From Proteiniphilum saccharofermentans (GTDB lineage: Bacteria > Bacteroidota > Bacteroidia > Bacteroidales > Dysgonomonadaceae), in contig NZ_LT605205.1 of the NCBI RefSeq assembly GCF_900095135.1, positions 2,418,001-2,482,000 on the forward strand: a DNA stretch of 64,000 bases. Reading direction: 5' to 3'. The position numbers and the translations under genes were made by a program. The notes below the pieces were generated by a model. It ran no database searches. It saw only the letters and a program-made list of their open reading frames with translations, and had not been told where the DNA came from. Below are positions 1 to 64,000 of the stretch, piece after piece (within the stretch, counting starts at the first letter, position 1; every line of letters starts with the position of its first letter).

Positions 1-471
1 ATTACGTCCCCATTTCTGCCTGTTTTCACTTTTCTGTACCGGTACAACCGGCTGCATTTGTATGAGTGGTTTCAATGTAGCCCTGGTCAATCCAAAAAGT
101 GAAGGGCGGATAAATGCTCCGGGGGTATACACAAAACGCTTATCATCATGCATATTAAATGAACCTAACTTCCCCATGTCCACATGGCGCTGTTCACGCA
201 ATTGCCGTTTCAACACCTGCACATCATATTCCACTTTTTGCATGGCCGATTCGAACGTCATATTGCCATTCTTCATATAAGACTGGGCCAGCAACCCATC
301 ATTATGGGTGAGGTCGCGGTTAAACAGCAGTTCACAGACGGGCGCATCAAAAGCCGCTATCCCATCCCTCTGCGGGGGAATGGCATTTACCACAAAACCT
401 CCGAAATCGGGAATAATCACACAATTGTGATCATGCAGTAAAAATTCAATATGGGATATTAGTTGATTCAT
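1..471 (-). CDS. HU-like (CCDC81-type bacterial HU) domain protein, C-terminus outside the window
   Basis: The reading frame runs off the left edge, leaving 157 N-terminal residues. It opens MNQLISHIEFLLHDHN and continues with a conserved IPDFGGFV stretch, typical of the Bacteroidota proteins that carry two HU-type DNA-binding-like domains and often a C-terminal SPOR domain. A second block (about residues 95-125, GKLGSFNM) resembles the start of the second HU-like fold. The family is thought to link DNA or cell-wall binding to the envelope, but its function is not firmly known. A TAnnTTTG element (476-483) lies only four bases upstream of the start codon, so the message may be almost leaderless. 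The family call rests on recognition of the N-terminal pattern only. Confidence 0.7.
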   Translation of the reverse strand, partial: MNQLISHIEFLLHDHNCVIIPDFGGFVVNAIPPQRDGIAAFDAPVCELLFNRDLTHNDGLLAQSYMKNGNMTFESAMQKVEYDVQVLKRQLREQRHVDMGKLGSFNMHDDKRFVYTPGAFIRPSLFGLTRATLKPLIQMQPVVPVQKSENRQKWGRN

Positions 472-475
472 AAGG

Positions 476-483
476 CAAAGATA
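476..483 (-). promoter_or_regulatory. -7 promoter element (TATCTTTG) of the HU-like gene
   Basis: TATCTTTG on the minus strand fits the Bacteroidota -7 consensus TAnnTTTG. It ends four bases before the start codon at 469-471. Confidence 0.5.
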
Positions 484-555
484 AAAAAAATTGTAATTAA
501 TTCCTCACAAAATGATTTTTTTCACTCAAGTCCGCCATTTTTCGCTTCACGTAAT

Positions 556-690
556 CCACTCCCGGTCGGCAAACACAAACAAGTTTATGTTTGTCCTCGC
601 TTACCATAGATTTTACTTCACACAATCTGCTTCCACTCGACAAAGATAAACCCGTTTATCTTTGTTCTCGCTTACCCGCAGATTTCACCT
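556..690. repeat. Two copies of a hairpin-bearing repeat, one overlapping the 3' end of ruvC
   Basis: Copy A (about 556-614) and copy B (about 633-685) share the order CCACTC, hairpin, CTCGCTTACC, AGATTT. The hairpin of copy B (640-665) is a perfect 12-2-12 dyad, ACAAAGATAAAC then GTTTATCTTTGT. The copy A hairpin (569-594) has one mismatch. A weaker third start (CGCTTCAC, about 543) precedes copy A. The last codons of ruvC are inside copy B. The stems could also act as transcription terminators. Confidence 0.55.
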
Positions 691-1243
691 TCTCCGGATT
701 ATGATTCGCATAATCTTTCCAGCTCTTGTATTTTTTCTCACTCATGGTAATATTCGATTGATAGAAGTGACACAACGCTGCAGCAAGGCCATCCGATGCA
801 TCCAGTTGCGGAAGCATATTCTCATCCGGAATATGGAGCAGTTTCTGTAGCATATAAGCCACCTGTTCTTTGGCAGCCCGACCATTCCCGGTAATAGCCA
901 TCTTTATCTTCAGGGGTGCATATTCAAAAATGGGAATATCCCTTGATATGGCAGCAGCCATAGCTACTCCCTGGGCACGTCCCAGTTTGAGCATACTCTG
1001 CACGTTCTTGCCAAAGAAAGGTGCTTCGATGGCCAGCTCATCCGGAAGATACTCCTCGATAAGGCCTATGACCCGTGCATAGATCTTTGCCAGCTTCAGG
1101 TAATGATCGTCGTATTTTCCCAACTGCATTACCCCCATCGCCTCCAGGTAAGGTTTATTGTCGAGCACCCGGAGGATACCATATCCCATCACCTGCGTAC
1201 CGGGGTCAATCCCCATTATAATCCGCTCTTTCTGCATCATCAA
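656..1243 (-). CDS. ruvC: Holliday junction endonuclease RuvC
   Basis: RuvC resolves Holliday junctions with the RuvAB branch-migration motor during recombination repair. The 195-residue frame shows the family's acidic catalytic residues in order: the Asp in GIDPGT near residue 13, the Glu in EAPFFGKN near 74, and the pair in [12 protein letters not shown] near 150. Its first codon overlaps the stop of the DUF4286 gene upstream by four bases, so the two are translationally coupled. The last residues (about SAGKREQR) are encoded within the hairpin repeat at 633-685, so the natural C-terminus may have been changed by repeat insertion. ATG is repeated three times at the start; either of the first two could be used. 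Confidence 0.96.
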
Positions 1244-1545
1244 CTAATGGTTTGCATCACGGTGGAAAATCCAACCATCTTTTCTTTGAATTTCTCTAAC
1301 AACGGAACGTAGACTACCCCACTCTCTTCTCTATTCCACCGCTCCAATGCAGCCAGATCGGTTACATGGAATTCCATCGCAAAAGAGTGACCTGCTTCCA
1401 CCTCTCTACCAAACACACGCGATAAACGGGGCGATGTGAGCAAGCCGCTTTTTGTAGACATAGGAATAAAATGCTGCAACATATATTCTACAAATTCTTC
1501 ATGGATCTCTTCCTCCACATGGAAAGTGGTATTAAAAACAATCAT
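1240..1545 (-). CDS. DUF4286 family protein
   Basis: This small protein of 101 residues starts at [14 protein letters not shown] longer frame begins 15 codons upstream but its extra residues look like translated leader sequence. The family is found almost only in Bacteroidota and resembles ferredoxin-like (dimeric alpha-beta barrel) folds; its role is unknown. It lies directly upstream of ruvC with a four-base overlap, so it shares a message with ruvC. No catalytic motif is visible. Confidence 0.85.
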
Positions 1546-1757
1546 ATATTGTGATCTTTTAATTTTCTGAATTATTTTACAAAAATACAAATTCTTTATT
1601 CGAAATTGAAGCTGTTTTACTACCCTCTATGCCGGATAAGCGAAAGTAGATACATTGATGAATAGGTAGATCAAATTTACAGCTATTTTGTAAGAAAAAC
1701 AAATCATCCTAAAACAAAGAAATCACAAGATAGAATATATTATTTCAGAATAATTAT

Positions 1758-1765
1758 TATCTTTG
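1758..1765 (+). promoter_or_regulatory. -7 promoter element (TATCTTTG) of the tRNA-Ala gene
   Basis: TATCTTTG matches TAnnTTTG and lies 39 bases before the mature tRNA 5' end. The AT-rich stretch before it could carry the -33 element. Confidence 0.5.
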
Positions 1766-1804
1766 CACCGTCTAAAACGGTAGGCAGTTTTTATAATAAA
1801 TAAC

Positions 1805-1878
1805 GGGGGTTTAGCTCATCTGGCTAGAGCGCAACACTGGCAGTGTTGAGGTGACCGGTTCGAGTCCGGTAATCTCCA
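1805..1878 (+). tRNA. tRNA-Ala (anticodon GGC)
   Basis: A full cloverleaf can be drawn. The acceptor stem is GGGGGTT with AATCTCC (two G-T pairs), the D stem GCTC/GAGC, the anticodon stem CAACA/TGTTG with loop CTGGCAG (anticodon GGC), and the T stem ACCGG/CCGGT with loop TTCGAGT. The discriminator is A and CCA is not encoded. It decodes alanine GCC and GCT codons. Confidence 0.96.
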
Positions 1879-2019
1879 CCTCTTGGGACAAGTTTACAAA
1901 AGATAGATTTGTCCCATTTTTTTTGTAATTTTGCTAATACACACCAAGGATTTTTATTGCATCACCACATTAAAAGGAAAGTTTTCCAGCAAAGTAAAAA
2001 ACATTCTATACCTTTGTGT

Positions 2020-2278
2020 ATGTATGCAATAGAATTTACCCGAAATGCTTTAAAGAGTCTACAAAAGATAGATCCGGTTTATCAAACATTTGATAATCGA
2101 GAAACTTGAGGCGTTACAACAAAACCCGTATGGGAGCAGTAATGTTAAGGCATTGAAGGGCATGAGCGGCTACTACCGGTTAAAAGTCGCGAACTATAGG
2201 GTGCTATATGAACTACAGGATGAAAAGCTTGTTATATTAGTAATTGATATTAATCACAGAAAGGACGTGTACAGATGA
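2020..2278 (+). pseudogene. RelE/ParE-type toxin gene with a frameshift
   Basis: The first frame reads MYAIEFTRNALKSLQKIDPV and hits a stop at about 2107. A second frame overlaps from about 2090 and carries the rest (IIEKLEAL, GYYRLKVANYRVLYEL, DINHRKDVYR). Joined, the halves give an 85-residue RelE-superfamily ribosome-dependent mRNA interferase, of normal length and with the usual YRLKVANYRVLYE core. One base appears to be missing near 2088-2092, so the toxin is inactive as read. It overlaps the following small gene by four bases, in the toxin-first order seen in some type II units. A sequencing error cannot be excluded. Confidence 0.8.
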
Positions 2279-2664
2279 AAACAGCACAACTAAAAAAAGG
2301 CGTTATACAAGCCTTTGAAGCAATATTGAGCGAGTTATCTGCGAACGACATAGAAGATATGCAGGACAAGCTAACAGTACAACTACATAAGCTAACAGAC
2401 GACGGTAAACGATACTCGTTAGATGAGGTAAAAAAAACAATTAACAGCGAACCGGTGATAAATCACCGGTTTTTTTGTGCCCTTTTTTATGTGAATCATA
2501 CTTTTGTAATTTCCCCTGCTATGCATGTATTCATTCTGTGCCTGATCTCTTTTTCTGAAAGCCTATGGCCTAAAAGAAACATCAATTTCGTAACCGCACA
2601 CTCAGGAGTACTGTCATATCCGCTAATCACGCCTATATCAAGCAGCTGTCTTCCTGTTTTGTAG
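2275..2664 (+). CDS. Putative antitoxin partner of the broken RelE toxin, C-terminus probably shifted
   Basis: The gene starts four bases before the toxin stop (ATGA overlap). Its first 55 or so residues are charged and helical, as expected of a small antitoxin, but I do not recognise the family. The frame then runs through a terminator-like hairpin (2450-2471) and 169 bases into the opposite-strand asparaginase gene, so the last ~70 residues are probably not natural. A run of eight A (2430-2437) lies just before this. A one-base change there gives a stop just before or inside the hairpin. The natural product was probably about 58-60 residues. Confidence 0.5.
   Translation: MKTAQLKKGVIQAFEAILSELSANDIEDMQDKLTVQLHKLTDDGKRYSLDEVKKTINSEPVINHRFFCALFYVNHTFVISPAMHVFILCLISFSESLWPKRNINFVTAHSGVLSYPLITPISSSCLPVL
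2450..2477 (+). terminator. Rho-independent terminator after the toxin-antitoxin remnant
   Basis: A perfect 10-2-10 stem (AACCGGTGAT and ATCACCGGTT) is followed by seven T. It ends the plus-strand unit and may also serve the converging asparaginase gene. Confidence 0.8.
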
Positions 2665-3551
2665 CGCTGCATTTCTACCATACCGGAAGTACATTGTGTT
2701 ATATTGACGATGATGATCCCTCTTTCGGTGGCATCTCTCAACTGATGGATAAACCATTCCTTTTGAGGAGCATTTCCCGCACCAAAGGTTTTCAATACAA
2801 CGGCTTTAAGTTCAGGAACATGGAGTAATGAAGTGATAATGCTTTCCTGGATGCCGGGAAAAAGAGTCAACATAACAACATTGGGATCAAACAAATAATG
2901 GGGGAATAAAGGTCGAATTATGTCCGGATATTGAATAAGATTCTGGGCATATTTTATATGTATGCCCACACGGGCCAAAGCAGGATAGTTAAATGAACGG
3001 AAGGCATTGAAGTTTTCTACATTTATTTTCGTAGTTCGGTTACCCCGCATCAAGTGGTTCTCGAAGAAAATACAAACTTCGGGCACGATAGCAGTTCCAT
3101 CCGGATTTTTAGCTGCCGCTATTTCAATGGCAGTAATCAAATTCTCTTTAGCATCAGTCCGAAGCATTCCGATTGGAAGTTGAGAGCCTGTAAGGATGAC
3201 CGGTTTACTCAAATTCTCAAGCATAAAACTTAAGGCAGATGCCGTATAAGCCATAGTATCCGTACCGTGAAGAATTACAAATCCGTCATAATTGTCGTAA
3301 TTGGTACTGATAATTTCTACCAGACGGGCCCAATGTACCGGCTCCATATCAGAAGAATCGATAGGAGGAGAAAATTGGTATGTAGAAATGTGATAATTGA
3401 ATTTTTTCAGTTCCGGAATGTATTTCAACAGATAGTCAAAATTAAAACTTTCCAGGGTATTGGTTTCCTGGTTTTTTATCATTCCTATAGTTCCGCCTGT
3501 ATATATTATTAAAACAGAGGTGGCTCCCGTCATCATATTGTCTTTTGTCAT
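2496..3551 (-). CDS. ansA: Type I (cytoplasmic) L-asparaginase
   Basis: It hydrolyses L-asparagine to aspartate and ammonia. The N-terminal threonine motif IIYTGGTIGM and the second motif VILHGTDTMAYTASALSFM hold the two catalytic threonines. GSQLPIGMLRTDAKENL follows, as in E. coli AnsA. There is no signal peptide, so the protein is cytoplasmic. The 351 residues are counted from the first ATG (MTKDNMM); the longer frame would need TTG. MMTGATSV, five codons later, is also possible. A TATATTTG promoter element is at 3655-3662. The gene stands alone and converges on the toxin-antitoxin remnant. Confidence 0.93.
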   Translation of the reverse strand: MTKDNMMTGATSVLIIYTGGTIGMIKNQETNTLESFNFDYLLKYIPELKKFNYHISTYQFSPPIDSSDMEPVHWARLVEIISTNYDNYDGFVILHGTDTMAYTASALSFMLENLSKPVILTGSQLPIGMLRTDAKENLITAIEIAAAKNPDGTAIVPEVCIFFENHLMRGNRTTKINVENFNAFRSFNYPALARVGIHIKYAQNLIQYPDIIRPLFPHYLFDPNVVMLTLFPGIQESIITSLLHVPELKAVVLKTFGAGNAPQKEWFIHQLRDATERGIIIVNITQCTSGMVEMQRYKTGRQLLDIGVISGYDSTPECAVTKLMFLLGHRLSEKEIRHRMNTCIAGEITKV

Positions 3552-3562
3552 GTAAATCGGAA

Positions 3563-4052
3563 GTGTGGCCACCAATAGTCTTTACTTCTCAAAAAATACC
3601 ATTGCTTTTGTCTACGACTACAATATTTGCGGTGGCTGAACGATTTTCTGCATACAAATATACATGATATAAATGGATTATTAAATATAGTTTTCTTCCT
3701 GATATTTATTCTCACCTCGGAAAATCTGTTTTCATAACAGAATCACTCTGTACCCAGACTCTCGTGCAATTCACAAACCCGCAGCCAGTCCACTGGCCCC
3801 CATACGTGAATTTGTATGACAAGGTGGATATTATTCCTTTTGATAAGCTGGAAACCGGAACGAGCATCACATTGAACAGCAATGTCACCTAACCAACCTA
3901 CAAAATACGACCTACCGGTAGAAAGTAACCCAAAAATAGCGTCCGACCAAAAGCCAGCATTCGAGCAACAGACTCGTATGCCCGGCATAAAGACAACATC
4001 TGAAACATCGAATATTTATTTTACAATATCCGAAAACTATCGGAACTGTAAT
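3563..4052. other. About 500 bases without a recognisable gene; possible decayed coding remnant
   Basis: Besides the asparaginase promoter element (3655-3662), the stretch 3712-3988 is open in several frames at once. A minus-strand frame ending at 3712 finishes in SYKFTYGGQWTGCGFV, which looks like the tail of a secreted or outer membrane protein. A minus-strand frame of 81 codons (3743-3988) and a plus-strand stretch (about 3725-3890) are also open. None can be assigned to a family, and I see no start or ribosome site to favour one. Confidence 0.35.
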
Positions 4053-5747
4053 CTATAGGATTGCGATACCATTTTTCTCACACAACTCGAGGGCCATTTC
4101 CCTAAGGCGGAATTTCTGTATCTTGCCGCTACCGGTCATCGGGAACTCATCCACAAAAAAGACATAGCGGGGTATCTTGTATTTGGCAATATGCCCTTTA
4201 CAAAAGTCGCGTACATCTTCACTTTCCAGTTGGCATGCCTCTTTCCGGATGATGAAGGCACCCACATCTTCGCCGTACCTCTCCGAAGCTACAGCCACCA
4301 CCTGCACATCCTTCACCCCCGGCATCCTGTAAAGATAATCCTCTACTTCTTTGGGAGATATGTTCTCCCCTCCCCTGATGATCATATCTTTGATACGTCC
4401 GGTAATACGATAGTTTCCATTCCCGTCCTTTATCCCCAGATCGCCCGAATGCATGAACCCGCTCGCATCAATGACCTGAGCCGTTGCTTCCGGATTCTTG
4501 TAATAACCTTTCATCACATTATACCCGCGACAGCACATCTCACCCTGTACCCCGACGGGACACTCTTTCCCCGTTTCGGGATCGAGCACTTTCACTTCGG
4601 TAAACTCATAATCGCTACCCACAGTCGTACATCGTACATCAAAGGGGTCATCCACACGGCTCTGCGTCATTCCGGGTGAGGTTTCCGTCATTCCGTACAC
4701 ACTGGTAAGATCCATGAACATCTTCTCATTCACCTGCCTCATCAACTCCTCAGGGCAGAGAGAGCCGGCCATGATTCCCGTACGAAGGGAACTCACATCA
4801 AACAAATCGAACATAGGATGGTTGAGTTGTGCAATAAACATGGTAGGAACTCCGTGCAATACAGTACATCGTTCCTTGTGGATAGAAGCAAGCGTGACCA
4901 GCGGATCGAAACGCTCCACCATCACCTGCGTACTGCCGTGAGTCAGGCAGCACATAGTGGCAAGCACTACCCCGAAGCAGTGGAACAAAGGCACACAGAC
5001 GCAGCACTTGTCGTCAGATGTGAATTTCATATGTACCCCCGTCAAATAACCGTTATTGGCAATATTATGGTGTGTAAGCATCACACCTTTGGGAAATCCT
5101 GTAGTTCCCGAAGTGTACTGCATATTCACCACATCGTGGCACCGGGAGAGCGAACGCAATCGTTTGAACTCCTGATCAGGAACATTTTTCCCAAGCAGCA
5201 GCAATTCAGCCGTATTATACATTCCCCGGTATTTCTCCTGTCCTATGTAAACAACGTTTCTTAATTCGGGAAAACGGTCGGATTTCAATTTACCGCGCTG
5301 GATGCTCTTCAGTTCCGGCACCAGTCCGTAAATAATATCGGTATAATTACTTCCCGGCACCCCATCGGTCATGCACAAAGTGTGCATGTCCGAATCTTTC
5401 ATCAGATACGATACCTCTTCGGTACGATAGTTGGTGTTCACCGTCACCGCTACAGCGCCGATCTTCGCGGTCGCGTAAAGGAAAGTCAGCCAATCCGGTA
5501 CGTTCTGCGCCCAGATACCCACGTTACTGCCCCGGGTCACTCCGATGGAAATAAGCCCTTTTGCCATATTATCCACCCTATTGTTGAAAGTATCCCAGGT
5601 AAAACGCAGATTACGGTCGGAGTAGACAATATATTCTTTATCCGGCGTCTCTTCTGCCCAGTATTCCAGCCAGTCTCCCAGCGTTCTGTCGGAGAGTTGA
5701 ATATCTGGTTGATCGGTCATTGCTGATAACGGATTTTTCTGCATCAC
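4053..5747 (-). CDS. AMP-binding acyl-CoA synthetase (fatty-acid--CoA ligase type)
   Basis: An ANL-superfamily ligase that activates a carboxylic acid with ATP to an acyl-adenylate and then the CoA thioester. Visible motifs in order are the phosphate loop [11 protein letters not shown] (about residue 215), the A5 motif [10 protein letters not shown] (about 365), SGDLG with [15 protein letters not shown] (about 450-475), and [12 protein letters not shown] with the catalytic lysine near the C-terminus. The length of 564 is normal for medium- or long-chain ligases; substrate length cannot be read from sequence. It lies 11 bases after the XRE-cupin gene in the same direction. This pairing is common in Bacteroidota and suggests the regulator senses or controls fatty-acid activation. 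Confidence 0.92.
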
Positions 5748-5758
5748 TGTGAAATTAG

Positions 5759-6322
5759 TTATGCAGGAGAGTACACAATACCCAGGATTTTTGCCGTAGA
5801 ATTTCCTCCGGCCGTCACCAGATGATTCACAATAGAATCGTAGTAGATACTATCACCTTTCTGCAATTCATATCTCTCTTTTCCATAATGCACAACAATG
5901 GCTCCTTCCAGCACAAAAAGAAACTCCTCCCCTTCGTGTGATGAATAATTCTCGGTTTCTGTGACAGGTTTGATATCGATGAGAAACGGCTCCATGTTCC
6001 GTCCGGCCTTCCTTGCTGCCAGTGAAGAAAAATCCATGTGAGAGTTATTATCGGTCAAATGGCTGGTAAATGTAACGGTAGGAGACGAATCGGCGTGCCG
6101 GGTAACGACCGGCCCTATTTCTTCGCTGTCGTCAAGAAAAGTGCCCGGACGCACTCCCAATGCACGTGCTATTTTAATTAATGATGCAAGGGAAGGTATT
6201 CTTTCATCTTCAAGTATCCTATTCACCTGATCTACCCTTAACCCAGCTCCTGCAGCCAGATCTTCAACCGATATATTTTTACCGGCGCATAAAATTTTTA
6301 TTTTTTCCGTAACAGCTACCAT
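5759..6322 (-). CDS. XRE-family regulator with C-terminal cupin domain
   Basis: A helix-turn-helix domain (about residues 5-60, with [20 protein letters not shown]) is followed by a cupin-2 barrel (about 110-185, with [19 protein letters not shown]). The layout matches small-molecule-sensing repressors such as the PuuR/MppR type. The start at MVAVTEKIK is chosen because a TATTTTTG promoter element at 6342-6349 would lie inside any longer version. At 187 residues it has normal family length. It heads a two-gene unit with the acyl-CoA ligase, so it may regulate itself and the ligase. The ligand is unknown. Confidence 0.88.
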
Positions 6323-6500
6323 CTTTTTCCGATTGAAGCTGCAAAAATAAAATAATTTAAACAACAGAGCAAATATTATTCGAAAATGTTATTTTTCAGG
6401 TATGTTTTATATCAATTCTATTTTCTGAGGCCTGTTTTCATATCAATTTATCCCCGCATCCGGTATTATTCAATACGGTATTAAAATAAAGGGCAAACGG

Positions 6501-7931
6501 TCAGTATTTTATATTCTTGAACAATACCCTGTTTTCACGCGCCTCATTGAGGCGTGTAAGTATTTTTTCACGGTTATAATCAGAAAAATCGTTGTTTTCA
6601 CTGCCGGTAATCAAATTGAGCAGATCCCTCAACTCCTGATCTGAGAATTGTTCCATGATCTCGTCGAACGGTTCTTTGGAGCCAATCTCGAAACGGATAA
6701 AAGCCAGCCTCGATTTTGCCGTCGGGAAATCGGGTGCAATCTCCAGTAACTCTTCCAGATAACCGGCAGCCTGCTCAAACTTTTCCTGTGCCACGCTGAT
6801 ATTCGCCAGCCTGTCGAGGACATCCTCATTACCTTCCGATGCAAGCGCTGCTTTCATATATGCTGTTTCGGCCCCGACAAAATCTCCGTCATGAAAAGCC
6901 AGTTCACCCTCCAGCATGAAATAGTCGAGTGTTTCCCTTTCAGCCTCCGGTATCTGAGTGAAGAGTTCCTTCGCCCGCTCATAGTCCTCTTTATTGATAT
7001 AGACAAAAGCGCGTTTAGCCATAATACCTTCACTACCCAGTACGGCTTCCCTCTTATCGATAAGATCCATCATCTTATCGTATTGCTCCATTGCGCTATA
7101 GGCCTCCAATAAGGAATCATACACCGATTCATCATCGGACGATTTTTGCAGGCACTCCTCAAAAAGTGTAATTGCGGCTTCAAGATTATCATTCAGATAA
7201 AGTGAAAGGGCTTTCATCTTCCATACGTTGACATCGTCCTCATTGATGGTAAGCGCAAAATCAAATGCATCTACCGCCTTGTCATGTTGGTCGTTCATGG
7301 AATAGAGTTTACCTATATTTACCCAGCCGTCGTACGAATACGGATCGATATCGAGTAGCCGGTTATTGTACTCTATGGCTTTCTCCAGATTCCCCTTCAT
7401 CTCGTAAGCGTATGCAAGATCGACAACAGCATCGCTGTTCGAGTCATTGATCTTCATGCTCTCTTCGAGAAACGAAATGGCACGGTCGAACATATCCACA
7501 TCATTGAACATATATCCGAGTTCAGTAATGAAAAAATAGAGATCGTCTATGGGAAGTTCCTGCTTCAACTCATTATTGATAAGCTGGTCGGCTTTGGCAT
7601 CCCTTCCGAGGTGTAATAACGACTCTATCTTGAGCAGTGCCAGATCGACCCCGCCATCGTCCGAGATCCACTCCATATAATCGAGCGCATCCTGGTACAT
7701 CTCCGAATAGACAAGTACTTTCGCTTTCAACAACATTAGTTCGGGGCTACCGGGATGCATCTTCAACCCCTCATTGATGAGTTCTTCCGCTTCCTCGTTA
7801 TCACCTTCGGCATTGTAGTATTCTGCAAGCATGGCGAATTCATCGGCATCGAAATAGATCTTCCTGCCGAGGGCACGCATATGCTCGTACTTCTCAATTA
7901 AAGAATTTATGTCCAGTTCGTTATCTTCCAT
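6501..7931 (-). CDS. Tetratricopeptide repeat protein
   Basis: The 476 residues consist almost wholly of helical TPR-type units, with recurring patterns such as AVVDLAYAYEMKGNLEKAIE and GWVNIGKLYSMNDQHDKAV. There is no signal peptide or membrane segment, so it is probably a cytoplasmic scaffold. The protein is strongly acidic. TPR domains bind partner proteins, but nothing here names the partner. It lies 55 bases downstream of glnS on the same strand and is probably in the same unit. Confidence 0.88.
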   Translation of the reverse strand: MEDNELDINSLIEKYEHMRALGRKIYFDADEFAMLAEYYNAEGDNEEAEELINEGLKMHPGSPELMLLKAKVLVYSEMYQDALDYMEWISDDGGVDLALLKIESLLHLGRDAKADQLINNELKQELPIDDLYFFITELGYMFNDVDMFDRAISFLEESMKINDSNSDAVVDLAYAYEMKGNLEKAIEYNNRLLDIDPYSYDGWVNIGKLYSMNDQHDKAVDAFDFALTINEDDVNVWKMKALSLYLNDNLEAAITLFEECLQKSSDDESVYDSLLEAYSAMEQYDKMMDLIDKREAVLGSEGIMAKRAFVYINKEDYERAKELFTQIPEAERETLDYFMLEGELAFHDGDFVGAETAYMKAALASEGNEDVLDRLANISVAQEKFEQAAGYLEELLEIAPDFPTAKSRLAFIRFEIGSKEPFDEIMEQFSDQELRDLLNLITGSENNDFSDYNREKILTRLNEARENRVLFKNIKY

Positions 7932-7986
7932 TTACAGTCTCTCTTGGCTATTCTAATGTAGCCACCCAATAAAGAAAAGACAGGCC

Positions 7987-9675
7987 TCATTTTTTCCAGG
8001 AATCTTTCAGTGCTACTGTACGGTTAAACACTAAAGTATCTTCGGTGGAATCACGATCCACGTTGAAATAACCGATCCGTTGAAACTGGAAACTATCCAG
8101 CGGTTTGGCATCTTTCAGATATTCCTCCACCTTACATCCTTTTTTCACGATAAGCGAATCAGGATTCAACAGTTCCCTGAAATCTTTTTCCTTTTCACTA
8201 GCCGGATCTTCCACCATGAAAAGACGGTCATAAAGCCTCACTTCCGCGTCTAAGCTGTGAGATACGGATACCCAGTGGATAGTTCCTTTCACTTTGCGGT
8301 TCGAGTCGGGCATACCGCTTTTCGTCATCGGATCATATTCGGCATACACCTCTGTCACGTTCCCCTCTTCATCTTTCCTGCAACCGGTACATTTTACGAT
8401 ATATCCATTTTTCAGACGTACCTCGTTACCCGGTGTAAGACGAAAATATTTTTTAGGAGCTTCTTCCATGAAATCATCACGTTCAATCCACAGTTCACGG
8501 CTGAATTTCACTTTTCGGCCACCCATACTTTCATCTTCAGGATTATTGATAGCCTCCATCTCCTCTACCTGACCTTCCGGATAGTTGGTAAGGATCAACT
8601 TGATGGGATCAATTACACCCGATACACGTATTGCATGCGCGTTCAGGTCTTCACGTACTGCATGTTCCAACAGCGACACGTCGTTGATGGCTTCATATTT
8701 CGTATAACCTATCTTATCTATGAAATTACGAATAGCCTGCGCCGTATATCCTCTGCGGCGCATACCGGTCAGCGTCGGCATCCGTGGATCGTCCCATCCC
8801 GAAACCAGCTTTTCCTGTACCAATTGCAATAACTTACGCTTACTCATCACCGTATAAGTGAGGTTCAGACGGTTGAATTCGGTCTGACGCGGACGGTAAT
8901 CACTATCGGCCAGTTGATCAAGGAACCAGTCGTACAGTGGACGGTGCACTTCGAACTCCAACGTACAAAGCGAATGGGTTACTCCCTCAAAATAATCAGA
9001 CTGACCATGTGCGAAATCGTACATCGGATAAGCTTTCCATTGTGTGCCTGTACGATGGTGAGGAATATGGATTACCCGGTAGATAATGGGGTCGCGGAAA
9101 TGCATATTCGATGAAGCCATATCTATCTTGGCACGCAATACCATCTTTCCTTCGGGGATCTCACCGCTATTCATCTTTTCGAACAATTCCAGTGATTCCT
9201 CACTGGGTCGGTCACGATACGGACTATGCGTTCCCGGTATAGTAGGCGTTCCCTTCTGTTTCGCGATCTCTTCTGCCGATTGCTCATCCACATAAGCTTT
9301 GCCTTCTTTGATAAGCTGTACGGCAAAGTCCCACAATTGTTTGAAATAGTCGGATGCGTAATAGACGTTTTCCCAATGAAACCCAAGCCATTTTATATCT
9401 TCCATGATGGAATCCACATACTCCATATCCTCTTTTACAGGATTGGTATCATCGAAACGGAGGTTACAAATACCGCCATATCTTTCCGCGATACCGAAAT
9501 CAAGGCAAATGGCTTTAGCATGTCCGATATGCAGATAACCGTTCGGTTCAGGCGGGAAACGGGTCTGTATCCGACCTCCATTTTTTCCTTCTTTCAGATC
9601 ATTCTCTACGATCTGTTCTATAAAATTAAGGTTTTTCCTGCTCTCCTCGACTACGGATTGTTCTTTTTCCATCAT
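7987..9675 (-). CDS. glnS: Glutaminyl-tRNA synthetase
   Basis: It charges tRNA-Gln with glutamine. The class I signature FPPEPNGYLHIGHAKAI (HIGH motif) lies near residue 45 and the KMSKS equivalent is VMSKRKL near 280. The C-terminal anticodon-binding beta barrels complete the normal length of 562 residues. The start MMEKEQSVV (9675) is preferred over the longer frame, which begins with TTG and would start inside the TAAATTTG promoter element at 9709-9716. A direct GlnRS makes a GatCAB route unnecessary for glutamine. Confidence 0.96.
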   Translation of the reverse strand: MMEKEQSVVEESRKNLNFIEQIVENDLKEGKNGGRIQTRFPPEPNGYLHIGHAKAICLDFGIAERYGGICNLRFDDTNPVKEDMEYVDSIMEDIKWLGFHWENVYYASDYFKQLWDFAVQLIKEGKAYVDEQSAEEIAKQKGTPTIPGTHSPYRDRPSEESLELFEKMNSGEIPEGKMVLRAKIDMASSNMHFRDPIIYRVIHIPHHRTGTQWKAYPMYDFAHGQSDYFEGVTHSLCTLEFEVHRPLYDWFLDQLADSDYRPRQTEFNRLNLTYTVMSKRKLLQLVQEKLVSGWDDPRMPTLTGMRRRGYTAQAIRNFIDKIGYTKYEAINDVSLLEHAVREDLNAHAIRVSGVIDPIKLILTNYPEGQVEEMEAINNPEDESMGGRKVKFSRELWIERDDFMEEAPKKYFRLTPGNEVRLKNGYIVKCTGCRKDEEGNVTEVYAEYDPMTKSGMPDSNRKVKGTIHWVSVSHSLDAEVRLYDRLFMVEDPASEKEKDFRELLNPDSLIVKKGCKVEEYLKDAKPLDSFQFQRIGYFNVDRDSTEDTLVFNRTVALKDSWKK

Positions 9676-9729
9676 ATGTATCGTTAATAATATTCTGTTT
9701 TCAACCTGCAAATTTAGCGAAAAAAATCA

Positions 9730-10455
9730 TTACAACACCTGAAGTCCGACATTCCTAAAAATATTACGGGCGTTTTCGAGTCTTTCTTTCGATAGAGGTG
9801 ATGTGTTTTCCAGTCGATATTCCATTCCCAACTGCTCATATTTACGGGCTCCCATATCATGATATGGCAGCAACTCCACTTTTTCGATACAGCGATAAGG
9901 AGCCAGGTAGTCGGCTGTTCTTTTCAGTAACAGGTCGTCATCTGTCCATCCCGGTACAATCACATGGCGAACCCAAGTGGGTTTGTTTTTTTCTTCAAGA
10001 TAATTGAGGGATTGAAGCGTATTATCGATCCGTACTCCGGTCAGTTTTTTATGTTGGTCCGCATCGATCGATTTCACATCGAGCAATACCAGATCCACTA
10101 TGTCAAAGACCTTCTGTCCTGCTTCTGTAAAGATGGCTCCGGAAGTATCGAGTGCGGTATGGATACCGCTTTCTTTACACAAGGAGAAAAATTCGAGCAG
10201 GAATTCCGGTTGCAAGAGCGGTTCTCCGCCGGTGACAGTCACGCCGCCTTTGGCTATGAAACTCTTATACCGTAAGACTTCCGTCAGCAGTTCTTCAGGA
10301 GAAAGGACGTATTTTCCGGTTTGTTTCGGATCCCATGTATCGGGGTTATGGCAATAAAGGCAACGCAAAGGGCAGCCTTGCAGGAAAACCACAAAGCGGA
10401 TCCCCGGCCCATCGACCGTCCCGAAACTCTCCAATGAATGAATCCGTCCTAACAT
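9730..10455 (-). CDS. pflA: Pyruvate formate-lyase activating enzyme (radical SAM)
   Basis: It installs the glycyl radical on pyruvate formate-lyase using S-adenosylmethionine and a 4Fe-4S cluster. The CxxxCxxC cluster motif is in GCPLRCLYCHNPDTW (about residues 28-42) and the SAM-binding GGE motif is in VTVTGGEPLLQPEF (about 75). At 241 residues the length is normal. It lies downstream of pflB, separated by a 152-bp inverted repeat that could change expression relative to pflB. Confidence 0.95.
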   Translation of the reverse strand: MLGRIHSLESFGTVDGPGIRFVVFLQGCPLRCLYCHNPDTWDPKQTGKYVLSPEELLTEVLRYKSFIAKGGVTVTGGEPLLQPEFLLEFFSLCKESGIHTALDTSGAIFTEAGQKVFDIVDLVLLDVKSIDADQHKKLTGVRIDNTLQSLNYLEEKNKPTWVRHVIVPGWTDDDLLLKRTADYLAPYRCIEKVELLPYHDMGARKYEQLGMEYRLENTSPLSKERLENARNIFRNVGLQVL

Positions 10456-10467
10456 ATAAAAGTATGC

Positions 10468-10619
10468 AACTAAGGCGTTCGTCTGACGATGTTTTGTGAC
10501 CCGTTATAGCTCTCGTACGCTAAAAGAGTAGAACTCGCTTCGCTCAAACAGCTACTCTTTTTACGCTCACTGCGAGCTATGGGTACCCCACAAAACATCT
10601 AAAGGACTCCGCCTTAGTT
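10468..10619. repeat. 152-bp imperfect inverted repeat between pflB and pflA
   Basis: The outer arms AACTAAGGCG (10468-10477) and CGCCTTAGTT (10610-10619) are exact complements. Moving inward, ATGTTTTGTG pairs with CACAAAACAT, TAGCTC with GAGCTA, and AAAGAGTAG with CTACTCTTT. Unpaired or poorly paired blocks of about 8-12 bases separate the arms, around a loop of about 20 bases (AACTCGCTTCGCTCAAACAG). The whole intergenic region is nearly filled by it. It looks like a miniature inverted-repeat element or a long hairpin acting on the pflB-pflA message. Confidence 0.8.
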
Positions 10620-10634
10620 ACAATTATGGAAAAT

Positions 10635-12875
10635 CTATAGTGAATGATTGATCGTCCTGGAGATCACATCCAACTGTTGCTCTTTGGTCAGCTTCACAAA
10701 ATTAACCGCGTAACCCGAAACACGGATTGTCAGCTGCGGATAATTTTCGGGATGATTCATCGCATCCACCAGCAGATCCTTGTCGAACACATTCACGTTG
10801 AGATGCTGTCCGCCATCTGAAGTGAAATATCCGTCGAGCAGGCCGACCATATTGGTTATTTGTACGTTCCGCTCCTTTCCGAGCGTTCCCGGAGAAACGG
10901 CAAAGGTATAGGATATGCCGTCGTGCGCGTGCTGGAAGGGCAGTTTCGCCACCGAAGCCAATGCGGCCACCGCTCCTTTGGTATCGCGGCCGTTCATGGG
11001 GTTCGCACCCGGCGCAAAGGGTGTTCCGGCAGCGCGGCCGTCAGGTGTTGCTCCCGTCTTCTTTCCATATACCACGTTAGAGGTGATGGTAAGGATAGAT
11101 TGTGTGGGAATGGCATTCCGGTATGTTTCGTGCTGACGGAGATATCCCATGAACTTACGGGTGATATCCACGGCGATCTGGTCTGTCCTGTCATCGTTAT
11201 TTCCGAAAGGCACATAATCGCCTTGCCGTTCGAAATCCACGGCAATACCCCGTTCGTCGCGGATCACTTTCACCTTCGTATCACGGATCGCTGCGAGCGA
11301 GTCGGCCACAATAGAAAGACCCGCAATACCTGTCGCCCGGATACGTTGCACATCGCCGTCGTGAAGCGACATTTCAAATGCTTCATAAGCGTATTTATCG
11401 TGCATGTAGTGGATGATTTTCAACGCGTTGACGTATACTTTCGCCAGCCAGCGCATCATCTGCTCGAATTTCGCCATTACCTCATCATAATCGAGGTACT
11501 CGGAAGTGATACCCTCAAACTTAGGTGCCACCTGCACACCCGATTTCTCATCACGACCACCATTGATGGCGTACAACAGACACTTGGCCAGATTGGCGCG
11601 TGCACCGAACAACTGCATCTGTTTCCCTATCTTCATCGGCGATACGCAGCAGGCAATCCCGTAGTCATCACCATAATCGGGACGCATCAGGTCGTCATTC
11701 TCATATTGGATAGCAGAGGTATCTACCGACACTTTGGAACAGAATTGTTTCCAGTTCTCAGGAGAGTGCTGCGACCAGAGTACTGTCAGGTTCGGTTCCG
11801 GAGCCGGGCCCAGGTTGTAGAGCGTATGGAGGTAACGGAACGAAGTCCTTGTCACCAAAGTACGTCCGTCCACGGTCTGTCCACCCAATGATTCGGTAAC
11901 CCATACCGGGTCGCCCGAAAACAGGTCGTTATAGTCCGGCGTACGAAGGAAACGCACGATCCGGAGTTTTATAATTAATTGGTCGATCAATTCCTGTGCT
12001 TCTTCTTCGGTCAATAATCCGGCTTTGATATCTTTTTCGATATAAATATCGAGGAAAGTCGAGGTACGCCCGATCGACATGGCCGCCCCATCCTGGTCTT
12101 TTACGGCCGCCAGATATGCAAAATAGAGGAATTGCACGGCTTCGCGGGCATTCTTTGCCGGTTCGGTCACATCAAATCCATAACCATTACACATTTTTTC
12201 GAAAGCTTTCAGCGCCTTGATCTGTTCCGAGATCTCTTCACGGCTCTGTATAACGCGTTCCGTAATTTCCTGAATATCGAGACGTTTAAGAAAATCTTTC
12301 TTCTCCCGGATCAGGACTGTTGTCCCGTAAAGCGGCACACGGCGGTAATCACCGATAATACGGCCTCGGCCGTAGGCATCGGGTAATCCGGTAATGATAG
12401 CCGACCGCCGGGCAGCGACCATCTCGTCGGTATAAGCCGAAAAAACACCTTCGTTGTGCGTCTTCCGATAGCGGGTATAAATCTCTTTGGTCATGGGATC
12501 GAGTTCGTACCCATATGCGTTCAGTGCGTTTTCTACCATGCGGATACCACCTTTGGGGAAGATCCCACGTTTGAGGGGTGCATCAGTCTGCAAACCGACG
12601 ATCACTTCGTTATCCTTGTCGATATATCCCGGCCCGTAGGTGTCTATTTCCTGCGGATATTTGGTTTCGGCATCATACACGCCTTTGGCCTGCTCTTCCT
12701 TGAACATTTCCGTCAACTTGTCCCAGACTTTACGGGTACGTTCTGTGGAAGAAACCAGAAAACTATCATCACCCTCATACGGTGTATAGTTGTTCATAAT
12801 GAAATCCCTTACATTGATTTCGTTTCTCCAGACTTCTCCTTTAAAGCCTTTCCAAGATTCATGCTGATTATTCAT
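10635..12875 (-). CDS. pflB: Formate C-acetyltransferase (pyruvate formate-lyase)
   Basis: It converts pyruvate and CoA to acetyl-CoA and formate without oxygen, the central ATP-yielding step of mixed-acid fermentation. The adjacent catalytic cysteines are in [12 protein letters not shown] (about residue 408) and the glycyl-radical loop is RVSGYAVNF near residue 722. At 746 residues it is slightly shorter than E. coli PflB. It follows focA by 41 bases and precedes pflA, giving the classic focA-pflB-pflA order. Confidence 0.97.
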
Positions 12876-12916
12876 CGTTGATATATTTATTTTTGTAATG
12901 TTGATATATTGTATTT

Positions 12917-13723
12917 TTAATTATGCTTATCTGTTTTTTGCGGTTGACGAAGGAACAGGTACCAATAGACCGTTCCGACCAGTAACATGCCACCCACAAT
13001 ATTGCCAAGTGTCGCGGGAAACAGATTTTTCGAAAGAAAACCGGCCCAGGTGATATCGGCTCCACTATATATCGCCGCCGGAATGAAAAACATATTGGCG
13101 ACAGAGTGTTCGTAGCCAAGCACAACAAAGATCATGATAGGAATCCAGATAGCTATGCTTTTCCCGGTGATGTCCTTCGCCGTGTATCCCATAAACATAC
13201 CAAGGCATACCAGCCAGTTAGCTGCGATCCCCTTTATGAATACACGTACGAAATCCTGATTCACTTTTACTTCGGAATAATGATGCAGATAAGATTGCCA
13301 GGGTTCCTTATCGAATAAACCTACATTGGCAGATAATACGAAAGCAATGAATTGTGCTCCGACGAAATTAAACAGATAGGAAAGCAGAAGTATTTTTACC
13401 ACTTTTACCACCGATACATCCCGCTTCAATAATGGGAAGGTCAGACCGGCACAATCGCTGGTGAACAGATCGGCTCCGGTGACTGAGACCATGATAAGTC
13501 CCACCGGGAAGAGTGCCCCTGCCACAAATTTCATCAGTCCCGGATTAGTACTACCGGTTTCCGGCATTCCTCCGGCGACCATTACAGTCAGCAACCCGCC
13601 GAGCGCAATAAACGCTCCACCAAGGATAGCTGCAATAGCAAAATGTAGAAACGGGAGCTTCGACTTATTAATTGCTGTGATCCTAAACGCTTCGGCAGCT
13701 TCTGCCGGAGTATAATAATTCAT
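12917..13723 (-). CDS. focA: Formate/nitrite-family channel FocA
   Basis: A pentameric inner-membrane channel that moves formate made by PflB out of (and back into) the cell. The 268 residues carry about six membrane helices. The family's conserved core is seen in [11 protein letters not shown] (about residue 80), FVGAQF, and the C-terminal [17 protein letters not shown] with the His used in proton relay (about residue 205). It leads the focA-pflB-pflA unit, with a TATCTTTG promoter element at 13826-13833. Confidence 0.94.
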
Positions 13724-13825
13724 ATTGCCTTCCTAAAACATAAACCAAGAGTAATAAAGGGAAATTCTTTATCGCAAGAAAAGTATTTTCCGTATAACCC
13801 TTAACAATCTTAATCAAATCGGATG

Positions 13826-13833
13826 CAAAGATA
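13826..13833 (-). promoter_or_regulatory. -7 promoter element (TATCTTTG) of focA-pflB-pflA
   Basis: On the minus strand TATCTTTG matches TAnnTTTG and lies about 100 bases before focA, leaving room for a regulated leader. Confidence 0.5.
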
Positions 13834-13900
13834 CGATTTAACCTTTAATTACGGAAATATTTCCACAATTAATTTCCAAATTTTTTATTCATCTTCATTA

Positions 13901-14926
13901 TCATATCGATACTCTGGCGTAAGGCACCACATCCGGCGCACAAAATTGGCTATCCAGGTATTTATAATATCCGGAAATGGCGACCATGGCGGCATTATCG
14001 GTAGTATAAGCAAATTTTGGAATATGTATCTTCCATTCATAACGGCGGCTATATTCTTCAAAAGCAGCCCGCAGACCGGAGTTGGCCGATACACCTCCGG
14101 CTACCGCCACCTCTTTTATTTGCAGGTCTTTGGCTGCATGGTAGAGTTTGTCCATCAGGATCTCGATAATAGTCTTTTGTAGCGATGCGCAAAGATTTTC
14201 CTTGTTCTTTTCAATAAAACCGTCATCTTTTTTCAACTCATCACGAAGAAAATAGAGGAATGATGTTTTCAATCCGCTAAAACTGTAATCGTAACCCGCG
14301 ATATGCGGTTTACTGAATTTAAACCTGTCGGGGTTCCCCAATTTAGCCAGCCGGTCTACCACCGGGCCTCCCGGATAACCCAAACCCATCACCTTGGCGC
14401 ACTTGTCGAACGCTTCTCCCGCGGCATCGTCGATGGTTTGCCCTACAATCTCCATATCGTCATAAGACTTCACCAATATGATCTGTGAATTACCGCCCGA
14501 AACCAGCAGGCAGAGAAAGGGAAATTCGGGTTGATTGGTATCATGCTCATCCTCTTTGATAAAATGTGCCAGCACATGCGCCTGAAGGTGGTTGATCTCA
14601 ATCATTGGAATATTCAGTGCCGATGAGAATCCTTTTGCGAACGATGTGCCGACCAGCAAAGAACCCAACAAGCCCGGTCCGCGTGTAAAAGCCACAGCCG
14701 AGATATCCTCTTTTGTGATGCCGGCCTGCTTCAGTGCGTCATGTACTACGGGGATAATATTTTGCTGGTGCGCGCGTGATGCCAGTTCCGGCACTACACC
14801 ACCATACCGTTCATGGACTGCCTGACCGGCAATCACGTTCGAGAGGATCACTCCGTCGCGGATAACGGCAGCGGAAGTATCATCACAGGAAGACTCTATG
14901 CCTAATATTGTAATCATCTGGTTCAA
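13901..14926 (-). CDS. tsaD: tRNA N6-threonylcarbamoyladenosine transferase TsaD
   Basis: It transfers the threonylcarbamoyl group to A37 of tRNAs that read ANN codons, working with TsaB, TsaE and TsaC. The ASKHA-fold start ILGIESSCDDTSAAVI, the metal-binding HxxxH in INHLQAHVLAH (about residue 112) and the VSGGNSQI nucleotide loop are present. The length of 341 is normal. Translation may instead begin at the second Met (ITILGIESS), three codons in. A TAAATTTG promoter element lies at 14947-14954. The gene stands alone. Confidence 0.96.
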   Translation of the reverse strand: MNQMITILGIESSCDDTSAAVIRDGVILSNVIAGQAVHERYGGVVPELASRAHQQNIIPVVHDALKQAGITKEDISAVAFTRGPGLLGSLLVGTSFAKGFSSALNIPMIEINHLQAHVLAHFIKEDEHDTNQPEFPFLCLLVSGGNSQIILVKSYDDMEIVGQTIDDAAGEAFDKCAKVMGLGYPGGPVVDRLAKLGNPDRFKFSKPHIAGYDYSFSGLKTSFLYFLRDELKKDDGFIEKNKENLCASLQKTIIEILMDKLYHAAKDLQIKEVAVAGGVSANSGLRAAFEEYSRRYEWKIHIPKFAYTTDNAAMVAISGYYKYLDSQFCAPDVVPYARVSI

Positions 14927-15067
14927 TTGTTGTTCAAATTACTTTGCAAATTTAGATGTTTCCTACGCTCAACAGAGTCAAAACAAGTTTTACCTCTGTA
15001 TTCACTTGTCGAAAACATTCAGTTGTTGTATGAAGCGATTCACGTGAACTCAACAGGTGAATAACAC

Positions 15068-16063
15068 TTATATATTGTTTGCTGTTCTCCGGAATTTTAT
15101 ATTTGTAAGCACGATGGCAAAGAGGATAAGGAATACCCCTACCCATTGAAGCGCCTGCACATTCTCCTGAAGGATAAAACTGGAAGAGACCACTGCGACC
15201 GGCAACTCTGCTGCGCTAAGGATAGCGCCCAGCGAAACTCCGGTACGCGGCATGCCGAAAGAAAAAAACAGAGGAGGGATAACGGTTCCAAGCAATGCCA
15301 GCATCAATCCCCATTTATAAAGTCCGTCGAAAAACAGTCCATCAAACAAAAATAACGGTGGAAAAATCATCCAGGTGACAATACAGGAGCCGGTAATCAT
15401 CAATGCCCCTTTTTTCAAAACCGGCAGATCATTCCCTACCCTGCCGCTTGCTATCAGGAACAGGGCATAACAAAATGCAGCCAACAAGCCAAATCCTATC
15501 CCTTTTATATTTAAAGTCACAGCCTCGTTAAATATACCTGCCGCGAACACCGTGCCGACAAGCACTATTGAAGCGGCAATCAGTTGCATTCTATGCGGTT
15601 TTTTTCTGAACAGGACCGCTTCAATCAAAATGCTGATCCACAGATATTGCATCAACAGGATAATGGCAATGGATGCGGGTAATAGTTTTACGCACTGATA
15701 GTAAAAAATACCAACCAATCCTGTGAAGATCCCGGCAAAAGCCACTTTCCACCAGGCGGTCCGGCCTGGAGAACTATTGTCACCAGCAAGCGACCGGAGG
15801 GGCTGTTCTCCGCTACGCACTATCCGGCCTGAGGAAGCGTTTCCAGCAGCTCCCAAAGGAGTGCGGTTCCCTGCCCCGAACAGAAACTTTTGCAAGGAAT
15901 AGAGCGCCCACAACATCACCATTCCCAGGAAAGCCTGGCTTCCGGTTATTTGTCCGAGGGTGTAACCTTCCTCATACGCATTTTTTACAATCGTCGATAG
16001 AACTCCGAAGCTACATGCCCCAAGAAAAACAAAAATACCTCCAGTGAATTTATTCCGATTCAT
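15068..16063 (-). CDS. EamA-type drug/metabolite transporter
   Basis: An integral membrane exporter of the DMT superfamily with ten predicted helices in two EamA halves. The GxxxPP-type stretch LGTVIPPLFFSFGMPRTG near the end of the second half is typical. A soluble insert of about 40 residues (about 75-115, AGNASSGRIVRSGEQPLR) interrupts the first half, which is longer than usual. The substrate cannot be predicted. A TATCTTTG promoter element lies at 16139-16146. Confidence 0.87.
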   Translation of the reverse strand: MNRNKFTGGIFVFLGACSFGVLSTIVKNAYEEGYTLGQITGSQAFLGMVMLWALYSLQKFLFGAGNRTPLGAAGNASSGRIVRSGEQPLRSLAGDNSSPGRTAWWKVAFAGIFTGLVGIFYYQCVKLLPASIAIILLMQYLWISILIEAVLFRKKPHRMQLIAASIVLVGTVFAAGIFNEAVTLNIKGIGFGLLAAFCYALFLIASGRVGNDLPVLKKGALMITGSCIVTWMIFPPLFLFDGLFFDGLYKWGLMLALLGTVIPPLFFSFGMPRTGVSLGAILSAAELPVAVVSSSFILQENVQALQWVGVFLILFAIVLTNIKFRRTANNI

Positions 16064-16265
16064 TTCTTTCTATTTCCAACTCACGAAAATCCTAAACACA
16101 TTTCAAAAATAGTAGTAGCCTTTTTGATAAAACGGATGCAAAGATAATGGAAAAGAATTTAGTAATCGTTTTTTAGCTTTCCCGCTTACAAAGAGTTCAA
16201 TCAAATAAATCTTGTAAATTTGAGAGTAAAGTCTTATTTTTGTAGGTGTTAAAAGCTATATAGCA

Positions 16266-16559
16266 ATGATGACTACCGATGAATATTTGCAGAAACTGAA
16301 ACAGTTTAAATTGCAATACGCCGAAGAGTACGGCATAGAGCGCATTGGAATTTTCGGTTCTGTGGCACGCGGCGAACAGACCGAAGACAGCGATATCGAT
16401 ATTTATTACGAAGGCAAGTCGTTGGGATTGAAATCGCTGGTAAGCTTTCCCGCCGAACTCGAAAAGTTTTTCGATATGCCTGTTGATGTTGTGCGCAAAC
16501 ACAAGAACCTGCGCCCTTCTTTCCTTAAACGCATTATGAGTGAGATTGTGTATGCATGA
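16266..16559 (+). CDS. mntA: MntA-like nucleotidyltransferase antitoxin
   Basis: A minimal nucleotidyltransferase of 97 residues with the GSx10DxD active site in GSVARGEQTEDSDIDIYY (about residues 31-48). In the type VII HepT-MntA systems this protein adds AMP units to the HepT ribonuclease and silences it. The frame is intact, with a TATTTTTG promoter element at 16235-16242. The partner gene overlaps its end by eight bases but is gutted, so the antitoxin is now an orphan. Confidence 0.88.
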   Translation: MMTTDEYLQKLKQFKLQYAEEYGIERIGIFGSVARGEQTEDSDIDIYYEGKSLGLKSLVSFPAELEKFFDMPVDVVRKHKNLRPSFLKRIMSEIVYA

Positions 16560-16748
16560 TAAGTTTTTGATAATTGAGACATTAGGGCAAGTTGAAACGA
16601 CGATTGAAAATTTGCTCAAAAGTACGGCTCACATTAAGGATATAGATGAATTGACAAAATCCGCAGATGGAATGTTGCGAACGATATACCTCCACTTTTA
16701 GCCGTAATAAAACAAATGAAAAAAGACATAAACGCTGTATCAGAATAA
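16552..16748 (+). pseudogene. HepT toxin gene with a central deletion
   Basis: The first part reads MHDKFLIIETLGQVETTIEN and continues to about DELTKSADG, the normal HepT N-terminus. A different frame beginning near 16670 then reads VANDIPPLLAVIKQMKKDI and ends at 16748, which is the normal C-terminus. About half of the expected ~115 residues are missing, including the RX4-6HXY catalytic motif. The frame as read stops at 16701 after 49 residues. The toxin is therefore dead beside an intact antitoxin. Confidence 0.85.
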
Positions 16749-16763
16749 CGTTACTTTTTTGTA

Positions 16764-16940
16764 TTACGCGTCTCTCTTTTCTAACACCCACCTCAGGAAA
16801 GTGGTATATCTTAATTCTATTTTCGCAGGAAAAGTAAAGGGAGCCGGTATCTTAATGGCCTGCCCGTCGTGGTCCACGGGATAGACCTCCACTTCGTACC
16901 AGCCTCCCGAACGGGAAACATATAGTGTTTCGGGAACGTC
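16764..16940 (-). pseudogene. C-terminal stump of an unidentified protein, cut by an IS3 remnant
   Basis: A minus-strand frame ends in LRYTTFLRWVLEKRDA and carries SGGWYEVEVYPVDHDG upstream, with good codon texture. It is cut on its 5' side close to the end of the IS3 remnant. The style suggests the tail of a secreted hydrolase, but I cannot name the family. Confidence 0.55.
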
Positions 16941-16948
16941 TTAAAAGA

Positions 16949-17332
16949 TGAAACGCACCCATCTGGACTTGCCAACTTATTTGAGACAAAAAGTTAAGCG
17001 ACATTTTTAATTAATTGTTTTTTAATATTATACTGTTCCCAATATTCATCAATAGTCAAATTACCCAATGCTGAGAATCTTCTTTTATGATTATACCAGG
17101 ATTCAATATATTCAAATATATCCAAGCGCGTTTGCTCTCTTGTCTTGAGCTTGGTTCCGTAAATCAACTCGGTTTTGAAAGATTTAAAGAAACTTTCAGC
17201 CACCGCGTTATCCCAGCAGTTGCCTTTCCCACTCATGCTTTGCTCTACCCTATAGTACTGCAACAAATTAACAGTTTGTTTGCAGGCATATTGAATGCCC
17301 CTGTCAGAGTGAAAGATCATCCCTTCTTTAAA
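16949..17332 (-). mobile_element. IS3-family remnant (end plus C-terminal part of transposase)
   Basis: The transposase frame (ending at 16994) retains about 110 residues of the DDE integrase core: IFHSDRGIQYAC, GNCWDNAVAESFFKSFKTEL with the later catalytic acidic residues, and IESWYNHKRRFSALG. The outer end, TGAAACGCACCC, starts near 16949. The N-terminal two thirds and the other terminal repeat are missing because the element is interrupted at 17333 by an ISL3-type insertion and no continuation is found beyond it. Confidence 0.8.
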
Positions 17333-17385
17333 GGTTCTTCCCGTTTTAATATGACTTAACAAAATAAATTTTACCTTTGTATCGT

Positions 17386-17712
17386 ATGACAACAAGCGAT
17401 ATATTAGAAAGAATCTTACTGCCTATCAATGATTTATGGTGTGTAGACAATGTTCAAATAAATGAAGAAGAAAAATCTGTTTATGTTCACCTATCATATA
17501 AGTTTGATTTTGTAGAAATTGACGGAAGAGATTACCCCATTTACGATTATCGTCATGAGCGTAATTGGCGTCATTTGGATTTATGGCAATACAAGACCTA
17601 TTTAACTGCACGTATTCCGCGCTATAAAATAGGCGGTGAAATCCGTTCCGTTGACGTTAGCTGGGCAGATACAGGTGAACGTCTGACGACTTTACTTGAA
17701 AAAAAACGATAG
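17386..17712 (+). CDS. ISAon1-type transposase, N-terminal region protein
   Basis: This 108-residue protein starts at MTTSDILERILLPI and corresponds to the separate N-terminal part found in ISAon1-type elements, presumably with DNA-binding function. A TACCTTTG promoter element at 17372-17379 lies just inside the left terminal repeat and rules out the start nine bases upstream. It ends with an A8 run (GAAAAAAAACGATAG). A -1 slip there would join it to the next frame without a stop, giving a single transposase. Confidence 0.8.
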   Translation: MTTSDILERILLPINDLWCVDNVQINEEEKSVYVHLSYKFDFVEIDGRDYPIYDYRHERNWRHLDLWQYKTYLTARIPRYKIGGEIRSVDVSWADTGERLTTLLEKKR

Positions 17713-17717
17713 AAACT

Positions 17718-18584
17718 TTGTCTCTGACAAAAAGTCAAAGCCGCACAGCTAAACTTTTGTCATTGAGCCACTCACAAGTAAGCCGGATAATGCACCGCAG
17801 CGTATCTCGAGGGCTGGAACGTCGAGACAAAAGCGACATTTATCCACACCTGAGCATTGACGAGAAAGCAACCAAAAAAGGACATCACTATTTAAGCATC
17901 TTATCCGATGAGCGCGCCGGAGTAGTTATTGAGGTTGTATCGGGACGAACCAAAAAAAGCGTAGATGATTTATGCGTAAAACTTTCTCAAAAGCAGCGCA
18001 AATCCGTCAAGACCGTATGCACGGATATGTGGGATGCTTATATCTATGGCGCAAATAAGTATTTTAAGGAAGCTAAACTCTGTCATGACAACTTCCATTT
18101 GGTGGGCTATTTGAATAAAGCGGTAGATAAAGTTCGCAAGAGAGAAGTTAAAACAAACGATGCCTTAAAGAAGAGCAAGTATCTGTTTTTGAAGGATAAA
18201 ATGAACTTTACCAATAAACAGTATATTGCTTTCGAGGCTATATCAAATGCCAATTATGAGGTTTCGAGAGCTTGGAGAGTAAAGGAAAATTTTAGAGACA
18301 TCGCATTTCGCCAAAACCGGCTGGATGCCCTTGCCATATATTCCTTTTGGCGGCTGGATGCCCAAAGGGCGAATATTAAAGAAATGAATGAGGTAGTCGA
18401 GATGTTTGACAGACATCAAAACGGCATTGTAAACGCAATAGAAACAGGTGCCTCAAATGCAAGAGCAGAAAGGTTAAACAGTTCAATACAAGAGATAAAA
18501 ACAATTGCCAGAGGATATAGAAATGATGATAATTTTAGAGTAGCAATTTTGTTTTTCCATGGAAATCTTGATATGTATCCATAA
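17718..18584 (+). CDS. ISL3-family (ISAon1-like) transposase
   Basis: A DDE transposase of the ISL3 type. An N-terminal helix-turn-helix (LSHSQVSRIMHRSV) is followed by the catalytic domain with SIDEKATKKGHHY (first Asp, about residue 52), VCTDMWDAY (second Asp, about 112), the LCHDNFHLVGYLNKAV segment, and SNARAERLNSSIQEIKTIARG near the C-terminus with the Glu. It has no good start of its own: the frame opens with TTG and the first ATG lies inside the HTH. It is therefore probably made by -1 frameshifting from the preceding gene. Confidence 0.9.
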   Translation: MSLTKSQSRTAKLLSLSHSQVSRIMHRSVSRGLERRDKSDIYPHLSIDEKATKKGHHYLSILSDERAGVVIEVVSGRTKKSVDDLCVKLSQKQRKSVKTVCTDMWDAYIYGANKYFKEAKLCHDNFHLVGYLNKAVDKVRKREVKTNDALKKSKYLFLKDKMNFTNKQYIAFEAISNANYEVSRAWRVKENFRDIAFRQNRLDALAIYSFWRLDAQRANIKEMNEVVEMFDRHQNGIVNAIETGASNARAERLNSSIQEIKTIARGYRNDDNFRVAILFFHGNLDMYP

Positions 18585-18713
18585 ATGTTAAGTCATACTA
18601 AAACTTATAGAACCGAGAAAGATATTGGGAAACGATCCCTGTATACATATTCAAACCGTAAAAAATAGAGGATATCTGCTAATTATTGATCTGTGATTTT
18701 TTCAAAAAACATA

Positions 18714-20867
18714 TTATACCTCATACAGTTTCACAATCCCTTTTGCCTCTGCCAGCAACTCACGCGCAACATGGGCTATATTGTAAATAAGCCTTACCCT
18801 ATGATTTCCGGCATCATCCATCATTTTGTCGATCTGTTCGTCCCAACAGTTTGCTTTCCGGAAACTGTCCTCAATCTGCTTTTCATCGGCGTTGTTGGTT
18901 AACATCTCCGAAACCAGCCGGAGTACGTCGCTCACATCACGGCAGAGATCAAGTTCTTTCTCCGACAGGTCGCCGGCCGACTTATGGACACCGAAAGCGG
19001 AGATATAGGACAGCAGGGCATGGTTCAGGTTAGTGAGGTTAAAAGCCTTATCCTGGTACCTGCGCCTGTTCTTGGGTTCCAGCCGCATCCATTTCCAGGC
19101 GGAGGTCAGGGCGTTGTCGGCATTGTAAGCGGTACGCCGGTTGTGAAGATAATCCTCCTCGGAGACGGAACCGTCATAGATGCTCTCGAAATAACGCCTG
19201 TTTTTTGCCACCGCATTCAGCATCAGCCCCGGGAGCTGCTTATACTGCCAATCGGGCCAGATAAAGCGCACAGCCAGATAGGCAAGCGCGCCGCCCACCA
19301 ACGTATCAATGATACGGGGCATCATTACGGCCACTCCCTGGTTGGAAAGCAAATTGAAAGCTGCCAGCACGAAGATAGTGATAAAGACGACAGCGATCGT
19401 ATAGTTTTTCTTCAGCCAGTAAAAGAAGAAGTAGATGGAGGTGAGCAACAAGAGTATCTGTCCCGGAGTGGTGGGCAGCAGTTGTGCCAGGGCGACCCCT
19501 CCAACCACACCCATCAAGGTACCGAACACACGGTGAAAGAGGCGGATACGCGTAGCACTATAGGTTTGCTGGACGACAATCAGTGATGTCATCAGTATCC
19601 ATGAACCCTTCCCGAAATTCAAATAAAGCATGATCCCATATCCCAGCATCCAACACAAGGTAAGCCTCACTGCAAAGCGAAAACGGGGATGAGTGGGATG
19701 TAACAGTGATTTCAAACCGGTTCTCTCCGGCTTCCGGGAATGAAAGACCGTCACATCTATCTGGTCGATGGTTTTTTCATTCTCCCGGAGATTTTCTTCC
19801 AACCCCGTCAGGTTTCTCAGCAGTAACGACAAAGTAAGATAATGGGGTTCGTCTTTCTCTGCATCGAGCATTGCCCATAGCGCCGTTATCGTCCATTTCA
19901 ACGAGAATGGATGCTTGTAAGGCCGTTCGGTCAGCAGGGAGTCGGCATAGAGACGCACTGCCGTTGCAATTTCCCTCATCAGCTTCCCGAATCCTTCCAG
20001 CAAACCGCTGTTTTTCACCTGGCACGATAATAAATCGTACTGCTCATGGCTCGATATGGCCCTCTCCTGCATGGCCTGCAGCAAAAACCATTGCCGATAG
20101 TAATGATCCACCACCGGAAGCGCTTCAGGAGTGCATTCTTCCGAATAGCTGTAAAGATCGTTCTTGCATGCTTCGATCTGTTGCGCCAGATTTATATTTT
20201 TCTGTGCCAGTTGGGTCCTGATAACTTTTTGTACCTGGGGATCGCTGGGGAATAGATTTGCCTTCAGGTCGATATATTCTGCCAGGAAGTGAAAACCACG
20301 GGCAAGCTGTTGTTGCAATAGCCGATAAGGCCTGAAGTAAAGTAGCAGGATAGAGATCACGGCATAACAAAAGGCTCCAAGGGTGAAAAACAGGGGGAGA
20401 TAATACCATTTTTCACTGTTTTCAGCCGCCAGCATGGAATAGACCAAAATAAGCATTGTCCCGAAAGTAACTCCCTGCATCCGTAAATCGATACCTCCAA
20501 TCAAAAGGAGGGAAAAGGAGAGAACAAGCAACACAATAGCAAACCAGGCCGGCAGAGGTAGAAAGATAGCCACTAAACTACTGGTAATTACGTAAAGTAT
20601 TAGCGCTATGGAGGAAGATTTGATCCTTCCTTTCGGATGCACATCGGTTTCTCCCAATGCCATCGCCACCACTCCCAGTGCCAGAGTCGTACCAAAAAAG
20701 GAGTTATGGAATATCAACTCGGTGGGGATCAGCAGGAAAGCAATGGATACGGTCACCTTCAATGCCCACAAATGATCGGGGCTTTTCCAGAACACATTGA
20801 TCCAGATGTCGGCTATCCTATCTTTTATCGGTTCTACTCCATTACTCATCTCTTTATCTTTTGGCAT
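18714..20867 (-). CDS. FUSC-family inner membrane protein (YccS/YhfK type)
   Basis: The 717 residues hold two membrane blocks, about residues 35-175 and 395-520, each of six or so helices, with cytoplasmic helical regions between and after them. The second block includes GSWILMTSLIVVQQTYSATRIRLFHRVFGT, the conserved FUSC segment. Relatives include YccS and aromatic-acid exporters such as AaeB, but no substrate is known. The start is the first ATG (MPKDKEMSN); a longer frame would start at a TTG inside the heptad repeat at 20879-20934. It is transcribed away from the ISL3-type element. Confidence 0.9.
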   Translation of the reverse strand: MPKDKEMSNGVEPIKDRIADIWINVFWKSPDHLWALKVTVSIAFLLIPTELIFHNSFFGTTLALGVVAMALGETDVHPKGRIKSSSIALILYVITSSLVAIFLPLPAWFAIVLLVLSFSLLLIGGIDLRMQGVTFGTMLILVYSMLAAENSEKWYYLPLFFTLGAFCYAVISILLLYFRPYRLLQQQLARGFHFLAEYIDLKANLFPSDPQVQKVIRTQLAQKNINLAQQIEACKNDLYSYSEECTPEALPVVDHYYRQWFLLQAMQERAISSHEQYDLLSCQVKNSGLLEGFGKLMREIATAVRLYADSLLTERPYKHPFSLKWTITALWAMLDAEKDEPHYLTLSLLLRNLTGLEENLRENEKTIDQIDVTVFHSRKPERTGLKSLLHPTHPRFRFAVRLTLCWMLGYGIMLYLNFGKGSWILMTSLIVVQQTYSATRIRLFHRVFGTLMGVVGGVALAQLLPTTPGQILLLLTSIYFFFYWLKKNYTIAVVFITIFVLAAFNLLSNQGVAVMMPRIIDTLVGGALAYLAVRFIWPDWQYKQLPGLMLNAVAKNRRYFESIYDGSVSEEDYLHNRRTAYNADNALTSAWKWMRLEPKNRRRYQDKAFNLTNLNHALLSYISAFGVHKSAGDLSEKELDLCRDVSDVLRLVSEMLTNNADEKQIEDSFRKANCWDEQIDKMMDDAGNHRVRLIYNIAHVARELLAEAKGIVKLYEV

Positions 20868-20878
20868 ATCTATGTAGG

Positions 20879-20990
20879 AAATTACCAATTGCCAATTGCG
20901 AATTACTAATTACCAATTACTAATGACTAATTAATTGGTACGCCAAACATCAACAAATCATCAAATCACCACATTAACAAATCATAACGT
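20879..20990. repeat. Heptad repeat block followed by octad repeat block
   Basis: 20879-20934 divides into eight successive 7-mers (AATTACC, AATTGCC, AATTGCG, AATTACT, AATTACC, AATTACT, AATGACT, AATTAAT). 20951-20990 divides into five 8-mers (CAACAAAT, CATCAAAT, CACCACAT, TAACAAAT, CATAACGT). The octad block overlaps the last codons of the DUF5686-type gene. Confidence 0.8.
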
Positions 20991-22586
20991 TACGTCTACC
21001 CTAAAAGCACCGAGAAGGGCATCGGGATGATCACGATAGGTAAAACGGTGGACATACTCCACACGCAAAAGCCCGAGAATATTGGTAATGCCTATAGATC
21101 CTTCCATATAGGGTACAGTACCGTATTGGCGTGATACGGACGGAAAACGGTATAACCCTTCCGGAGAGAGTGCCGGGTTGTTCTTATCACTCAGCCGCCC
21201 ATGGGCGATCCTGAATGAGACCAGTTCCTTTAATTGCAACATGTCTGCGACCGGCATTTTTGCCAACAGCAGATCATCTCCCACAAAAGTCATCCGCAAC
21301 GTATATTGCTCGTCGGCCACAAATTCCAATGGCCGGTTCAGGAAAAAAAAGTTATTCTCAATATGGTACCGGTACCGTTGATTAGGATACACCAGTAATG
21401 GGAAAGGCACTTTATCCCATACCTTCATCACCTCTCCTACCACATCCAAACGACCGGCATTCCCCAGTAAAAAACGCTTCTGGGCTGAAAATTCAGACCT
21501 GTGATAGGCTACTTCACCACCCATAAAACCATCAACACCCATCGTATGGGAAAGGAAAAAGACCGGAGAAGTTATTTCCAAAGGTATTCTCTTCCGTTTT
21601 TGCTGATGATAGGCCTCTCTCACCGAATAGCGCAGTCGTACACCTACATCGGTAGTATTTAATTCGCCCCTTGTAAGGACTTTGCCCTCTTCAAAATCCT
21701 GGTCGAATTGCAATTTTCCCTGGGGGACTAACCGTGACCGTCTCACCCGGAATGTGTGTGCCAATCCGTTTTTATACTCCCTCTCATAATTAAGCTCTGC
21801 AAAATTACGATAGGCCGCTTCATTCTTTGATCGCCTGTAAGTGATCAGTAGCAGGTCGTTCAGGGCATAAGAATGCATATCCCCGGGAGAATAGAGATCG
21901 TTTTCATACACCAATCTCAGGTTGTTTTTCGGGAACTCATCCTCATGATAGGCTTTTTTGTTGAATGAGTAGATGGCCTCACCACGGTATTTAAGCTGTT
22001 GGTCCCTGAAACCATATGCCAGGTATCCCTTCACGAAAAAGTGGGGACTCAACCTGGAATTGGAGGCAATACCTGCCCTGAGCCGGATTCCTTCAATAGG
22101 GTTATAAGTGGGAATAGTCTGTATCCTTCCAAAGTCGAACCGGTTAGTTTCCGGATCTCCGAGCGGAATCCAGTCGTTTGTCACGAACTTTACCGCTCTG
22201 GCAAGAAACGCACCGAAGGCTCCTGAATTCACGGCTATACTATCCTGTATCGCACGAACTCTATCCACATAGTCGTCCGGTTCCAGCGCCACGATCAGTC
22301 TCTCCGTTTCGTGCTCATCCAAAGAAAGGGACATCAGTTGGAATCCCTCCCTTGCGACCATCAGTCGCCTGTCGGTAATTGAATCGGGAACAGAAAGCGA
22401 AAATTCTCCTGTATTATCGGCTACGGTTCCAATAGAGGTTCCCTGGATAAAGAGCGCTGCATAAGGTACCGGAGTGTGATACTTTGCATCCGTCACCACC
22501 CCTTTGAGTAGCGTGTTTTGTCCAAATACCGAAACACCGGCACTTATCAAAAACAGGAAAAACAATAATATTGAAATTTTTTTCAT
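20982..22586 (-). CDS. Outer membrane protein with carboxypeptidase-like domain (DUF5686 type)
   Basis: A signal peptide (MKKISILLFFLFLISAGVSV, cleavage after FG near residue 22) leads into a carboxypeptidase-regulatory-like beta sandwich (about 25-105, LKGVVTDAKYHTPVPYAALF). The remaining 400 residues are rich in alternating aromatic strands, as in an outer membrane barrel, and end in VEYVHRFTYRD plus a terminal FRVDVTL. This matches the DUF5686 family, though at 534 residues it is shorter than the usual 800 or so. Its role is unknown. It lies 204 bases downstream of EttA on the same strand. Confidence 0.8.
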   Translation of the reverse strand: MKKISILLFFLFLISAGVSVFGQNTLLKGVVTDAKYHTPVPYAALFIQGTSIGTVADNTGEFSLSVPDSITDRRLMVAREGFQLMSLSLDEHETERLIVALEPDDYVDRVRAIQDSIAVNSGAFGAFLARAVKFVTNDWIPLGDPETNRFDFGRIQTIPTYNPIEGIRLRAGIASNSRLSPHFFVKGYLAYGFRDQQLKYRGEAIYSFNKKAYHEDEFPKNNLRLVYENDLYSPGDMHSYALNDLLLITYRRSKNEAAYRNFAELNYEREYKNGLAHTFRVRRSRLVPQGKLQFDQDFEEGKVLTRGELNTTDVGVRLRYSVREAYHQQKRKRIPLEITSPVFFLSHTMGVDGFMGGEVAYHRSEFSAQKRFLLGNAGRLDVVGEVMKVWDKVPFPLLVYPNQRYRYHIENNFFFLNRPLEFVADEQYTLRMTFVGDDLLLAKMPVADMLQLKELVSFRIAHGRLSDKNNPALSPEGLYRFPSVSRQYGTVPYMEGSIGITNILGLLRVEYVHRFTYRDHPDALLGAFRVDVTL

Positions 22587-22686
22587 CTTCTCCGGTTTTA
22601 AAACTAAGAACCAAGCATTCCAGAACGTTTTTACCGTTCAAAAAATACGTTGAAACCTTTGTTTCTTAAGAGAGCCAAGACTTTTT

Positions 22687-22795
22687 AAATGAAAAGTGAA
22701 AAATGAATTTTCAACTTCTTCACTACTTAACTAATCAGCACTACTTGTCCCGACTTGTCAGGATCACCAAATCAGCAAATCGTTAAATCATCACA
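22687..22795. repeat. Heptad repeat block joined to octad repeat block
   Basis: From 22687 the sequence divides into 7-mers (AAATGAA, AAGTGAA, AAATGAA, TTTTCAA, CTTCTTC, ACTACTT, AACTAAT and so on, to about 22763). It then continues as 8-mers (TCACCAAA, TCAGCAAA, TCGTTAAA, TCATCACA; 22764-22795). The octads run over the stop codon of ettA. Confidence 0.7.
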
Positions 22796-24470
22796 GTTTC
22801 CTGTAACGCACCCTTTTCGGCTCTTCGTTCCCGAGTCGCATCTTCTTGTTTTCCTCATACTCGCTGTAGGAACCCTCGAAATAGAATACCTCAGAATTGC
22901 CTTCGAAAGCGAGGATATGGGTACAGATACGATCCAGGAACCAACGGTCGTGCGAGATCACTACGGCACATCCGGCAAAGTTGTCCAACCCTTCCTCCAA
23001 TGCACGCAAAGTGTTCACATCGATATCGTTAGTCGGCTCGTCGAGCAACAGTACGTTAGCGCCTGCTTTAAGTGTCAGTGCCAGATGGAGGCGGTTCCGT
23101 TCACCACCCGACAGCACACCGCACAGTTTTTCCTGGTCGGCACCCGAGAAGTTAAATCGGGAAAGATAAGCGCGGGCATTGATCTCTTTTCCGCCTACGC
23201 GTACAAATTCCGAACCACCGGAGACGACCTGGTAAACTGTTTTCTCAGGGTCGATGGCTTCGTGTGCCTGATCCACATAAGCTGTTACCACCGTTTCGCC
23301 CACCTCAAATTTTCCCGCATCCGGGGTTTCCATCCCCTGAATCAACCTGAAGAGGGTGGTCTTTCCCGCACCATTGGGACCAATTACCCCCACAATACCG
23401 TTGGGCGGCAGCATAAAGTTCAGGTTATCGAACAATAGTTTGTCACCGAATGCTTTCTTTACATTGACCGCTTCAATCACCTTATTTCCCAGTCTCGGGC
23501 CGTTAGGGATAAAGATTTCCAGTTTCTCTTCCCGCTCTTTCTGATCCTCATTCAACAGCCTCTCATAAGAATTCAGACGCGCTTTTCCTTTTGCCTGGCG
23601 TGCCTTGGGCGCCAGATTGATCCATTCCAACTCCCGTTCCAGTGTCTTACGCCGCTTGCTGATCTGTTTTTCCTCCTGCTCCATCCGTTTAGTTTTTTGT
23701 TCGAGCCATGAGGTATAATTTCCTTTCCACGGGATTCCCTCTCCGCGATCCAATTCCAAAATCCAGCCGGCCACATGATCGAGGAAATAACGGTCGTGCG
23801 TGATACAGATCACCGTACCCTTGTACTGTTGGAGATGTTGTTCCAGCCAGTCGATCGACTCCGCGTCGAGGTGATTGGTCGGCTCGTCCAGCAGCAGCAC
23901 GTCAGGTTCCTGTAACAACAACCGGCAAAGCGCCACTCGACGGCGCTCCCCACCCGATAGTTCACGTATAGGTTGATCTTCCGGGGGACAGCGCAAGGCA
24001 TCCATCGCACGTTCCAGCCGGTTATCGATATTCCACGCATCAACAGCATCCAGTTTATCCTGCAATTCGGCCTGACGGGCAAAGAGGGAATTCATCTTCT
24101 CTTCGTCCTCATAATACTCAGGAAGTCCGAATTTCAGGTTGATCTCTTCATATTCGTTCAGCAGATCCATCACAGGCTGTACACCTTCACGGACAATTTC
24201 AATCACCGTTTTATCGGCATCCAGCGCAGGGTCCTGTTCCAGGTAACCGACCGAGAAGCTTTTATCGGATACTACTTCACCCTGATACTCTTTCTCAATT
24301 CCGGCAATGATCTTCAACAGCGTCGACTTTCCCGAGCCGTTCAGACCGATAATGCCGATTTTAGCACCATAAAAAAAGGAGAGGTAAATATCTTTCAATA
24401 CCTGTTTGTGTGGCGGAAACGTTTTGCTCACGCCCACCATGGAAAAAATAATCTTTTTATCGTCGGACAT
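22791..24470 (-). CDS. ettA: Energy-dependent translational throttle protein EttA (ABC-F)
   Basis: A soluble ABC-F ATPase that binds the ribosomal E site and gates entry into elongation according to ADP/ATP level. It has two ABC domains: Walker A GLNGSGKST, signature LSGGERRRVAL and Walker B VLLLDEPTNHLD in the first, and GPNGAGKTT, LSGGERNRLHL and VLLLDEPTNDID in the second. The charged linker between them (about residues 245-300) fits EttA, as does the length of 559. A TATCTTTG promoter element lies at 24639-24646. Confidence 0.95.
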   Translation of the reverse strand: MSDDKKIIFSMVGVSKTFPPHKQVLKDIYLSFFYGAKIGIIGLNGSGKSTLLKIIAGIEKEYQGEVVSDKSFSVGYLEQDPALDADKTVIEIVREGVQPVMDLLNEYEEINLKFGLPEYYEDEEKMNSLFARQAELQDKLDAVDAWNIDNRLERAMDALRCPPEDQPIRELSGGERRRVALCRLLLQEPDVLLLDEPTNHLDAESIDWLEQHLQQYKGTVICITHDRYFLDHVAGWILELDRGEGIPWKGNYTSWLEQKTKRMEQEEKQISKRRKTLERELEWINLAPKARQAKGKARLNSYERLLNEDQKEREEKLEIFIPNGPRLGNKVIEAVNVKKAFGDKLLFDNLNFMLPPNGIVGVIGPNGAGKTTLFRLIQGMETPDAGKFEVGETVVTAYVDQAHEAIDPEKTVYQVVSGGSEFVRVGGKEINARAYLSRFNFSGADQEKLCGVLSGGERNRLHLALTLKAGANVLLLDEPTNDIDVNTLRALEEGLDNFAGCAVVISHDRWFLDRICTHILAFEGNSEVFYFEGSYSEYEENKKMRLGNEEPKRVRYRKL

Positions 24471-24477
24471 ATTATTT

Positions 24478-24572
24478 AATTACAAATTACAAATTACCAA
24501 TTACAAATTATTAATTACTAACAACTTATAACTATTACTAATTGATTTGCTGATTTGATTTGTTTCGATTGA
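24478..24572. repeat. Heptad repeat block plus octad-like block upstream of ettA
   Basis: 24478-24519 is six exact-phase 7-mers (AATTACA, AATTACA, AATTACC, AATTACA, AATTATT, AATTACT). 24541-24572 follows an 8-bp phase (ATTGATTT, GCTGATTT, GATTTGTT, TCGATTGA). The rest of the gap between ettA and the patatin gene (to 24770) shows only the ettA promoter element at 24639-24646. Confidence 0.7.
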
Positions 24573-24770
24573 TTCATAATCCTCATTCACGTGGCTTGTG
24601 GACCAAATAACCACTGGGCATAAATCTGAAACGGAGCACAAAGATAATGAACATTTTCGTTAAGTAATACGAACAGAAACAAACTTGTTGTATTATGCCG
24701 TTACGAGAATTGGAAATCTAGAAGCTAAAGCGACTCAAAATGACTAATGAAATTGAACTATTCTGTTATG

Positions 24771-25550
24771 TCAAACGGGGAGAGAGTAAGCTTGTAATGC
24801 TTTTTGAGTTGCTTTTGCTCCTTCCTCTACCAATTCAGTATATTTTTTAAAGTTGAAGATACTGTAATCACCCGCAGGAACCTCAATCATAAGATCAGGT
24901 TTAATCTCTATACAGCTCTTTCTGATATTGGTCTGAACAATCATGGCAGCCGAGTCCATCAAAAGAGAGAATTTATTGTATGTTTTCAGCACATTCTTTT
25001 TTGCACCTATAGACACTCCAATCAGAATATCATCAGTCGTACGAGAAACTTTGTCCAACGGCAATGGATTCAATAACCCACCATCGATTAAAGACATATT
25101 ATTAAATTCATACGGTTTAAAGATAAAAGGTAGGGAAATGGATGCCCGTAAAGCATCAATAATTTTTCCTTGGTTGAAAATAACTTCTTGTTGATTCAAT
25201 ATATTTGTCGCAACTGCAGTAAACGGTATTTTCAGATCCTCAATCTTGGTATCGGAAAATATTTGCTCCATCTTTTTATACATTTTCCTTCCACCAATAA
25301 TGCCTTTCCGACTTAAGCTGAAATCAACGAATTGGAAAATAGTCTTTCTGTTAATATTGCAAAGGACTTCTTTACATTCATTCCAATAACCCGAAGCAAA
25401 AGCGGCCCCCACAAAAGCTCCCATTGAACAACCCGCGACAGAAGAAATAGAATAATTTTGTCTGATTAACTCTTCTATAACACCAATATGAGCTAATCCT
25501 CTTGCACCACCTGTTGCCAAAACCAAAGCCACTTTTTTACCCTTCTGCAT
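24771..25550 (-). CDS. Patatin-like phospholipase (RssA type)
   Basis: A lipid acyl hydrolase of 259 residues using a Ser-Asp dyad. The oxyanion motif GGARGLAHIGVI is near residue 15, the nucleophile elbow GCSMGAF near 40, and the Asp in SLIDGGLLNPLPLDKV near 155. It has no signal peptide, so it is probably cytoplasmic or membrane-peripheral. The small size and missing accessory domains resemble E. coli RssA. It stands alone; the region upstream of its start holds the metal operon's regulatory sequences on the other strand. Confidence 0.9.
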   Translation of the reverse strand: MQKGKKVALVLATGGARGLAHIGVIEELIRQNYSISSVAGCSMGAFVGAAFASGYWNECKEVLCNINRKTIFQFVDFSLSRKGIIGGRKMYKKMEQIFSDTKIEDLKIPFTAVATNILNQQEVIFNQGKIIDALRASISLPFIFKPYEFNNMSLIDGGLLNPLPLDKVSRTTDDILIGVSIGAKKNVLKTYNKFSLLMDSAAMIVQTNIRKSCIEIKPDLMIEVPAGDYSIFNFKKYTELVEEGAKATQKALQAYSLPV

Positions 25551-26100
25551 AATTATAAGAGATATTAATATCTAATTTTCATCTATTTTAATCCCCTGTA
25601 TCTGGATCATCCGGTACTAAAGTACAAAAAATCCATATTGTGAAGTGAAAATTTATGCTTAATCACGGCTCAGGCAATATCCAAAGAATTTCTATAGGCC
25701 ACCCTTTCGCTTTCATTGAAAGCTTTTCCCTGATCCGACAAAAGAGCTGATTCCTTTTGCTTAAAAACACAACCTTAGGTCATTTATCTATTTTATATGG
25801 CGTCAACAGAAGAAAGAACAAGTGATGGTAAGCTTCATCATTTATCATATACATCGCCCGTAAGTTCGGGCGATGGAAATACAAAATGGCGCTTTTTTAG
25901 ATTATCTTATTGAAGTGTTCCTTATCATTATTCATCTTGATCTTTTAACGCGGACAATACCCGGATCCCAGGAAACCACTAAGGACTGTAACCGGTATTC
26001 GTTCATCTCTCATAATTATTTTTTCTCCTTTTGTAAGATGATTTTTTAATATACTTTTGTTTGACTTTTGCCAAAACAACGCAAATGTAATAAAATATCA
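25551..26100. other. Gene-free stretch upstream of the metal operon
   Basis: No reading frame with family features is visible. It holds one strong hairpin (25852-25875) and otherwise AT-rich sequence shared by the divergent patatin gene and the metal operon. Confidence 0.6.
25852..25875 (+). terminator. 9-6-9 hairpin, function uncertain
   Basis: CATCGCCCG and CGGGCGATG are exact complements around TAAGTT. No T run follows directly (GAAATAC), so it may be an attenuator or repeat rather than a terminator. Confidence 0.45.
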
Positions 26101-26119
26101 AATGAAACAATATTGCATT
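26101..26119 (+). promoter_or_regulatory. Putative zinc-type operator upstream of the ABC/ZIP operon
   Basis: AATGAAACAATATTGCATT is an imperfect 8-3-8 dyad. It differs by two bases from the site before the COG0523 GTPase gene (49418-49436). It lies 15 bases upstream of the TACTTTTG element and so covers the -33 region, as expected for a repressor site. The outer AAATG...CATTT pattern is like known gammaproteobacterial Zur boxes. Confidence 0.55.
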
Positions 26120-26134
26120 TATAAAATATTATTC

Positions 26135-26142
26135 TACTTTTG
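26135..26142 (+). promoter_or_regulatory. -7 promoter element (TACTTTTG) of the metal operon
   Basis: It matches TAnnTTTG, 94 bases before the chosen start of the ABC ATPase gene. Confidence 0.5.
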
Positions 26143-26189
26143 TGCCGGGAATGTTATTTTGATTACATTAGCTTAACAAAAAAGTTCAT

Positions 26190-26210
26190 GCATGAGAACA
26201 ATTCTCATGC
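26190..26210 (+). promoter_or_regulatory. Perfect 21-bp palindrome in the leader of the metal operon
   Basis: GCATGAGAA and TTCTCATGC are exact arms around CAA. It lies between the promoter and the ATPase start at 26237, and it contains an upstream ATG in frame. It could be a second operator or an RNA hairpin in the leader. Confidence 0.5.
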
Positions 26211-26236
26211 CCGTTTCAGAAATACTTCGTATAAAA

Positions 26237-26875
26237 ATGAATAATAAAGCACTAACAACAAGCAATTTGATTTTTTCCTATAACAGGTCGATTACATTCG
26301 GTTTTCCCGATATCGACTGCGCGCCGGGGAATCACTGCATCATTATGGGGCCGTCGGGCTGCGGAAAAACAACCTTTCTGCATCTTATTGCCGGATTGTT
26401 AAAGCCTGATTCGGGAGAAGTGATCATCCAAGGTATCGATACCGTCCGGTTACATAGTGGTGAAGCCGATCGGTTCCGGGGAAAAAATATCGGGATCATC
26501 TACCAGAAACCGCACTTTATACAATGGCTGACGGCTTTTGAAAATTTACAGATCGCACGTTATCTCAATAATCTGGCAACGGAAAATGAAGATATAAACC
26601 ACCTGCTTCGTTCTTTAAATCTGGAAGACAAAGCAAAGAGCAAGCCGTCACAAATGAGCCAGGGAGAATTACAACGCTTGTCGATTGCACGGGCAGTGAT
26701 CAATAAGCCCGCCCTTATCCTGGCCGATGAACCGACATCGAGCCTCGACGACAAAAATTGCACGGAGGCATTGAATCTACTCAAACGCCAAGCAGAGGAA
26801 CTGCAGGCAAGCCTTGTGATCGCCACCCACGATAAACGGTTGCTGGATCATTTTCCAAACAGGATTTTCTTATAA
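26237..26875 (+). CDS. ABC transporter ATP-binding protein (ZrgC/LolD-like)
   Basis: A MacB/LolD-class ATPase of 212 residues: Walker A GPSGCGKTTFLH (about residue 38), Q-loop YQKPHF, signature MSQGELQRLSIARAV, Walker B LILADEPTSSLDD and the H-loop IATHDKR. The start at MNNKALTT is preferred because the frame's first ATG falls inside the 21-bp palindrome. It is followed after 65 bases by its permease. The gene set (ATPase, FtsX-type permease, small secreted DUF3299-like protein) resembles the zinc-regulated ZrgABCDE locus of Vibrio. That link is inference from gene order and families. Confidence 0.85.
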   Translation: MNNKALTTSNLIFSYNRSITFGFPDIDCAPGNHCIIMGPSGCGKTTFLHLIAGLLKPDSGEVIIQGIDTVRLHSGEADRFRGKNIGIIYQKPHFIQWLTAFENLQIARYLNNLATENEDINHLLRSLNLEDKAKSKPSQMSQGELQRLSIARAVINKPALILADEPTSSLDDKNCTEALNLLKRQAEELQASLVIATHDKRLLDHFPNRIFL

Positions 26876-26940
26876 AACTCTTCAGGGACTACCCCTCCAC
26901 GACAAAGAATTGTCTCATTTTAATTTATGCACATTACATC

Positions 26941-28242
26941 ATGAATATATTTTCACTGAACAGGAAACAAATCAAGGCAAAGCCCTTGTCTTCGATATTG
27001 AATATCTTTTTATTTGCCACGGGTGTCGCTATTATCTCCTTCCTGTTTCTCACAACAGAGAAAATAGAAAACCAGTTGAATAACAACGTGGCCGGCATCG
27101 ACCTTGTAGTGGGAGCGAAAGGGAGTCCTTTGCAACTTATTTTAGCAGGGATTTACCATATCGACCATCCCACCGGAAATATCCAATACAAAGAAGCCCT
27201 CGAACTCACCAAAAATCCCCTGATCAAACAGGCGGTTCCTTTGGCATTGGGTGATAGTTACCGTGGATTCCGTATAGTCGGTACCGACCAGACATTCCCG
27301 GAACTTTATCATGGGCAGTTGAAGGAAGGAATGTTGTGGAAAACCGATTTTGAAGCAAACATAGGATCAAAAGTCGCGGAAAAGACAGGATTAAAAATTG
27401 GAGACAGCTTTACGGGTGTGCACGGTTTTATAGAAGAAGCAGGACATGCACACGATGAGCACGAATATATTGTAACAGGTATCTTCGAAGAAACGGGGAC
27501 GGTGCTGGATCAGTTGATCCTTACAAATATCGCGAGTGTGTGGAAAATCCATGAACACCATCATGAGCACCACGATGACGAACACATGGAGTCCGAAGGC
27601 GCACATGTTGCGGAAGCGGAAGGAGCTCACGATCATCATCATGATGACGAACACGTGGATGCACATGAACACGGGCATGATTACGCTCACCATAGTGACG
27701 ATAACAAAGAGATCACCCTACTGCTGGTTAAATACACCAATCCGATGGGAGCGATCACCCTACCACGGTTGGTTAACTCTTCCACTAATATGCAGGCAGC
27801 ATCGCCGGCACTGGAGATAAACCGGTTGTATTCGTTGATGGGAGTCGGAGTGCATACCATACGTCTTATTGCAGGCTTTATCATTATAATATCTGCTTTC
27901 AGCATTTTTATTTCACTGCTCAATTCATTAAAAGAGCGCAAGTATGAACTAGCCCTGATTCGTTCGATGGGAGGAAGCCGTAATAAACTGTTCTCTCTTG
28001 TTGTTATGGAAGGGATCATCATCGCATTCATAGGCTATCTACTGGGACTGGCACTGAGCCGGTTAGGCATGCTGTTGGTTTCATATTATACTGAAACCAA
28101 CTATCATTATAGTTTACAGCAGTGGTTTAATATCAACGATTTTTATTTTTTATTTGTTTCACTGATAATCGGATTGCTATCGGCGCTGATTCCGGCCATT
28201 AAAGCGATGCGTACAGATATCTCCAAAACCCTTAGTGAATGA
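26941..28242 (+). CDS. FtsX-like ABC permease with a histidine-rich periplasmic loop
   Basis: The 433 residues have one N-terminal membrane helix (about 18-40), a long periplasmic domain, and three C-terminal helices in the FtsX pattern (about 300-425). The periplasmic part keeps NNVAGIDLVVGAKGSPLQLI, typical of this MacB-like subgroup. Between about residues 200 and 255 lies a segment very rich in His, Asp and Glu (EHHHEHHDDEHM, HDHHHDDEHVDAHEHGHD), a likely zinc-binding buffer. ABC proteins of this class usually move or extract envelope substrates rather than import ions, so its action in metal supply is unclear. Confidence 0.85.
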   Translation: MNIFSLNRKQIKAKPLSSILNIFLFATGVAIISFLFLTTEKIENQLNNNVAGIDLVVGAKGSPLQLILAGIYHIDHPTGNIQYKEALELTKNPLIKQAVPLALGDSYRGFRIVGTDQTFPELYHGQLKEGMLWKTDFEANIGSKVAEKTGLKIGDSFTGVHGFIEEAGHAHDEHEYIVTGIFEETGTVLDQLILTNIASVWKIHEHHHEHHDDEHMESEGAHVAEAEGAHDHHHDDEHVDAHEHGHDYAHHSDDNKEITLLLVKYTNPMGAITLPRLVNSSTNMQAASPALEINRLYSLMGVGVHTIRLIAGFIIIISAFSIFISLLNSLKERKYELALIRSMGGSRNKLFSLVVMEGIIIAFIGYLLGLALSRLGMLLVSYYTETNYHYSLQQWFNINDFYFLFVSLIIGLLSALIPAIKAMRTDISKTLSE

Positions 28243-28287
28243 GACGAACAGACAAATGTTCCATACAACCTTAGTGTTAAAAAATAT

Positions 28288-28758
28288 ATGAAGACAAAAA
28301 CTATTTTTCTATTTTTTCTCCTGTGTGCAATCTACTTCCCGGTAAATGCACAACAGCCGAAACCGCAGACCGTTTCCTGGGACATGCTGAAAGATGTAAC
28401 ATGGTCTCAAAAATACATAGCTTCCCTTTCGGGATATTACCAGATGCCTGAATTCGGAAGGCAGATAGAATTTCTCGATAACAGAACTGTTATCATACAG
28501 GGATTTTATGTGCCGGTAGACGTGGAAGGGACTATTTTCGCACTCTCCGAAACACCTTCCTACATGTGTTTTTTCTGTGGTGTGGGAGGAATTGAATCCG
28601 TGATGGAAATATCTGTAAAAGAGGGACACCACGATTTAAAACATGTCCGCACCGACCGGTATATACAAGTCAAAGGAATATTCAGTATCAACAGGGATGA
28701 TCCGGAACACCTGATGTATCTGTTAAAAGATGCGGAACTGGTAAAGGTCGTAAGATAG
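28288..28758 (+). CDS. Secreted DUF3299-like protein with a CFFCG motif
   Basis: A 156-residue protein with a clear signal peptide (MKTKTIFLFFLLCAIYFPVNA). The mature part has the DUF3299-style core IQGFYVPVDVEG followed by a cysteine pair in SYMCFFCGVGG (about residue 95) in place of the usual proline-rich stretch. In gammaproteobacterial zinc-regulated loci a DUF3299 protein accompanies the same ABC pair. The two cysteines could bind a metal or form a disulfide. It lies 45 bases after the permease in the same operon. Confidence 0.7.
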   Translation: MKTKTIFLFFLLCAIYFPVNAQQPKPQTVSWDMLKDVTWSQKYIASLSGYYQMPEFGRQIEFLDNRTVIIQGFYVPVDVEGTIFALSETPSYMCFFCGVGGIESVMEISVKEGHHDLKHVRTDRYIQVKGIFSINRDDPEHLMYLLKDAELVKVVR

Positions 28759-28805
28759 TCCACTTCCGATTGAAACAACCAAGAACTGATTTTAAAATTG
28801 AAAAA

Positions 28806-29585
28806 ATGATGGATAACATAGGGTTATATGCTTTATTAAGTACGCTCGTCGTGAATCTGCTTTCTTTTGTCGGGGCGTTCCTTTTTTTCCTTAAAACCAA
28901 AGTATTGAAACAGATATTACCGTTACTGATCTGCTTTTCCATAGGAGCTTTACTGGGAAATGCCTTTTTCCATCTTGTCCCTGAATCCTATTTTCACCTT
29001 CCGTCGGCTCATCTCACCTCGTGGCTCATTTTAGCGGGATTTTTGCTCTTTTTCATCATCGATCAGGTATTGCATATCCATACCGATACAGAGTCCCATG
29101 CGCACCCCGACAGCCATGCATCGGGAATAAAGCCCTATGGATATCTGAGCCTCTATGCCGATGGGATTCACAATTTCACTGATGGTATTCTGATCGGCGC
29201 GGCATGGATGGTGATGCCGGAATTGGGGCTGGCAACAACGTTAGCCATTATTATGCATGAGATCCCTCAGGAAGTGAGTGATATCGGAATTTTGCTCCGT
29301 GCAGGATTTTCTAAAAGAAAAGCATTATTGTTTAATTTTGGAATAGCCTGTGCAGCCATTCTGGGGACTGTTCTCACACTATGGCTGGGACATCGCATAG
29401 GACATTTATCCACTTACATATTACCGGTTGCAGCCGGAGGATTTATTTATCTTGCGGCTGGCAGTCTGTTACCTGAAATCCTGAAAGAAACCGCGAAACG
29501 GAATTTGTTGTTACATCTGGTTGTGATCCTGGCAGGCTTGGGTGTGATGTATTATCTCAGCCTGCACAGCGGGCATCATCATTGA
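28806..29585 (+). CDS. ZIP-family divalent metal transporter
   Basis: An inner-membrane importer of zinc or a related divalent ion, with about eight helices in 259 residues. The metal-path motifs are HNFTDGILIG (helix IV, about residue 128) and MHEIPQEVSDIGILL (helix V, about 155). The loop before helix IV is His-rich (HIHTDTESHAHPDSHAS) and the protein ends in HSGHHH. The start at MMDNIGL is chosen; the longer frame adds a polar leader unlike the family. It closes the operon, 47 bases after the DUF3299-like gene, and is the strongest evidence that the operon serves metal uptake. Confidence 0.92.
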   Translation: MMDNIGLYALLSTLVVNLLSFVGAFLFFLKTKVLKQILPLLICFSIGALLGNAFFHLVPESYFHLPSAHLTSWLILAGFLLFFIIDQVLHIHTDTESHAHPDSHASGIKPYGYLSLYADGIHNFTDGILIGAAWMVMPELGLATTLAIIMHEIPQEVSDIGILLRAGFSKRKALLFNFGIACAAILGTVLTLWLGHRIGHLSTYILPVAAGGFIYLAAGSLLPEILKETAKRNLLLHLVVILAGLGVMYYLSLHSGHHH

Positions 29586-29645
29586 ATTCGCTAAAAATCT
29601 CCTATTCCCCATAAATCAACACCTCACCTTTCCTTATAAATAAAT

Positions 29646-29677
29646 CCCCTTATTGGTAAATCAACACCAATAAGGGG
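29646..29677 (+). terminator. 12-8-12 hairpin after the metal operon
   Basis: CCCCTTATTGGT and ACCAATAAGGGG pair perfectly around AAATCAAC, 60 bases after the ZIP gene. The following CCTTCTTATAC is only partly T-rich. Confidence 0.6.
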
Positions 29678-29714
29678 CCTTCTTATACTTATAAATTTCT
29701 ATATTTCCCAGAGC

Positions 29715-29756
29715 TTACTTCTTCACTTCTCACTCTTCACTCTTCATTCTTCACTT
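29715..29756. repeat. Heptad repeat block at the 3' end of the S46 peptidase gene
   Basis: Six in-phase 7-mers: TTACTTC, TTCACTT, CTCACTC, TTCACTC, TTCATTC, TTCACTT. The last runs over the peptidase stop codon. Confidence 0.8.
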
Positions 29757-31880
29757 CCCTACCACTTTCAACTCATCAATCACATGGGATGCTCCCATCA
29801 CCTTATCGATCATGTACAATACGTAGCGGATATCCACGCTGATCACACGTTGCATTTCCGGTTCAAAGAGGATGTCTCCACTGAGTGATTCCCAGTTTCC
29901 GTCGAATGCCAGTCCGATCAGTTCTGCGTTCCCATTCAGCACGGGACTGCCGGAATTTCCTCCGGTGATATCATTGTTCGACAACACATTAACCCTCATT
30001 AGTCCTTCCGGATCACCATAGCGATCGAAATCGCCGGAACGAATGGCATCCAGGATATATTCCTGCACATTGAATTCGGGATCGCCCGGCTTCTGTTTTT
30101 CCAATATCCCCTGCGAGGTAGTATAATAATCATACCAGACGGCATCGCGCGGTTGGTATCCCCCTACTGTCCCGTAACTCATACGCTGAGTGAAATTGGC
30201 ATCGGGGTAGAAAGTCTTATCTGCATCCATTTCCATAAGGGCAGCCATAAATTCCCGTTCACCCCTGAGCATTTTCTCATAATAGGACATCATTTGTCCC
30301 GACAACTCATATCCCATATCAGCAGTCGACAACGCCAGTTCCATGGCCGGATCCTGGGTGAGCGACTGGGTATCTGCCGTCTTCAGCAGTTCCAGCAACT
30401 CCTCTAACGATGTGAAGCGGGAGTTGGCAAACAACCAGTCGGCATATTGTTCATAATCCCCACCGAACTCGTCCTTCACCTTTTGGTAGATATCAGGATG
30501 ATACTGTTCGGGAACACGTTCGGCATAGAGTTTCATCAATGTGGGGAGTACCTTCTTATCCAGTGCCGGTTCATAATTTTTATACGACTCGATAAAGCGG
30601 TCGTTGATAAAATCCTGTTTGTCCTCTTCGGTACCGTCACTGTCGAATTGCAGGATGGTATTGGCAAAACGTATCAGTTCGATTCCGTTATTAAATACTT
30701 CCAGAAAATAGGTGGTATAAAGCGCCAGATCACCGGAATCGGTATAGGCACTCTCCAGTGTGGAAAGTGTACTGCCGTATCTGGCCTGGCGGACAGGACT
30801 GCCTTTGATCCACTCCTTCAATCTTGCTTCCAGCTTCTCCTTTTCGGGCAGCACTTCCAGATTGGTAAGCGCTTCGTTCATTCCCATGGAGTTCTTCCAG
30901 TAATTGGAGCTGCCGGCATATTTATTGGCATATTTAATACGGATGGTATCATTTTTGGTCATCGCATCCCACCAGATATCCTGTTTGGCTCCCCTCACTT
31001 CGATGCGGGGTTTGTTCTCCGACTCCATCCGCTGGCGGATTCCCCACGACGACATGTAACGCTGTGTACTGCCGGGGTAACCTATTGTCATTGCGTAATC
31101 TCCATCGGTCACGCCGTCGAGCGATACAGGGACTACATATTTAGGTTGATAAGGTACATTTTCGCTACTGTAGTTGGCCGGACGGTTATCCTTATCCGCA
31201 TAGACACGGAATACCGAGAAATCACCGGTATGGCGCGGCCACATCCAGTTGTCGGTATCACCACCGAATTTCCCGACTGAAGAAGGAGGTGCCGTAACAA
31301 GGCGTACATCACGAAACTGATCATATAGCACAACGTAGTATTTGTTGCGTGAATAGAAAGGGACAATGCGGGCATGGGTAAATGGATCTGTTTCATATTC
31401 GTCTATCAGTGCAGTGGAAAGAGAGTCGATCGCCCGTTCGCGTTGTATCTCACTAAGAACAGAAGGTACATGGGCCATGATCCGGTCCGTCACATCCGTC
31501 ATCGATTTCAGGAACGACACAGTCAAGCCATCGGCAGGCAGTTCTTCTGCCTGATTTTCCGCTACGAACCCGTCTTTCAGATAGTCATGCTCCACCGCGC
31601 TCAACTTCTGGATAGCCCCGTATCCGCAATGGTGATTGGTAAATATCAATCCCTGGTCGGAGACCGCCACGCCGGTACATCCTCCGCCAAAGATCACCAC
31701 CGCATCTTTCAACGACGGATTATCTTCATCATATAATTGATCTACGGGAAAAGTAAATCCCAACTCTTTCATACGGGCAACACTCTCGCTGTTCAACTCC
31801 TTGAGCAACCACATACCCTCATCGGCTTTCACCGTCAACGTCGCCAAAAATATCGCGACCAACAAACCTACTTTCTTCAT
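29751..31880 (-). CDS. S46-family dipeptidyl-peptidase (DPP7 type)
   Basis: A periplasmic serine exopeptidase that removes dipeptides from oligopeptides, feeding amino-acid fermentation. A signal peptide (MKKVGLLVAIFLATLTVKA) leads a 709-residue protein. The catalytic His is in FTNHHCGYGAI (about residue 83), the Asp in RHTGDFSVF (about 220), and the Ser in TGGNSGSPVLN near the C-terminus. The residue 18 after the Ser is Gly (AFDGNW). In Porphyromonas this position is Gly in DPP7 (hydrophobic P1) and Arg in DPP11 (acidic P1), so DPP7-type specificity is inferred. Confidence 0.94.
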   Translation of the reverse strand: MKKVGLLVAIFLATLTVKADEGMWLLKELNSESVARMKELGFTFPVDQLYDEDNPSLKDAVVIFGGGCTGVAVSDQGLIFTNHHCGYGAIQKLSAVEHDYLKDGFVAENQAEELPADGLTVSFLKSMTDVTDRIMAHVPSVLSEIQRERAIDSLSTALIDEYETDPFTHARIVPFYSRNKYYVVLYDQFRDVRLVTAPPSSVGKFGGDTDNWMWPRHTGDFSVFRVYADKDNRPANYSSENVPYQPKYVVPVSLDGVTDGDYAMTIGYPGSTQRYMSSWGIRQRMESENKPRIEVRGAKQDIWWDAMTKNDTIRIKYANKYAGSSNYWKNSMGMNEALTNLEVLPEKEKLEARLKEWIKGSPVRQARYGSTLSTLESAYTDSGDLALYTTYFLEVFNNGIELIRFANTILQFDSDGTEEDKQDFINDRFIESYKNYEPALDKKVLPTLMKLYAERVPEQYHPDIYQKVKDEFGGDYEQYADWLFANSRFTSLEELLELLKTADTQSLTQDPAMELALSTADMGYELSGQMMSYYEKMLRGEREFMAALMEMDADKTFYPDANFTQRMSYGTVGGYQPRDAVWYDYYTTSQGILEKQKPGDPEFNVQEYILDAIRSGDFDRYGDPEGLMRVNVLSNNDITGGNSGSPVLNGNAELIGLAFDGNWESLSGDILFEPEMQRVISVDIRYVLYMIDKVMGASHVIDELKVVGK

Positions 31881-31931
31881 AAATTTATTTTCAATTTCAA
31901 AATTCCAGATTTCAGATTCCAGATTATTCTT

Positions 31932-32008
31932 AACTTCTAATTTCTAATTTCTGACCTCTGACTTCGTCACTTCTTAGCTCTTACTTCTTAATTCTTAATT
32001 CTTAATTT
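31932..32008. repeat. Eleven-unit heptad repeat block
   Basis: 7-mers in phase: AACTTCT, AATTTCT, AATTTCT, GACCTCT, GACTTCG, TCACTTC, TTAGCTC, TTACTTC, TTAATTC, TTAATTC, TTAATTT. It continues through the stop codon (31988) and last codons of the flippase gene. Confidence 0.85.
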
Positions 32009-33490
32009 TTTCCCAATCACCGGCAATTCCCGTAAAGGCAGTTCCTTTTTAACAACCACAAAGATATATAGCATGATCAACACCGTATTGATCAGTAATC
32101 GCAGCCATAATTCAGGTATATTATTGTATGTCAGTGTAATCCCGGCGAAGAGAATCATCGATAGCAGGAAGAAAAATCCGGCCGACCTGAGGTTGTACGG
32201 GATAGGATAATTTTTTTGTCCCAGGAAATAAGAAACCAGCATCATGGCAAGGTTGGCGATAAATGAAGCCCACGCACAAGCCATATAGCCAAACCGGGGA
32301 ATAAAAAGAATATTGATTACTATGGTGACGATGAATCCAAAGATTGACATATATGCTCCCCACCGGGTTTGGTCGGTGAGTTTATACCACAACGAGAGAT
32401 TGAAATAGATACCAAAGAAGAGTTCACCCAGAAGGACAATAGGTACCACTTTTAGCCCTACATGATAACTTTCGGGGATCAGTTTCTTGATAATATCGAT
32501 ATAACCGGTCGTCATTAAAAAGATCAGCAATCCGAAAATGATAAAAAATTTAGTTGCATCGCTGAACGACCGGCGATCACCGGCAGCACCTTTATTCCTC
32601 GCAAAGATAAAGGGTTCGAAAGCATAGCGGAAAGCCTGGGTGAACATCACCATGATGACGGCGATCTTAAAGTTTTGTCCATAAATACCTAATTCAGTAA
32701 ACGCTGCTGCCTCGTCGGGGTAGACCCAGGGAAAGATAATCTTATCCACTGTCTGGTTCAATATACCCGCTACGCCCAGGATAAGAATGGGAAATGAGTA
32801 TCGCAGCATCTGGCGTAATAATACCCGGTCGAATGTAAACCTGATTTTCAGTTCGGGTGATACCATCAGGAATTGGATAACCGAAGCAGCAAGATTGGAG
32901 ATCAACACGTAATCAACTCCCCGACTGATATCGAACCAGGAAAATGCATCAGGAAACAAGGTTTGTAGCCAAGGGCAACCAAGGAAAAAGAAAAGGTTGA
33001 AAAGGATGGTCAGTACCACATTGACAAGCTTGATCACTGCAAACCGGATAGGACGTTTTTTAAACCGAAGGTTGGCGAACGGGATGGCACCCAATACGTC
33101 GAAACAGAGAATGATCACCAGCATAAGCAGGTAATGCGGCTTCATCGCCGCACCTCCCAATGCGAAAGCCGCAGGTTCTAACAATAACAGTGCAGCCAGG
33201 AAAAAGAGCAATGTTGTGAAGGCAATACTGATAAAGGTGGTGGAGAAGACCCTCACAGGGTCATTCTCTTTATTGGCATAACGGAAAAATCCGGTTTCCA
33301 TACCGTAAGTGAGGATTACCTGCAAAAGTGCCACCCAGGCATAAAAGTTGGTCAGCACCCCGATATCGGAGACCTCCGGCAGAGCGAATGCCCAGTATAG
33401 TGACAACAACCAGCTAAGGAGTTTAGGCAAGACACTTCCTATCCCATAGAAGAAAGTCTCCTTTGCCAACGATTTCATTCCTCCTGCCAT
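31988..33490 (-). CDS. Polysaccharide flippase (MATE/Wzx-like, MviN-MATE superfamily)
   Basis: About 14 membrane helices over 500 residues, with the polysaccharide-synthesis N-terminal segment MKSLAKETFFYGIGSVLPKLL. Such proteins flip lipid-linked oligosaccharides across the inner membrane for O-antigen, capsule or glycoprotein assembly. The start MAGGMKSLAKE is chosen because the longer frame runs back through heptad repeat sequence (33527-33589). A TACCTTTG promoter element lies at 33631-33638. No glycosyltransferases are beside it, so the pathway is not clear. Confidence 0.87.
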   Translation of the reverse strand: MAGGMKSLAKETFFYGIGSVLPKLLSWLLSLYWAFALPEVSDIGVLTNFYAWVALLQVILTYGMETGFFRYANKENDPVRVFSTTFISIAFTTLLFFLAALLLLEPAAFALGGAAMKPHYLLMLVIILCFDVLGAIPFANLRFKKRPIRFAVIKLVNVVLTILFNLFFFLGCPWLQTLFPDAFSWFDISRGVDYVLISNLAASVIQFLMVSPELKIRFTFDRVLLRQMLRYSFPILILGVAGILNQTVDKIIFPWVYPDEAAAFTELGIYGQNFKIAVIMVMFTQAFRYAFEPFIFARNKGAAGDRRSFSDATKFFIIFGLLIFLMTTGYIDIIKKLIPESYHVGLKVVPIVLLGELFFGIYFNLSLWYKLTDQTRWGAYMSIFGFIVTIVINILFIPRFGYMACAWASFIANLAMMLVSYFLGQKNYPIPYNLRSAGFFFLLSMILFAGITLTYNNIPELWLRLLINTVLIMLYIFVVVKKELPLRELPVIGKKLRIKN

Positions 33491-33526
33491 ATTTTCTCGA
33501 TAATTTTTGAAGACTGGTTGTAAATT

Positions 33527-33589
33527 AATAGTGAAAAACGAATAGTGAATAGTGAAAAATGAATTCTTGACTTCCAATCTTCTTCACTT
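33527..33589. repeat. Nine-unit heptad repeat block upstream of the flippase gene
   Basis: 7-mers in phase: AATAGTG, AAAAACG, AATAGTG, AATAGTG, AAAAATG, AATTCTT, GACTTCC, AATCTTC, TTCACTT. It lies in the leader of the flippase gene. Confidence 0.8.
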
Positions 33590-33821
33590 CTAATCCGGAT
33601 CTTCACAACTGTAATCGAATATTACAATGGCAAAGGTAGTATTTTTCTGCGTAGTGTCTGCGCTGTAGCCCATCATTATTTATCTTTAAGAAGAATGATA
33701 GCTAAAATATGGAAAAAAAAAGCTTACTTTGCAGGTCGAAACAGCTAAGAAATAAACCAAGTAATATGTAAGGCAGGCAACGGTTGTCACTGTACAGGCC
33801 GAAAGCATGCAATCGAAATTT

Positions 33822-35366
33822 ATGGCACAGGACGACGTTTTTAAGAAACTGGTATCGCACTGTAAAGAATACGGATTTGTATTCCAGTCGAGTGAGATTT
33901 ACGACGGGTTAAGCGCCGTGTACGATTACGGACAGATGGGTGTGGAACTCAAGAACAATATCAAAAAGTACTGGTGGGACAGTATGGTACTGCTGCACGA
34001 AAATGTAGTAGGCATCGACTCCGCCATCTTTATGCACCCTACCATCTGGAAAGCATCAGGGCATGTGGATGCATTCAATGATCCGCTTATTGATAACAAA
34101 GACAGTAAAAAACGGTACCGGGCAGACGTACTGATTGAAGACCATCTCGCCAAATACGACGAAAAGATCGGGAAAGAGGTGCAGAAAGCGGCAAAACGGT
34201 TCGGCGACCAGTTCGACGAAGCGATGTTTCGTGAGACCAATCCCCGCGTGCAGGAAAACCTACAGAAAAGGGATGAAATCCACGCCCGTTTCGCCAAAGC
34301 GCTTAATGATAATAATCTGGAAGATCTTCGTCAGATCATTCTCGATTGTGAGATCGTCTGCCCCATAAGCGGCACGCGTAACTGGACGGAAGTGCGTCAG
34401 TTCAACCTGATGTTCTCTACAGAGATGGGATCGACAGCCGACGGAGCAATGAAGGTCTATCTTCGTCCCGAAACGGCGCAGGGTATCTTCGTGAACTTCC
34501 TGAACGTACAGAAAACAGGTCGCATGAAGATCCCGTTTGGTATCGCCCAGATAGGAAAAGCGTTCCGTAACGAGATCGTAGCCCGTCAGTTCATCTTCCG
34601 TATGCGGGAGTTCGAACAGATGGAAATGCAGTTCTTCGTCGCTCCCGGTGAAGAGTTGCAATGGTTTGAACATTGGAAGCAATTCCGGATGAAATGGCAC
34701 CAGGCACTGGGCTTCGGCGCAGAAAAATACCGGTTCCACGACCACGACAAGTTGGCGCACTATGCCAATGCCGCTACCGATGTGGAATTTGAAATGCCAT
34801 TTGGGTTCAAAGAAGTGGAAGGCATTCACTCCCGTACCGATTTCGACCTGAGCCAGCATGAAAAATATTCCGGTAAAAAGATACAGTATTTCGATCCGGA
34901 ACAAGGAAAATCGTATGTGCCTTATGTAGTGGAAACCTCTATCGGGGTGGACAGGATGTTCCTTTCAATCCTCGCAGGTTCTTATCACGAGGAGATACTG
35001 GAACGCGGTGAGATCCGTGTACTGTTGAAGCTACCCCCTACCCTTGCGCCGGTCAAGTTGGCCATATTACCGCTGGTAAAAAAAGATGGTTTGGCTGAGA
35101 AAGCACGGGAGATCATGGATGATCTCAAATTCAGCTTCGCATGCCAATACGACGAGAAAGACAGCATCGGCAAGCGCTACCGCCGCCAGGATGCCATCGG
35201 CACCCCTTTCTGCGCCACCATCGACCATCAGACGCTGGAAGACAACACGGTAACCATCCGTTACCGCGACACGATGGAACAAGAAAGAGTTTCTATCGAT
35301 TCACTACAACAAACCATCTCCGAAAAAACGGATATGAAGAATTTGTTGAAACAACTGGCTGTATAA
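33822..35366 (+). CDS. glyS: Glycyl-tRNA synthetase (dimeric alpha2 type)
   Basis: It charges tRNA-Gly with glycine. The 514 residues show the class II motifs of the eukaryote/bacterial alpha2 type: the N-terminal GFVFQSSEIYDGLSAVYDYG, the motif 2 region FGIAQIGKAFRNEI (about 240), SRTDFDLSQHEKYSG, motif 3 ETSIGVDRMFLSIL, and a C-terminal anticodon-binding domain. The start MAQDDVFKK is the usual family start; an ATG five codons upstream is also possible. The gene for the FKBP lipoprotein follows after 19 bases. Confidence 0.95.
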   Translation: MAQDDVFKKLVSHCKEYGFVFQSSEIYDGLSAVYDYGQMGVELKNNIKKYWWDSMVLLHENVVGIDSAIFMHPTIWKASGHVDAFNDPLIDNKDSKKRYRADVLIEDHLAKYDEKIGKEVQKAAKRFGDQFDEAMFRETNPRVQENLQKRDEIHARFAKALNDNNLEDLRQIILDCEIVCPISGTRNWTEVRQFNLMFSTEMGSTADGAMKVYLRPETAQGIFVNFLNVQKTGRMKIPFGIAQIGKAFRNEIVARQFIFRMREFEQMEMQFFVAPGEELQWFEHWKQFRMKWHQALGFGAEKYRFHDHDKLAHYANAATDVEFEMPFGFKEVEGIHSRTDFDLSQHEKYSGKKIQYFDPEQGKSYVPYVVETSIGVDRMFLSILAGSYHEEILERGEIRVLLKLPPTLAPVKLAILPLVKKDGLAEKAREIMDDLKFSFACQYDEKDSIGKRYRRQDAIGTPFCATIDHQTLEDNTVTIRYRDTMEQERVSIDSLQQTISEKTDMKNLLKQLAV

Positions 35367-35385
35367 AGTATAAAAAACCACAACA

Positions 35386-35955
35386 ATGAAGAAACAACTA
35401 TCACTGATTTTCAGCTTTTGCGCGATTATCCTCTTTGCCTCATGCGACAAGACGGAAACGTTCGACGATCAATGGAAAAACGCGAATGAAGCACAGTTTG
35501 CGAAAATTGCTGCTGATTCGAGATATACCCGGATCAATTCGGCATCAACCGCCGGCTATATTATGGTTAAGGAGATCGAGCCGGGAGACGGAGAAACACC
35601 CTATTTTACCGACAGGGTAAGAGTACTTTATACCGGATGGTTTAAAACCGATTGGTCGGAGGAGAGAGATACCTATACCGACGACCGGGGGGAAACCATT
35701 ATCAATAAAATAATCTTCGATTCCACGGACAACAGGAATAATATTCCCAGTACATTTTATGTAGACCCGTCCAGATCAAATATTGTAACCGATGGACTTT
35801 CAACCGCATTACAACACATGCAGGTAGGAGATAAATGGGAAATATGGATCCCCTGGAATTTAGGTTTTGGATCATCGGGATATAGTGCTTATAGAATAGA
35901 ATCTTACACCACACTGGTTTTTGAAATTGAATTGGTTAGTATTGTAAAAGAGTAA
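35386..35955 (+). CDS. FKBP-type peptidyl-prolyl isomerase lipoprotein
   Basis: A lipoprotein signal with lipobox FASC (Cys about residue 20) leads to an FKBP domain (about 70-188) with RVRVLYTGWF, a DGLSTALQHMQVGDKWEIWIP segment and a C-terminal LVFEIELVSI. It should fold periplasmic or outer membrane proteins. An insertion of about 30 residues after the first strand (RDTYTDDRGETIINKI) is larger than in standard FKBPs. It is probably cotranscribed with glyS. Confidence 0.9.
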   Translation: MKKQLSLIFSFCAIILFASCDKTETFDDQWKNANEAQFAKIAADSRYTRINSASTAGYIMVKEIEPGDGETPYFTDRVRVLYTGWFKTDWSEERDTYTDDRGETIINKIIFDSTDNRNNIPSTFYVDPSRSNIVTDGLSTALQHMQVGDKWEIWIPWNLGFGSSGYSAYRIESYTTLVFEIELVSIVKE

Positions 35956-36027
35956 GATAATAAATCATCTATCGTTTGTGTATTATATACGGTATTTAGT
36001 GAAAGTCTGGTAACCCATAAAGAGAAA

Positions 36028-36762
36028 TCAAAGCTTTTGAATTTGTTCTTGGCTCAGACCGGTTATTTCCAAAATAGTCTCTGCGTCAAATCCTTTATTT
36101 TTCATGTTTTTGGCAATTCGGAAAATTTCATTGGAAGCACTTTTTTTATGAAAAATCAGTTTGGAAAGTCTCCTAATATTCCGGATAAGCAGATCCCTTC
36201 CCTCTTTTTTGTTGAAATCGACACCACAGAAAGTAGACCTTTGTTTATGCAGGATCAAATAGTATATGCCTGCGATAAACAGTGCGGAAACTACCCGGAT
36301 ATCAATATCCGGGTCAACCGTTTTATAGAAATCATCAAAACTTTCCACTATCCCTGAGGTATTGGCCTCTCTTAATTTTGCAGACCTTGATGTGATTTTA
36401 TTTTCCTCCGCAAGTTCCCATAAGAGTATCTGTTGCATGCTTTTATTTGTATACAAAGATTCCGTTAATGCCACGAGGATATTCTCAAAAGTAACCGGAT
36501 GGTCTTTTATAGCTTCCGGTTGAATGTTGCCTGCTACATCCACCAGCCAATAGTCAAACTTCTTTATATATTCATCAAACAAATCATCCAATGATTTAAA
36601 TCTGTTGTAGAAAACATTCGGAACAATTCCTGCTTTTTCCGTGATGGCTGCCAGAGTTGTTTTGGAAAAGCCATCCTCTTCAATAACCGCTTTTATGGCA
36701 TTCATAAAATCTCTTTCAAGGGTCATTTTTGTACGCCTTGGATTTCTTTGTTTTTTATTCAT
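36028..36762 (-). CDS. TetR-family transcriptional regulator
   Basis: An N-terminal helix-turn-helix (about residues 15-60, FSKTTLAAITEKAGIVPNVFYNRF) heads a 244-residue all-helical protein, as in TetR repressors. The ligand domain is not assignable. A TATCTTTG promoter element lies at 36792-36799, in the 42-base gap after the alpha-oxoamine synthase gene, so it can be transcribed alone as well as from upstream. It may control the neighbouring synthase; this is inference. Confidence 0.85.
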   Translation of the reverse strand: MNKKQRNPRRTKMTLERDFMNAIKAVIEEDGFSKTTLAAITEKAGIVPNVFYNRFKSLDDLFDEYIKKFDYWLVDVAGNIQPEAIKDHPVTFENILVALTESLYTNKSMQQILLWELAEENKITSRSAKLREANTSGIVESFDDFYKTVDPDIDIRVVSALFIAGIYYLILHKQRSTFCGVDFNKKEGRDLLIRNIRRLSKLIFHKKSASNEIFRIAKNMKNKGFDAETILEITGLSQEQIQKL

Positions 36763-36804
36763 TTTTTGACGATTGAAACGGAAAATTTTATCAAAGATAC
36801 AAAC

Positions 36805-38055
36805 TTATTGGCGAAAGTTCAATGCCCTGTCTATTTTTACGAGAGAATGAACCAAATTGTCCAAATCTCCGAATTCATGTGTAGCCAAAACACTCGCTCT
36901 TATTCGTGCATCTTTCCTGCTGACTGCCGGATAACATATGCCGACAGCATAAATCCCGGATCGCAGCAGCATTGCTGCAATCTTTTTTACTTTATAATTA
37001 TCCCGTACCATTATGGGGAAAATTGGTGATACCGTGTTTTTAATGTCAAAACCGCTCTCAAGAAGGCATTTTTTCAAATATGCCACATTCTTCCAGAGTT
37101 TCTCCCTGTATGAGGGATCTGCTTTCATTATTCTCAACGCTTCCCTGGATGAAGCGGTGGCCTGTGGCGTAATGGCAGCAGAAAAAATACTGCTCTTTGC
37201 ATACCATTTAATGTAGCGTATTATATTTTTTGAAGCTCCGACAAATCCTCCTACACTACCGAAAGACTTGCTTAATGTTCCGGTTACTATATCTACCTGA
37301 CCCAATATTTCATAATGTTCAATCACACCCCGGCCGGTTTCTCCGAACACGCCAATTCCGTGGGCATCATCCACCATTAAAAAGGCGCCATACTTCCTGC
37401 ACATCTGTAAAATCTCAGGTATCAAAGCGATATCTCCATCTTGCGAATAGGCTCCGTCGATAATGACCAGTTTAGTTATGTATTCGTCCTGTACTTTTTT
37501 TAATGTCATTTCCAGGTAATCCAAATCATTATGTCCAATGGTTTTGACATTTGTATTTGACAATCCTTCCGTTACACTCATATGTACAAACGTATCAGTC
37601 AGGGCTATGTCCTTTTTACCCAGAAGGCAGCCTAAGACTCCGGTGTTGGTTCCATACCCTGAGGAAAAGATCATGGCGTCTTCCTGGCCTATAAATTCGG
37701 CTATTTCTCTTTCTAACAACCTGTGTTCCTCCAAAAAGCCCCCTATGATCGGAGCGGCGCAAGCCCCCGTACCATATTTTTTTAGGGCTTCTATGCCTGC
37801 GGCAATTGTTTGCGGATGCTTCGACATCCCCAGGTAATCGTTGGCAACAAAACTAATTACTTTACGGGGTTCTCTTGTGTATATATCCCTAACAGTCATC
37901 GTTGACCCTATACCGGTGGTAGCTTCTGCTAAGTATGCACGGTGCTTGCTGTCATCCAACTGGTGAATGTAATCTTGAAAATAGTCAGCTCTATCTACAA
38001 AATTCATTTCAAGGTTAAACCCAAAATCTTTTAATGAGTATTTTTCTCTTTCCAT
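36805..38055 (-). CDS. Alpha-oxoamine synthase (serine palmitoyltransferase / BioF / Kbl family)
   Basis: A PLP enzyme that joins an amino acid to an acyl-CoA with loss of CO2. It has the fold-type I core with DDAHGIGVFGETGRG (PLP-binding Asp, about residue 240) and the Schiff-base Lys in TGTLSKSFGSVGGF (about 275). The N-terminal extension (SLKDFGFNLEMNFVDRADYF) resembles Bacteroidota serine palmitoyltransferase-like proteins that begin sphingolipid synthesis. BioF or glycine C-acetyltransferase cannot be ruled out, and no sphingolipid or biotin genes lie nearby. At 416 residues it is slightly long. A TATATTTG promoter element lies at 38069-38076. Confidence 0.85.
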   Translation of the reverse strand: MEREKYSLKDFGFNLEMNFVDRADYFQDYIHQLDDSKHRAYLAEATTGIGSTMTVRDIYTREPRKVISFVANDYLGMSKHPQTIAAGIEALKKYGTGACAAPIIGGFLEEHRLLEREIAEFIGQEDAMIFSSGYGTNTGVLGCLLGKKDIALTDTFVHMSVTEGLSNTNVKTIGHNDLDYLEMTLKKVQDEYITKLVIIDGAYSQDGDIALIPEILQMCRKYGAFLMVDDAHGIGVFGETGRGVIEHYEILGQVDIVTGTLSKSFGSVGGFVGASKNIIRYIKWYAKSSIFSAAITPQATASSREALRIMKADPSYREKLWKNVAYLKKCLLESGFDIKNTVSPIFPIMVRDNYKVKKIAAMLLRSGIYAVGICYPAVSRKDARIRASVLATHEFGDLDNLVHSLVKIDRALNFRQ

Positions 38056-38248
38056 ATAGTGTTTTTTGCAAATATAAATATTTTACATAGAAAATCAATA
38101 TTATTTATCCGGGTATTTTATATTAAACAGGCGTGTTATTGATATATCTCATAACACATTAATTATAAAACAAATGAATATATTTATCTTGGCATTAAGA
38201 AGTATCCCGATTACTTTATATAGTCATCCTAATTTATCATTCATTTTA

Positions 38249-38955
38249 GAAGCTGTTTTGAATTTATTCCCTAATTTTTCTAAGCATAATTTGACAAAAA
38301 GTTATTTGCAGCATAGCTTCCGCCGACTCTGTTCTGTACTCGTAATCTGTCGTCATCCTCCTGTAATTCTCGATCCAGGAGAATGTTCTCTCTACAATCC
38401 ATCGCAGCGGAAGTACCTGAAATTTCTTTGATGATTCATCGGGCCGGAGTACCACAGAGAGTTCCCATCCAAGGTTTTTGACGAACCCCGCCAGTTTGCC
38501 CCTATATCCACCATCAGCTATGATCTTTTTGAGTCTTGGAAATAGAAACCGGAGTTGTTCGATTGGTTCCACAGCCCCCACGCTGTCATAGATATTGGCA
38601 GCATGTACTTTGACTGCCATGGGCAATCCAAGTGTGTCCACAATAACATGCTCCTTTCTCCCTTTGACTTTTTTGCCCCCGTCAATGCCATATTCACTGC
38701 TGTCTATATGATGGGAAGTCCTTACACTCCGGGAATCTATCAGGCCGACACTTGGGCTGGTTTGTTTGCCACAGGCCTTGCGGACTGTGTCTCGAAGATG
38801 GTGCATCATCTGCTCAAAGACACCCTCCAATTTCCATTTACGGAAATAGAAGTACACGCTTTGCCAAGGGCCGAATTCCTTGGGTAGCATCCGCCACTGG
38901 TAGCCTGTCTTGGTTATGTAAAGCATAGCGTTTATCATTTCCCGTAACCTAAGTT
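38249..38955 (-). mobile_element. IS5-family (IS427-like) element, 5' truncated
   Basis: The transposase part (38264-38938, about 224 residues) keeps the DDE core: GLIDSRSVRTSHH (first Asp), IIADGGYRG (second Asp), and RWIVERTFSWIENYRR with the Glu. The N-terminal 30-40 residues are gone: upstream of the MINAMLYITKTGYQWRML segment the frame meets a stop within ten codons. One terminal end (GAAGCTGTTTTGAA) is recognisable near 38249, the other is missing. The element is therefore a dead remnant. Confidence 0.85.
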
Positions 38956-38968
38956 CAACTTAGAAGTG

Positions 38969-39279
38969 CAACACCCGGGTGTTGTTTTTTGAAATGATTT
39001 CTTCAAAACAATCATGAAAAACACCGCGGGGGTTTGCCTAACGGCCGGGGGCGCGAAGCCCCCGAGGAGAGTCAAGCGGCAACATAAAAGAAAAAGGAGA
39101 CCGAAGTCTCCCTAAAATTAACTATTATGTTGCTTATGAGAAAAAAATACAAACAGTTAACTTCAGAACAAAGGTACGCATACTTTCAATTAATAAAAAC
39201 AATCACATTTGTCCGGTTAAACTTCATTTTTCAGCAATTTGAAAAAATGGGGTTTTCAGAGCAGACTCATGCTTTGTAA
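38969..39279 (+). mobile_element. Structured region ending in a possible IS30-family 5' remnant
   Basis: A 16-bp palindrome (CAACACCCGGGTGTTG, 38969-38984) with six T is followed by a 7-5-7 hairpin (CGGGGGC/GCCCCCG, 39046-39064). Next is a nested structure with outer arms GCAACATAA/TTATGTTGC (39079-39133) around GGAGAC-CGAA-GTCTCC (39096-39111). Directly after it a 47-codon frame starts MRKKYKQLTSEQRYA (39136), which resembles the N-terminus of IS30-type transposases and then loses similarity. The base composition drops sharply beyond it. I read it as the stump of a second element; the family call is tentative. Confidence 0.45.
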
Positions 39280-39523
39280 TATTACATTATTGCCGTCCTA
39301 TTCGTAAAAGAGATAATTTCAGAAATATTCCTACGAGATTCACACTTTATATAAACCAAAAATAACATTAAAGATAATACATATTATTTATTCATAAATA
39401 CACCGAATATATTAAAAAAATAACCATTAAATAATAAAATCATAATCATTTAATAATAAACATATTATCATATAATCAGCCGTTAAATTTTTATTTTAAT
39501 TTTATTTCTATAATATATTTATA
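39280..39523. other. Very AT-rich gene-free stretch
   Basis: No frame of note is visible. The AT content is well above the surrounding genome, as in the lipoprotein gene that follows. Confidence 0.6.
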
Positions 39524-39531
39524 TAATTTTG
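39524..39531 (+). promoter_or_regulatory. -7 promoter element (TAATTTTG) of the disrupted lipoprotein gene
   Basis: It matches TAnnTTTG, 32 bases before the ATG at 39564, which supports that start as the original one. Confidence 0.5.
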
Positions 39532-39563
39532 CGAATACATAAACATTCTAATTTATTTTTATT

Positions 39564-40563
39564 ATGAACACATTAAAAAAAACTTATTGGTATTTATTAA
39601 CTTTGGTATTTATTAACTTTATGGTTAGTTACCATTCTTGGTTCTTGTGACAAAAACACTTCAATAGAACCAATTGATCAAAGTGAAGAAGAAAATGTAT
39701 CAGTTATGATCATCAATTCTGAAAAGACATTAAGATTTAAAGACAAAGAGACTTTTGAGAATTTTGTAAGAGAAATTAATAGAAAAGATGAAAAAGAGAA
39801 ACTTTTGTTCTCCTTACAAAAAGGCATACAAAGTCCTTTGGCAATAATGATTGCAGCAGATGAGGAATTGGATGTGATTCTAAATACATCTGCAGATTTG
39901 GAAGATTTCAAAACCAAATATACATTATTCAAAGAAAAATATTCATCTGATTTCCTTTTTAAGGATGAAAGTGAGGAAGATTTTTCTCCTTATTCCAAGT
40001 ATATTAACTCAGAACTTGAGTGCATAATAAATTTAAATGGGAACTATGTAATCGGAGATTCCTTGTGTAAAGCTCCATCATACAATAGTATAGATGAATT
40101 AATGAATGACATGATTTCATCTACAAAAGCAACGGTTTCAAATCAAATTAATTATGCTAAAGCACAAACAAGTAGTAGACGTGTCGAGATCTGGATGAGC
40201 AGAACAGGTGATGATATTTATGTACGCTTTCTTGGAAAGAAAAAACAATGGCTAGGTTGGTTTAAAAATGATATGCAATTTATGGGAGAATTTAATCTAT
40301 CATGCTCGGCTAATAATCCTTTTGAATTTTATGAAACACCTTATTTTGGATATCCATATCAATCGTATAGAAATGAAGAAGGCAAAACATTCAGAATAAT
40401 CACAAAAGTATACAAGGATATCACTGTTAATTTTGGCAGAGTAAATTATAGGTATTATCCAGAACTTGGCATATTAAGAGGAAGAATGGAAATTTGGTCA
40501 TCGGAACTTAGCTATAATGATAGAGGTATAGGTAATGTGGAGTTAGCTCGGTATTATTATTAA
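39564..40563 (+). pseudogene. Lipoprotein gene switched out of frame by a 16-bp tandem duplication
   Basis: From ATG 39564 the frame reads MNTLKKTYWYLLTL and stops at 39648-39650. Removing one copy of the exact 16-bp tandem repeat (39589-39620) restores a lipoprotein signal, MNTLKKTYWYLLTLWLVTILG followed by SCDKNTSIEP, in frame with the long downstream sequence. The restored product has 327 residues: signal, charged region (about 50-110), then a C-terminal domain rich in Trp, Tyr and Arg strands (VEIWMSRTGDDIYVRFLG). I do not recognise the family. As read, only an internal ATG (39706) could give a cytoplasmic fragment. The gene is far more AT-rich than its neighbours and lies beside IS remnants, so it was probably acquired. 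Confidence 0.85.
39589..39620 (+). repeat. Exact 16-bp tandem duplication in a signal-peptide region
   Basis: GGTATTTATTAACTTT occurs twice head to tail (39589-39604, 39605-39620). Because 16 is not a multiple of three, gain or loss of one unit switches the reading frame. Confidence 0.95.
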
Positions 40564-40594
40564 CGCAGTACTCTTTTACTAAATAGATAAAAAT

Positions 40595-40641
40595 AAGACC
40601 CAAAACCGGCAAAAGTTATACTTTTGCCGGTTTTGGGTCTT
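40595..40641. terminator. Bidirectional terminator, 21-bp perfect stem
   Basis: AAGACCCAAAACCGGCAAAAG and its exact complement flank a TTATA loop, between the lipoprotein gene and the converging membrane-protein gene. Confidence 0.85.
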
Positions 40642-40647
40642 TCGCTT

Positions 40648-41526
40648 TTATTTCAAACCAAAACGGTTTTTCTTCTTTGCCGCTACATACCACAAATAGA
40701 CAGCCAAGAGGATAAAAGCACCCAGGAGGATGATCATTTCCGTTTTATGTTCCATGGGGGCAACCCATATTTCATTGAGAAAGTTTACCCTTCCCAATAT
40801 TTCTACCGGCGTCCAGAACACAATAACCGTTGCAATGGAGAAACGGATATTCGCACCCCATGCACAGATTCTCAACTGTTTAATGAACATAAAAACCGAT
40901 CCGATAAAACAGCCCAGGCCTACAAGGAACGTTACCGGATGATGGTCGCCAAGTAAATTGGGATCGTAGCAGAACATCAAGAGCAGGTAAGAAGTCCACA
41001 GGATCATGATCAGTTCCATAAAGGTGACGATGGAAACATGACGGGTCATGGGACGCGTCACGATGATATCTTTTTTATCCCTGAAGAGCCGTTTTTGCCA
41101 CCAGTTGATGAAGTTGCATCCGGTACGCGCACTGAACAGGTAGAGCACCATGACCATCGTCCAGAGGCCGAAGGTGGCGGGAAGGATCAGGTATTCGGGT
41201 TTAGTGACCACTTCACCGTTCACAATTTCGGGTTGCACCCCGTAGCGATGCGCGTAATACATAAAGAGAAATTCCACCCATCCGGTCCAGAAAAGGAGCC
41301 CGCCGAAAAGCCCCCAGAGTGTTTGTCGTGTGTCCCCCTTGGCAAATACGCCGCGGATCACGATGAACAACCCCACGGCTCCCATGGCAAATGCCGCGTA
41401 GTGCATCGTCGTCCGATCCATCAGGTGTTCCATCGTGATCATCAGCGCGTGCCCTAACGGCATCATGAATAACACTAATAAAAAAGAAGCTACTGTTTTC
41501 CAAACATAAATCTTGTTTGTTTCCAT
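40648..41526 (-). CDS. Conserved integral membrane protein, function unknown
   Basis: The 292 residues form about seven hydrophobic helices with short charged loops and no known motif. Notable conserved-looking stretches are GLFGGLLFWTGWVEFLFMYYAHR (about 75) and LWTSYLLLMFCYDPNLLGDHHP (about 180). A TAATTTTG promoter element lies at 41558-41565. It is transcribed alone, against the disrupted lipoprotein gene. I cannot assign a role. Confidence 0.75.
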   Translation of the reverse strand: METNKIYVWKTVASFLLVLFMMPLGHALMITMEHLMDRTTMHYAAFAMGAVGLFIVIRGVFAKGDTRQTLWGLFGGLLFWTGWVEFLFMYYAHRYGVQPEIVNGEVVTKPEYLILPATFGLWTMVMVLYLFSARTGCNFINWWQKRLFRDKKDIIVTRPMTRHVSIVTFMELIMILWTSYLLLMFCYDPNLLGDHHPVTFLVGLGCFIGSVFMFIKQLRICAWGANIRFSIATVIVFWTPVEILGRVNFLNEIWVAPMEHKTEMIILLGAFILLAVYLWYVAAKKKNRFGLK

Positions 41527-41731
41527 AATTTGTTGTCGACATGTTAACTTATCACTACAAAATTAACTATTTTGACCCACTGTGCAATACCTAAAAATAA
41601 GGGTTTTTCGGGATATAAATACTAATAAATAGGGAGAAAAGCCAATTCATGCGGATATATGGTCACGACGATACAAATGGAAATACCAATAAATGGGGTG
41701 TAGAGGGATTGCGGGTTACATGCAATCTTCT

Positions 41732-44494
41732 CTATTTCTGCAACATGCGGTTGAAGCTGTATCTGAATGATACGATGAAGTAGCTTCCAATCTGTTGGGT
41801 ACGGCGTTCATAGAAACCGTCGGCAGTGACATTGCGGTTATAGTCTTTCTTTTTACTGAGAATATCCGACCAGTAAGCGGATAATTCACCCTGTTTTTTT
41901 CTCATGAACTTCCACGTTACACCCATGTTCCAGATAAACTGGTCGTCTCCATTAGCAATATTGGTGCCGTTGCGGAACGAATAGGTGGCGTCGCTTCTTA
42001 GTTGGACGTCACCGGGCAGATTGGCAAAATTATTGAACGTGAGGGCATAGTTACGTGTGTAATTATCTGTTTGTCGCAACGAATTGTGGGAGTGTTGGAA
42101 ACGCCAGTCGCCCGTCAGCTCGAAACTCCCCCATTGGGGCAGGTACGACACGCGCAAATTACTGGTCACCCCTGTGCTCCGGGTAATGCTGCGCTCGGGT
42201 TGTTCGCTCTGCCCCTCGTTGACCAGGTTTATGTTACGGTTGTACGAGCTGCCTGTGCGGGCAGCGATCCTGAAGCTGCGGATACGATTCTGGTATCGCA
42301 GCATGGCGTTGCCGCTCCAGTTTCCGTTGATGTTGACGGGATAGCTTTCACGCCCACCGGTTTGGAGGTTGTAAATCACGGTGCGGGTGAAGCTATTGAT
42401 GGTGTTCTGCCAGTTGAGAGAAGCAAAAATATCACGACGGTTATCGTTCACATCCAGACGGACAGATTGATTGTAGGCAGGTTTCAATCCGGGGTTACCA
42501 CGGGTGATGTTGAGCGGGTCGCTGTTATCGGTGAGCGAAAGTAAGTCGGTCAATGCAGGTTGCTGCGTATTGCCCTGGTAATTAAACCGGAACTGGAACT
42601 TTTCCTTCTTCCACGCTGCCATCATTGAGGGTTGAAAACCGATGATGCGGGTGGCGGTATCGGCTTGCAGCAATCCGGTCTTCTGGTCGATACTGCGCCG
42701 CTCGGGGCGGACGGAAAGTCCGGTATTAACGTCCCACATATCATTGGAATAGTGCATCCGCAAGGCCAGATCGTGTGCAAGCGTACGGCTGTCGCTGCGG
42801 TTGCTCAGGCTGTCGATATAACCGGCTTCGTAGCCTGCAGGCAAATGCCCGGGTTGTATATCATCCGTTTCGCCGTCGATAAAAGCGGAAAGGTCGTAGG
42901 TGTTGCGGTCGCTCTCCTGGGTATTGTGTGCCAGATTGTAAGAGAGTTGCAGGTTGAATTTCTCCGTGAAAGGATGTGTAAACATCAGGCCGAGACTTTG
43001 GTCGCGGCTGGCAGACGGGCTGAGGTGCGATTGCACGCGGTGAAGTATGGAGTCGTTCCCCGTGTCGTCCTGCAAACGGTAGTAGGTAGTAGACGAGTTC
43101 ATAAAGCTGTCGTTGTCGCCCTTGTTATGGGAATGTTGCAAAACGAGGCTGACGCTGCTTCCTTTTTGGTTGATCTTACGCGTCAGGTTTGCGCTGACCG
43201 AATAGCTGTTCATCCGGTTGGACGAAAGTGACCGCATACGGATATCGTTTATTTTCATGTCTTCCTGAAGGTTATCGATATCTGCAAACGGATCTGACAA
43301 GTCGGCTCCCGGATCGGCATCGAACATCACCTGACGGTTGCTGTTCGCATTCTCTCCCTGCATAAGATTAAAATTTCCGAAGAGATTAAAGAAGGTCTTG
43401 TCATCTATCTCCCAGATCAAACCGGCATAGGAATTTATGGCGCGTTGTTTGTTGGTACTTTCGTCGCCGGATAGCTGATACCGGTTTCCCGAAGTGAGAT
43501 ATTGCTCGGTAAATCCGGTGGATTGGCTTCCGTCCCGATTGCCCATATAAGAGAGATTCCTGTTCACTGAAATTTTTTCAGCCGGCTTCACGGTGAAATT
43601 TGTCCCCACTATATTTTGGATGTTATCCTTATGGCGGGATGTCATCTGCCGGTTGCCCGAATTGGCGATAAGTGACAGGTTTTCCCCACTCTGCCTGAAA
43701 TAGTTGCCCACCAGTTCAAGTTCCTTCTTACCGTTGTTCCCGCGCCCCGCTTTTGCCGATGCCATCAAAGCACCGCCGAGTTCGCCCTTGGTCTGTATGT
43801 CCAACACGAAATTTTCCCCTCCCGAGCGGACGCCGGTCACTTTTTCCAACTCACTTCGTTTGTCATATACCTTTATTTTACTGATGAGTTCCACGGGTAG
43901 ATTTTCCAGTGCCATACGGTTGTTGCCGGAGAAGAATTCCTCACCGTTCACATTGATGGAGGAGATGGGTTTTCCATTATATCGCAGGGATTTGTTAGTA
44001 ACATCGTATTCCAGTCCCGGGATACGCTTCACGAGTTCCTCCAGATAGGACCCTTCGGGGGTTTTATAGGCTTCCGCGTTGATTATAGTGGTATCGCCTA
44101 CCTGCACGATCTCACTCATCGGTGCCGTAACGGTGAATTCGGCCAGTTCCACCCCTTCTTTCAACAGGATACGGCCCATATCGACGGTATCTGTCTGACT
44201 GTCTAATCTATGGAAAGCAGGTTCCATACCGGTGTAGGAGACTTTCAACAGATACCACTTGTCTTTTGCGGCAGTGAACCGGATATTGAACCGTCCGTCT
44301 GCACCGCTGACTCCGCCCTTTACCAGTGTGGAGTCTTTTGCATCGAGTACCGAGATATTGGCATCAGGCAGAATATGAGTGTCATCTTCGAATATGGCAT
44401 ACGTTTGTCCATAGGCTGTTTTAATCTGTTGGGCAGATAAAACGGCCGGCAGCAACATCATGCACAGGCATAATAACCGGATTTTGCACACCAT
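41732..44494 (-). CDS. TonB-receptor-like outer membrane beta-barrel protein
   Basis: A 920-residue outer membrane protein with a signal peptide (MVCKIRLLCLCMMLLPAVLS), a carboxypeptidase-like beta sandwich (about 30-115), a plug-like domain (about 120-230, SYLEELVKRIPGLEYDV and SINVNGEEFF), and a long barrel with many aromatic strands ending in FIVSFRYSFNRM. This is the OMP_b-brl_3 layout of Bacteroidota receptors without a SusD partner. The substrate is unknown. It is monocistronic with a TACCTTTG element at 44598-44605. Confidence 0.9.
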   Translation of the reverse strand: MVCKIRLLCLCMMLLPAVLSAQQIKTAYGQTYAIFEDDTHILPDANISVLDAKDSTLVKGGVSGADGRFNIRFTAAKDKWYLLKVSYTGMEPAFHRLDSQTDTVDMGRILLKEGVELAEFTVTAPMSEIVQVGDTTIINAEAYKTPEGSYLEELVKRIPGLEYDVTNKSLRYNGKPISSINVNGEEFFSGNNRMALENLPVELISKIKVYDKRSELEKVTGVRSGGENFVLDIQTKGELGGALMASAKAGRGNNGKKELELVGNYFRQSGENLSLIANSGNRQMTSRHKDNIQNIVGTNFTVKPAEKISVNRNLSYMGNRDGSQSTGFTEQYLTSGNRYQLSGDESTNKQRAINSYAGLIWEIDDKTFFNLFGNFNLMQGENANSNRQVMFDADPGADLSDPFADIDNLQEDMKINDIRMRSLSSNRMNSYSVSANLTRKINQKGSSVSLVLQHSHNKGDNDSFMNSSTTYYRLQDDTGNDSILHRVQSHLSPSASRDQSLGLMFTHPFTEKFNLQLSYNLAHNTQESDRNTYDLSAFIDGETDDIQPGHLPAGYEAGYIDSLSNRSDSRTLAHDLALRMHYSNDMWDVNTGLSVRPERRSIDQKTGLLQADTATRIIGFQPSMMAAWKKEKFQFRFNYQGNTQQPALTDLLSLTDNSDPLNITRGNPGLKPAYNQSVRLDVNDNRRDIFASLNWQNTINSFTRTVIYNLQTGGRESYPVNINGNWSGNAMLRYQNRIRSFRIAARTGSSYNRNINLVNEGQSEQPERSITRSTGVTSNLRVSYLPQWGSFELTGDWRFQHSHNSLRQTDNYTRNYALTFNNFANLPGDVQLRSDATYSFRNGTNIANGDDQFIWNMGVTWKFMRKKQGELSAYWSDILSKKKDYNRNVTADGFYERRTQQIGSYFIVSFRYSFNRMLQK

Positions 44495-44617
44495 CTTCTT
44501 TTATTCAGTATTCAGCTTTTGCAAGTTGTATAATTTAGTGGCATAAATTTCACTTAATGGACTTGCGAAAGTTCTGTCCGGTATTTTAATACTGCTGCAA
44601 AGGTAATGTCCTTATGC

Positions 44618-45451
44618 CTATCTTGCAATTCCAAAATTGCGTACACTCAGTGAAATAATTTTGGAACCCTTTCCGAACATTGGGATATAACTTATGAGGC
44701 GTACCGGAAAACTGTATTTGCGCATTCCATGCATGATATAGAAAACCTTATCCAGTTTCAAACCCGGATGCCACTTTTCAAAAATGTGGTTATCGTCAAA
44801 ACCCCATGCAAAGACAGCTTTCGCATTCCGCAAAGTATCATGCTTATCGGAATGTCGGCTCAGTGTTTCGGAGAGCCCGTCAAAAATAATACGGGCGCCG
44901 GGAAAACTGTCAACAATGGAACATAAAAGCCGGCTGATTTCTTTTTCAGAAAAATACATGAATACACCCTCTGCTATAAAAATGAAATTACCGTCGGGAT
45001 GTTTTTCACGTAATTTCTCCAGCCAACCGGGTTCAAACGCGGAACCGGAAATCAGGAACTGGTTCGGGTGTGTTGGCATGAGTTGTTTTCGTAATTGGAT
45101 GCATTCGGGAATATCCAACTCATAGAAGATTGCTTTGGATGCATTTTTAACACGGCTATACCGGTCATCCAACCCGCATCCGATATTCACGACGATCGCC
45201 TTTTCACGCGTCGCAATGAAGTCCTCCAACCGTTCATCAATATATTTCAAACGGACGCAAGTCCCTAAGCGGCTCATCGTTTTGATGCCCGAATACTTCT
45301 CGAACGGATAACCTATCCTGTCCATCAATTCCTCACTTCTCCTGTCTCCCAGGACAGGATGTTTTTGCCGGGCATCCAAAGCACGCATATAAACCGTGAT
45401 GAAAAGCGTATCGGCAATGTTGTCATTTATCGAAGGGATTACTTTCTCCAT
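44618..45451 (-). CDS. Class I SAM-dependent methyltransferase (LCM/TcmP type)
   Basis: The 277 residues match the leucine carboxyl methyltransferase-like family. The SAM loop is VVNIGCGLDDRYSR (about residue 88), followed by FYELDIPECI with the ribose-binding acidic residue and FIAEGVFMYFSEKEI (about 160). Bacterial members methylate small molecules, often polyketides, and the natural substrate here is unknown. A TATTTTTG promoter element lies at 45477-45484. No biosynthetic cluster surrounds it. Confidence 0.88.
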   Translation of the reverse strand: MEKVIPSINDNIADTLFITVYMRALDARQKHPVLGDRRSEELMDRIGYPFEKYSGIKTMSRLGTCVRLKYIDERLEDFIATREKAIVVNIGCGLDDRYSRVKNASKAIFYELDIPECIQLRKQLMPTHPNQFLISGSAFEPGWLEKLREKHPDGNFIFIAEGVFMYFSEKEISRLLCSIVDSFPGARIIFDGLSETLSRHSDKHDTLRNAKAVFAWGFDDNHIFEKWHPGLKLDKVFYIMHGMRKYSFPVRLISYIPMFGKGSKIISLSVRNFGIAR

Positions 45452-45804
45452 AATATGCTGATAAGTTTATAATATGCAAAAATAGGTATATCACAAAACA
45501 GTGTCAATACCTATATGTTATGATATTTAATCTGCTTCCCTACCATTTACGATAGGATAAGGAACGTTTCCGTTAAGCAAAAGGCCGGTTTACCCTCAAA
45601 TCCGTCTAGGCGGCAGATGATTTAACCAATCTAAAAAACACACACAGTCTTATATAGAATATCAAATTGATTCTCAAACTATTCGAAGCACGATACATGA
45701 CATTCTTTTACCCAAAAAATTGTTATTTTCAGGATGAGTTGTTATATTTGCAAATATAACCGACGTTATAATAACTGCCGTTATTTTTCTAAAGCGAAGA
45801 AGTT
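45452..45804. other. Gene-free stretch with a 20-bp palindromic promoter
   Basis: It holds the methyltransferase promoter (45477-45484) and, at 45741-45760, a perfect palindrome GTTATATTTG/CAAATATAAC that gives a TATATTTG -7 element on both strands. GTTATAATAAC and two CCGTTAT-like words follow (about 45764-45787), just before the truncated ATPase gene. Confidence 0.55.
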
Positions 45805-46320
45805 ATGAAGTTTTATAATCGAGAAGCAGAAGTGGAAGCGTTGAGCAAGGCACGGGAGTTGTCGTTCAACCTACATTCCCAAATGACCGTACTTACCGGT
45901 TCCCAAACGGTGCGTTATGAGGTTGCTGATATGTTCCTCCGCTTTTGGTCCAGGTACTTCATCAAGTACAATCACCTGATTGAATCGCAGAATTTACCTG
46001 CTTTGGCAGACATTATAAAGAACGATTTCCCTGCTTATTCCGGCTTAACGCTCGAAATATACTTCCGTCAAAAGATGATGGAAAGCCTTGAGTTCCGTAA
46101 TATTGGTTCTTGGTGGGAAGGCAAGAAAAGCACGGAGCAGAACGAAATAGATATTGTAGGCATCTATCTGGACGACAAAAGAGCTTTGGTTGCCGAAGTG
46201 AAACGGCAACGCAAGAACTTTAAGCCCGATTGGTTTGAAACGAAAGTAGAAGCGATCCGCAAAAAAATTCTGTTTCAGTATGAGATTGAAACAAAATGTT
46301 TCTCTATCGATGATATGTAA
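45805..46320 (+). pseudogene. DUF234-type archaeal-like ATPase with the ATPase core deleted
   Basis: The N-terminus MKFYNREAEVEALSKARELS and VLTG are the usual opening of AAA-like ATPases of this family, where a P-loop (GRRRVGKT-like) should follow. Here VLTG is joined directly to SQTVRYEVADMFLRFWSRYF, which belongs to the DUF234 C-terminal nuclease-like domain (about residues 35-171, with QNEIDIVGIYLDDKRALVAEVK, a PD-D/ExK-like EIDIVG...EVK pattern). About 280 residues are missing, still in frame. The product may be made but cannot hydrolyse ATP. Confidence 0.8.
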
Positions 46321-46399
46321 AAATAAGTTTATTTCCGCAGGGCTAAAAAGCCATTCATTTGTTTCTGTCTCCTTAAATTAAGACAAGCAAAAGCAAGGC

Positions 46400-46530
46400 C
46401 TACTCTCCAAAAGACACGAAAGTGTAGGGATACCCATCCGTGGTTATTACCGGTGTGGGGCTGGCTACGCCCGTAGTGGGGGCGTACGTATAGAATCCGT
46501 TGGCGGTTTTAGTCGACAGGGCGAGTACAA
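46400..46530 (-). pseudogene. C-terminal fragment of an unidentified protein
   Basis: A minus-strand frame ends in TTDGYPYTFVSFGE and carries STKTANGFYTYAPTTGVASP before it. An upstream stop cuts it at about 46530. The Thr/Pro/Gly-rich style resembles the tail of a secreted or phage-like protein. The flanks to 46629 hold only a 20-base word shared with 47464-47484. Confidence 0.45.
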
Positions 46531-46629
46531 GTTATAACAAACGTTGCCCCGAAACCCACAAAAGAGGGGGCTCCTGATATTGTGACTATAGGACCCGTAT
46601 TTTACAAATGAGGACTTTGGGAATATTTT

Positions 46630-47049
46630 TTATCGAGGTTTATGGTTTTCCCAATATTCTCTGGGTGTTACGATTTTTGTGCTTTTGTATTCAGACATTG
46701 TAAAATCGTTTGTGTTTCCTGTAATGATGAAATCGGCATTGCATTTTTCGGCAAGTTCCAAAATCATATTATCGTCCTTATCAGAAATGATGTTTAGTTT
46801 TGTATCCGGTTCGAATAACTCGGCCTTTAATCCGATTTCTGTCAGAATATTTTCGGCTTTACTTATGAAGTGTGGGAAACGAGCGAATTTGGGTCTTGAC
46901 AGAACATCAAAATACTCCTGTATCAGTTCGGAGGAAACACAAAGCTGAATTTTGTCTTCAAAAAACAGTTCGTCAATAATCAGAAATGGATAGTTCTTTT
47001 GGATTAGAGCCGATACTATAACATTGGTGTCAATGACGATTCTTTGCAT
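46630..47049 (-). CDS. PIN-domain toxin ribonuclease
   Basis: A 139-residue PIN protein with the expected acidic residues: Asp in VIDTNVIVSAL (about 7), Glu in SSELIQEYFDVL (about 41), Asp in ISDKDDNMILELA (about 92), and the last in IITGNTNDF. It is of the COG1569-like, putative toxin type. Its start overlaps the end of the upstream small gene by 20 bases, the typical antitoxin-first order. It is intact, unlike most genes around it. Confidence 0.88.
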   Translation of the reverse strand: MQRIVIDTNVIVSALIQKNYPFLIIDELFFEDKIQLCVSSELIQEYFDVLSRPKFARFPHFISKAENILTEIGLKAELFEPDTKLNIISDKDDNMILELAEKCNADFIITGNTNDFTMSEYKSTKIVTPREYWENHKPR

Positions 47050-47260
47050 TTTGTCTTACGGCTTTAACTTCATCCGTTATTTCATCCATTGACATTTTTG
47101 AAAGATTGTACTTTTCGGCAAGTTCAACGGATTTCCGGAGGTTGCGTTTTTGTAACTCCTTGTTTACAATATCAAGCAATTCACTGAAACTTAATTTGTC
47201 ATTCTTCAGCCCGAATTTATTGTATTCTATTTCGGATATGGATATATTGAGCGTTTTCAT
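47030..47260 (-). CDS. Antitoxin of the PIN-domain toxin
   Basis: A 76-residue charged helical protein starting MKTLNISISEIEYNKFG. The N-terminal short strand suits a ribbon-helix-helix-like DNA-binding part, and the Lys/Glu-rich C-terminus would wrap the toxin. No family is recognised; the call rests on position, size and the 20-base overlap with the PIN gene. Confidence 0.7.
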   Translation of the reverse strand: MKTLNISISEIEYNKFGLKNDKLSFSELLDIVNKELQKRNLRKSVELAEKYNLSKMSMDEITDEVKAVRQNAKNRH

Positions 47261-47580
47261 TTCTCTACTTTATTTATAATCGTATTCCAATATACAAATT
47301 CTCTTTCCTTATCAGCTTCTCTCCGGAATATTTAGTTACAGAACTTGTCCCAAGTATTTCTGACTAAGGATTGAAACAAAGATAATAAAAAGCATTTGGA
47401 TAACACTGCGTTTCGACTTAAATTTTCACTGGTTTGATTTTTGTCGCCTGTTATGCCGGCATTACAAACGTTGCTTCCGAAACCAATCTGCCGGCAATAT
47501 CTTTGAAATGGCCTGACAATGAATCTCCCCGCCGCAAGCGGTCAGGGTACCTTAGAGGTATGATCATAATTCCTACCTTA
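47261..47580. other. Gene-free stretch beside the PIN module
   Basis: It contains the presumed promoter of the antitoxin gene and the 21-base word ACAAACGTTGCTTCCGAAAC (plus one C) at 47464-47484, which repeats one at 46537-46556. No supported gene is seen; a 67-codon plus-strand frame here has no family features. Confidence 0.5.
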
Positions 47581-47705
47581 CTACCCGAAAAAATCAGATA
47601 CGGAATGACATTGCTCAAACAGTTGTTTGGGAGTTAATCCTGAAAACATCTTAAAATCACCGATGAAATGTGATTGATCGTAATATCCGCTATCGTATGC
47701 TAATT
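47581..47705 (-). pseudogene. AraC-family regulator, C-terminal remnant
   Basis: The frame reads LAYDSGYYDQSHFIGDFKMF and then SGLTPKQLFEQCHSVSDFFG to the stop. This is the second helix-turn-helix and tail of an AraC regulator. It is joined to the broken oxidoreductase gene by a deletion near 47700. Confidence 0.8.
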
Positions 47706-48223
47706 CTGTTAAGTTTTCCCGCACCTACCGCATAGGCCACGGAACGCATCGGACTTGTATTGTCGCCACAAGCAAAGACATTGGCTATACTTGTTTTCTG
47801 GAACATATCTGTTTTGATAAGCCCTTGTTCCGTTAGTTCGCAACCTAACATTTCGGGTATTTTGCAATGTTGTTCAAACGCAGGACGTGCGTAAAGGGCT
47901 TGGAGCGCAAAAGTTGAATGATCCTTAAAGACGATTTGCCTGATCTTTCCGTTTTCGTGATCGAAGGAAGCAATCTCTTTCTCAATCAACGGAATGTTAT
48001 GTCTGGCAAATTTATCCGCTTGTTCCTGTGTAAAATCGGCCTTGCCGTTCGTGAAAACAGTCAGGTGCCGGGTAAGGTTCCGTACCAATTGCGCATAGTG
48101 CAAGGCAAAATACCCGTTGGCTAAAATACCTGTCCTTTCATTCTTTACTTCATAGCCATGGCAATAGGGGCAATGGATGACCGTAATTCCCCAACATGCT
48201 GAAAAACCCTCGATGTCTGTCAT
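47690..48223 (-). pseudogene. Thioredoxin-reductase-like flavoprotein, both ends missing
   Basis: The 177 residues contain the redox motif in HCPYCHGYEVKN (about residue 18), an NADPH-domain piece and the start of the C-terminal FAD motif VFACGDNTSP with VAYAVGAG (about 150-170). The N-terminal GxGxxG FAD domain is absent and the C-terminus switches into the AraC remnant after GAGK. An intact relative has about 300 residues, so this is a deletion product. Confidence 0.85.
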
Positions 48224-48255
48224 ACGATTGAATTTTGTAAAACTGGCTCATCACA

Positions 48256-49329
48256 TCAGGGATAAATAAAATCTTTGTCCAGGCACTGCGCCAACATCTT
48301 TTCCAATCCCCGTGAGGCAAGGTCTTTACCGATAAACACCAACCTGCTTTTGGGCATTTCCTCAGGGGGCCATCTCTCCCCCATTGTAATGGCCAGCATA
48401 TTAGAGACCGACTGGACGATCACCTTTTGCGGCTCATCGTTTGCCCATATAAAACCTTTCACCCTGTATATATTTTTCGCCTGGATATTGAGGAACATCA
48501 TCAGGCGATGGCCGAACCGGTCGAGGTTGAACGGCCTGTCGAACACAAAGCTGAGCGAACTGATGCTGTGATGGTGAAATTCCTCATGATTCGGATGTGT
48601 GTCAGGGTGTGAATGGTTCTCTACATCGGCATGTGGGGCCGGATGAAGAATGGGATGATCGTGCCCGTCCTTACCGGTTGCCCCGGATGGGAATATTTTG
48701 CCGTCGAAATCATCACGGTTGAATGCCATTATTTTTTCCAGAGGATAACCCGACTCTTTATCCCCCGATAGTATGACGGCAAACGGATTGATATTTCGAA
48801 GCAATTCCTCCAATCCGGAAAGATGTCCTTTACGCACCGTATCACATTTATTGATCAGGATGATGTCCGCAAAGGTAATTTGCTTGCGCGCCTCTTCGGT
48901 TTCTTCCAGTTGAAAATCGATCTGTTGGGCATCCACAATGCAGATGGTCCTTTCCAATTTGTAGCACTCCTCTATTTCCGGATAGACCAGGAACGGCTGT
49001 GCGATGGTCGCAGGGTCGGCTATGCCTGTGGTCTCGATGATCAGTTCGTCGAATTCATCGTTCCGTTTCCACAATGCATCCAACAGGTCGAACAGGTCTT
49101 CATTGAGGCTACAGCAAAGACAGCCGTTGTTCAACTCAAACACGTCCGTGCCGGGTGCGACGATCAGCCCGGCATCAATACCTTCCTCACCCAGTTCGTT
49201 TTCAATGATAAACGGGCGTATTCCTTTCCGGTAAGTAATGTATTCGTTCAGAAAGGTGGTCTTGCCGGCGCCAAGAAACCCGGAAATGATGGTTACGGGT
49301 TTTGCTGTTTCATATCGATTATTGTCCAT
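48256..49329 (-). CDS. COG0523 (CobW-type) metal-chaperone GTPase, probably for zinc
   Basis: A G3E GTPase of 357 residues: Walker A GFLGAGKTTFLN (about residue 17), the metal-site motif NNGCLCCSL (about 67), the INKCD guanine motif, and a His-rich region (about 225-265, HDHPILHPAPHADVENHSHP) before the CobW C-terminal domain. Such proteins deliver metals to clients; zinc-linked ones are induced by low zinc. The start MDNNRYETAK is chosen because the longer frame begins inside the promoter area (TATATTTG at 49397-49404). Upstream lies the same dyad as before the ABC/ZIP operon, which supports the zinc link. Confidence 0.9.
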   Translation of the reverse strand: MDNNRYETAKPVTIISGFLGAGKTTFLNEYITYRKGIRPFIIENELGEEGIDAGLIVAPGTDVFELNNGCLCCSLNEDLFDLLDALWKRNDEFDELIIETTGIADPATIAQPFLVYPEIEECYKLERTICIVDAQQIDFQLEETEEARKQITFADIILINKCDTVRKGHLSGLEELLRNINPFAVILSGDKESGYPLEKIMAFNRDDFDGKIFPSGATGKDGHDHPILHPAPHADVENHSHPDTHPNHEEFHHHSISSLSFVFDRPFNLDRFGHRLMMFLNIQAKNIYRVKGFIWANDEPQKVIVQSVSNMLAITMGERWPPEEMPKSRLVFIGKDLASRGLEKMLAQCLDKDFIYP

Positions 49330-49396
49330 GTTTACGTTTTTAGAGATTACAATATTTGCCTTGACGGATTCTATCAATATCTGTGTAATGGAAATA

Positions 49397-49404
49397 CAAA
49401 TATA
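49397..49404 (-). promoter_or_regulatory. -7 promoter element (TATATTTG) of the COG0523 gene
   Basis: It matches TAnnTTTG on the minus strand, 67 bases before the chosen start, with the operator dyad 13 bases upstream. Confidence 0.5.
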
Positions 49405-49417
49405 CAACTTTACCGCA

Positions 49418-49436
49418 AATGCAACACTGTTTCATT
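49418..49436 (-). promoter_or_regulatory. Putative zinc-type operator upstream of the COG0523 gene
   Basis: On the minus strand it reads AATGAAACAGTGTTGCATT, an 8-3-8 dyad with one mismatched pair. 17 of 19 bases match the site at 26101-26119. It overlaps the expected -33 region. Confidence 0.55.
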
Positions 49437-49483
49437 AAAAATAATAAGCCTCATACAAAACAGATTATCCTGTCTCCCCGCTA

Positions 49484-49717
49484 TTAAACCTTTATAAAAT
49501 CATCGTCCGGAAGTTGTTCTTGCAATATTCTGAAAAGAATATCCACTTTCGCTTTTCCTTCAGAGGGTTCTTCAACAAAATGAATATAGGTGAGTGTGGC
49601 TTTTCTCAATTCCGGGAAATTCAAATAACTTGGTGCATCAAAGACCAAAAGAGAGTGGTCAGGAAGCAAACCGCGAACCCCATGACCAAAGGTAGAAAAG
49701 TAGAAAACATCGTCCAT
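49484..49717 (-). other. Possible small gene or gene remnant overlapping the end of feoB
   Basis: A 77-codon frame overlaps the last 97 bases of feoB in another phase. Its second half, after the feoB stop (about 49484-49620), looks coding: FPELRKATLTYIHFVEEPSE and ILFRILQEQLPDDDFIKV. No start near the feoB stop is convincing. It may be a fragment fused by deletion or a translationally coupled small protein. Confidence 0.3.
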
Positions 49718-51867
49718 TTCAAGCTCCTGGTCTCCTTATAAATCGTAAAAATAGTAGTGGAACAAGGATTGTGGAGTAAGCTGAACAGCATGAGATTTAC
49801 AGCTGTCAGTGTTGTCCACCCCCCGGCATGTAAAATATCTCTCGTCTGGTTGATGGAAGCGGCATCGAACATCACTCCGGCACCATCTCCCACATCCGGC
49901 ATCCCCGTCATCAGCACAGTGAGCATCAGTATTGTAGGAATCACGATTTCATTGGCCGGGATGGCAATGATATAAGCCAGTAAGATAACACCATTTAAAC
50001 CGAAAACGAACGCCAATGGGTTTGACCAGTCGATAAAATATTCGGCCAGACTAATCCCGTCTATTTTAACATTGCCCACCAACCAGATGATAATCCCGGC
50101 GGGAATAGCAAAAATAATGGCTCGCCATAACACAAAAATGGTCCGGTCGATGAGCGAAGTATATAATGTTTGCCATATCCGTGGAGGACGATACGGGGGT
50201 AGTTCCAGGCTGAATGTGGAAGCTTCCCCTTTCAACACGGTTTTACTCAGTCCCCACGAAACGATAAGGCTCAGGAAGATTCCCAATAAGGCAACACCGA
50301 CAACTGCCCCGGCGGAAACAATTCCGGCCATGCCTGCCGGTACAGCCGCCCCAATAAAGATGGTGGCAATCAGGATTTGGGTTGGCCACCGTCCGTTGCA
50401 CAGCGAAAAATTATTGGTAATAATGGCGATGAGACGCTCCCTCGGACTGTCAATAACCCGTGCCGCCACAACCCCGGCAGCGTTACATCCGAACCCCATG
50501 CTCATGGTAAGCGCTTGTTTACCGTGCGCTCCCGCTTTGCGGAACAGATTATCCATGTTGAAAGCCACACGGGGAAGGTATCCGAAATCTTCCAGCAGCG
50601 TAAAAAGTGGGAAGAAGATAGCCATTGGCGGAAGCATGACGGATATCACCCATGCCATCGATAAATAGGCTCCGTCAATTAAAACGCCACTCAGCCACCA
50701 TGGAAAATGAGCCGCCATGGTCAGTTCTTTCAACAAAGGATGCAATTTGTCAACCAACAGAGAAAACAACAAACCCGAAGGGTAATTAGCGCCCGAGACA
50801 GTTATCCAGAAAACACCTGCCAGCAGCAGAAACATGATAGGAAAGCCCAACCACCTACTCGTTACGATTTTATCGATCTTCAGATCGAGGCTGTAAGGTC
50901 TGCTCCCCGATATGGAAACTGTTTTCCGGGCAACCGCCGATGCTTCCGAGTAAATGGTTTCGATGACGGCATCGTGGAAGTTGAGTCCCAGATTCCAACG
51001 CTCCGTATTTGCCGCAGACAATATCTCTTCCCGCTCTTTTTCTGTCGGTAATTTCCTCTTTGAACTATCCGCATTTTCCGAAAGGGTAGAAGGTAAATCT
51101 TGCTTCAACAGGCCCAGATCACCCGACCGAATGGCGTCGATAATACTTTGGTCGCCTTCGAGTAGCCGCAAAGCGACCCAACTCACATTGGGAAGATCAG
51201 AGAAAACCTCGTTTATCTTTTCAGTAACAACCGATATTGCATGTTTTAAATTGGCCGGCTGGTTTTTTGTCCGGCGGGGCCGGCAAACATATTTCCCTGA
51301 AGCCACCTCTTCAATGGCAGCCAGCAACTCTTCCATTCCTTGTTTGCTCCGTGCCGACGCGGCAATGACCGGAATACCCAACTCGCGTGAAAGTGCACGT
51401 ACATTTATTTCGATATGATTTCGCCGGGCCTCGTCCATCAAGTTAAGACAGAGTATGGCGCGATCAGTTATTTCAAGGATCTGGAGAGCCAAATTCAAAT
51501 TTCGTTCCAGACGGGTTGCGTCAGCGACTATAACCGTAACATTCGGTCGGCCGAACAGTATGAAATCGCGGGCTACCTCTTCATCGACACTCGTAGAAAG
51601 TAATGAATAAGTTCCCGGCAAATCGACCACTTTATATCGTTTTCCACCGTAGGAATAAGCTCCTTCAGCACGGGTTACGGTTTTACCCGGCCAGTTGCCC
51701 GTATGCTGCCTCAATCCCGTGAGGTTATTGAAGACCGTGCTTTTCCCCGTATTGGGATTTCCTGCCAGCGTAATGACATAATCGGTATTTTCCAAGTCTA
51801 CCCCCAAACGCATCAGGTTTTCCTTATGATATAGCGGGCAAGCTGCGCAACTATTCTGTATGTCCAT
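49621..51867 (-). CDS. feoB: FeoB-type ferrous iron / manganese transporter
   Basis: A G-protein-coupled membrane transporter of 748 residues. The GTPase domain has G1 [17 protein letters not shown] (about 35), G3 [10 protein letters not shown] (about 75) and G4 NLMDEA, followed by the FeoB cytosolic region and two Gate domains (about eight helices) with [15 protein letters not shown]. The N-terminus carries a cysteine pair (CAACPLYH). The start MDIQNSCAA is chosen; it overlaps the end of the preceding gene by 17 bases. FeoB moves Fe2+, but Porphyromonas gingivalis FeoB2 with a DtxR neighbour moves Mn2+, so the metal is open. Confidence 0.93.
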
Positions 51868-52903
51868 AATACTCCTTTTCTTTGTTCCTGATGAAAATCT
51901 GATCGGACTGGTTTCTTCGAATCCCGATGGTAGTCCCCATAATGCGATAACCGACCGGGTCGCCTGACGCGCTTTGGATGATGGCGGAAATCCGCTGTCC
52001 GGGAACAATGCCCAAATCCATCAATCTGCGACGCTGTTGCCCTTGAAAATTGAGTGAAATCCCCACAACTTCCGCTTTTTCCCCAATCTTAAGCGACGAA
52101 AGCCGTTCTTGTTTGACACAAGCAACGTTTTCAGCCGCCACTATTTCTACGGTAACTTCCTTTGCGAATTGAGGGATCAGTGTCCGCTCTTCGCCATCGG
52201 CGGCGAATGTTATGCTATCTTTATCCGATTTCAATACATATATTTGCAATCCGGGGTACAGCCCTTCAATGGCAAGTTGCTGATAAATCTCCACCGGTTC
52301 ATCCTCTATATGGATGATACGTGCCACATCACCCTCTTTTAACCCGCTCAACGGTTTCCCTTTATGTGTGGGGAGCTCCCCCGAGGCGGTAGGAATGGGA
52401 TCACCGTGCGGATCAAAAGCCGGATTACCGATACGGGCAGCAAGCTTATCAATATCTTCGCCGGACATTGTGTGCTCCAGATAATCGGCCTGGGTATGCC
52501 ATTTGGTATGGGCCAATCCGGTTTCATCGGCGAGGTAACGCTCCCAGAGGCGGTGCATCCGGATGACACGCAAAGCGTAAGAGCGTCCCGCTTCGGTCAG
52601 GATATATGTATCGTTTTTCGAGGAGACCAGCTCCAGCGATTGAAGGCGCTTTAAAAGACTGTTCAATTTTTCTTGTGATATGCCTAAATTGTTCAAAAGA
52701 TTTTCCGATTTGCATACCGCGCCTTTGTATTCGCAATCGTATAAATATTTTAGAGCGTCTTCCAACAACACACGTTGCCTATAGGCTCCCAATTTTTTTA
52801 ATTTTGCCAACAACCCTTTCTTGGGCCAAAACACCCAAAACAGGAAAAGTATAAGCAAAGCAAAAATCGATACCGAAACAATGGCATATAAATAATTCTC
52901 CAT
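51851..52903 (-). CDS. Membrane-anchored DtxR-like protein with C-terminal FeoA domains
   Basis: The 350 residues start with one membrane helix (about 5-27, [20 protein letters not shown]). A DtxR-like winged-helix and dimerisation part follows (about 40-170, with [14 protein letters not shown]). The C-terminal part has SH3-like FeoA segments (about 185-250 and 270-345, [19 protein letters not shown] and GTTIGIRRN). It precedes and overlaps feoB, taking the place of a separate feoA. The membrane anchor makes a normal repressor role doubtful; it may instead act as the FeoA-like partner of FeoB. Confidence 0.85.
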
Positions 52904-52953
52904 ACGATGTTTGTTATGATTCGTTATTCAACCCAATCAATATTTAGACTCGA

Positions 52954-52961
52954 CAAAGATA
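52954..52961 (-). promoter_or_regulatory. -7 promoter element (TATCTTTG) of the feo operon
   Basis: It matches TAnnTTTG on the minus strand, 50 bases before the start of the membrane-anchored protein. Confidence 0.5.
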
Positions 52962-52966
52962 TATAT

Positions 52967-52980
52967 TTAGACTAATCTAA
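52967..52980. promoter_or_regulatory. DtxR/MntR-type operator between the divergent metal promoters
   Basis: TTAGACTAATCTAA is a 14-bp dyad with arms TTAGA/TCTAA, close to the TTAGG-type half sites of DtxR, IdeR and MntR operators. A half copy (TTTAGACT, 52943-52950) lies upstream. It is placed between the -7 elements at 52954-52961 and 53003-53010, so one site can govern both directions. Confidence 0.65.
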
Positions 52981-53002
52981 CAAAAAAATAAAAGATTATC
53001 TT

Positions 53003-53010
53003 TATCTTTG
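53003..53010 (+). promoter_or_regulatory. -7 promoter element (TATCTTTG) of the DtxR gene
   Basis: It matches TAnnTTTG, 15 bases before the ATG at 53026, leaving a very short leader. Confidence 0.5.
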
Positions 53011-53025
53011 TATGAAAAACAGGCT

Positions 53026-53718
53026 ATGGCTTTTCAAACAAAAGAAGATTATCTAAAAAACATGTATATGATCGATGAAGAAATGGGAATCATTTCTTTG
53101 TCGGAACTTAGCCGACGCTTACGTGTAAGTATCCCTACAGTCAACAGCATGGTAAAAAAGCTTCACCATGGCGGGTGGGTTATTTACGAGAAATACCAGC
53201 CTGTAAGGTTGACCGACAAAGGAAAGAAAGAGGCTGCGCTTATCGTCCGGAAACACCGGATTGTTGAAATGTTCCTGGTGAAAAAAATGAATTTTGGTTG
53301 GGAAGAAGTCCACGATATTGCTGAACAAATAGAACATGTGAATTCGGAAATATTTTTTGAGCGAATGGATGAAATGCTCGGCAATCCCTCCTCAGACCCT
53401 CACGGTTCGCCTATTCCGAATCAAAACGGAATCATAACCTCTAAAAAATATATGCGATTGTCGGACGCAAAGAATGGATCTGTTGTAATTCTCAGGAGAT
53501 TGCATAGCGACGATAGAGATTTATTAAACTATCTCAACGAAAAAAGAATATCTCTACACACAACCTTCATCATAGAGAACATTGAGCCTTTTGACAAAAG
53601 CATCAACATTCGATATAATGAAGGCGCTACGGCCACATTGAGCAAAGACGTTTGCGATATGCTTCTGGTAGAAGCAACATCACACAGAGATATCCCGTTC
53701 CCGGGGGACATCGGTTGA
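53026..53718 (+). CDS. DtxR/MntR-family metal-dependent repressor
   Basis: A cytoplasmic regulator of 230 residues: an N-terminal winged helix (about 3-65, ISLSELSRRLRVSIPTVNSMVKKL), the dimerisation and metal-binding domain (about 66-135, with HKIVE-like HRIVEMFLV, HDIAEQIEHVNSE and NPSSDPHGSPIP), and a C-terminal SH3/FeoA-like domain. The ATG at MAFQTKEDY is used; an earlier frame start is TTG and lies inside the promoter. It is divergent from the feo operon across the TTAGACTAATCTAA site, so it most likely represses itself and feo. Its last 39 bases overlap the converging ABC gene. Confidence 0.93.
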   Translation: MAFQTKEDYLKNMYMIDEEMGIISLSELSRRLRVSIPTVNSMVKKLHHGGWVIYEKYQPVRLTDKGKKEAALIVRKHRIVEMFLVKKMNFGWEEVHDIAEQIEHVNSEIFFERMDEMLGNPSSDPHGSPIPNQNGIITSKKYMRLSDAKNGSVVILRRLHSDDRDLLNYLNEKRISLHTTFIIENIEPFDKSINIRYNEGATATLSKDVCDMLLVEATSHRDIPFPGDIG

Positions 53719-55440
53719 CTGCATGCGAAGCATCCGGGCAAAAAGCCCATTTTGTTTTATAAGTGCTGACGGAGAACCGATTTCGGCTACACGTCCGTTT
53801 TCCAGTACGACGATTTTATCGGCATTGGCTACCGTGCGCATTCGGTGGGCGATGATCAGCACGGTACGGTTCTTGACGAGTTCCGAAATAGCGGCCTGTA
53901 TTTTGGTTTCGTTCTCCGCATCCACAGAAGCAGTTGCCTCGTCCAGCAACACGATGGGCGCATCTTTCAATAACGCCCGGGCAATGGATATACGTTGACG
54001 CTCCCCGCCCGAAAGTGTACTGCCATTTTCACCGATAATCGTACGATATCCATCCGGGAGGTTGTGTACAAAGTCATCGCACTGAGCAGCATGCGCTGCA
54101 CACAATACTTCTCCGTCGCTGGCATCTTTTTTACCGATGCGGATATTGTCCATCACCGATCCATTAAAGAGTACTACATCCTGAAAAACAATCGAATAAT
54201 TTTTCAATAAGGCTTCAGGATCGATAGTAGTGATATCCGTACCACCGAGGGTGATGGTGCCGCTGTTTACATCCCAGAAGCGGGCAGCCAGTTTGGCCGC
54301 TGTACTTTTACCGCCGCCCGAAGGACCGATCAATGCTGTCACTTCTCCCTGACGGGCTTCAAACGAGACATCGTGCAACACTTTTTCCTCATCGTCTTTA
54401 TAAGAAAAACCGACATGGTCGAAACGAATGGTATAATCGTCCACATAATAACCAGCGGTTCCGGTTTGTACAGGCAGATTCATAATTTCGTTCATCCGGT
54501 TGATACGAATATCGAGAAAGAACAGTACTGCTCCATGTTCCAATGCGTTGAGCAACGGATTAAAGATCACGGAAGAGAGGATCAGGAAGAACAGGTATGT
54601 CAGGAAATTTACCTTACCGGCAAGCAACAAGGTCGTCCCGACCAGTATCAGCGTGGGTATTCCCAACTTGATAAGGGCGTGCACGGTGTTAATGATCACC
54701 CCGATAAGTAACTCTCCTTTGATTTGCCCTTTCTCAAACCGCTCTTGCTCATTCGACAGCTCATGAAGATATATTTCTTCCTGTCCGTATGACTTGATCT
54801 CCTGGATTTGCTGAATCCCTTCCTGAATTTTCTCGGTAACCGCACGTTTTTGCAAATAACTTGTCTGATGCTCTCTCATCTGCATCTTCTTGGTGATCCA
54901 GAGAACGGTCAAGGCTACGGGAACGACCCAGAAGACGGCGAGTGCCAGTTGCCAATTCATAAAGCCGAGCCCGATCATCGCCAATATCAACGTGACAAAT
55001 GAACCCACTAATTGCGGAACAGCATGTGAAAAGGTATGTTCCAGGTCGGTAGCATCCTGCATGACCGTTGAGGTAAGATCGGACAGGTTTTTCTCCCCGA
55101 AATAAGAAAGCGGCAGTTTACGTAGTTTTTCGGCAAGCGAGATACGGCGTACGGCGCTTTCGTTATACACATTCACATAGGTGTTTTCATATTGAAAACG
55201 GGTAATGACATAAATGATCCCGATAGCCATTATACTGAAGACAATATATTCCCATATAGAAGTCGTCACTACCTCCTTCCCATACAAATAGGGTGACAAG
55301 AAATGTTGCAGGAAAAGATATACCAAAATTACCGGCAGCATGAATGAAAAGTTCTGCAAAGTAGTCCATAATACTCCTTTGATAAAATCCCGGGCACCCT
55401 GTTCGCTCATGGCGAACCGTTTTTGTATATATTTAAGCAT
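53680..55440 (-). CDS. ABC exporter half-transporter (second of a pair)
   Basis: A fused membrane and ATPase protein of 586 residues: six helices (about 20-320), then Walker A GPSGGGKSTAAK (about 375), signature LSGGERQRISIARAL and Walker B IVLLDEATASVD. It overlaps the preceding half-transporter gene by eight bases, so the two probably form a heterodimer. Such pairs beside iron regulators resemble siderophore or metal-complex carriers such as IrtAB; the link is inference. Its 3' end overlaps the DtxR gene on the other strand. Confidence 0.9.
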   Translation of the reverse strand: MLKYIQKRFAMSEQGARDFIKGVLWTTLQNFSFMLPVILVYLFLQHFLSPYLYGKEVVTTSIWEYIVFSIMAIGIIYVITRFQYENTYVNVYNESAVRRISLAEKLRKLPLSYFGEKNLSDLTSTVMQDATDLEHTFSHAVPQLVGSFVTLILAMIGLGFMNWQLALAVFWVVPVALTVLWITKKMQMREHQTSYLQKRAVTEKIQEGIQQIQEIKSYGQEEIYLHELSNEQERFEKGQIKGELLIGVIINTVHALIKLGIPTLILVGTTLLLAGKVNFLTYLFFLILSSVIFNPLLNALEHGAVLFFLDIRINRMNEIMNLPVQTGTAGYYVDDYTIRFDHVGFSYKDDEEKVLHDVSFEARQGEVTALIGPSGGGKSTAAKLAARFWDVNSGTITLGGTDITTIDPEALLKNYSIVFQDVVLFNGSVMDNIRIGKKDASDGEVLCAAHAAQCDDFVHNLPDGYRTIIGENGSTLSGGERQRISIARALLKDAPIVLLDEATASVDAENETKIQAAISELVKNRTVLIIAHRMRTVANADKIVVLENGRVAEIGSPSALIKQNGLFARMLRMQSTDVPRERDISV

Positions 55441-57232
55441 ATTTTGTTGTCTTTCTAATGTCCCATTGGACTGATTGTTGATATTCGTTCCACATACGGC
55501 GGTAAAGTCCCTTCTTTTGAAACAATTGGGAATGTGTTCCCTTTTCGATAATGCGGCCTTGCTCCATCACCACGATGGTGTCGGCATCTGTCACCGAGGT
55601 GAGGCGATGAGCGATCATCACTACCGTCTTGCCGTGCATGAGACGACGTAACGCCTGCTGTATCTCCTGTTCGTTTTCGGGATCGGCAAAAGCGGTAGCT
55701 TCGTCGAGAAGCAGGATAGGAGCATCTTTCAGGAAGGCTCTTGCCAAAGCAATACGTTGCTGTTCACCACCTGAAAGATAAATACCTTCCGTCCCTATTT
55801 TTGTATCAAGACCAGCTGGCAGCTTGTCGATGATCTCGCGGCATTGCGCCAGTTCGATAGCCCTGTCGATATCGGCAGGTACTGCATCAGGATTGCCATA
55901 GAGAATATTATCCCGGATGGAGGTTTTAAAGAGTTCGGTGTTTTGAAAAACGAACGATATATGTTTCATTAGTTCTTCAGGATGGATCTGTTTTACATTG
56001 ACGCCACCGATAGATATCACACCGCGGCCGGTATCCCAGAAACGGGCAATAAGGCGTGCCAGGGTCGTCTTCCCGCTTCCGGAAGCACCTACCAGCGCAA
56101 CAGTCTTCCCCTGCGGAATAATCAGATCAATATGGGAGAGTGCATCTTTCGACGCCCCGTCGTAACGGAAAGAAACATCGGTAAAACGGATATCGTAAAT
56201 GGCCGGCATGGGCGTCGACGGCCGCGGGGTCACAAGCTGCTGTTTTTCGTCCGTCATCGCTTCGATCCGCTTTACAGCTTCACCGGCCTGGCGATAACCA
56301 TCGATAACGTACATCAACTTCATGATGCATTGCCCGAAAAAAGGTGTGATAAGCACGTAGAAAATCAGATTCAACGACACCTGTTGCCAGTTACCACCGA
56401 TAAATATCAGAATAATTGCCAGGGGAACGAGCAGAAAAGCAAATCCGTTAATGGCTACGGTATAGACCGACATCGATTTCTTCATGGATGCGGAGTATTC
56501 CTTCACCCATTTGTTGTAATCCATGATACTATCATAAAACCGCTTAAACGAATAGACCGTTTGCTGGAACACTTTTACCACGGGAATTCCGCGTACATAT
56601 TCCACTGCTTCGGCATTCATCGCTTCAAGCGAGGTCATATATTGCCGCATGGTGGCAGCATAGTTCTTCCCCATCATCAGATAAAACTGTGCGAAAGCAA
56701 TCACCAGCGGGATCAGGCAGGCAAGCCCCAGACGCCAATCGAAGACGAACATCAATATGAGCGTGGTGACAAACACCGTTATGCCTCCGGCCAGGTCAGG
56801 CATCTGATGTGCAACAAATGTGTGAATAATGCCCGCATTATCATCAATCACTTTCCGCATCTTTCCGGTACTGTTCTTTGTGAAAAAGCCCAACGGCATG
56901 TGCACTGCTTTTTGCATAGCCGAATAACGCAGATTGCGCTCAAGGCGGAAAGCAGCCAGATGCGATAACATCAGCGAGGTAAAATAAAGCAGAATAAAGA
57001 GGATGGAAAAACCGAAGGCCCACCAGGCATAACGGACAATTTCATTACCCGAAGCGGAGGCTCCTTGCGTGAATAACAGGCGGATGATCAACCATACGCA
57101 AACGAACGGTATCATCCCTATCAGGTTTCCCAAGACCGAGAGCACGATGGAAAATGGCATCAGCCCACCTTTCTTTCCTATATGGCTTCTCAACAGGTTG
57201 AATGTGGATGTTTTTTGTCTCATAGGCAGCAT
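55433..57232 (-). CDS. ABC exporter half-transporter (first of a pair)
   Basis: A 599-residue half-transporter with six helices (about 20-310), Walker A GASGSGKTTLAR (about 375), signature LSGGEQQRIALARAF and Walker B ILLLDEATAFADPENE. Both nucleotide sites of the pair look canonical. The start MLPMRQKTS is chosen because a TAATTTTG promoter element (57250-57257) lies inside any longer form; the Met three codons on is also possible. It leads the two-gene unit with the following ABC gene. Confidence 0.9.
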   Translation of the reverse strand: MLPMRQKTSTFNLLRSHIGKKGGLMPFSIVLSVLGNLIGMIPFVCVWLIIRLLFTQGASASGNEIVRYAWWAFGFSILFILLYFTSLMLSHLAAFRLERNLRYSAMQKAVHMPLGFFTKNSTGKMRKVIDDNAGIIHTFVAHQMPDLAGGITVFVTTLILMFVFDWRLGLACLIPLVIAFAQFYLMMGKNYAATMRQYMTSLEAMNAEAVEYVRGIPVVKVFQQTVYSFKRFYDSIMDYNKWVKEYSASMKKSMSVYTVAINGFAFLLVPLAIILIFIGGNWQQVSLNLIFYVLITPFFGQCIMKLMYVIDGYRQAGEAVKRIEAMTDEKQQLVTPRPSTPMPAIYDIRFTDVSFRYDGASKDALSHIDLIIPQGKTVALVGASGSGKTTLARLIARFWDTGRGVISIGGVNVKQIHPEELMKHISFVFQNTELFKTSIRDNILYGNPDAVPADIDRAIELAQCREIIDKLPAGLDTKIGTEGIYLSGGEQQRIALARAFLKDAPILLLDEATAFADPENEQEIQQALRRLMHGKTVVMIAHRLTSVTDADTIVVMEQGRIIEKGTHSQLFQKKGLYRRMWNEYQQSVQWDIRKTTKYA

Positions 57233-57351
57233 TGTGTTTACATTTTTCACAAAATTACTGCCTCTGAACATTCATTTCAATCCCTCAAAATTGGGATTTT
57301 CTTAAAAAAATGCCATCATTTATAGGGAGTCTCATGGTAGGTAATTTGGTT

Positions 57352-58803
57352 TCAAATATTGTGATCTACGGATAATAAAAACTGCTCAATGGCTCCTCTG
57401 ACCTGGGGGCGGGTGCCGTTGAATTTATTTACCATCACGGCAAATGCGTATTTCTTATTGCCATCGATCAGATAACCGGCAAAACATTGTACTCCGCCAA
57501 TACTACCGCTTTTAGCAACAACTTTACCGGTTAGCTTCGTATTCCGGAGGAAACTCCGGAGCGTACCCTCCTGCCCTGCCTTTGGCAGCGAGTTGAAAAA
57601 TACTGTGGAATGACTGCTTCTATTGTACATATATACCAACAGGTCGGTCAGAAATTGTGCACTTACTGCGTTTTGTGGAGCCAGCCCACAACCGTCAAAC
57701 ATCTGCAATGAGGAGGTTGAAATCCCTCTTTCTTTCCAAAACTCTTCTGTATATTCGATTCCGGCCTCTAACGGATCAGTATATATATCACCTTTGTTAT
57801 AACGCCCCATGGTACGGATAAGGTGCTCCGCATAGTGGTTGTTACTCTCCACATTTATCTCCCGGATAATATCCTTCATGGGACGCGATACTTGTGTAAA
57901 TATCACCTTTCCGACACGATAGGGAGTTGACTTCCGGTCTGTCGCACAAATTTCCGAAAGATAATCATTACGCGCCGTTTCCACATTTCCTATCTGGAAA
58001 CCGACACGGGAAAGATAATCAGCCAACGTTTGTCCTAACAACAACCCCGGATCGGGGATATCTCCTTTAATACTGAATTCTGTCCTGCCTGCAGGAATAT
58101 TCCCCCGCACCGCCCTATCGTACGAGAAAGGCTCACCATAGATATATCCGTTATCGCTCCCGGTACTATTCAAAGAAAGCGAATTCTGAAAGGTTAGTCC
58201 CTTAATTTCCGGCTCTGTACGCAGGATACGAGGACAACTATTTCTGTCAGTCGTATTAAAAAACAAGCGATAGCTATTGTCAAAAATACTGATACCATAA
58301 GCGCCTGCAGCATAATAATTTCCTATATCTATCCATGTCCATCCGGGCGCGACACCATCATAACCGAACAGATTATCCACGACATAAATGGTATACTCCT
58401 TGTCTTTAGGAAGTACTTTGGCGAGTGCTTCGGTACCATTGATAAAAAAGGCATTCCGATTTTCCCCGAAGGCTTCACTACCCAGTGTGGGATCGCCGGA
58501 GCCAAACACCAGGATACGTGACGGGTCATTGGCATCAAGCCCCGCTTCGGTCTTATAACGGTAATTATCTCCGAAAGTTTCCAACGCCGTAGCGGTGGTA
58601 AGCAGTTTTAGTGTCGATGCCGGTGTAAGTGATTTTTCCGCGTCGTGTGAAACAATATGTTGACCGCTCTTCAGTTCCACGACGGAGACCCCTACCGAAG
58701 CATGCTTCAGTGAGGGATGATTAATAAAACGCTGCAGCGCTGTCTGTGAATAGCCAAACCCGGTTCCCAAAAGGATAATTGTAGCAAGAAAATATCTTAT
58801 CAT
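57352..58803 (-). CDS. dacB: D-alanyl-D-alanine carboxypeptidase/endopeptidase (PBP4)
   Basis: A periplasmic low-molecular-mass penicillin-binding protein that trims or splits peptidoglycan cross-links. A signal peptide (MIRYFLATIILLGTGFGYS) is followed by the SxxK motif in TPASTLKLLTTAT (about residue 63), SxN in VESNNHYAEHLI (about 320) and KSG in VVAKSGSIGGVQ (about 435). The large insert between SxxK and SxN and the length of 483 are typical of class C PBP4. A TATATTTG element lies at 58870-58877. Confidence 0.94.
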   Translation of the reverse strand: MIRYFLATIILLGTGFGYSQTALQRFINHPSLKHASVGVSVVELKSGQHIVSHDAEKSLTPASTLKLLTTATALETFGDNYRYKTEAGLDANDPSRILVFGSGDPTLGSEAFGENRNAFFINGTEALAKVLPKDKEYTIYVVDNLFGYDGVAPGWTWIDIGNYYAAGAYGISIFDNSYRLFFNTTDRNSCPRILRTEPEIKGLTFQNSLSLNSTGSDNGYIYGEPFSYDRAVRGNIPAGRTEFSIKGDIPDPGLLLGQTLADYLSRVGFQIGNVETARNDYLSEICATDRKSTPYRVGKVIFTQVSRPMKDIIREINVESNNHYAEHLIRTMGRYNKGDIYTDPLEAGIEYTEEFWKERGISTSSLQMFDGCGLAPQNAVSAQFLTDLLVYMYNRSSHSTVFFNSLPKAGQEGTLRSFLRNTKLTGKVVAKSGSIGGVQCFAGYLIDGNKKYAFAVMVNKFNGTRPQVRGAIEQFLLSVDHNI

Positions 58804-58924
58804 GATTCAGTAGTATTATTGTCAGTACAACGTGAATATCGGGTGCAGGTAATTTATACACGTGAATTACAAATATAATGAATAATCCGGAAGAATATTG
58901 ATCCCGGTCGGAAAATTAGAGAGA

Positions 58925-58958
58925 AATAAAAAAGGATGACCCTGGTAGAGAGTCATCC
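58925..58958 (-). terminator. Rho-independent terminator of the porin-like gene
   Basis: On the minus strand, GGATGAC and GTCATCC form a 7-bp stem around 11 bases, followed by TTTTTTATTT. Confidence 0.8.
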
Positions 58959-58997
58959 TAATTGATAATCTATTTATAATTATTTTTTGGGCTATGG

Positions 58998-59624
58998 TTA
59001 GAATTTATAACCCACAGAAAGGTAAGCGTTCTGGTTTTTGATATTTCCGTCGGAGACATTGGAGATATTCACTAATCCCATATCCCAGCCCAGATCTATC
59101 AGAATAGGACCAAATTCGGCACCCACACCGAGACCTAAACCGGCATCGAACGGTTTGAGTAATTTGTCGTCTCCGAACACATTTTCTCCGTCACGTTCAG
59201 CAGAACCATTTCCTGATGATACTTTAAACTTTGTTTTTCCTCCTACTCCATAAGCAGCATAGGGGCCTGCATGAAAAACAATGCGGGTTCCGGGGGAAAC
59301 ATCCAGTTTATACGCATAATGAACGGGCAGTTGCAGATACATCGGGTTAACTGAAATTTCTCCGGATACCGATCCGAGGGAGCCTTCATATTTCGCCCCT
59401 TTGGTTGTGAAGAACAATCCCGTTTGGATAGCACTGTTGTACATAAATTCATAATCAGCCGCCAAACCTATGTGGAATCCAACCTTTGCATTTCTGTCGT
59501 CCAATTCGTCACCATAGAAGTTCGACATGTTCACACCACCTTTTACTCCAAGGTTTACCTGGGCACTCGCTGCCGTTACCATGATAAGCATCGCCGCGAT
59601 CAGCGAAAATTTCATTTTTCTCAT
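58998..59624 (-). CDS. Outer membrane beta-barrel protein (porin-family, OmpA-barrel-like)
   Basis: The 208 residues comprise a signal peptide (MRKMKFSLIAAMLIMVTAASA) and an eight-strand barrel: VNLGVKGGVNMSNFYGD, a central HVGLAADYEFMY-like strand, and the terminal NAYLSVGYKF with an aromatic last residue. It fits the Bacteroidota outer membrane beta-barrel (OMP_b-brl_2) family. No ligand is known. It is monocistronic with its own terminator. Confidence 0.88.
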   Translation of the reverse strand: MRKMKFSLIAAMLIMVTAASAQVNLGVKGGVNMSNFYGDELDDRNAKVGFHIGLAADYEFMYNSAIQTGLFFTTKGAKYEGSLGSVSGEISVNPMYLQLPVHYAYKLDVSPGTRIVFHAGPYAAYGVGGKTKFKVSSGNGSAERDGENVFGDDKLLKPFDAGLGLGVGAEFGPILIDLGWDMGLVNISNVSDGNIKNQNAYLSVGYKF

Positions 59625-59797
59625 AATTTCGTTCTTTTAGTTAAAAATTTAGTTTGTTTGAAGATTATGTCTTCATTTGCATTCAGACCACTTCTTACGG
59701 AAATAGTTTAAAGTTGTAGTTACAACACCCGGCAGCCTGATATTGTTTTACCTTTCATATTTATTCATTATTTTTGCTATGTAGACGAGCAAATATG

Positions 59798-60442
59798 ATG
59801 GACTATATAGAGATTACCCCACAAAAAGAACTATCATCGTTTATAAAATGCTTTTGGGAATACAAAAGTAAGGGGAAGGACATTCACCATACTATTTTCC
59901 CGAATGGATGTTTTGAACTTATCATGGTATTTGAAAAGTGGGAATTAGCCTCTGAGTACATTTTTAATAGAGAAATCAGTTCTATTCTGGATTCTATTTT
60001 ACTATTAAACCCCAACTTTTGGGGATTGAAGGAATTAGATTCTTTACCGTTCAGTGACAGAACAATAGAAATTGGCAAAAAATTATCCAGGATAATCCGG
60101 GAAAAAGAGATTGACCAAGAGAAGCAGCTATTACTAACTACAGTATATACCCCCGATTTGAATGTGGAAGAAGTGGCCAACATAACTCACTGGGATAGAA
60201 GAAGAATTAACCGCTATTTCAACAAACAATTCGGACTTTCGTCAAAAACCTTTCTAAATATAATCCGGTTGAGAAGCTCTTTTGAATCTATCAAAGAGAG
60301 CACTTTATATCCCGATTTAAATTATTACGATCAATCCCACTATATTAAGGAGACCAAAAAATATACGGGAGAGTCTCCTAAGAAACTGTTAAAAAACGAG
60401 GATGACCGTTTTTTACAATTCTCAGTGAACCGAAAACCTTAA
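59798..60442 (+). CDS. AraC-family transcriptional regulator, possibly with an internal deletion
   Basis: The N-terminal part (MDYIEITPQKELSSFIKCFW) is of the DUF6597 type and the C-terminal part has two helix-turn-helix units (NVEEVANITHWDRRRINRYF and YYDQSHYIKETKKYTGESP). The 214 residues are short for the family, and the join FEKWELASEYIF suggests that about 45 residues of the sensor domain are missing in frame. The start is placed after the TATTTTTG element at 59769-59776. It precedes a membrane-protein gene by 29 bases and may control it. Confidence 0.8.
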   Translation: MDYIEITPQKELSSFIKCFWEYKSKGKDIHHTIFPNGCFELIMVFEKWELASEYIFNREISSILDSILLLNPNFWGLKELDSLPFSDRTIEIGKKLSRIIREKEIDQEKQLLLTTVYTPDLNVEEVANITHWDRRRINRYFNKQFGLSSKTFLNIIRLRSSFESIKESTLYPDLNYYDQSHYIKETKKYTGESPKKLLKNEDDRFLQFSVNRKP

Positions 60443-60471
60443 TTTTGCCATGAACTTAACAGATTAATAAA

Positions 60472-61275
60472 ATGAGAAAATTGGAACATATCTCAAGGAA
60501 ATGGTGGTTTTTTGTCGTCTTAGTGGCATCACAATCCTTATTGATGCCGTATGCAAGTAAGAATTTTCAACCGGGCGCCATTAGTAGTATTATTTACACT
60601 ACACTTCAAAATTCACTTCAGATGGGATTCGGCAATTACAATATCTATTTCCAAGCTTTATCCCTTTTAACCTTAGTCCTGCTGGTTATACTGAAAAACA
60701 GGATGAAACTTATCTTCAATATATATGTTGCAGTCAGTTATATCCTTTTTGCTTTTATCCAAAATATAGCTGTGACAGAACGATATGGACTAAGCATAGT
60801 GACCGTGAATGTGATAATGTTTCTTTTCGTAGCCTACGTGTGGATATTGGAAACATTTCAATCGAAAAACGATTACTCATTTTCACACTTTAAATGGAAA
60901 TATAGTTGGATGATACCCCTCGCGTTATTTGCATATTGGTGTCCTCTTTCACCCAATGGAATCAATTTGAATCCGTTGCATTTTTTCCATATAAATTCAG
61001 CAACCGCTTTCTGTTTGACGACACCATTATTTCTCACCATTATGACGCTGAATATCCCGAATATAAATGTTGTTACTTATCGCATCACAGCACTTATCGG
61101 GGTAATTATAGGTCTCTACAATATGGTTTCATTCCTCAATCCTTCTACTGTGTTCCTGGGAGTTTTACATATACCTCTACTTGCTATTTCTTTGTACTGC
61201 ACCATATTGAGTTATAAGATTGGCAGAAACAAAAATAGTGCCGGCAGGACGCTTCCATCGGCAGATCACACATAA
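60472..61275 (+). CDS. Integral membrane protein, function unknown
   Basis: The 267 residues form about eight hydrophobic helices after a short basic N-terminus (MRKLEHISRKWW). No transporter or enzyme motif is recognised. It lies directly behind the AraC regulator on the same strand, and its stop region overlaps the converging M16 peptidase gene by 10 bases. The lower GC of this pair compared with neighbours hints at acquisition. Confidence 0.7.
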   Translation: MRKLEHISRKWWFFVVLVASQSLLMPYASKNFQPGAISSIIYTTLQNSLQMGFGNYNIYFQALSLLTLVLLVILKNRMKLIFNIYVAVSYILFAFIQNIAVTERYGLSIVTVNVIMFLFVAYVWILETFQSKNDYSFSHFKWKYSWMIPLALFAYWCPLSPNGINLNPLHFFHINSATAFCLTTPLFLTIMTLNIPNINVVTYRITALIGVIIGLYNMVSFLNPSTVFLGVLHIPLLAISLYCTILSYKIGRNKNSAGRTLPSADHT

Positions 61276-62492
61276 CTCAACTGAAAAGGAGATGTTGAGA
61301 ATATTTCGTTGGCTACTCTTTTGATTTCCTGTTGTGTGATCCCGTCGATCCGGGAATAGACCTCGTTCAACGGGGTGTAGCGGTTAAAATGCAGAAAAGC
61401 TTTTCCCATTCCCAACGTATTGTTTTCATGATTTTCCGCAGCAATACCCATCTGCCCCTTCCACTGCCGTTTGGTCCGCATTAATTGTGTAGGAGTTAAT
61501 TCAGTCTGCATGATTTTCTCAATTTCTTTGTTGATAAGTCTCAGGCATCTTTCCCTGAATTTCGGATCGGAAGCAAAGTAGATGGTGAACAGGCCGGTAT
61601 CGGAGTACAATGTCAGATTTGATTCCACATGATAGACCAATCCGTGTTTTTCCCTGAGTGAAACATTGAGCCGGCTGTTGAGGCTTCCTCCACCCAGTAT
61701 ATGATTGATCATATACAATACATATTTATCCGGATGATACATATTGAATGTACGCCATCCCATCACGACATGCGACTGGGATGTATCTTTTTGCATCTCC
61801 GTCTTTTCGGGAACCAGGATAGCCGGGGATATACGCTGCTTAAGGGGTAATGCTTCATTCGACGGATTTGATGCAGACGAAAAATACTTTTCGGCCATCC
61901 GGATAACTTTTGAAAAAGAGGTTTTTCCGAAAGAAAAAAAGACCATATTATCCGGACGATACTGTCTCTCAACGAAACGCTTCATGTTCCCGCTATTGAA
62001 TGATTGCAGTGTTTCAGGATCGCCCAGTATGTAGTGCCCCAAATCGTGGCCGGCAAACACCAGATTCTCAAAATCATCATATATCAGTTCCGAAGGTGAG
62101 TCTTCATATGAAAGAATTTCATCGATGATCACTTCCCGTTCCCTTTCGATCTGCCGGTCGGAAAACCGGGAGTGAAAAACAATATCATTCAACAGTTCCA
62201 TGGTACGGGGTAAATATTCTTCCGGAAATGCGGCGTACACAAACGTCTCTTCCTTGGAAGTGTAAGCATTAAGCTCTCCTCCTATATTCTCCATCCGGTC
62301 GACAACATGATGGGCCCTACGCTTCTCCGTACCTTTGAAGAGCATATGTTCCACAAAATGGGCCATACCCTGCTCAGCAGGAAATTCATCACGGGTTCCA
62401 CTATTTACCGCAATCCCGCAATAGGATATGTCGGATGGAAAAGAACGGTGAATGATGCGTAAACCATTCGATAAAGTATGAGTATGTGTCAT
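61266..62492 (-). CDS. M16-family zinc peptidase (processing-protease like)
   Basis: A 408-residue metalloprotease of the pitrilysin fold. The inverted zinc motif HxxEH is in AHFVEHMLFKG (about residue 47), with the third ligand Glu in the helix region about 75 residues later (EREVIIDEILSYED). The C-terminal half is the usual inactive repeat. It has no signal peptide. It follows the hydroxyacid dehydrogenase gene by 10 bases and is probably cotranscribed. Confidence 0.92.
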   Translation of the reverse strand: MTHTHTLSNGLRIIHRSFPSDISYCGIAVNSGTRDEFPAEQGMAHFVEHMLFKGTEKRRAHHVVDRMENIGGELNAYTSKEETFVYAAFPEEYLPRTMELLNDIVFHSRFSDRQIEREREVIIDEILSYEDSPSELIYDDFENLVFAGHDLGHYILGDPETLQSFNSGNMKRFVERQYRPDNMVFFSFGKTSFSKVIRMAEKYFSSASNPSNEALPLKQRISPAILVPEKTEMQKDTSQSHVVMGWRTFNMYHPDKYVLYMINHILGGGSLNSRLNVSLREKHGLVYHVESNLTLYSDTGLFTIYFASDPKFRERCLRLINKEIEKIMQTELTPTQLMRTKRQWKGQMGIAAENHENNTLGMGKAFLHFNRYTPLNEVYSRIDGITQQEIKRVANEIFSTSPFQLSYV

Positions 62493-62502
62493 TATAAAAA
62501 AA

Positions 62503-63459
62503 TCAATTCACCCGTGATACGGAATAGGTACCTTCATAAAATCCCACAATGTTCTGCGTCATCTCAATCGACATATTGATTCGATCCTCTATGGTTCTGG
62601 TTGCGGCGTGGGGAGCAAGCACCACATTATCGAGTTCCAGTAATTCCGGTAAAATATGTGGTTCATTCTCGAACACATCCAGTCCTGCAGCCCAGATTTT
62701 GCTTTCTTTCAACGCTTTTGCCAGTGCTTTCTCATCTACCATACTGCCACGGGCCGTATTGATAAATACTGCTGAAGGTTTCATCATATTTAATTGTTCC
62801 GCGGCAATCATGTGGTGCGTTTGAGGTGTATACGGCGCATTCAGCGAAATATAATCAGCCGTTCTCAATAGCTCCTCAAATGTCACATACCGGGCATTAT
62901 ATTGTTGTTCGATAGCTTTATCCAGCCTATTCCTGTTATGGTAAATAATCCCCATACCCGATGCCACGGCACGACGCGCCAACGATTGTCCGATACGTCC
63001 CATACCAATAATACCCAACGTTTTTCCATATACCGGCATGCCTCCCTCAGCATAAACGCCCCAGCTTACACCTTCAGGGGTGCGTAATTTACGATCGTAA
63101 TAGCCAATACGGCGACCGGCAGCCAGCAAAAGTGCAAAAGCAAATTCAGCTGTAGGCTCACGCGTACTGTTAGGAATATTGGTGACCACAATTCCTTTTT
63201 TTGTAGCGTAATCCACATCGATATTGTTGAATCCCACTCCGAAATTAGAAATCAGTTCTAATTTTACGGCTCTGTCCATAATTTCCCTGTCAGTATAAAA
63301 ACTAAAATTAGGGACAAGAACCTCGTAATCAGGGATCATTTCCAGCACCTCCTCTTTGGTGAAATATGATCTCTCGGTAGGAAGTGTAACATCATACTCT
63401 CCTTCCAAGGTTTTCAACCCTTCCGGCTTCAAACGATACGTAATCAATACTTTTTTCAT
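62503..63459 (-). CDS. D-isomer-specific 2-hydroxyacid dehydrogenase
   Basis: An NAD(P)-dependent dehydrogenase of 318 residues. The Rossmann motif is LGIIGMGRIGQSLARRA (about 147-163) and the catalytic Arg, Glu and His are in INTARGSMVDE (about 233), DVFENEPHI (about 262) and LAPHAATRT (about 281). The sequence is close to glyoxylate/hydroxypyruvate reductases, but phosphoglycerate dehydrogenase-like or lactate-type use cannot be excluded. It begins next to a heptad repeat block and leads the pair with the M16 peptidase. Confidence 0.9.
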   Translation of the reverse strand: MKKVLITYRLKPEGLKTLEGEYDVTLPTERSYFTKEEVLEMIPDYEVLVPNFSFYTDREIMDRAVKLELISNFGVGFNNIDVDYATKKGIVVTNIPNSTREPTAEFAFALLLAAGRRIGYYDRKLRTPEGVSWGVYAEGGMPVYGKTLGIIGMGRIGQSLARRAVASGMGIIYHNRNRLDKAIEQQYNARYVTFEELLRTADYISLNAPYTPQTHHMIAAEQLNMMKPSAVFINTARGSMVDEKALAKALKESKIWAAGLDVFENEPHILPELLELDNVVLAPHAATRTIEDRINMSIEMTQNIVGFYEGTYSVSRVN

Positions 63460-63462
63460 AAG

Positions 63463-63511
63463 AATTACGGATTATGAGATACTAAATTACTAATTAATTG
63501 TCAATTAAATA
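63463..63511. repeat. Heptad repeat block before the hydroxyacid dehydrogenase gene
   Basis: Seven in-phase 7-mers: AATTACG, GATTATG, AGATACT, AAATTAC, TAATTAA, TTGTCAA, TTAAATA. It begins four bases upstream of the start codon. Confidence 0.6.
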
Positions 63512-63518
63512 AGTATAA

Positions 63519-63544
63519 CAAAAAAAACGAGCCTTTCGACCCGT
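63519..63544 (-). terminator. Terminator of the tRNA-Asn genes
   Basis: On the minus strand ACGGGTC pairs with GGCTCGT (two wobble pairs) around GAAAG, followed by eight T. Confidence 0.7.
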
Positions 63545-63551
63545 TTCTCCG

Positions 63552-63625
63552 CTCTTCCTCTTGGACTTGAACCAAGGACCCTCTGATTAACAGTCAGATG
63601 CTCTAACCAACTGAGCTAAGGAAGA
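63552..63625 (-). tRNA. tRNA-Asn (anticodon GTT), copy 2
   Basis: The cloverleaf on the minus strand has acceptor TCTTCCT/AGGAAGA, D stem GCTC/GAGC, anticodon stem TCTGA/TCAGA with loop CTGTTAA, and T stem CTTGG/CCAAG. The discriminator is G and CCA is not encoded. It is identical to the copy upstream. Confidence 0.96.
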
Positions 63626-63654
63626 ATATTTACCTTTAAAACTTAACCTTTCTG

Positions 63655-63728
63655 CTCTTCCTCTTGGACTTGAACCAAGGACCCTCTGATTAACAGTCAG
63701 ATGCTCTAACCAACTGAGCTAAGGAAGA
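63655..63728 (-). tRNA. tRNA-Asn (anticodon GTT), copy 1
   Basis: Same 74-base sequence and cloverleaf as the copy at 63552-63625, with a repeat period of 103 bases that includes a few flanking bases. A TACTTTTG promoter element lies at 63754-63761. Confidence 0.96.
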
Positions 63729-63839
63729 ATATTCTCTCTGCCGAAAAGCGATGCAAAAGTAGTATAATTTTCCGAATAAACCAATAACTCCCGGAAAAAA
63801 ATTAAGTGCAGGCTTTTGTGACGAAAGAACCACTGATTG

Positions 63840-64000
63840 TCATCTTAATCTGTATGCAACACCAAATGTAATGTTGACTGATTGATAATCAGAAATACCC
63901 ATATAATCAAGATTTGTCAGCAATGATATTTTATCGCTCGTATTAATTCTCAACCCCACGCTAAAATCGTAACCTAAATAAGTATCAGACGATTCAAATT
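63840..64000 (-). CDS. Outer membrane beta-barrel protein, C-terminal end only
   Basis: The last 53 or so residues of a protein whose start lies beyond the window. The visible part alternates polar and hydrophobic residues (YLGYDFSVGLRINTSDKI, VNITFGVAYRLR) and ends at a TGA, as in a barrel's last strands. The family cannot be narrowed further. Confidence 0.65.
   Translation of the reverse strand, partial: FESSDTYLGYDFSVGLRINTSDKISLLTNLDYMGISDYQSVNITFGVAYRLR

Follow-up and report, generated by a model that had tools for sequence, protein, structure and literature searches.

Zur regulons of E. coli, B. subtilis, Pseudomonas and Neisseria have a Fur-family regulator with two CxxC pairs, a palindromic operator in the promoter and zinc-uptake targets, including COG0523 genes, ZnuD-type receptors and ZIP transporters. 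An operator before the regulator's own gene is frequent in these regulons, but not universal. The E. coli Zur box has the consensus GAAATGTTATANTATAACATTTC (PMC2895646). COG0523 genes (yciC) behind Zur sites were described by Haas et al. (2009, PMC2770081). The sites reported there are mainly from Firmicutes and proteobacteria, also from cyanobacteria; the main text does not contain 'bacteroid'. ABC units with a separate ATPase, a MacB/FtsX-type permease, a PA4066/ZrgE protein and a Zur-type operator are ZrgABCDE of Vibrio and PA4063-PA4066 of Pseudomonas (PMC9820375, PMC8561739, PMC11481552). The literature disagrees on the direction of transport: zinc import by ZrgABCDE (PMC9820375), export by PA4064/65 (PMC11481552). 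Zur regulons, COG0523 genes and Zrg-type operons are already known. A description of a Zur operator of Bacteroidota was not found in the literature searched, RegPrecise being outside the search, and the available text of two Zur reviews does not contain 'bacteroid'. RegPrecise 3.0 includes a collection for Bacteroidaceae and covers Zur in more than 25 groups.

The window, that is the whole stretch of 64,000 nucleotides of Proteiniphilum saccharofermentans DNA that was analysed, contains two dyads that are variants of the palindrome TGCAACA-N-TGTTGCA (Table 1). One precedes an ABC/ZIP operon, the other a COG0523 gene. A first-pass annotation had counted 17 identical bases of 19 at a distance of 23 kb. 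A direct comparison of both sites gave exactly this: 2 of the 19 positions differ and about 23 kb lie between the dyads. Each dyad is followed by a TAnnTTTG motif, which we take to be the -7 promoter element of Bacteroidota, and the measured spacers agree with the 13 to 15 bases claimed. The gene names of the annotation (ABC ATPase, FtsX/MacB-type permease, 156-aa protein, ZIP transporter and COG0523 GTPase) also proved correct in the Pfam searches.

Table 1. Coordinates of the putative operators, promoter elements, downstream genes and candidate regulator (positions in the window; regulator, positions in the genome).
Feature	Position	Strand	Evidence and remarks
Putative operator dyad, ABC/ZIP operon	26101..26119	+	AATGAAACAATATTGCATT; 2 mismatches to AATGCAACANTGTTGCATT; matrix rank 2 in the window, 15.7 bits
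TACTTTTG, presumed -7-type promoter element	26135..26142	+	spacer of 15 bases from the ABC/ZIP dyad
ABC transporter ATPase	26237..26875	+	Pfam ABC_tran 5.5e-33 (longest ORF, from 26192)
FtsX/MacB_PCD-type permease	26941..28242	+	Pfam FtsX 6e-15, MacB_PCD 5.8e-7
c156, OB-fold protein, signal-like start (by eye)	28288..28758	+	structure model, PDB match 4hsp
ZIP-family metal transporter	28770..29585	+	Pfam Zip 4.3e-42; internal ATG at about 28806
COG0523 (G3E) GTPase	48256..49329	-	Pfam cobW 1e-47, CobW_C 4.3e-22 (longest ORF)
TATATTTG, presumed -7-type promoter element	49397..49404	-	spacer of 13 bases from the COG0523 dyad
Putative operator dyad, COG0523 gene	49418..49436	-	AATGAAACAGTGTTGCATT; matrix rank 1 in the window, 17.5 bits; identical in the congener G021
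Fur-family regulator, 135 aa	997293-997700, including stop	+	

The ATPase likely starts at ATG 26237 and not at the start of the longest ORF; the resulting N-terminus, MNNKAL, agrees with the congener G007. Likewise, the COG0523 protein likely starts at ATG 49329, differing from the longest ORF. It contains GFLGAGKT, CLCC (the CxCC class motif) and a histidine-rich stretch. The ZIP protein reached 69.4 bits with the ZupT model, under the cut-off of 252. The gene following COG0523 (47690-48223, minus strand) is a pyridine-nucleotide oxidoreductase frame of 177 aa. It looks truncated here; its positional counterpart in G021 encodes 302 aa. On the other side, the next gene before the COG0523 promoter is feoB (49621-52008, also minus strand), and iron and zinc genes adjoin at this point.

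When up to 3 mismatches were allowed, a scan of the window returned 4 matches, with 0.20 expected, and none of 100 shuffles gave 4. The matches represent 3 places, because the nearly palindromic COG0523 dyad was counted on both strands. Whole-genome searches (4,414,963 bp) found AATGNAACANTNTTGCATT with 0 mismatches only at the two window dyads. The symmetric AATGCAACANTGTTGCATT with at most 3 mismatches is present at 3 places in the 4.41-Mb genome, the reversed control at none. The third place, 997188-997206, lies in the intergenic region that separates a Fur-family gene from a divergent gene for a TonB-dependent receptor. Close matches in this genome precede only this regulator/receptor pair, the ABC/ZIP operon and the COG0523 gene, which supports the single shared zinc regulon that had been proposed for the window. 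On the receptor side, the third dyad is 11 bases away from TATATTTG. The receptor has ZnuD as top PDB sequence match (6.7e-20; next match 1.7e-9). Two DUF4625 proteins follow the ZnuD-like receptor (L166 5649-6747, minus strand), an arrangement kept in G021 and G007. One has a histidine-rich tail with 10 histidines in 60 residues. They are possibly zinc-binding lipoproteins.

The association of dyad and regulator was examined in the Fur clade of the regulator. A single scan of named genomes provided 80 loci; 3 with too short upstream regions were dropped and 77 kept. The loci are mostly from Bacteroidales, for example Labilibaculum, Marinifilum, Mariniphaga and Alkaliflexus. The dyad was present with at most 2 mismatches upstream of the regulator in all 77, while the reversed pattern reached 4 at best. 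In comparison, 199 scrambled palindromes with up to 3 mismatches matched 0.8 upstream regions on average and 24 at best. When perfect inverted repeats of 6 bp were counted blindly, TGCAAC-N3-GTTGCA came first, with 40 of 77 upstream regions; shuffles gave 3 or fewer. The palindrome is preferentially flanked by A/T. In 54 of the 77 regions, the start of TAnnTTTG precedes the 19-bp dyad by 4 bases, placing the operator over -7/+1 in these cases; the motif starts 5 bases after the dyad in 11 and is not near it in 5. BLAST of the flanks of all 80 loci detected a TonB receptor in 68, a COG0523 gene in 9, a ZIP gene in 3 and FolE in 2.

A matrix was trained on the 77 clade sites, none of them from this genome. 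Besides the two dyads, the next best place in the window had 4.6 bits; the site at the genome's own fur gene scored 22.6 bits. Three simulated genomes of the same size contained on average 0.33 places reaching the score of the COG0523 dyad, 1.7 reaching that of the ABC/ZIP dyad and 0 reaching that of the own fur site. The matrix helped to dismiss weaker candidates. A 3-mismatch match within the ZIP gene (29319-29337, minus strand) was outside the matrix's best 8 in the window and is attributed to chance. Genome matches with 2 mismatches (L003-L008) were rejected with scores of at most 8.3 bits. The loose pattern WWTGCAWCANTGWTGCAWW with up to 3 mismatches had 87 matches per strand in the genome against 34 in the control and was abandoned as mostly noise. 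Eleven further places of the loose pattern were scored (L247-L257); among the matches listed, the best were one of 14.4 bits within an ORF and an intergenic one of 13.9 bits. The intergenic dyad, TTTGCAACAGTATGGCATT at 4393513-4393531 (L251), is located between ORFs of 61 and 460 aa and is a possible further target.

A search for the regulator covered 39 genomes of the genus, of which 29 had a match at E 0.001 and 10 had none. An orthologue with at least 65% identity was present in 23 of the 39, the own genome included. A dyad of 22.6-29.7 bits was upstream of all 23, and a TonB receptor within 1.5 kb in 22. The ABC/ZIP operon was rarer, in 3 of the 39 genomes, each time with a dyad; the ZIP protein is 92-94% identical in the two congeners G021 and G007. 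Their ABC operons have the dyad AACGCAACRATGTTGCAATT with 18.8 and 21.7 bits, respectively. The spacer to TACTTTTG is 32 bases there versus 15 here, hence 17 bases longer, and the dyads occupy different positions in the alignment. This suggests a site turnover at the ABC operon. G007 has a second dyad of 16.5 bits within the 3' part of the permease gene (L134 2852-2870).

One of the window dyads, most likely the one at the ABC operon, may be a chance likeness. With 1.7 equal-scoring places per simulated genome, it could not be claimed on its score alone, and it is off the alignment position of G021 and G007. It is supported by its position at the operon promoter and by the orthologues: homologous operons have a dyad in G021, G007 and G369. 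We regard a chance origin as extremely improbable. The conservation before orthologues that the first-pass annotation had named as a check was observed for the COG0523 gene (G021, where the dyad is identical), the ABC operon (G021 and G007) and the regulator (23 of 23 in the genus).

In relatives, the gene sets of the window and the regulator come together. The COG0523 protein and the permease were used as queries against 198 genomes of the order, which led to G179. Its gene order is two dyads-fur-COG0523-COG0523-ATPase-FtsX-c156, the dyads having 1 and 2 mismatches to the 19-bp pattern. Similar dyads precede fur-COG0523 loci in three other genomes (G154, G222 and G118), in G154 in the order fur-COG0523-MerC-FolE-COG0523-COG0523; in G118 the fur frame was recognised by the clade scan (L223), on a contig taken by its length to be that of the COG0523 gene. 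In G369, a 29.7-bit dyad separates receptor-small protein-ZIP-COG0523-fur from an ATPase piece-FtsX-c156; a 9.1-bit dyad lies beside it. One operator is flanked there by both gene sets of the window together with regulator and receptor. The location of COG0523 genes beside fur, FolE and other COG0523 genes resembles the observations of Haas et al. (PMC2770081). Of 393 genomes of the order, 31 contained the exact TGCAACANTGTTGCA, at 39 places in total, and 362 had no exact core match; the control was present at 1 place. For 30 exact-match loci, one per genome, a fur-family gene reading away within 250 bp was found in 16, a TonB receptor in 1 more and neither in 13. Fur-family and zinc-uptake genes are also located behind matches in further families of the order, as the scan of related genomes envisaged in the first-pass annotation would have it.

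The regulator is the closest relative in its own genome of the Fur proteins encoded in G179-type clusters, with 40-41% identity to two of three compared and 36% to the third. The next Fur paralogue of the genome shares 25-28% identity with these cluster-encoded proteins. A protein tree left the deep order open and did not resolve the regulator as sister of the cluster-encoded proteins; the orthology therefore rests on best hits and the shared operator. The paralogue itself (914992-915390, L012) lies, by eye, behind a gene for a P-type metal ATPase. The window dyads could serve such a different DNA-binding protein that shares the motif. In G268 (L139) and G076 (L147), the exact dyad indeed adjoins fur-family genes that are more diverged; in G268 it precedes a gene resembling, by eye, a cation-efflux carrier. 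Some congeners also have a GC-richer relative of the dyad, TTGCAACC-T-GGTTGCAA, beside a paralogue (L283, L286 and L287; 17.7 bits in L286 and 14.2 in L283), which may be a sister operator serving metal efflux. Yet the 3.3-kb locus of the paralogue in this genome has no dyad (best score -5.5 bits), and the clade regulator has the dyad at its own promoter in all 23 genus loci. A second binding protein is very improbable on this evidence. The comparison of the genomes makes it highly probable that a Zur-type Fur-family repressor, the regulator in Table 1, uses the dyad as its operator.

The assignment to Zur is less direct on the protein side. The regulator has a FUR domain (PF01475, 39 bits, cut-off 23.1), and the CxxC pairs of the structural zinc site, C93, C96, C129 and C132, are conserved without exception in the 14 regulators aligned. 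Unlike the regulators of known Zur regulons, it is far under the NCBIfam Zur cut-off (30.8 bits versus 167), with about equal scores for the Fur (34.2) and PerR (30.5) models. Searched alone against the PDB, its best match was E. coli Zur (4mtd, 5.3e-5), closely followed by PerR (8.3e-5) and Fur (1.1e-4). The clade profile matched the Fur structure 9ire best (1.4e-11), ahead of E. coli Zur (7.7e-8). These sequence tests give no firm assignment to Zur over Fur or PerR. A further difference to known Zur regulons concerns the targets: zinc-free ribosomal protein genes, which the first-pass annotation had listed among the candidates, follow none of the three genome sites.

The operator was compared with the E. 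coli Zur box (PMC2895646). The 21-bp outline with the outer AAATG/CATTT is the same, so the resemblance to gammaproteobacterial Zur boxes noted earlier holds for outer arms and spacing. It does not extend to the inner arms, CAACA/TGTTG here and TTATA/TATAA in the E. coli consensus; the operators are not equal. From the targets and these outer arms we infer zinc as the signal. With the same regulator and operator, the metal could instead be iron, manganese or cobalt in a Fur/Mur-like regulon. Neither the profile nor the NCBIfam matches separate Zur from Fur and PerR, feoB is the gene immediately preceding the COG0523 gene, and for the related operon PA4063-PA4066 a link to cobalt-pyochelin export has been reported (PMC11481552). 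We nevertheless consider another metal improbable: the receptor is closest to ZnuD, in relatives, the regulator gene is clustered with genes for ZIP, COG0523, FolE and the PA4066-type ABC unit, and the outer arms are identical to the ones in the E. coli Zur box. The two window dyads very probably share one zinc-starvation control circuit.

The ABC/ZIP operon has the separate ATPase and MacB/FtsX-type permease of the Zrg and PA4063-PA4066 units, with some differences. A ZrgA/PA4063-like gene is absent among the four operon genes (26192-29585), all of which were otherwise identified. The permease itself contains a histidine-rich stretch from about residue 204, with 18 histidines in 60 residues (18 in G021, 19 in G007 and 17 in G179), and a ZIP gene closes the operon. 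The position of a PA4066/ZrgE protein is likely taken by c156. The protein of this genome had no Pfam match, and PDB sequence searches gave chance matches, mostly antibodies. A structure model built on an alignment of 26 sequences (pLDDT 88.1) had its best PDB match in 4hsp (E 6.9e-4, TM 0.44), with other OB folds close behind; 4hsp is PA4066 (PMC8561739). The sequence profile of the c156 family reached 4hsp only at E 0.51, and one of four other family members scanned passed the cut-off of DUF3299. On the model, c156 is likely a relative of PA4066/ZrgE (DUF3299), with a modest fit that does not prove kinship. The family is widespread in Bacteroidia (56 of 395 genomes). At 29 c156 loci in other genomes of the class (L291-L319), an FtsX permease gene is in the flanks of 19 and a tandem second c156 at 10. 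A strong dyad was within the 1.5-kb flanks in 2 of the 29, flanks that often stop short of the operon start.

The proposed regulation would work as follows. At sufficient zinc, a zinc-loaded dimer of the repressor would sit on the palindrome and keep RNA polymerase off. It would cover the -33 region at the targets and the -7/+1 region at most regulator promoters. At low zinc, the repressor would release the palindrome and the genes would be expressed. The released set would comprise the ZnuD-like outer-membrane receptor, the ZIP permease, the COG0523 metallochaperone, the repressor itself and the histidine-rich MacB/FtsX-type ABC system with its PA4066-like protein. The ABC unit may import zinc, as argued for Zrg, or export, as argued for PA4064/65.

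A wider reading is more tentative, and we consider it less likely than not. Bacteroidales, perhaps much of Bacteroidota, may control their response to zinc starvation through a Zur lineage that uses an operator of its own, TGCAACA-N-TGTTGCA. The regulon would include a ZrgA-less ABC unit, in which a histidine-rich loop of the permease replaces the metal-binding protein and which works together with a ZIP permease. If the proposed regulon is right, an operator and a gene set for zinc limitation in Bacteroidales would be at hand, and the motif would allow the prediction of zinc regulons from genomes of the order. The c156 protein, the His-loop permease and the DUF4625 lipoproteins would be candidate zinc genes. 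The ABC unit would also provide a second lineage for deciding between import and export by transporters of the Zrg/PA4063-66 type.
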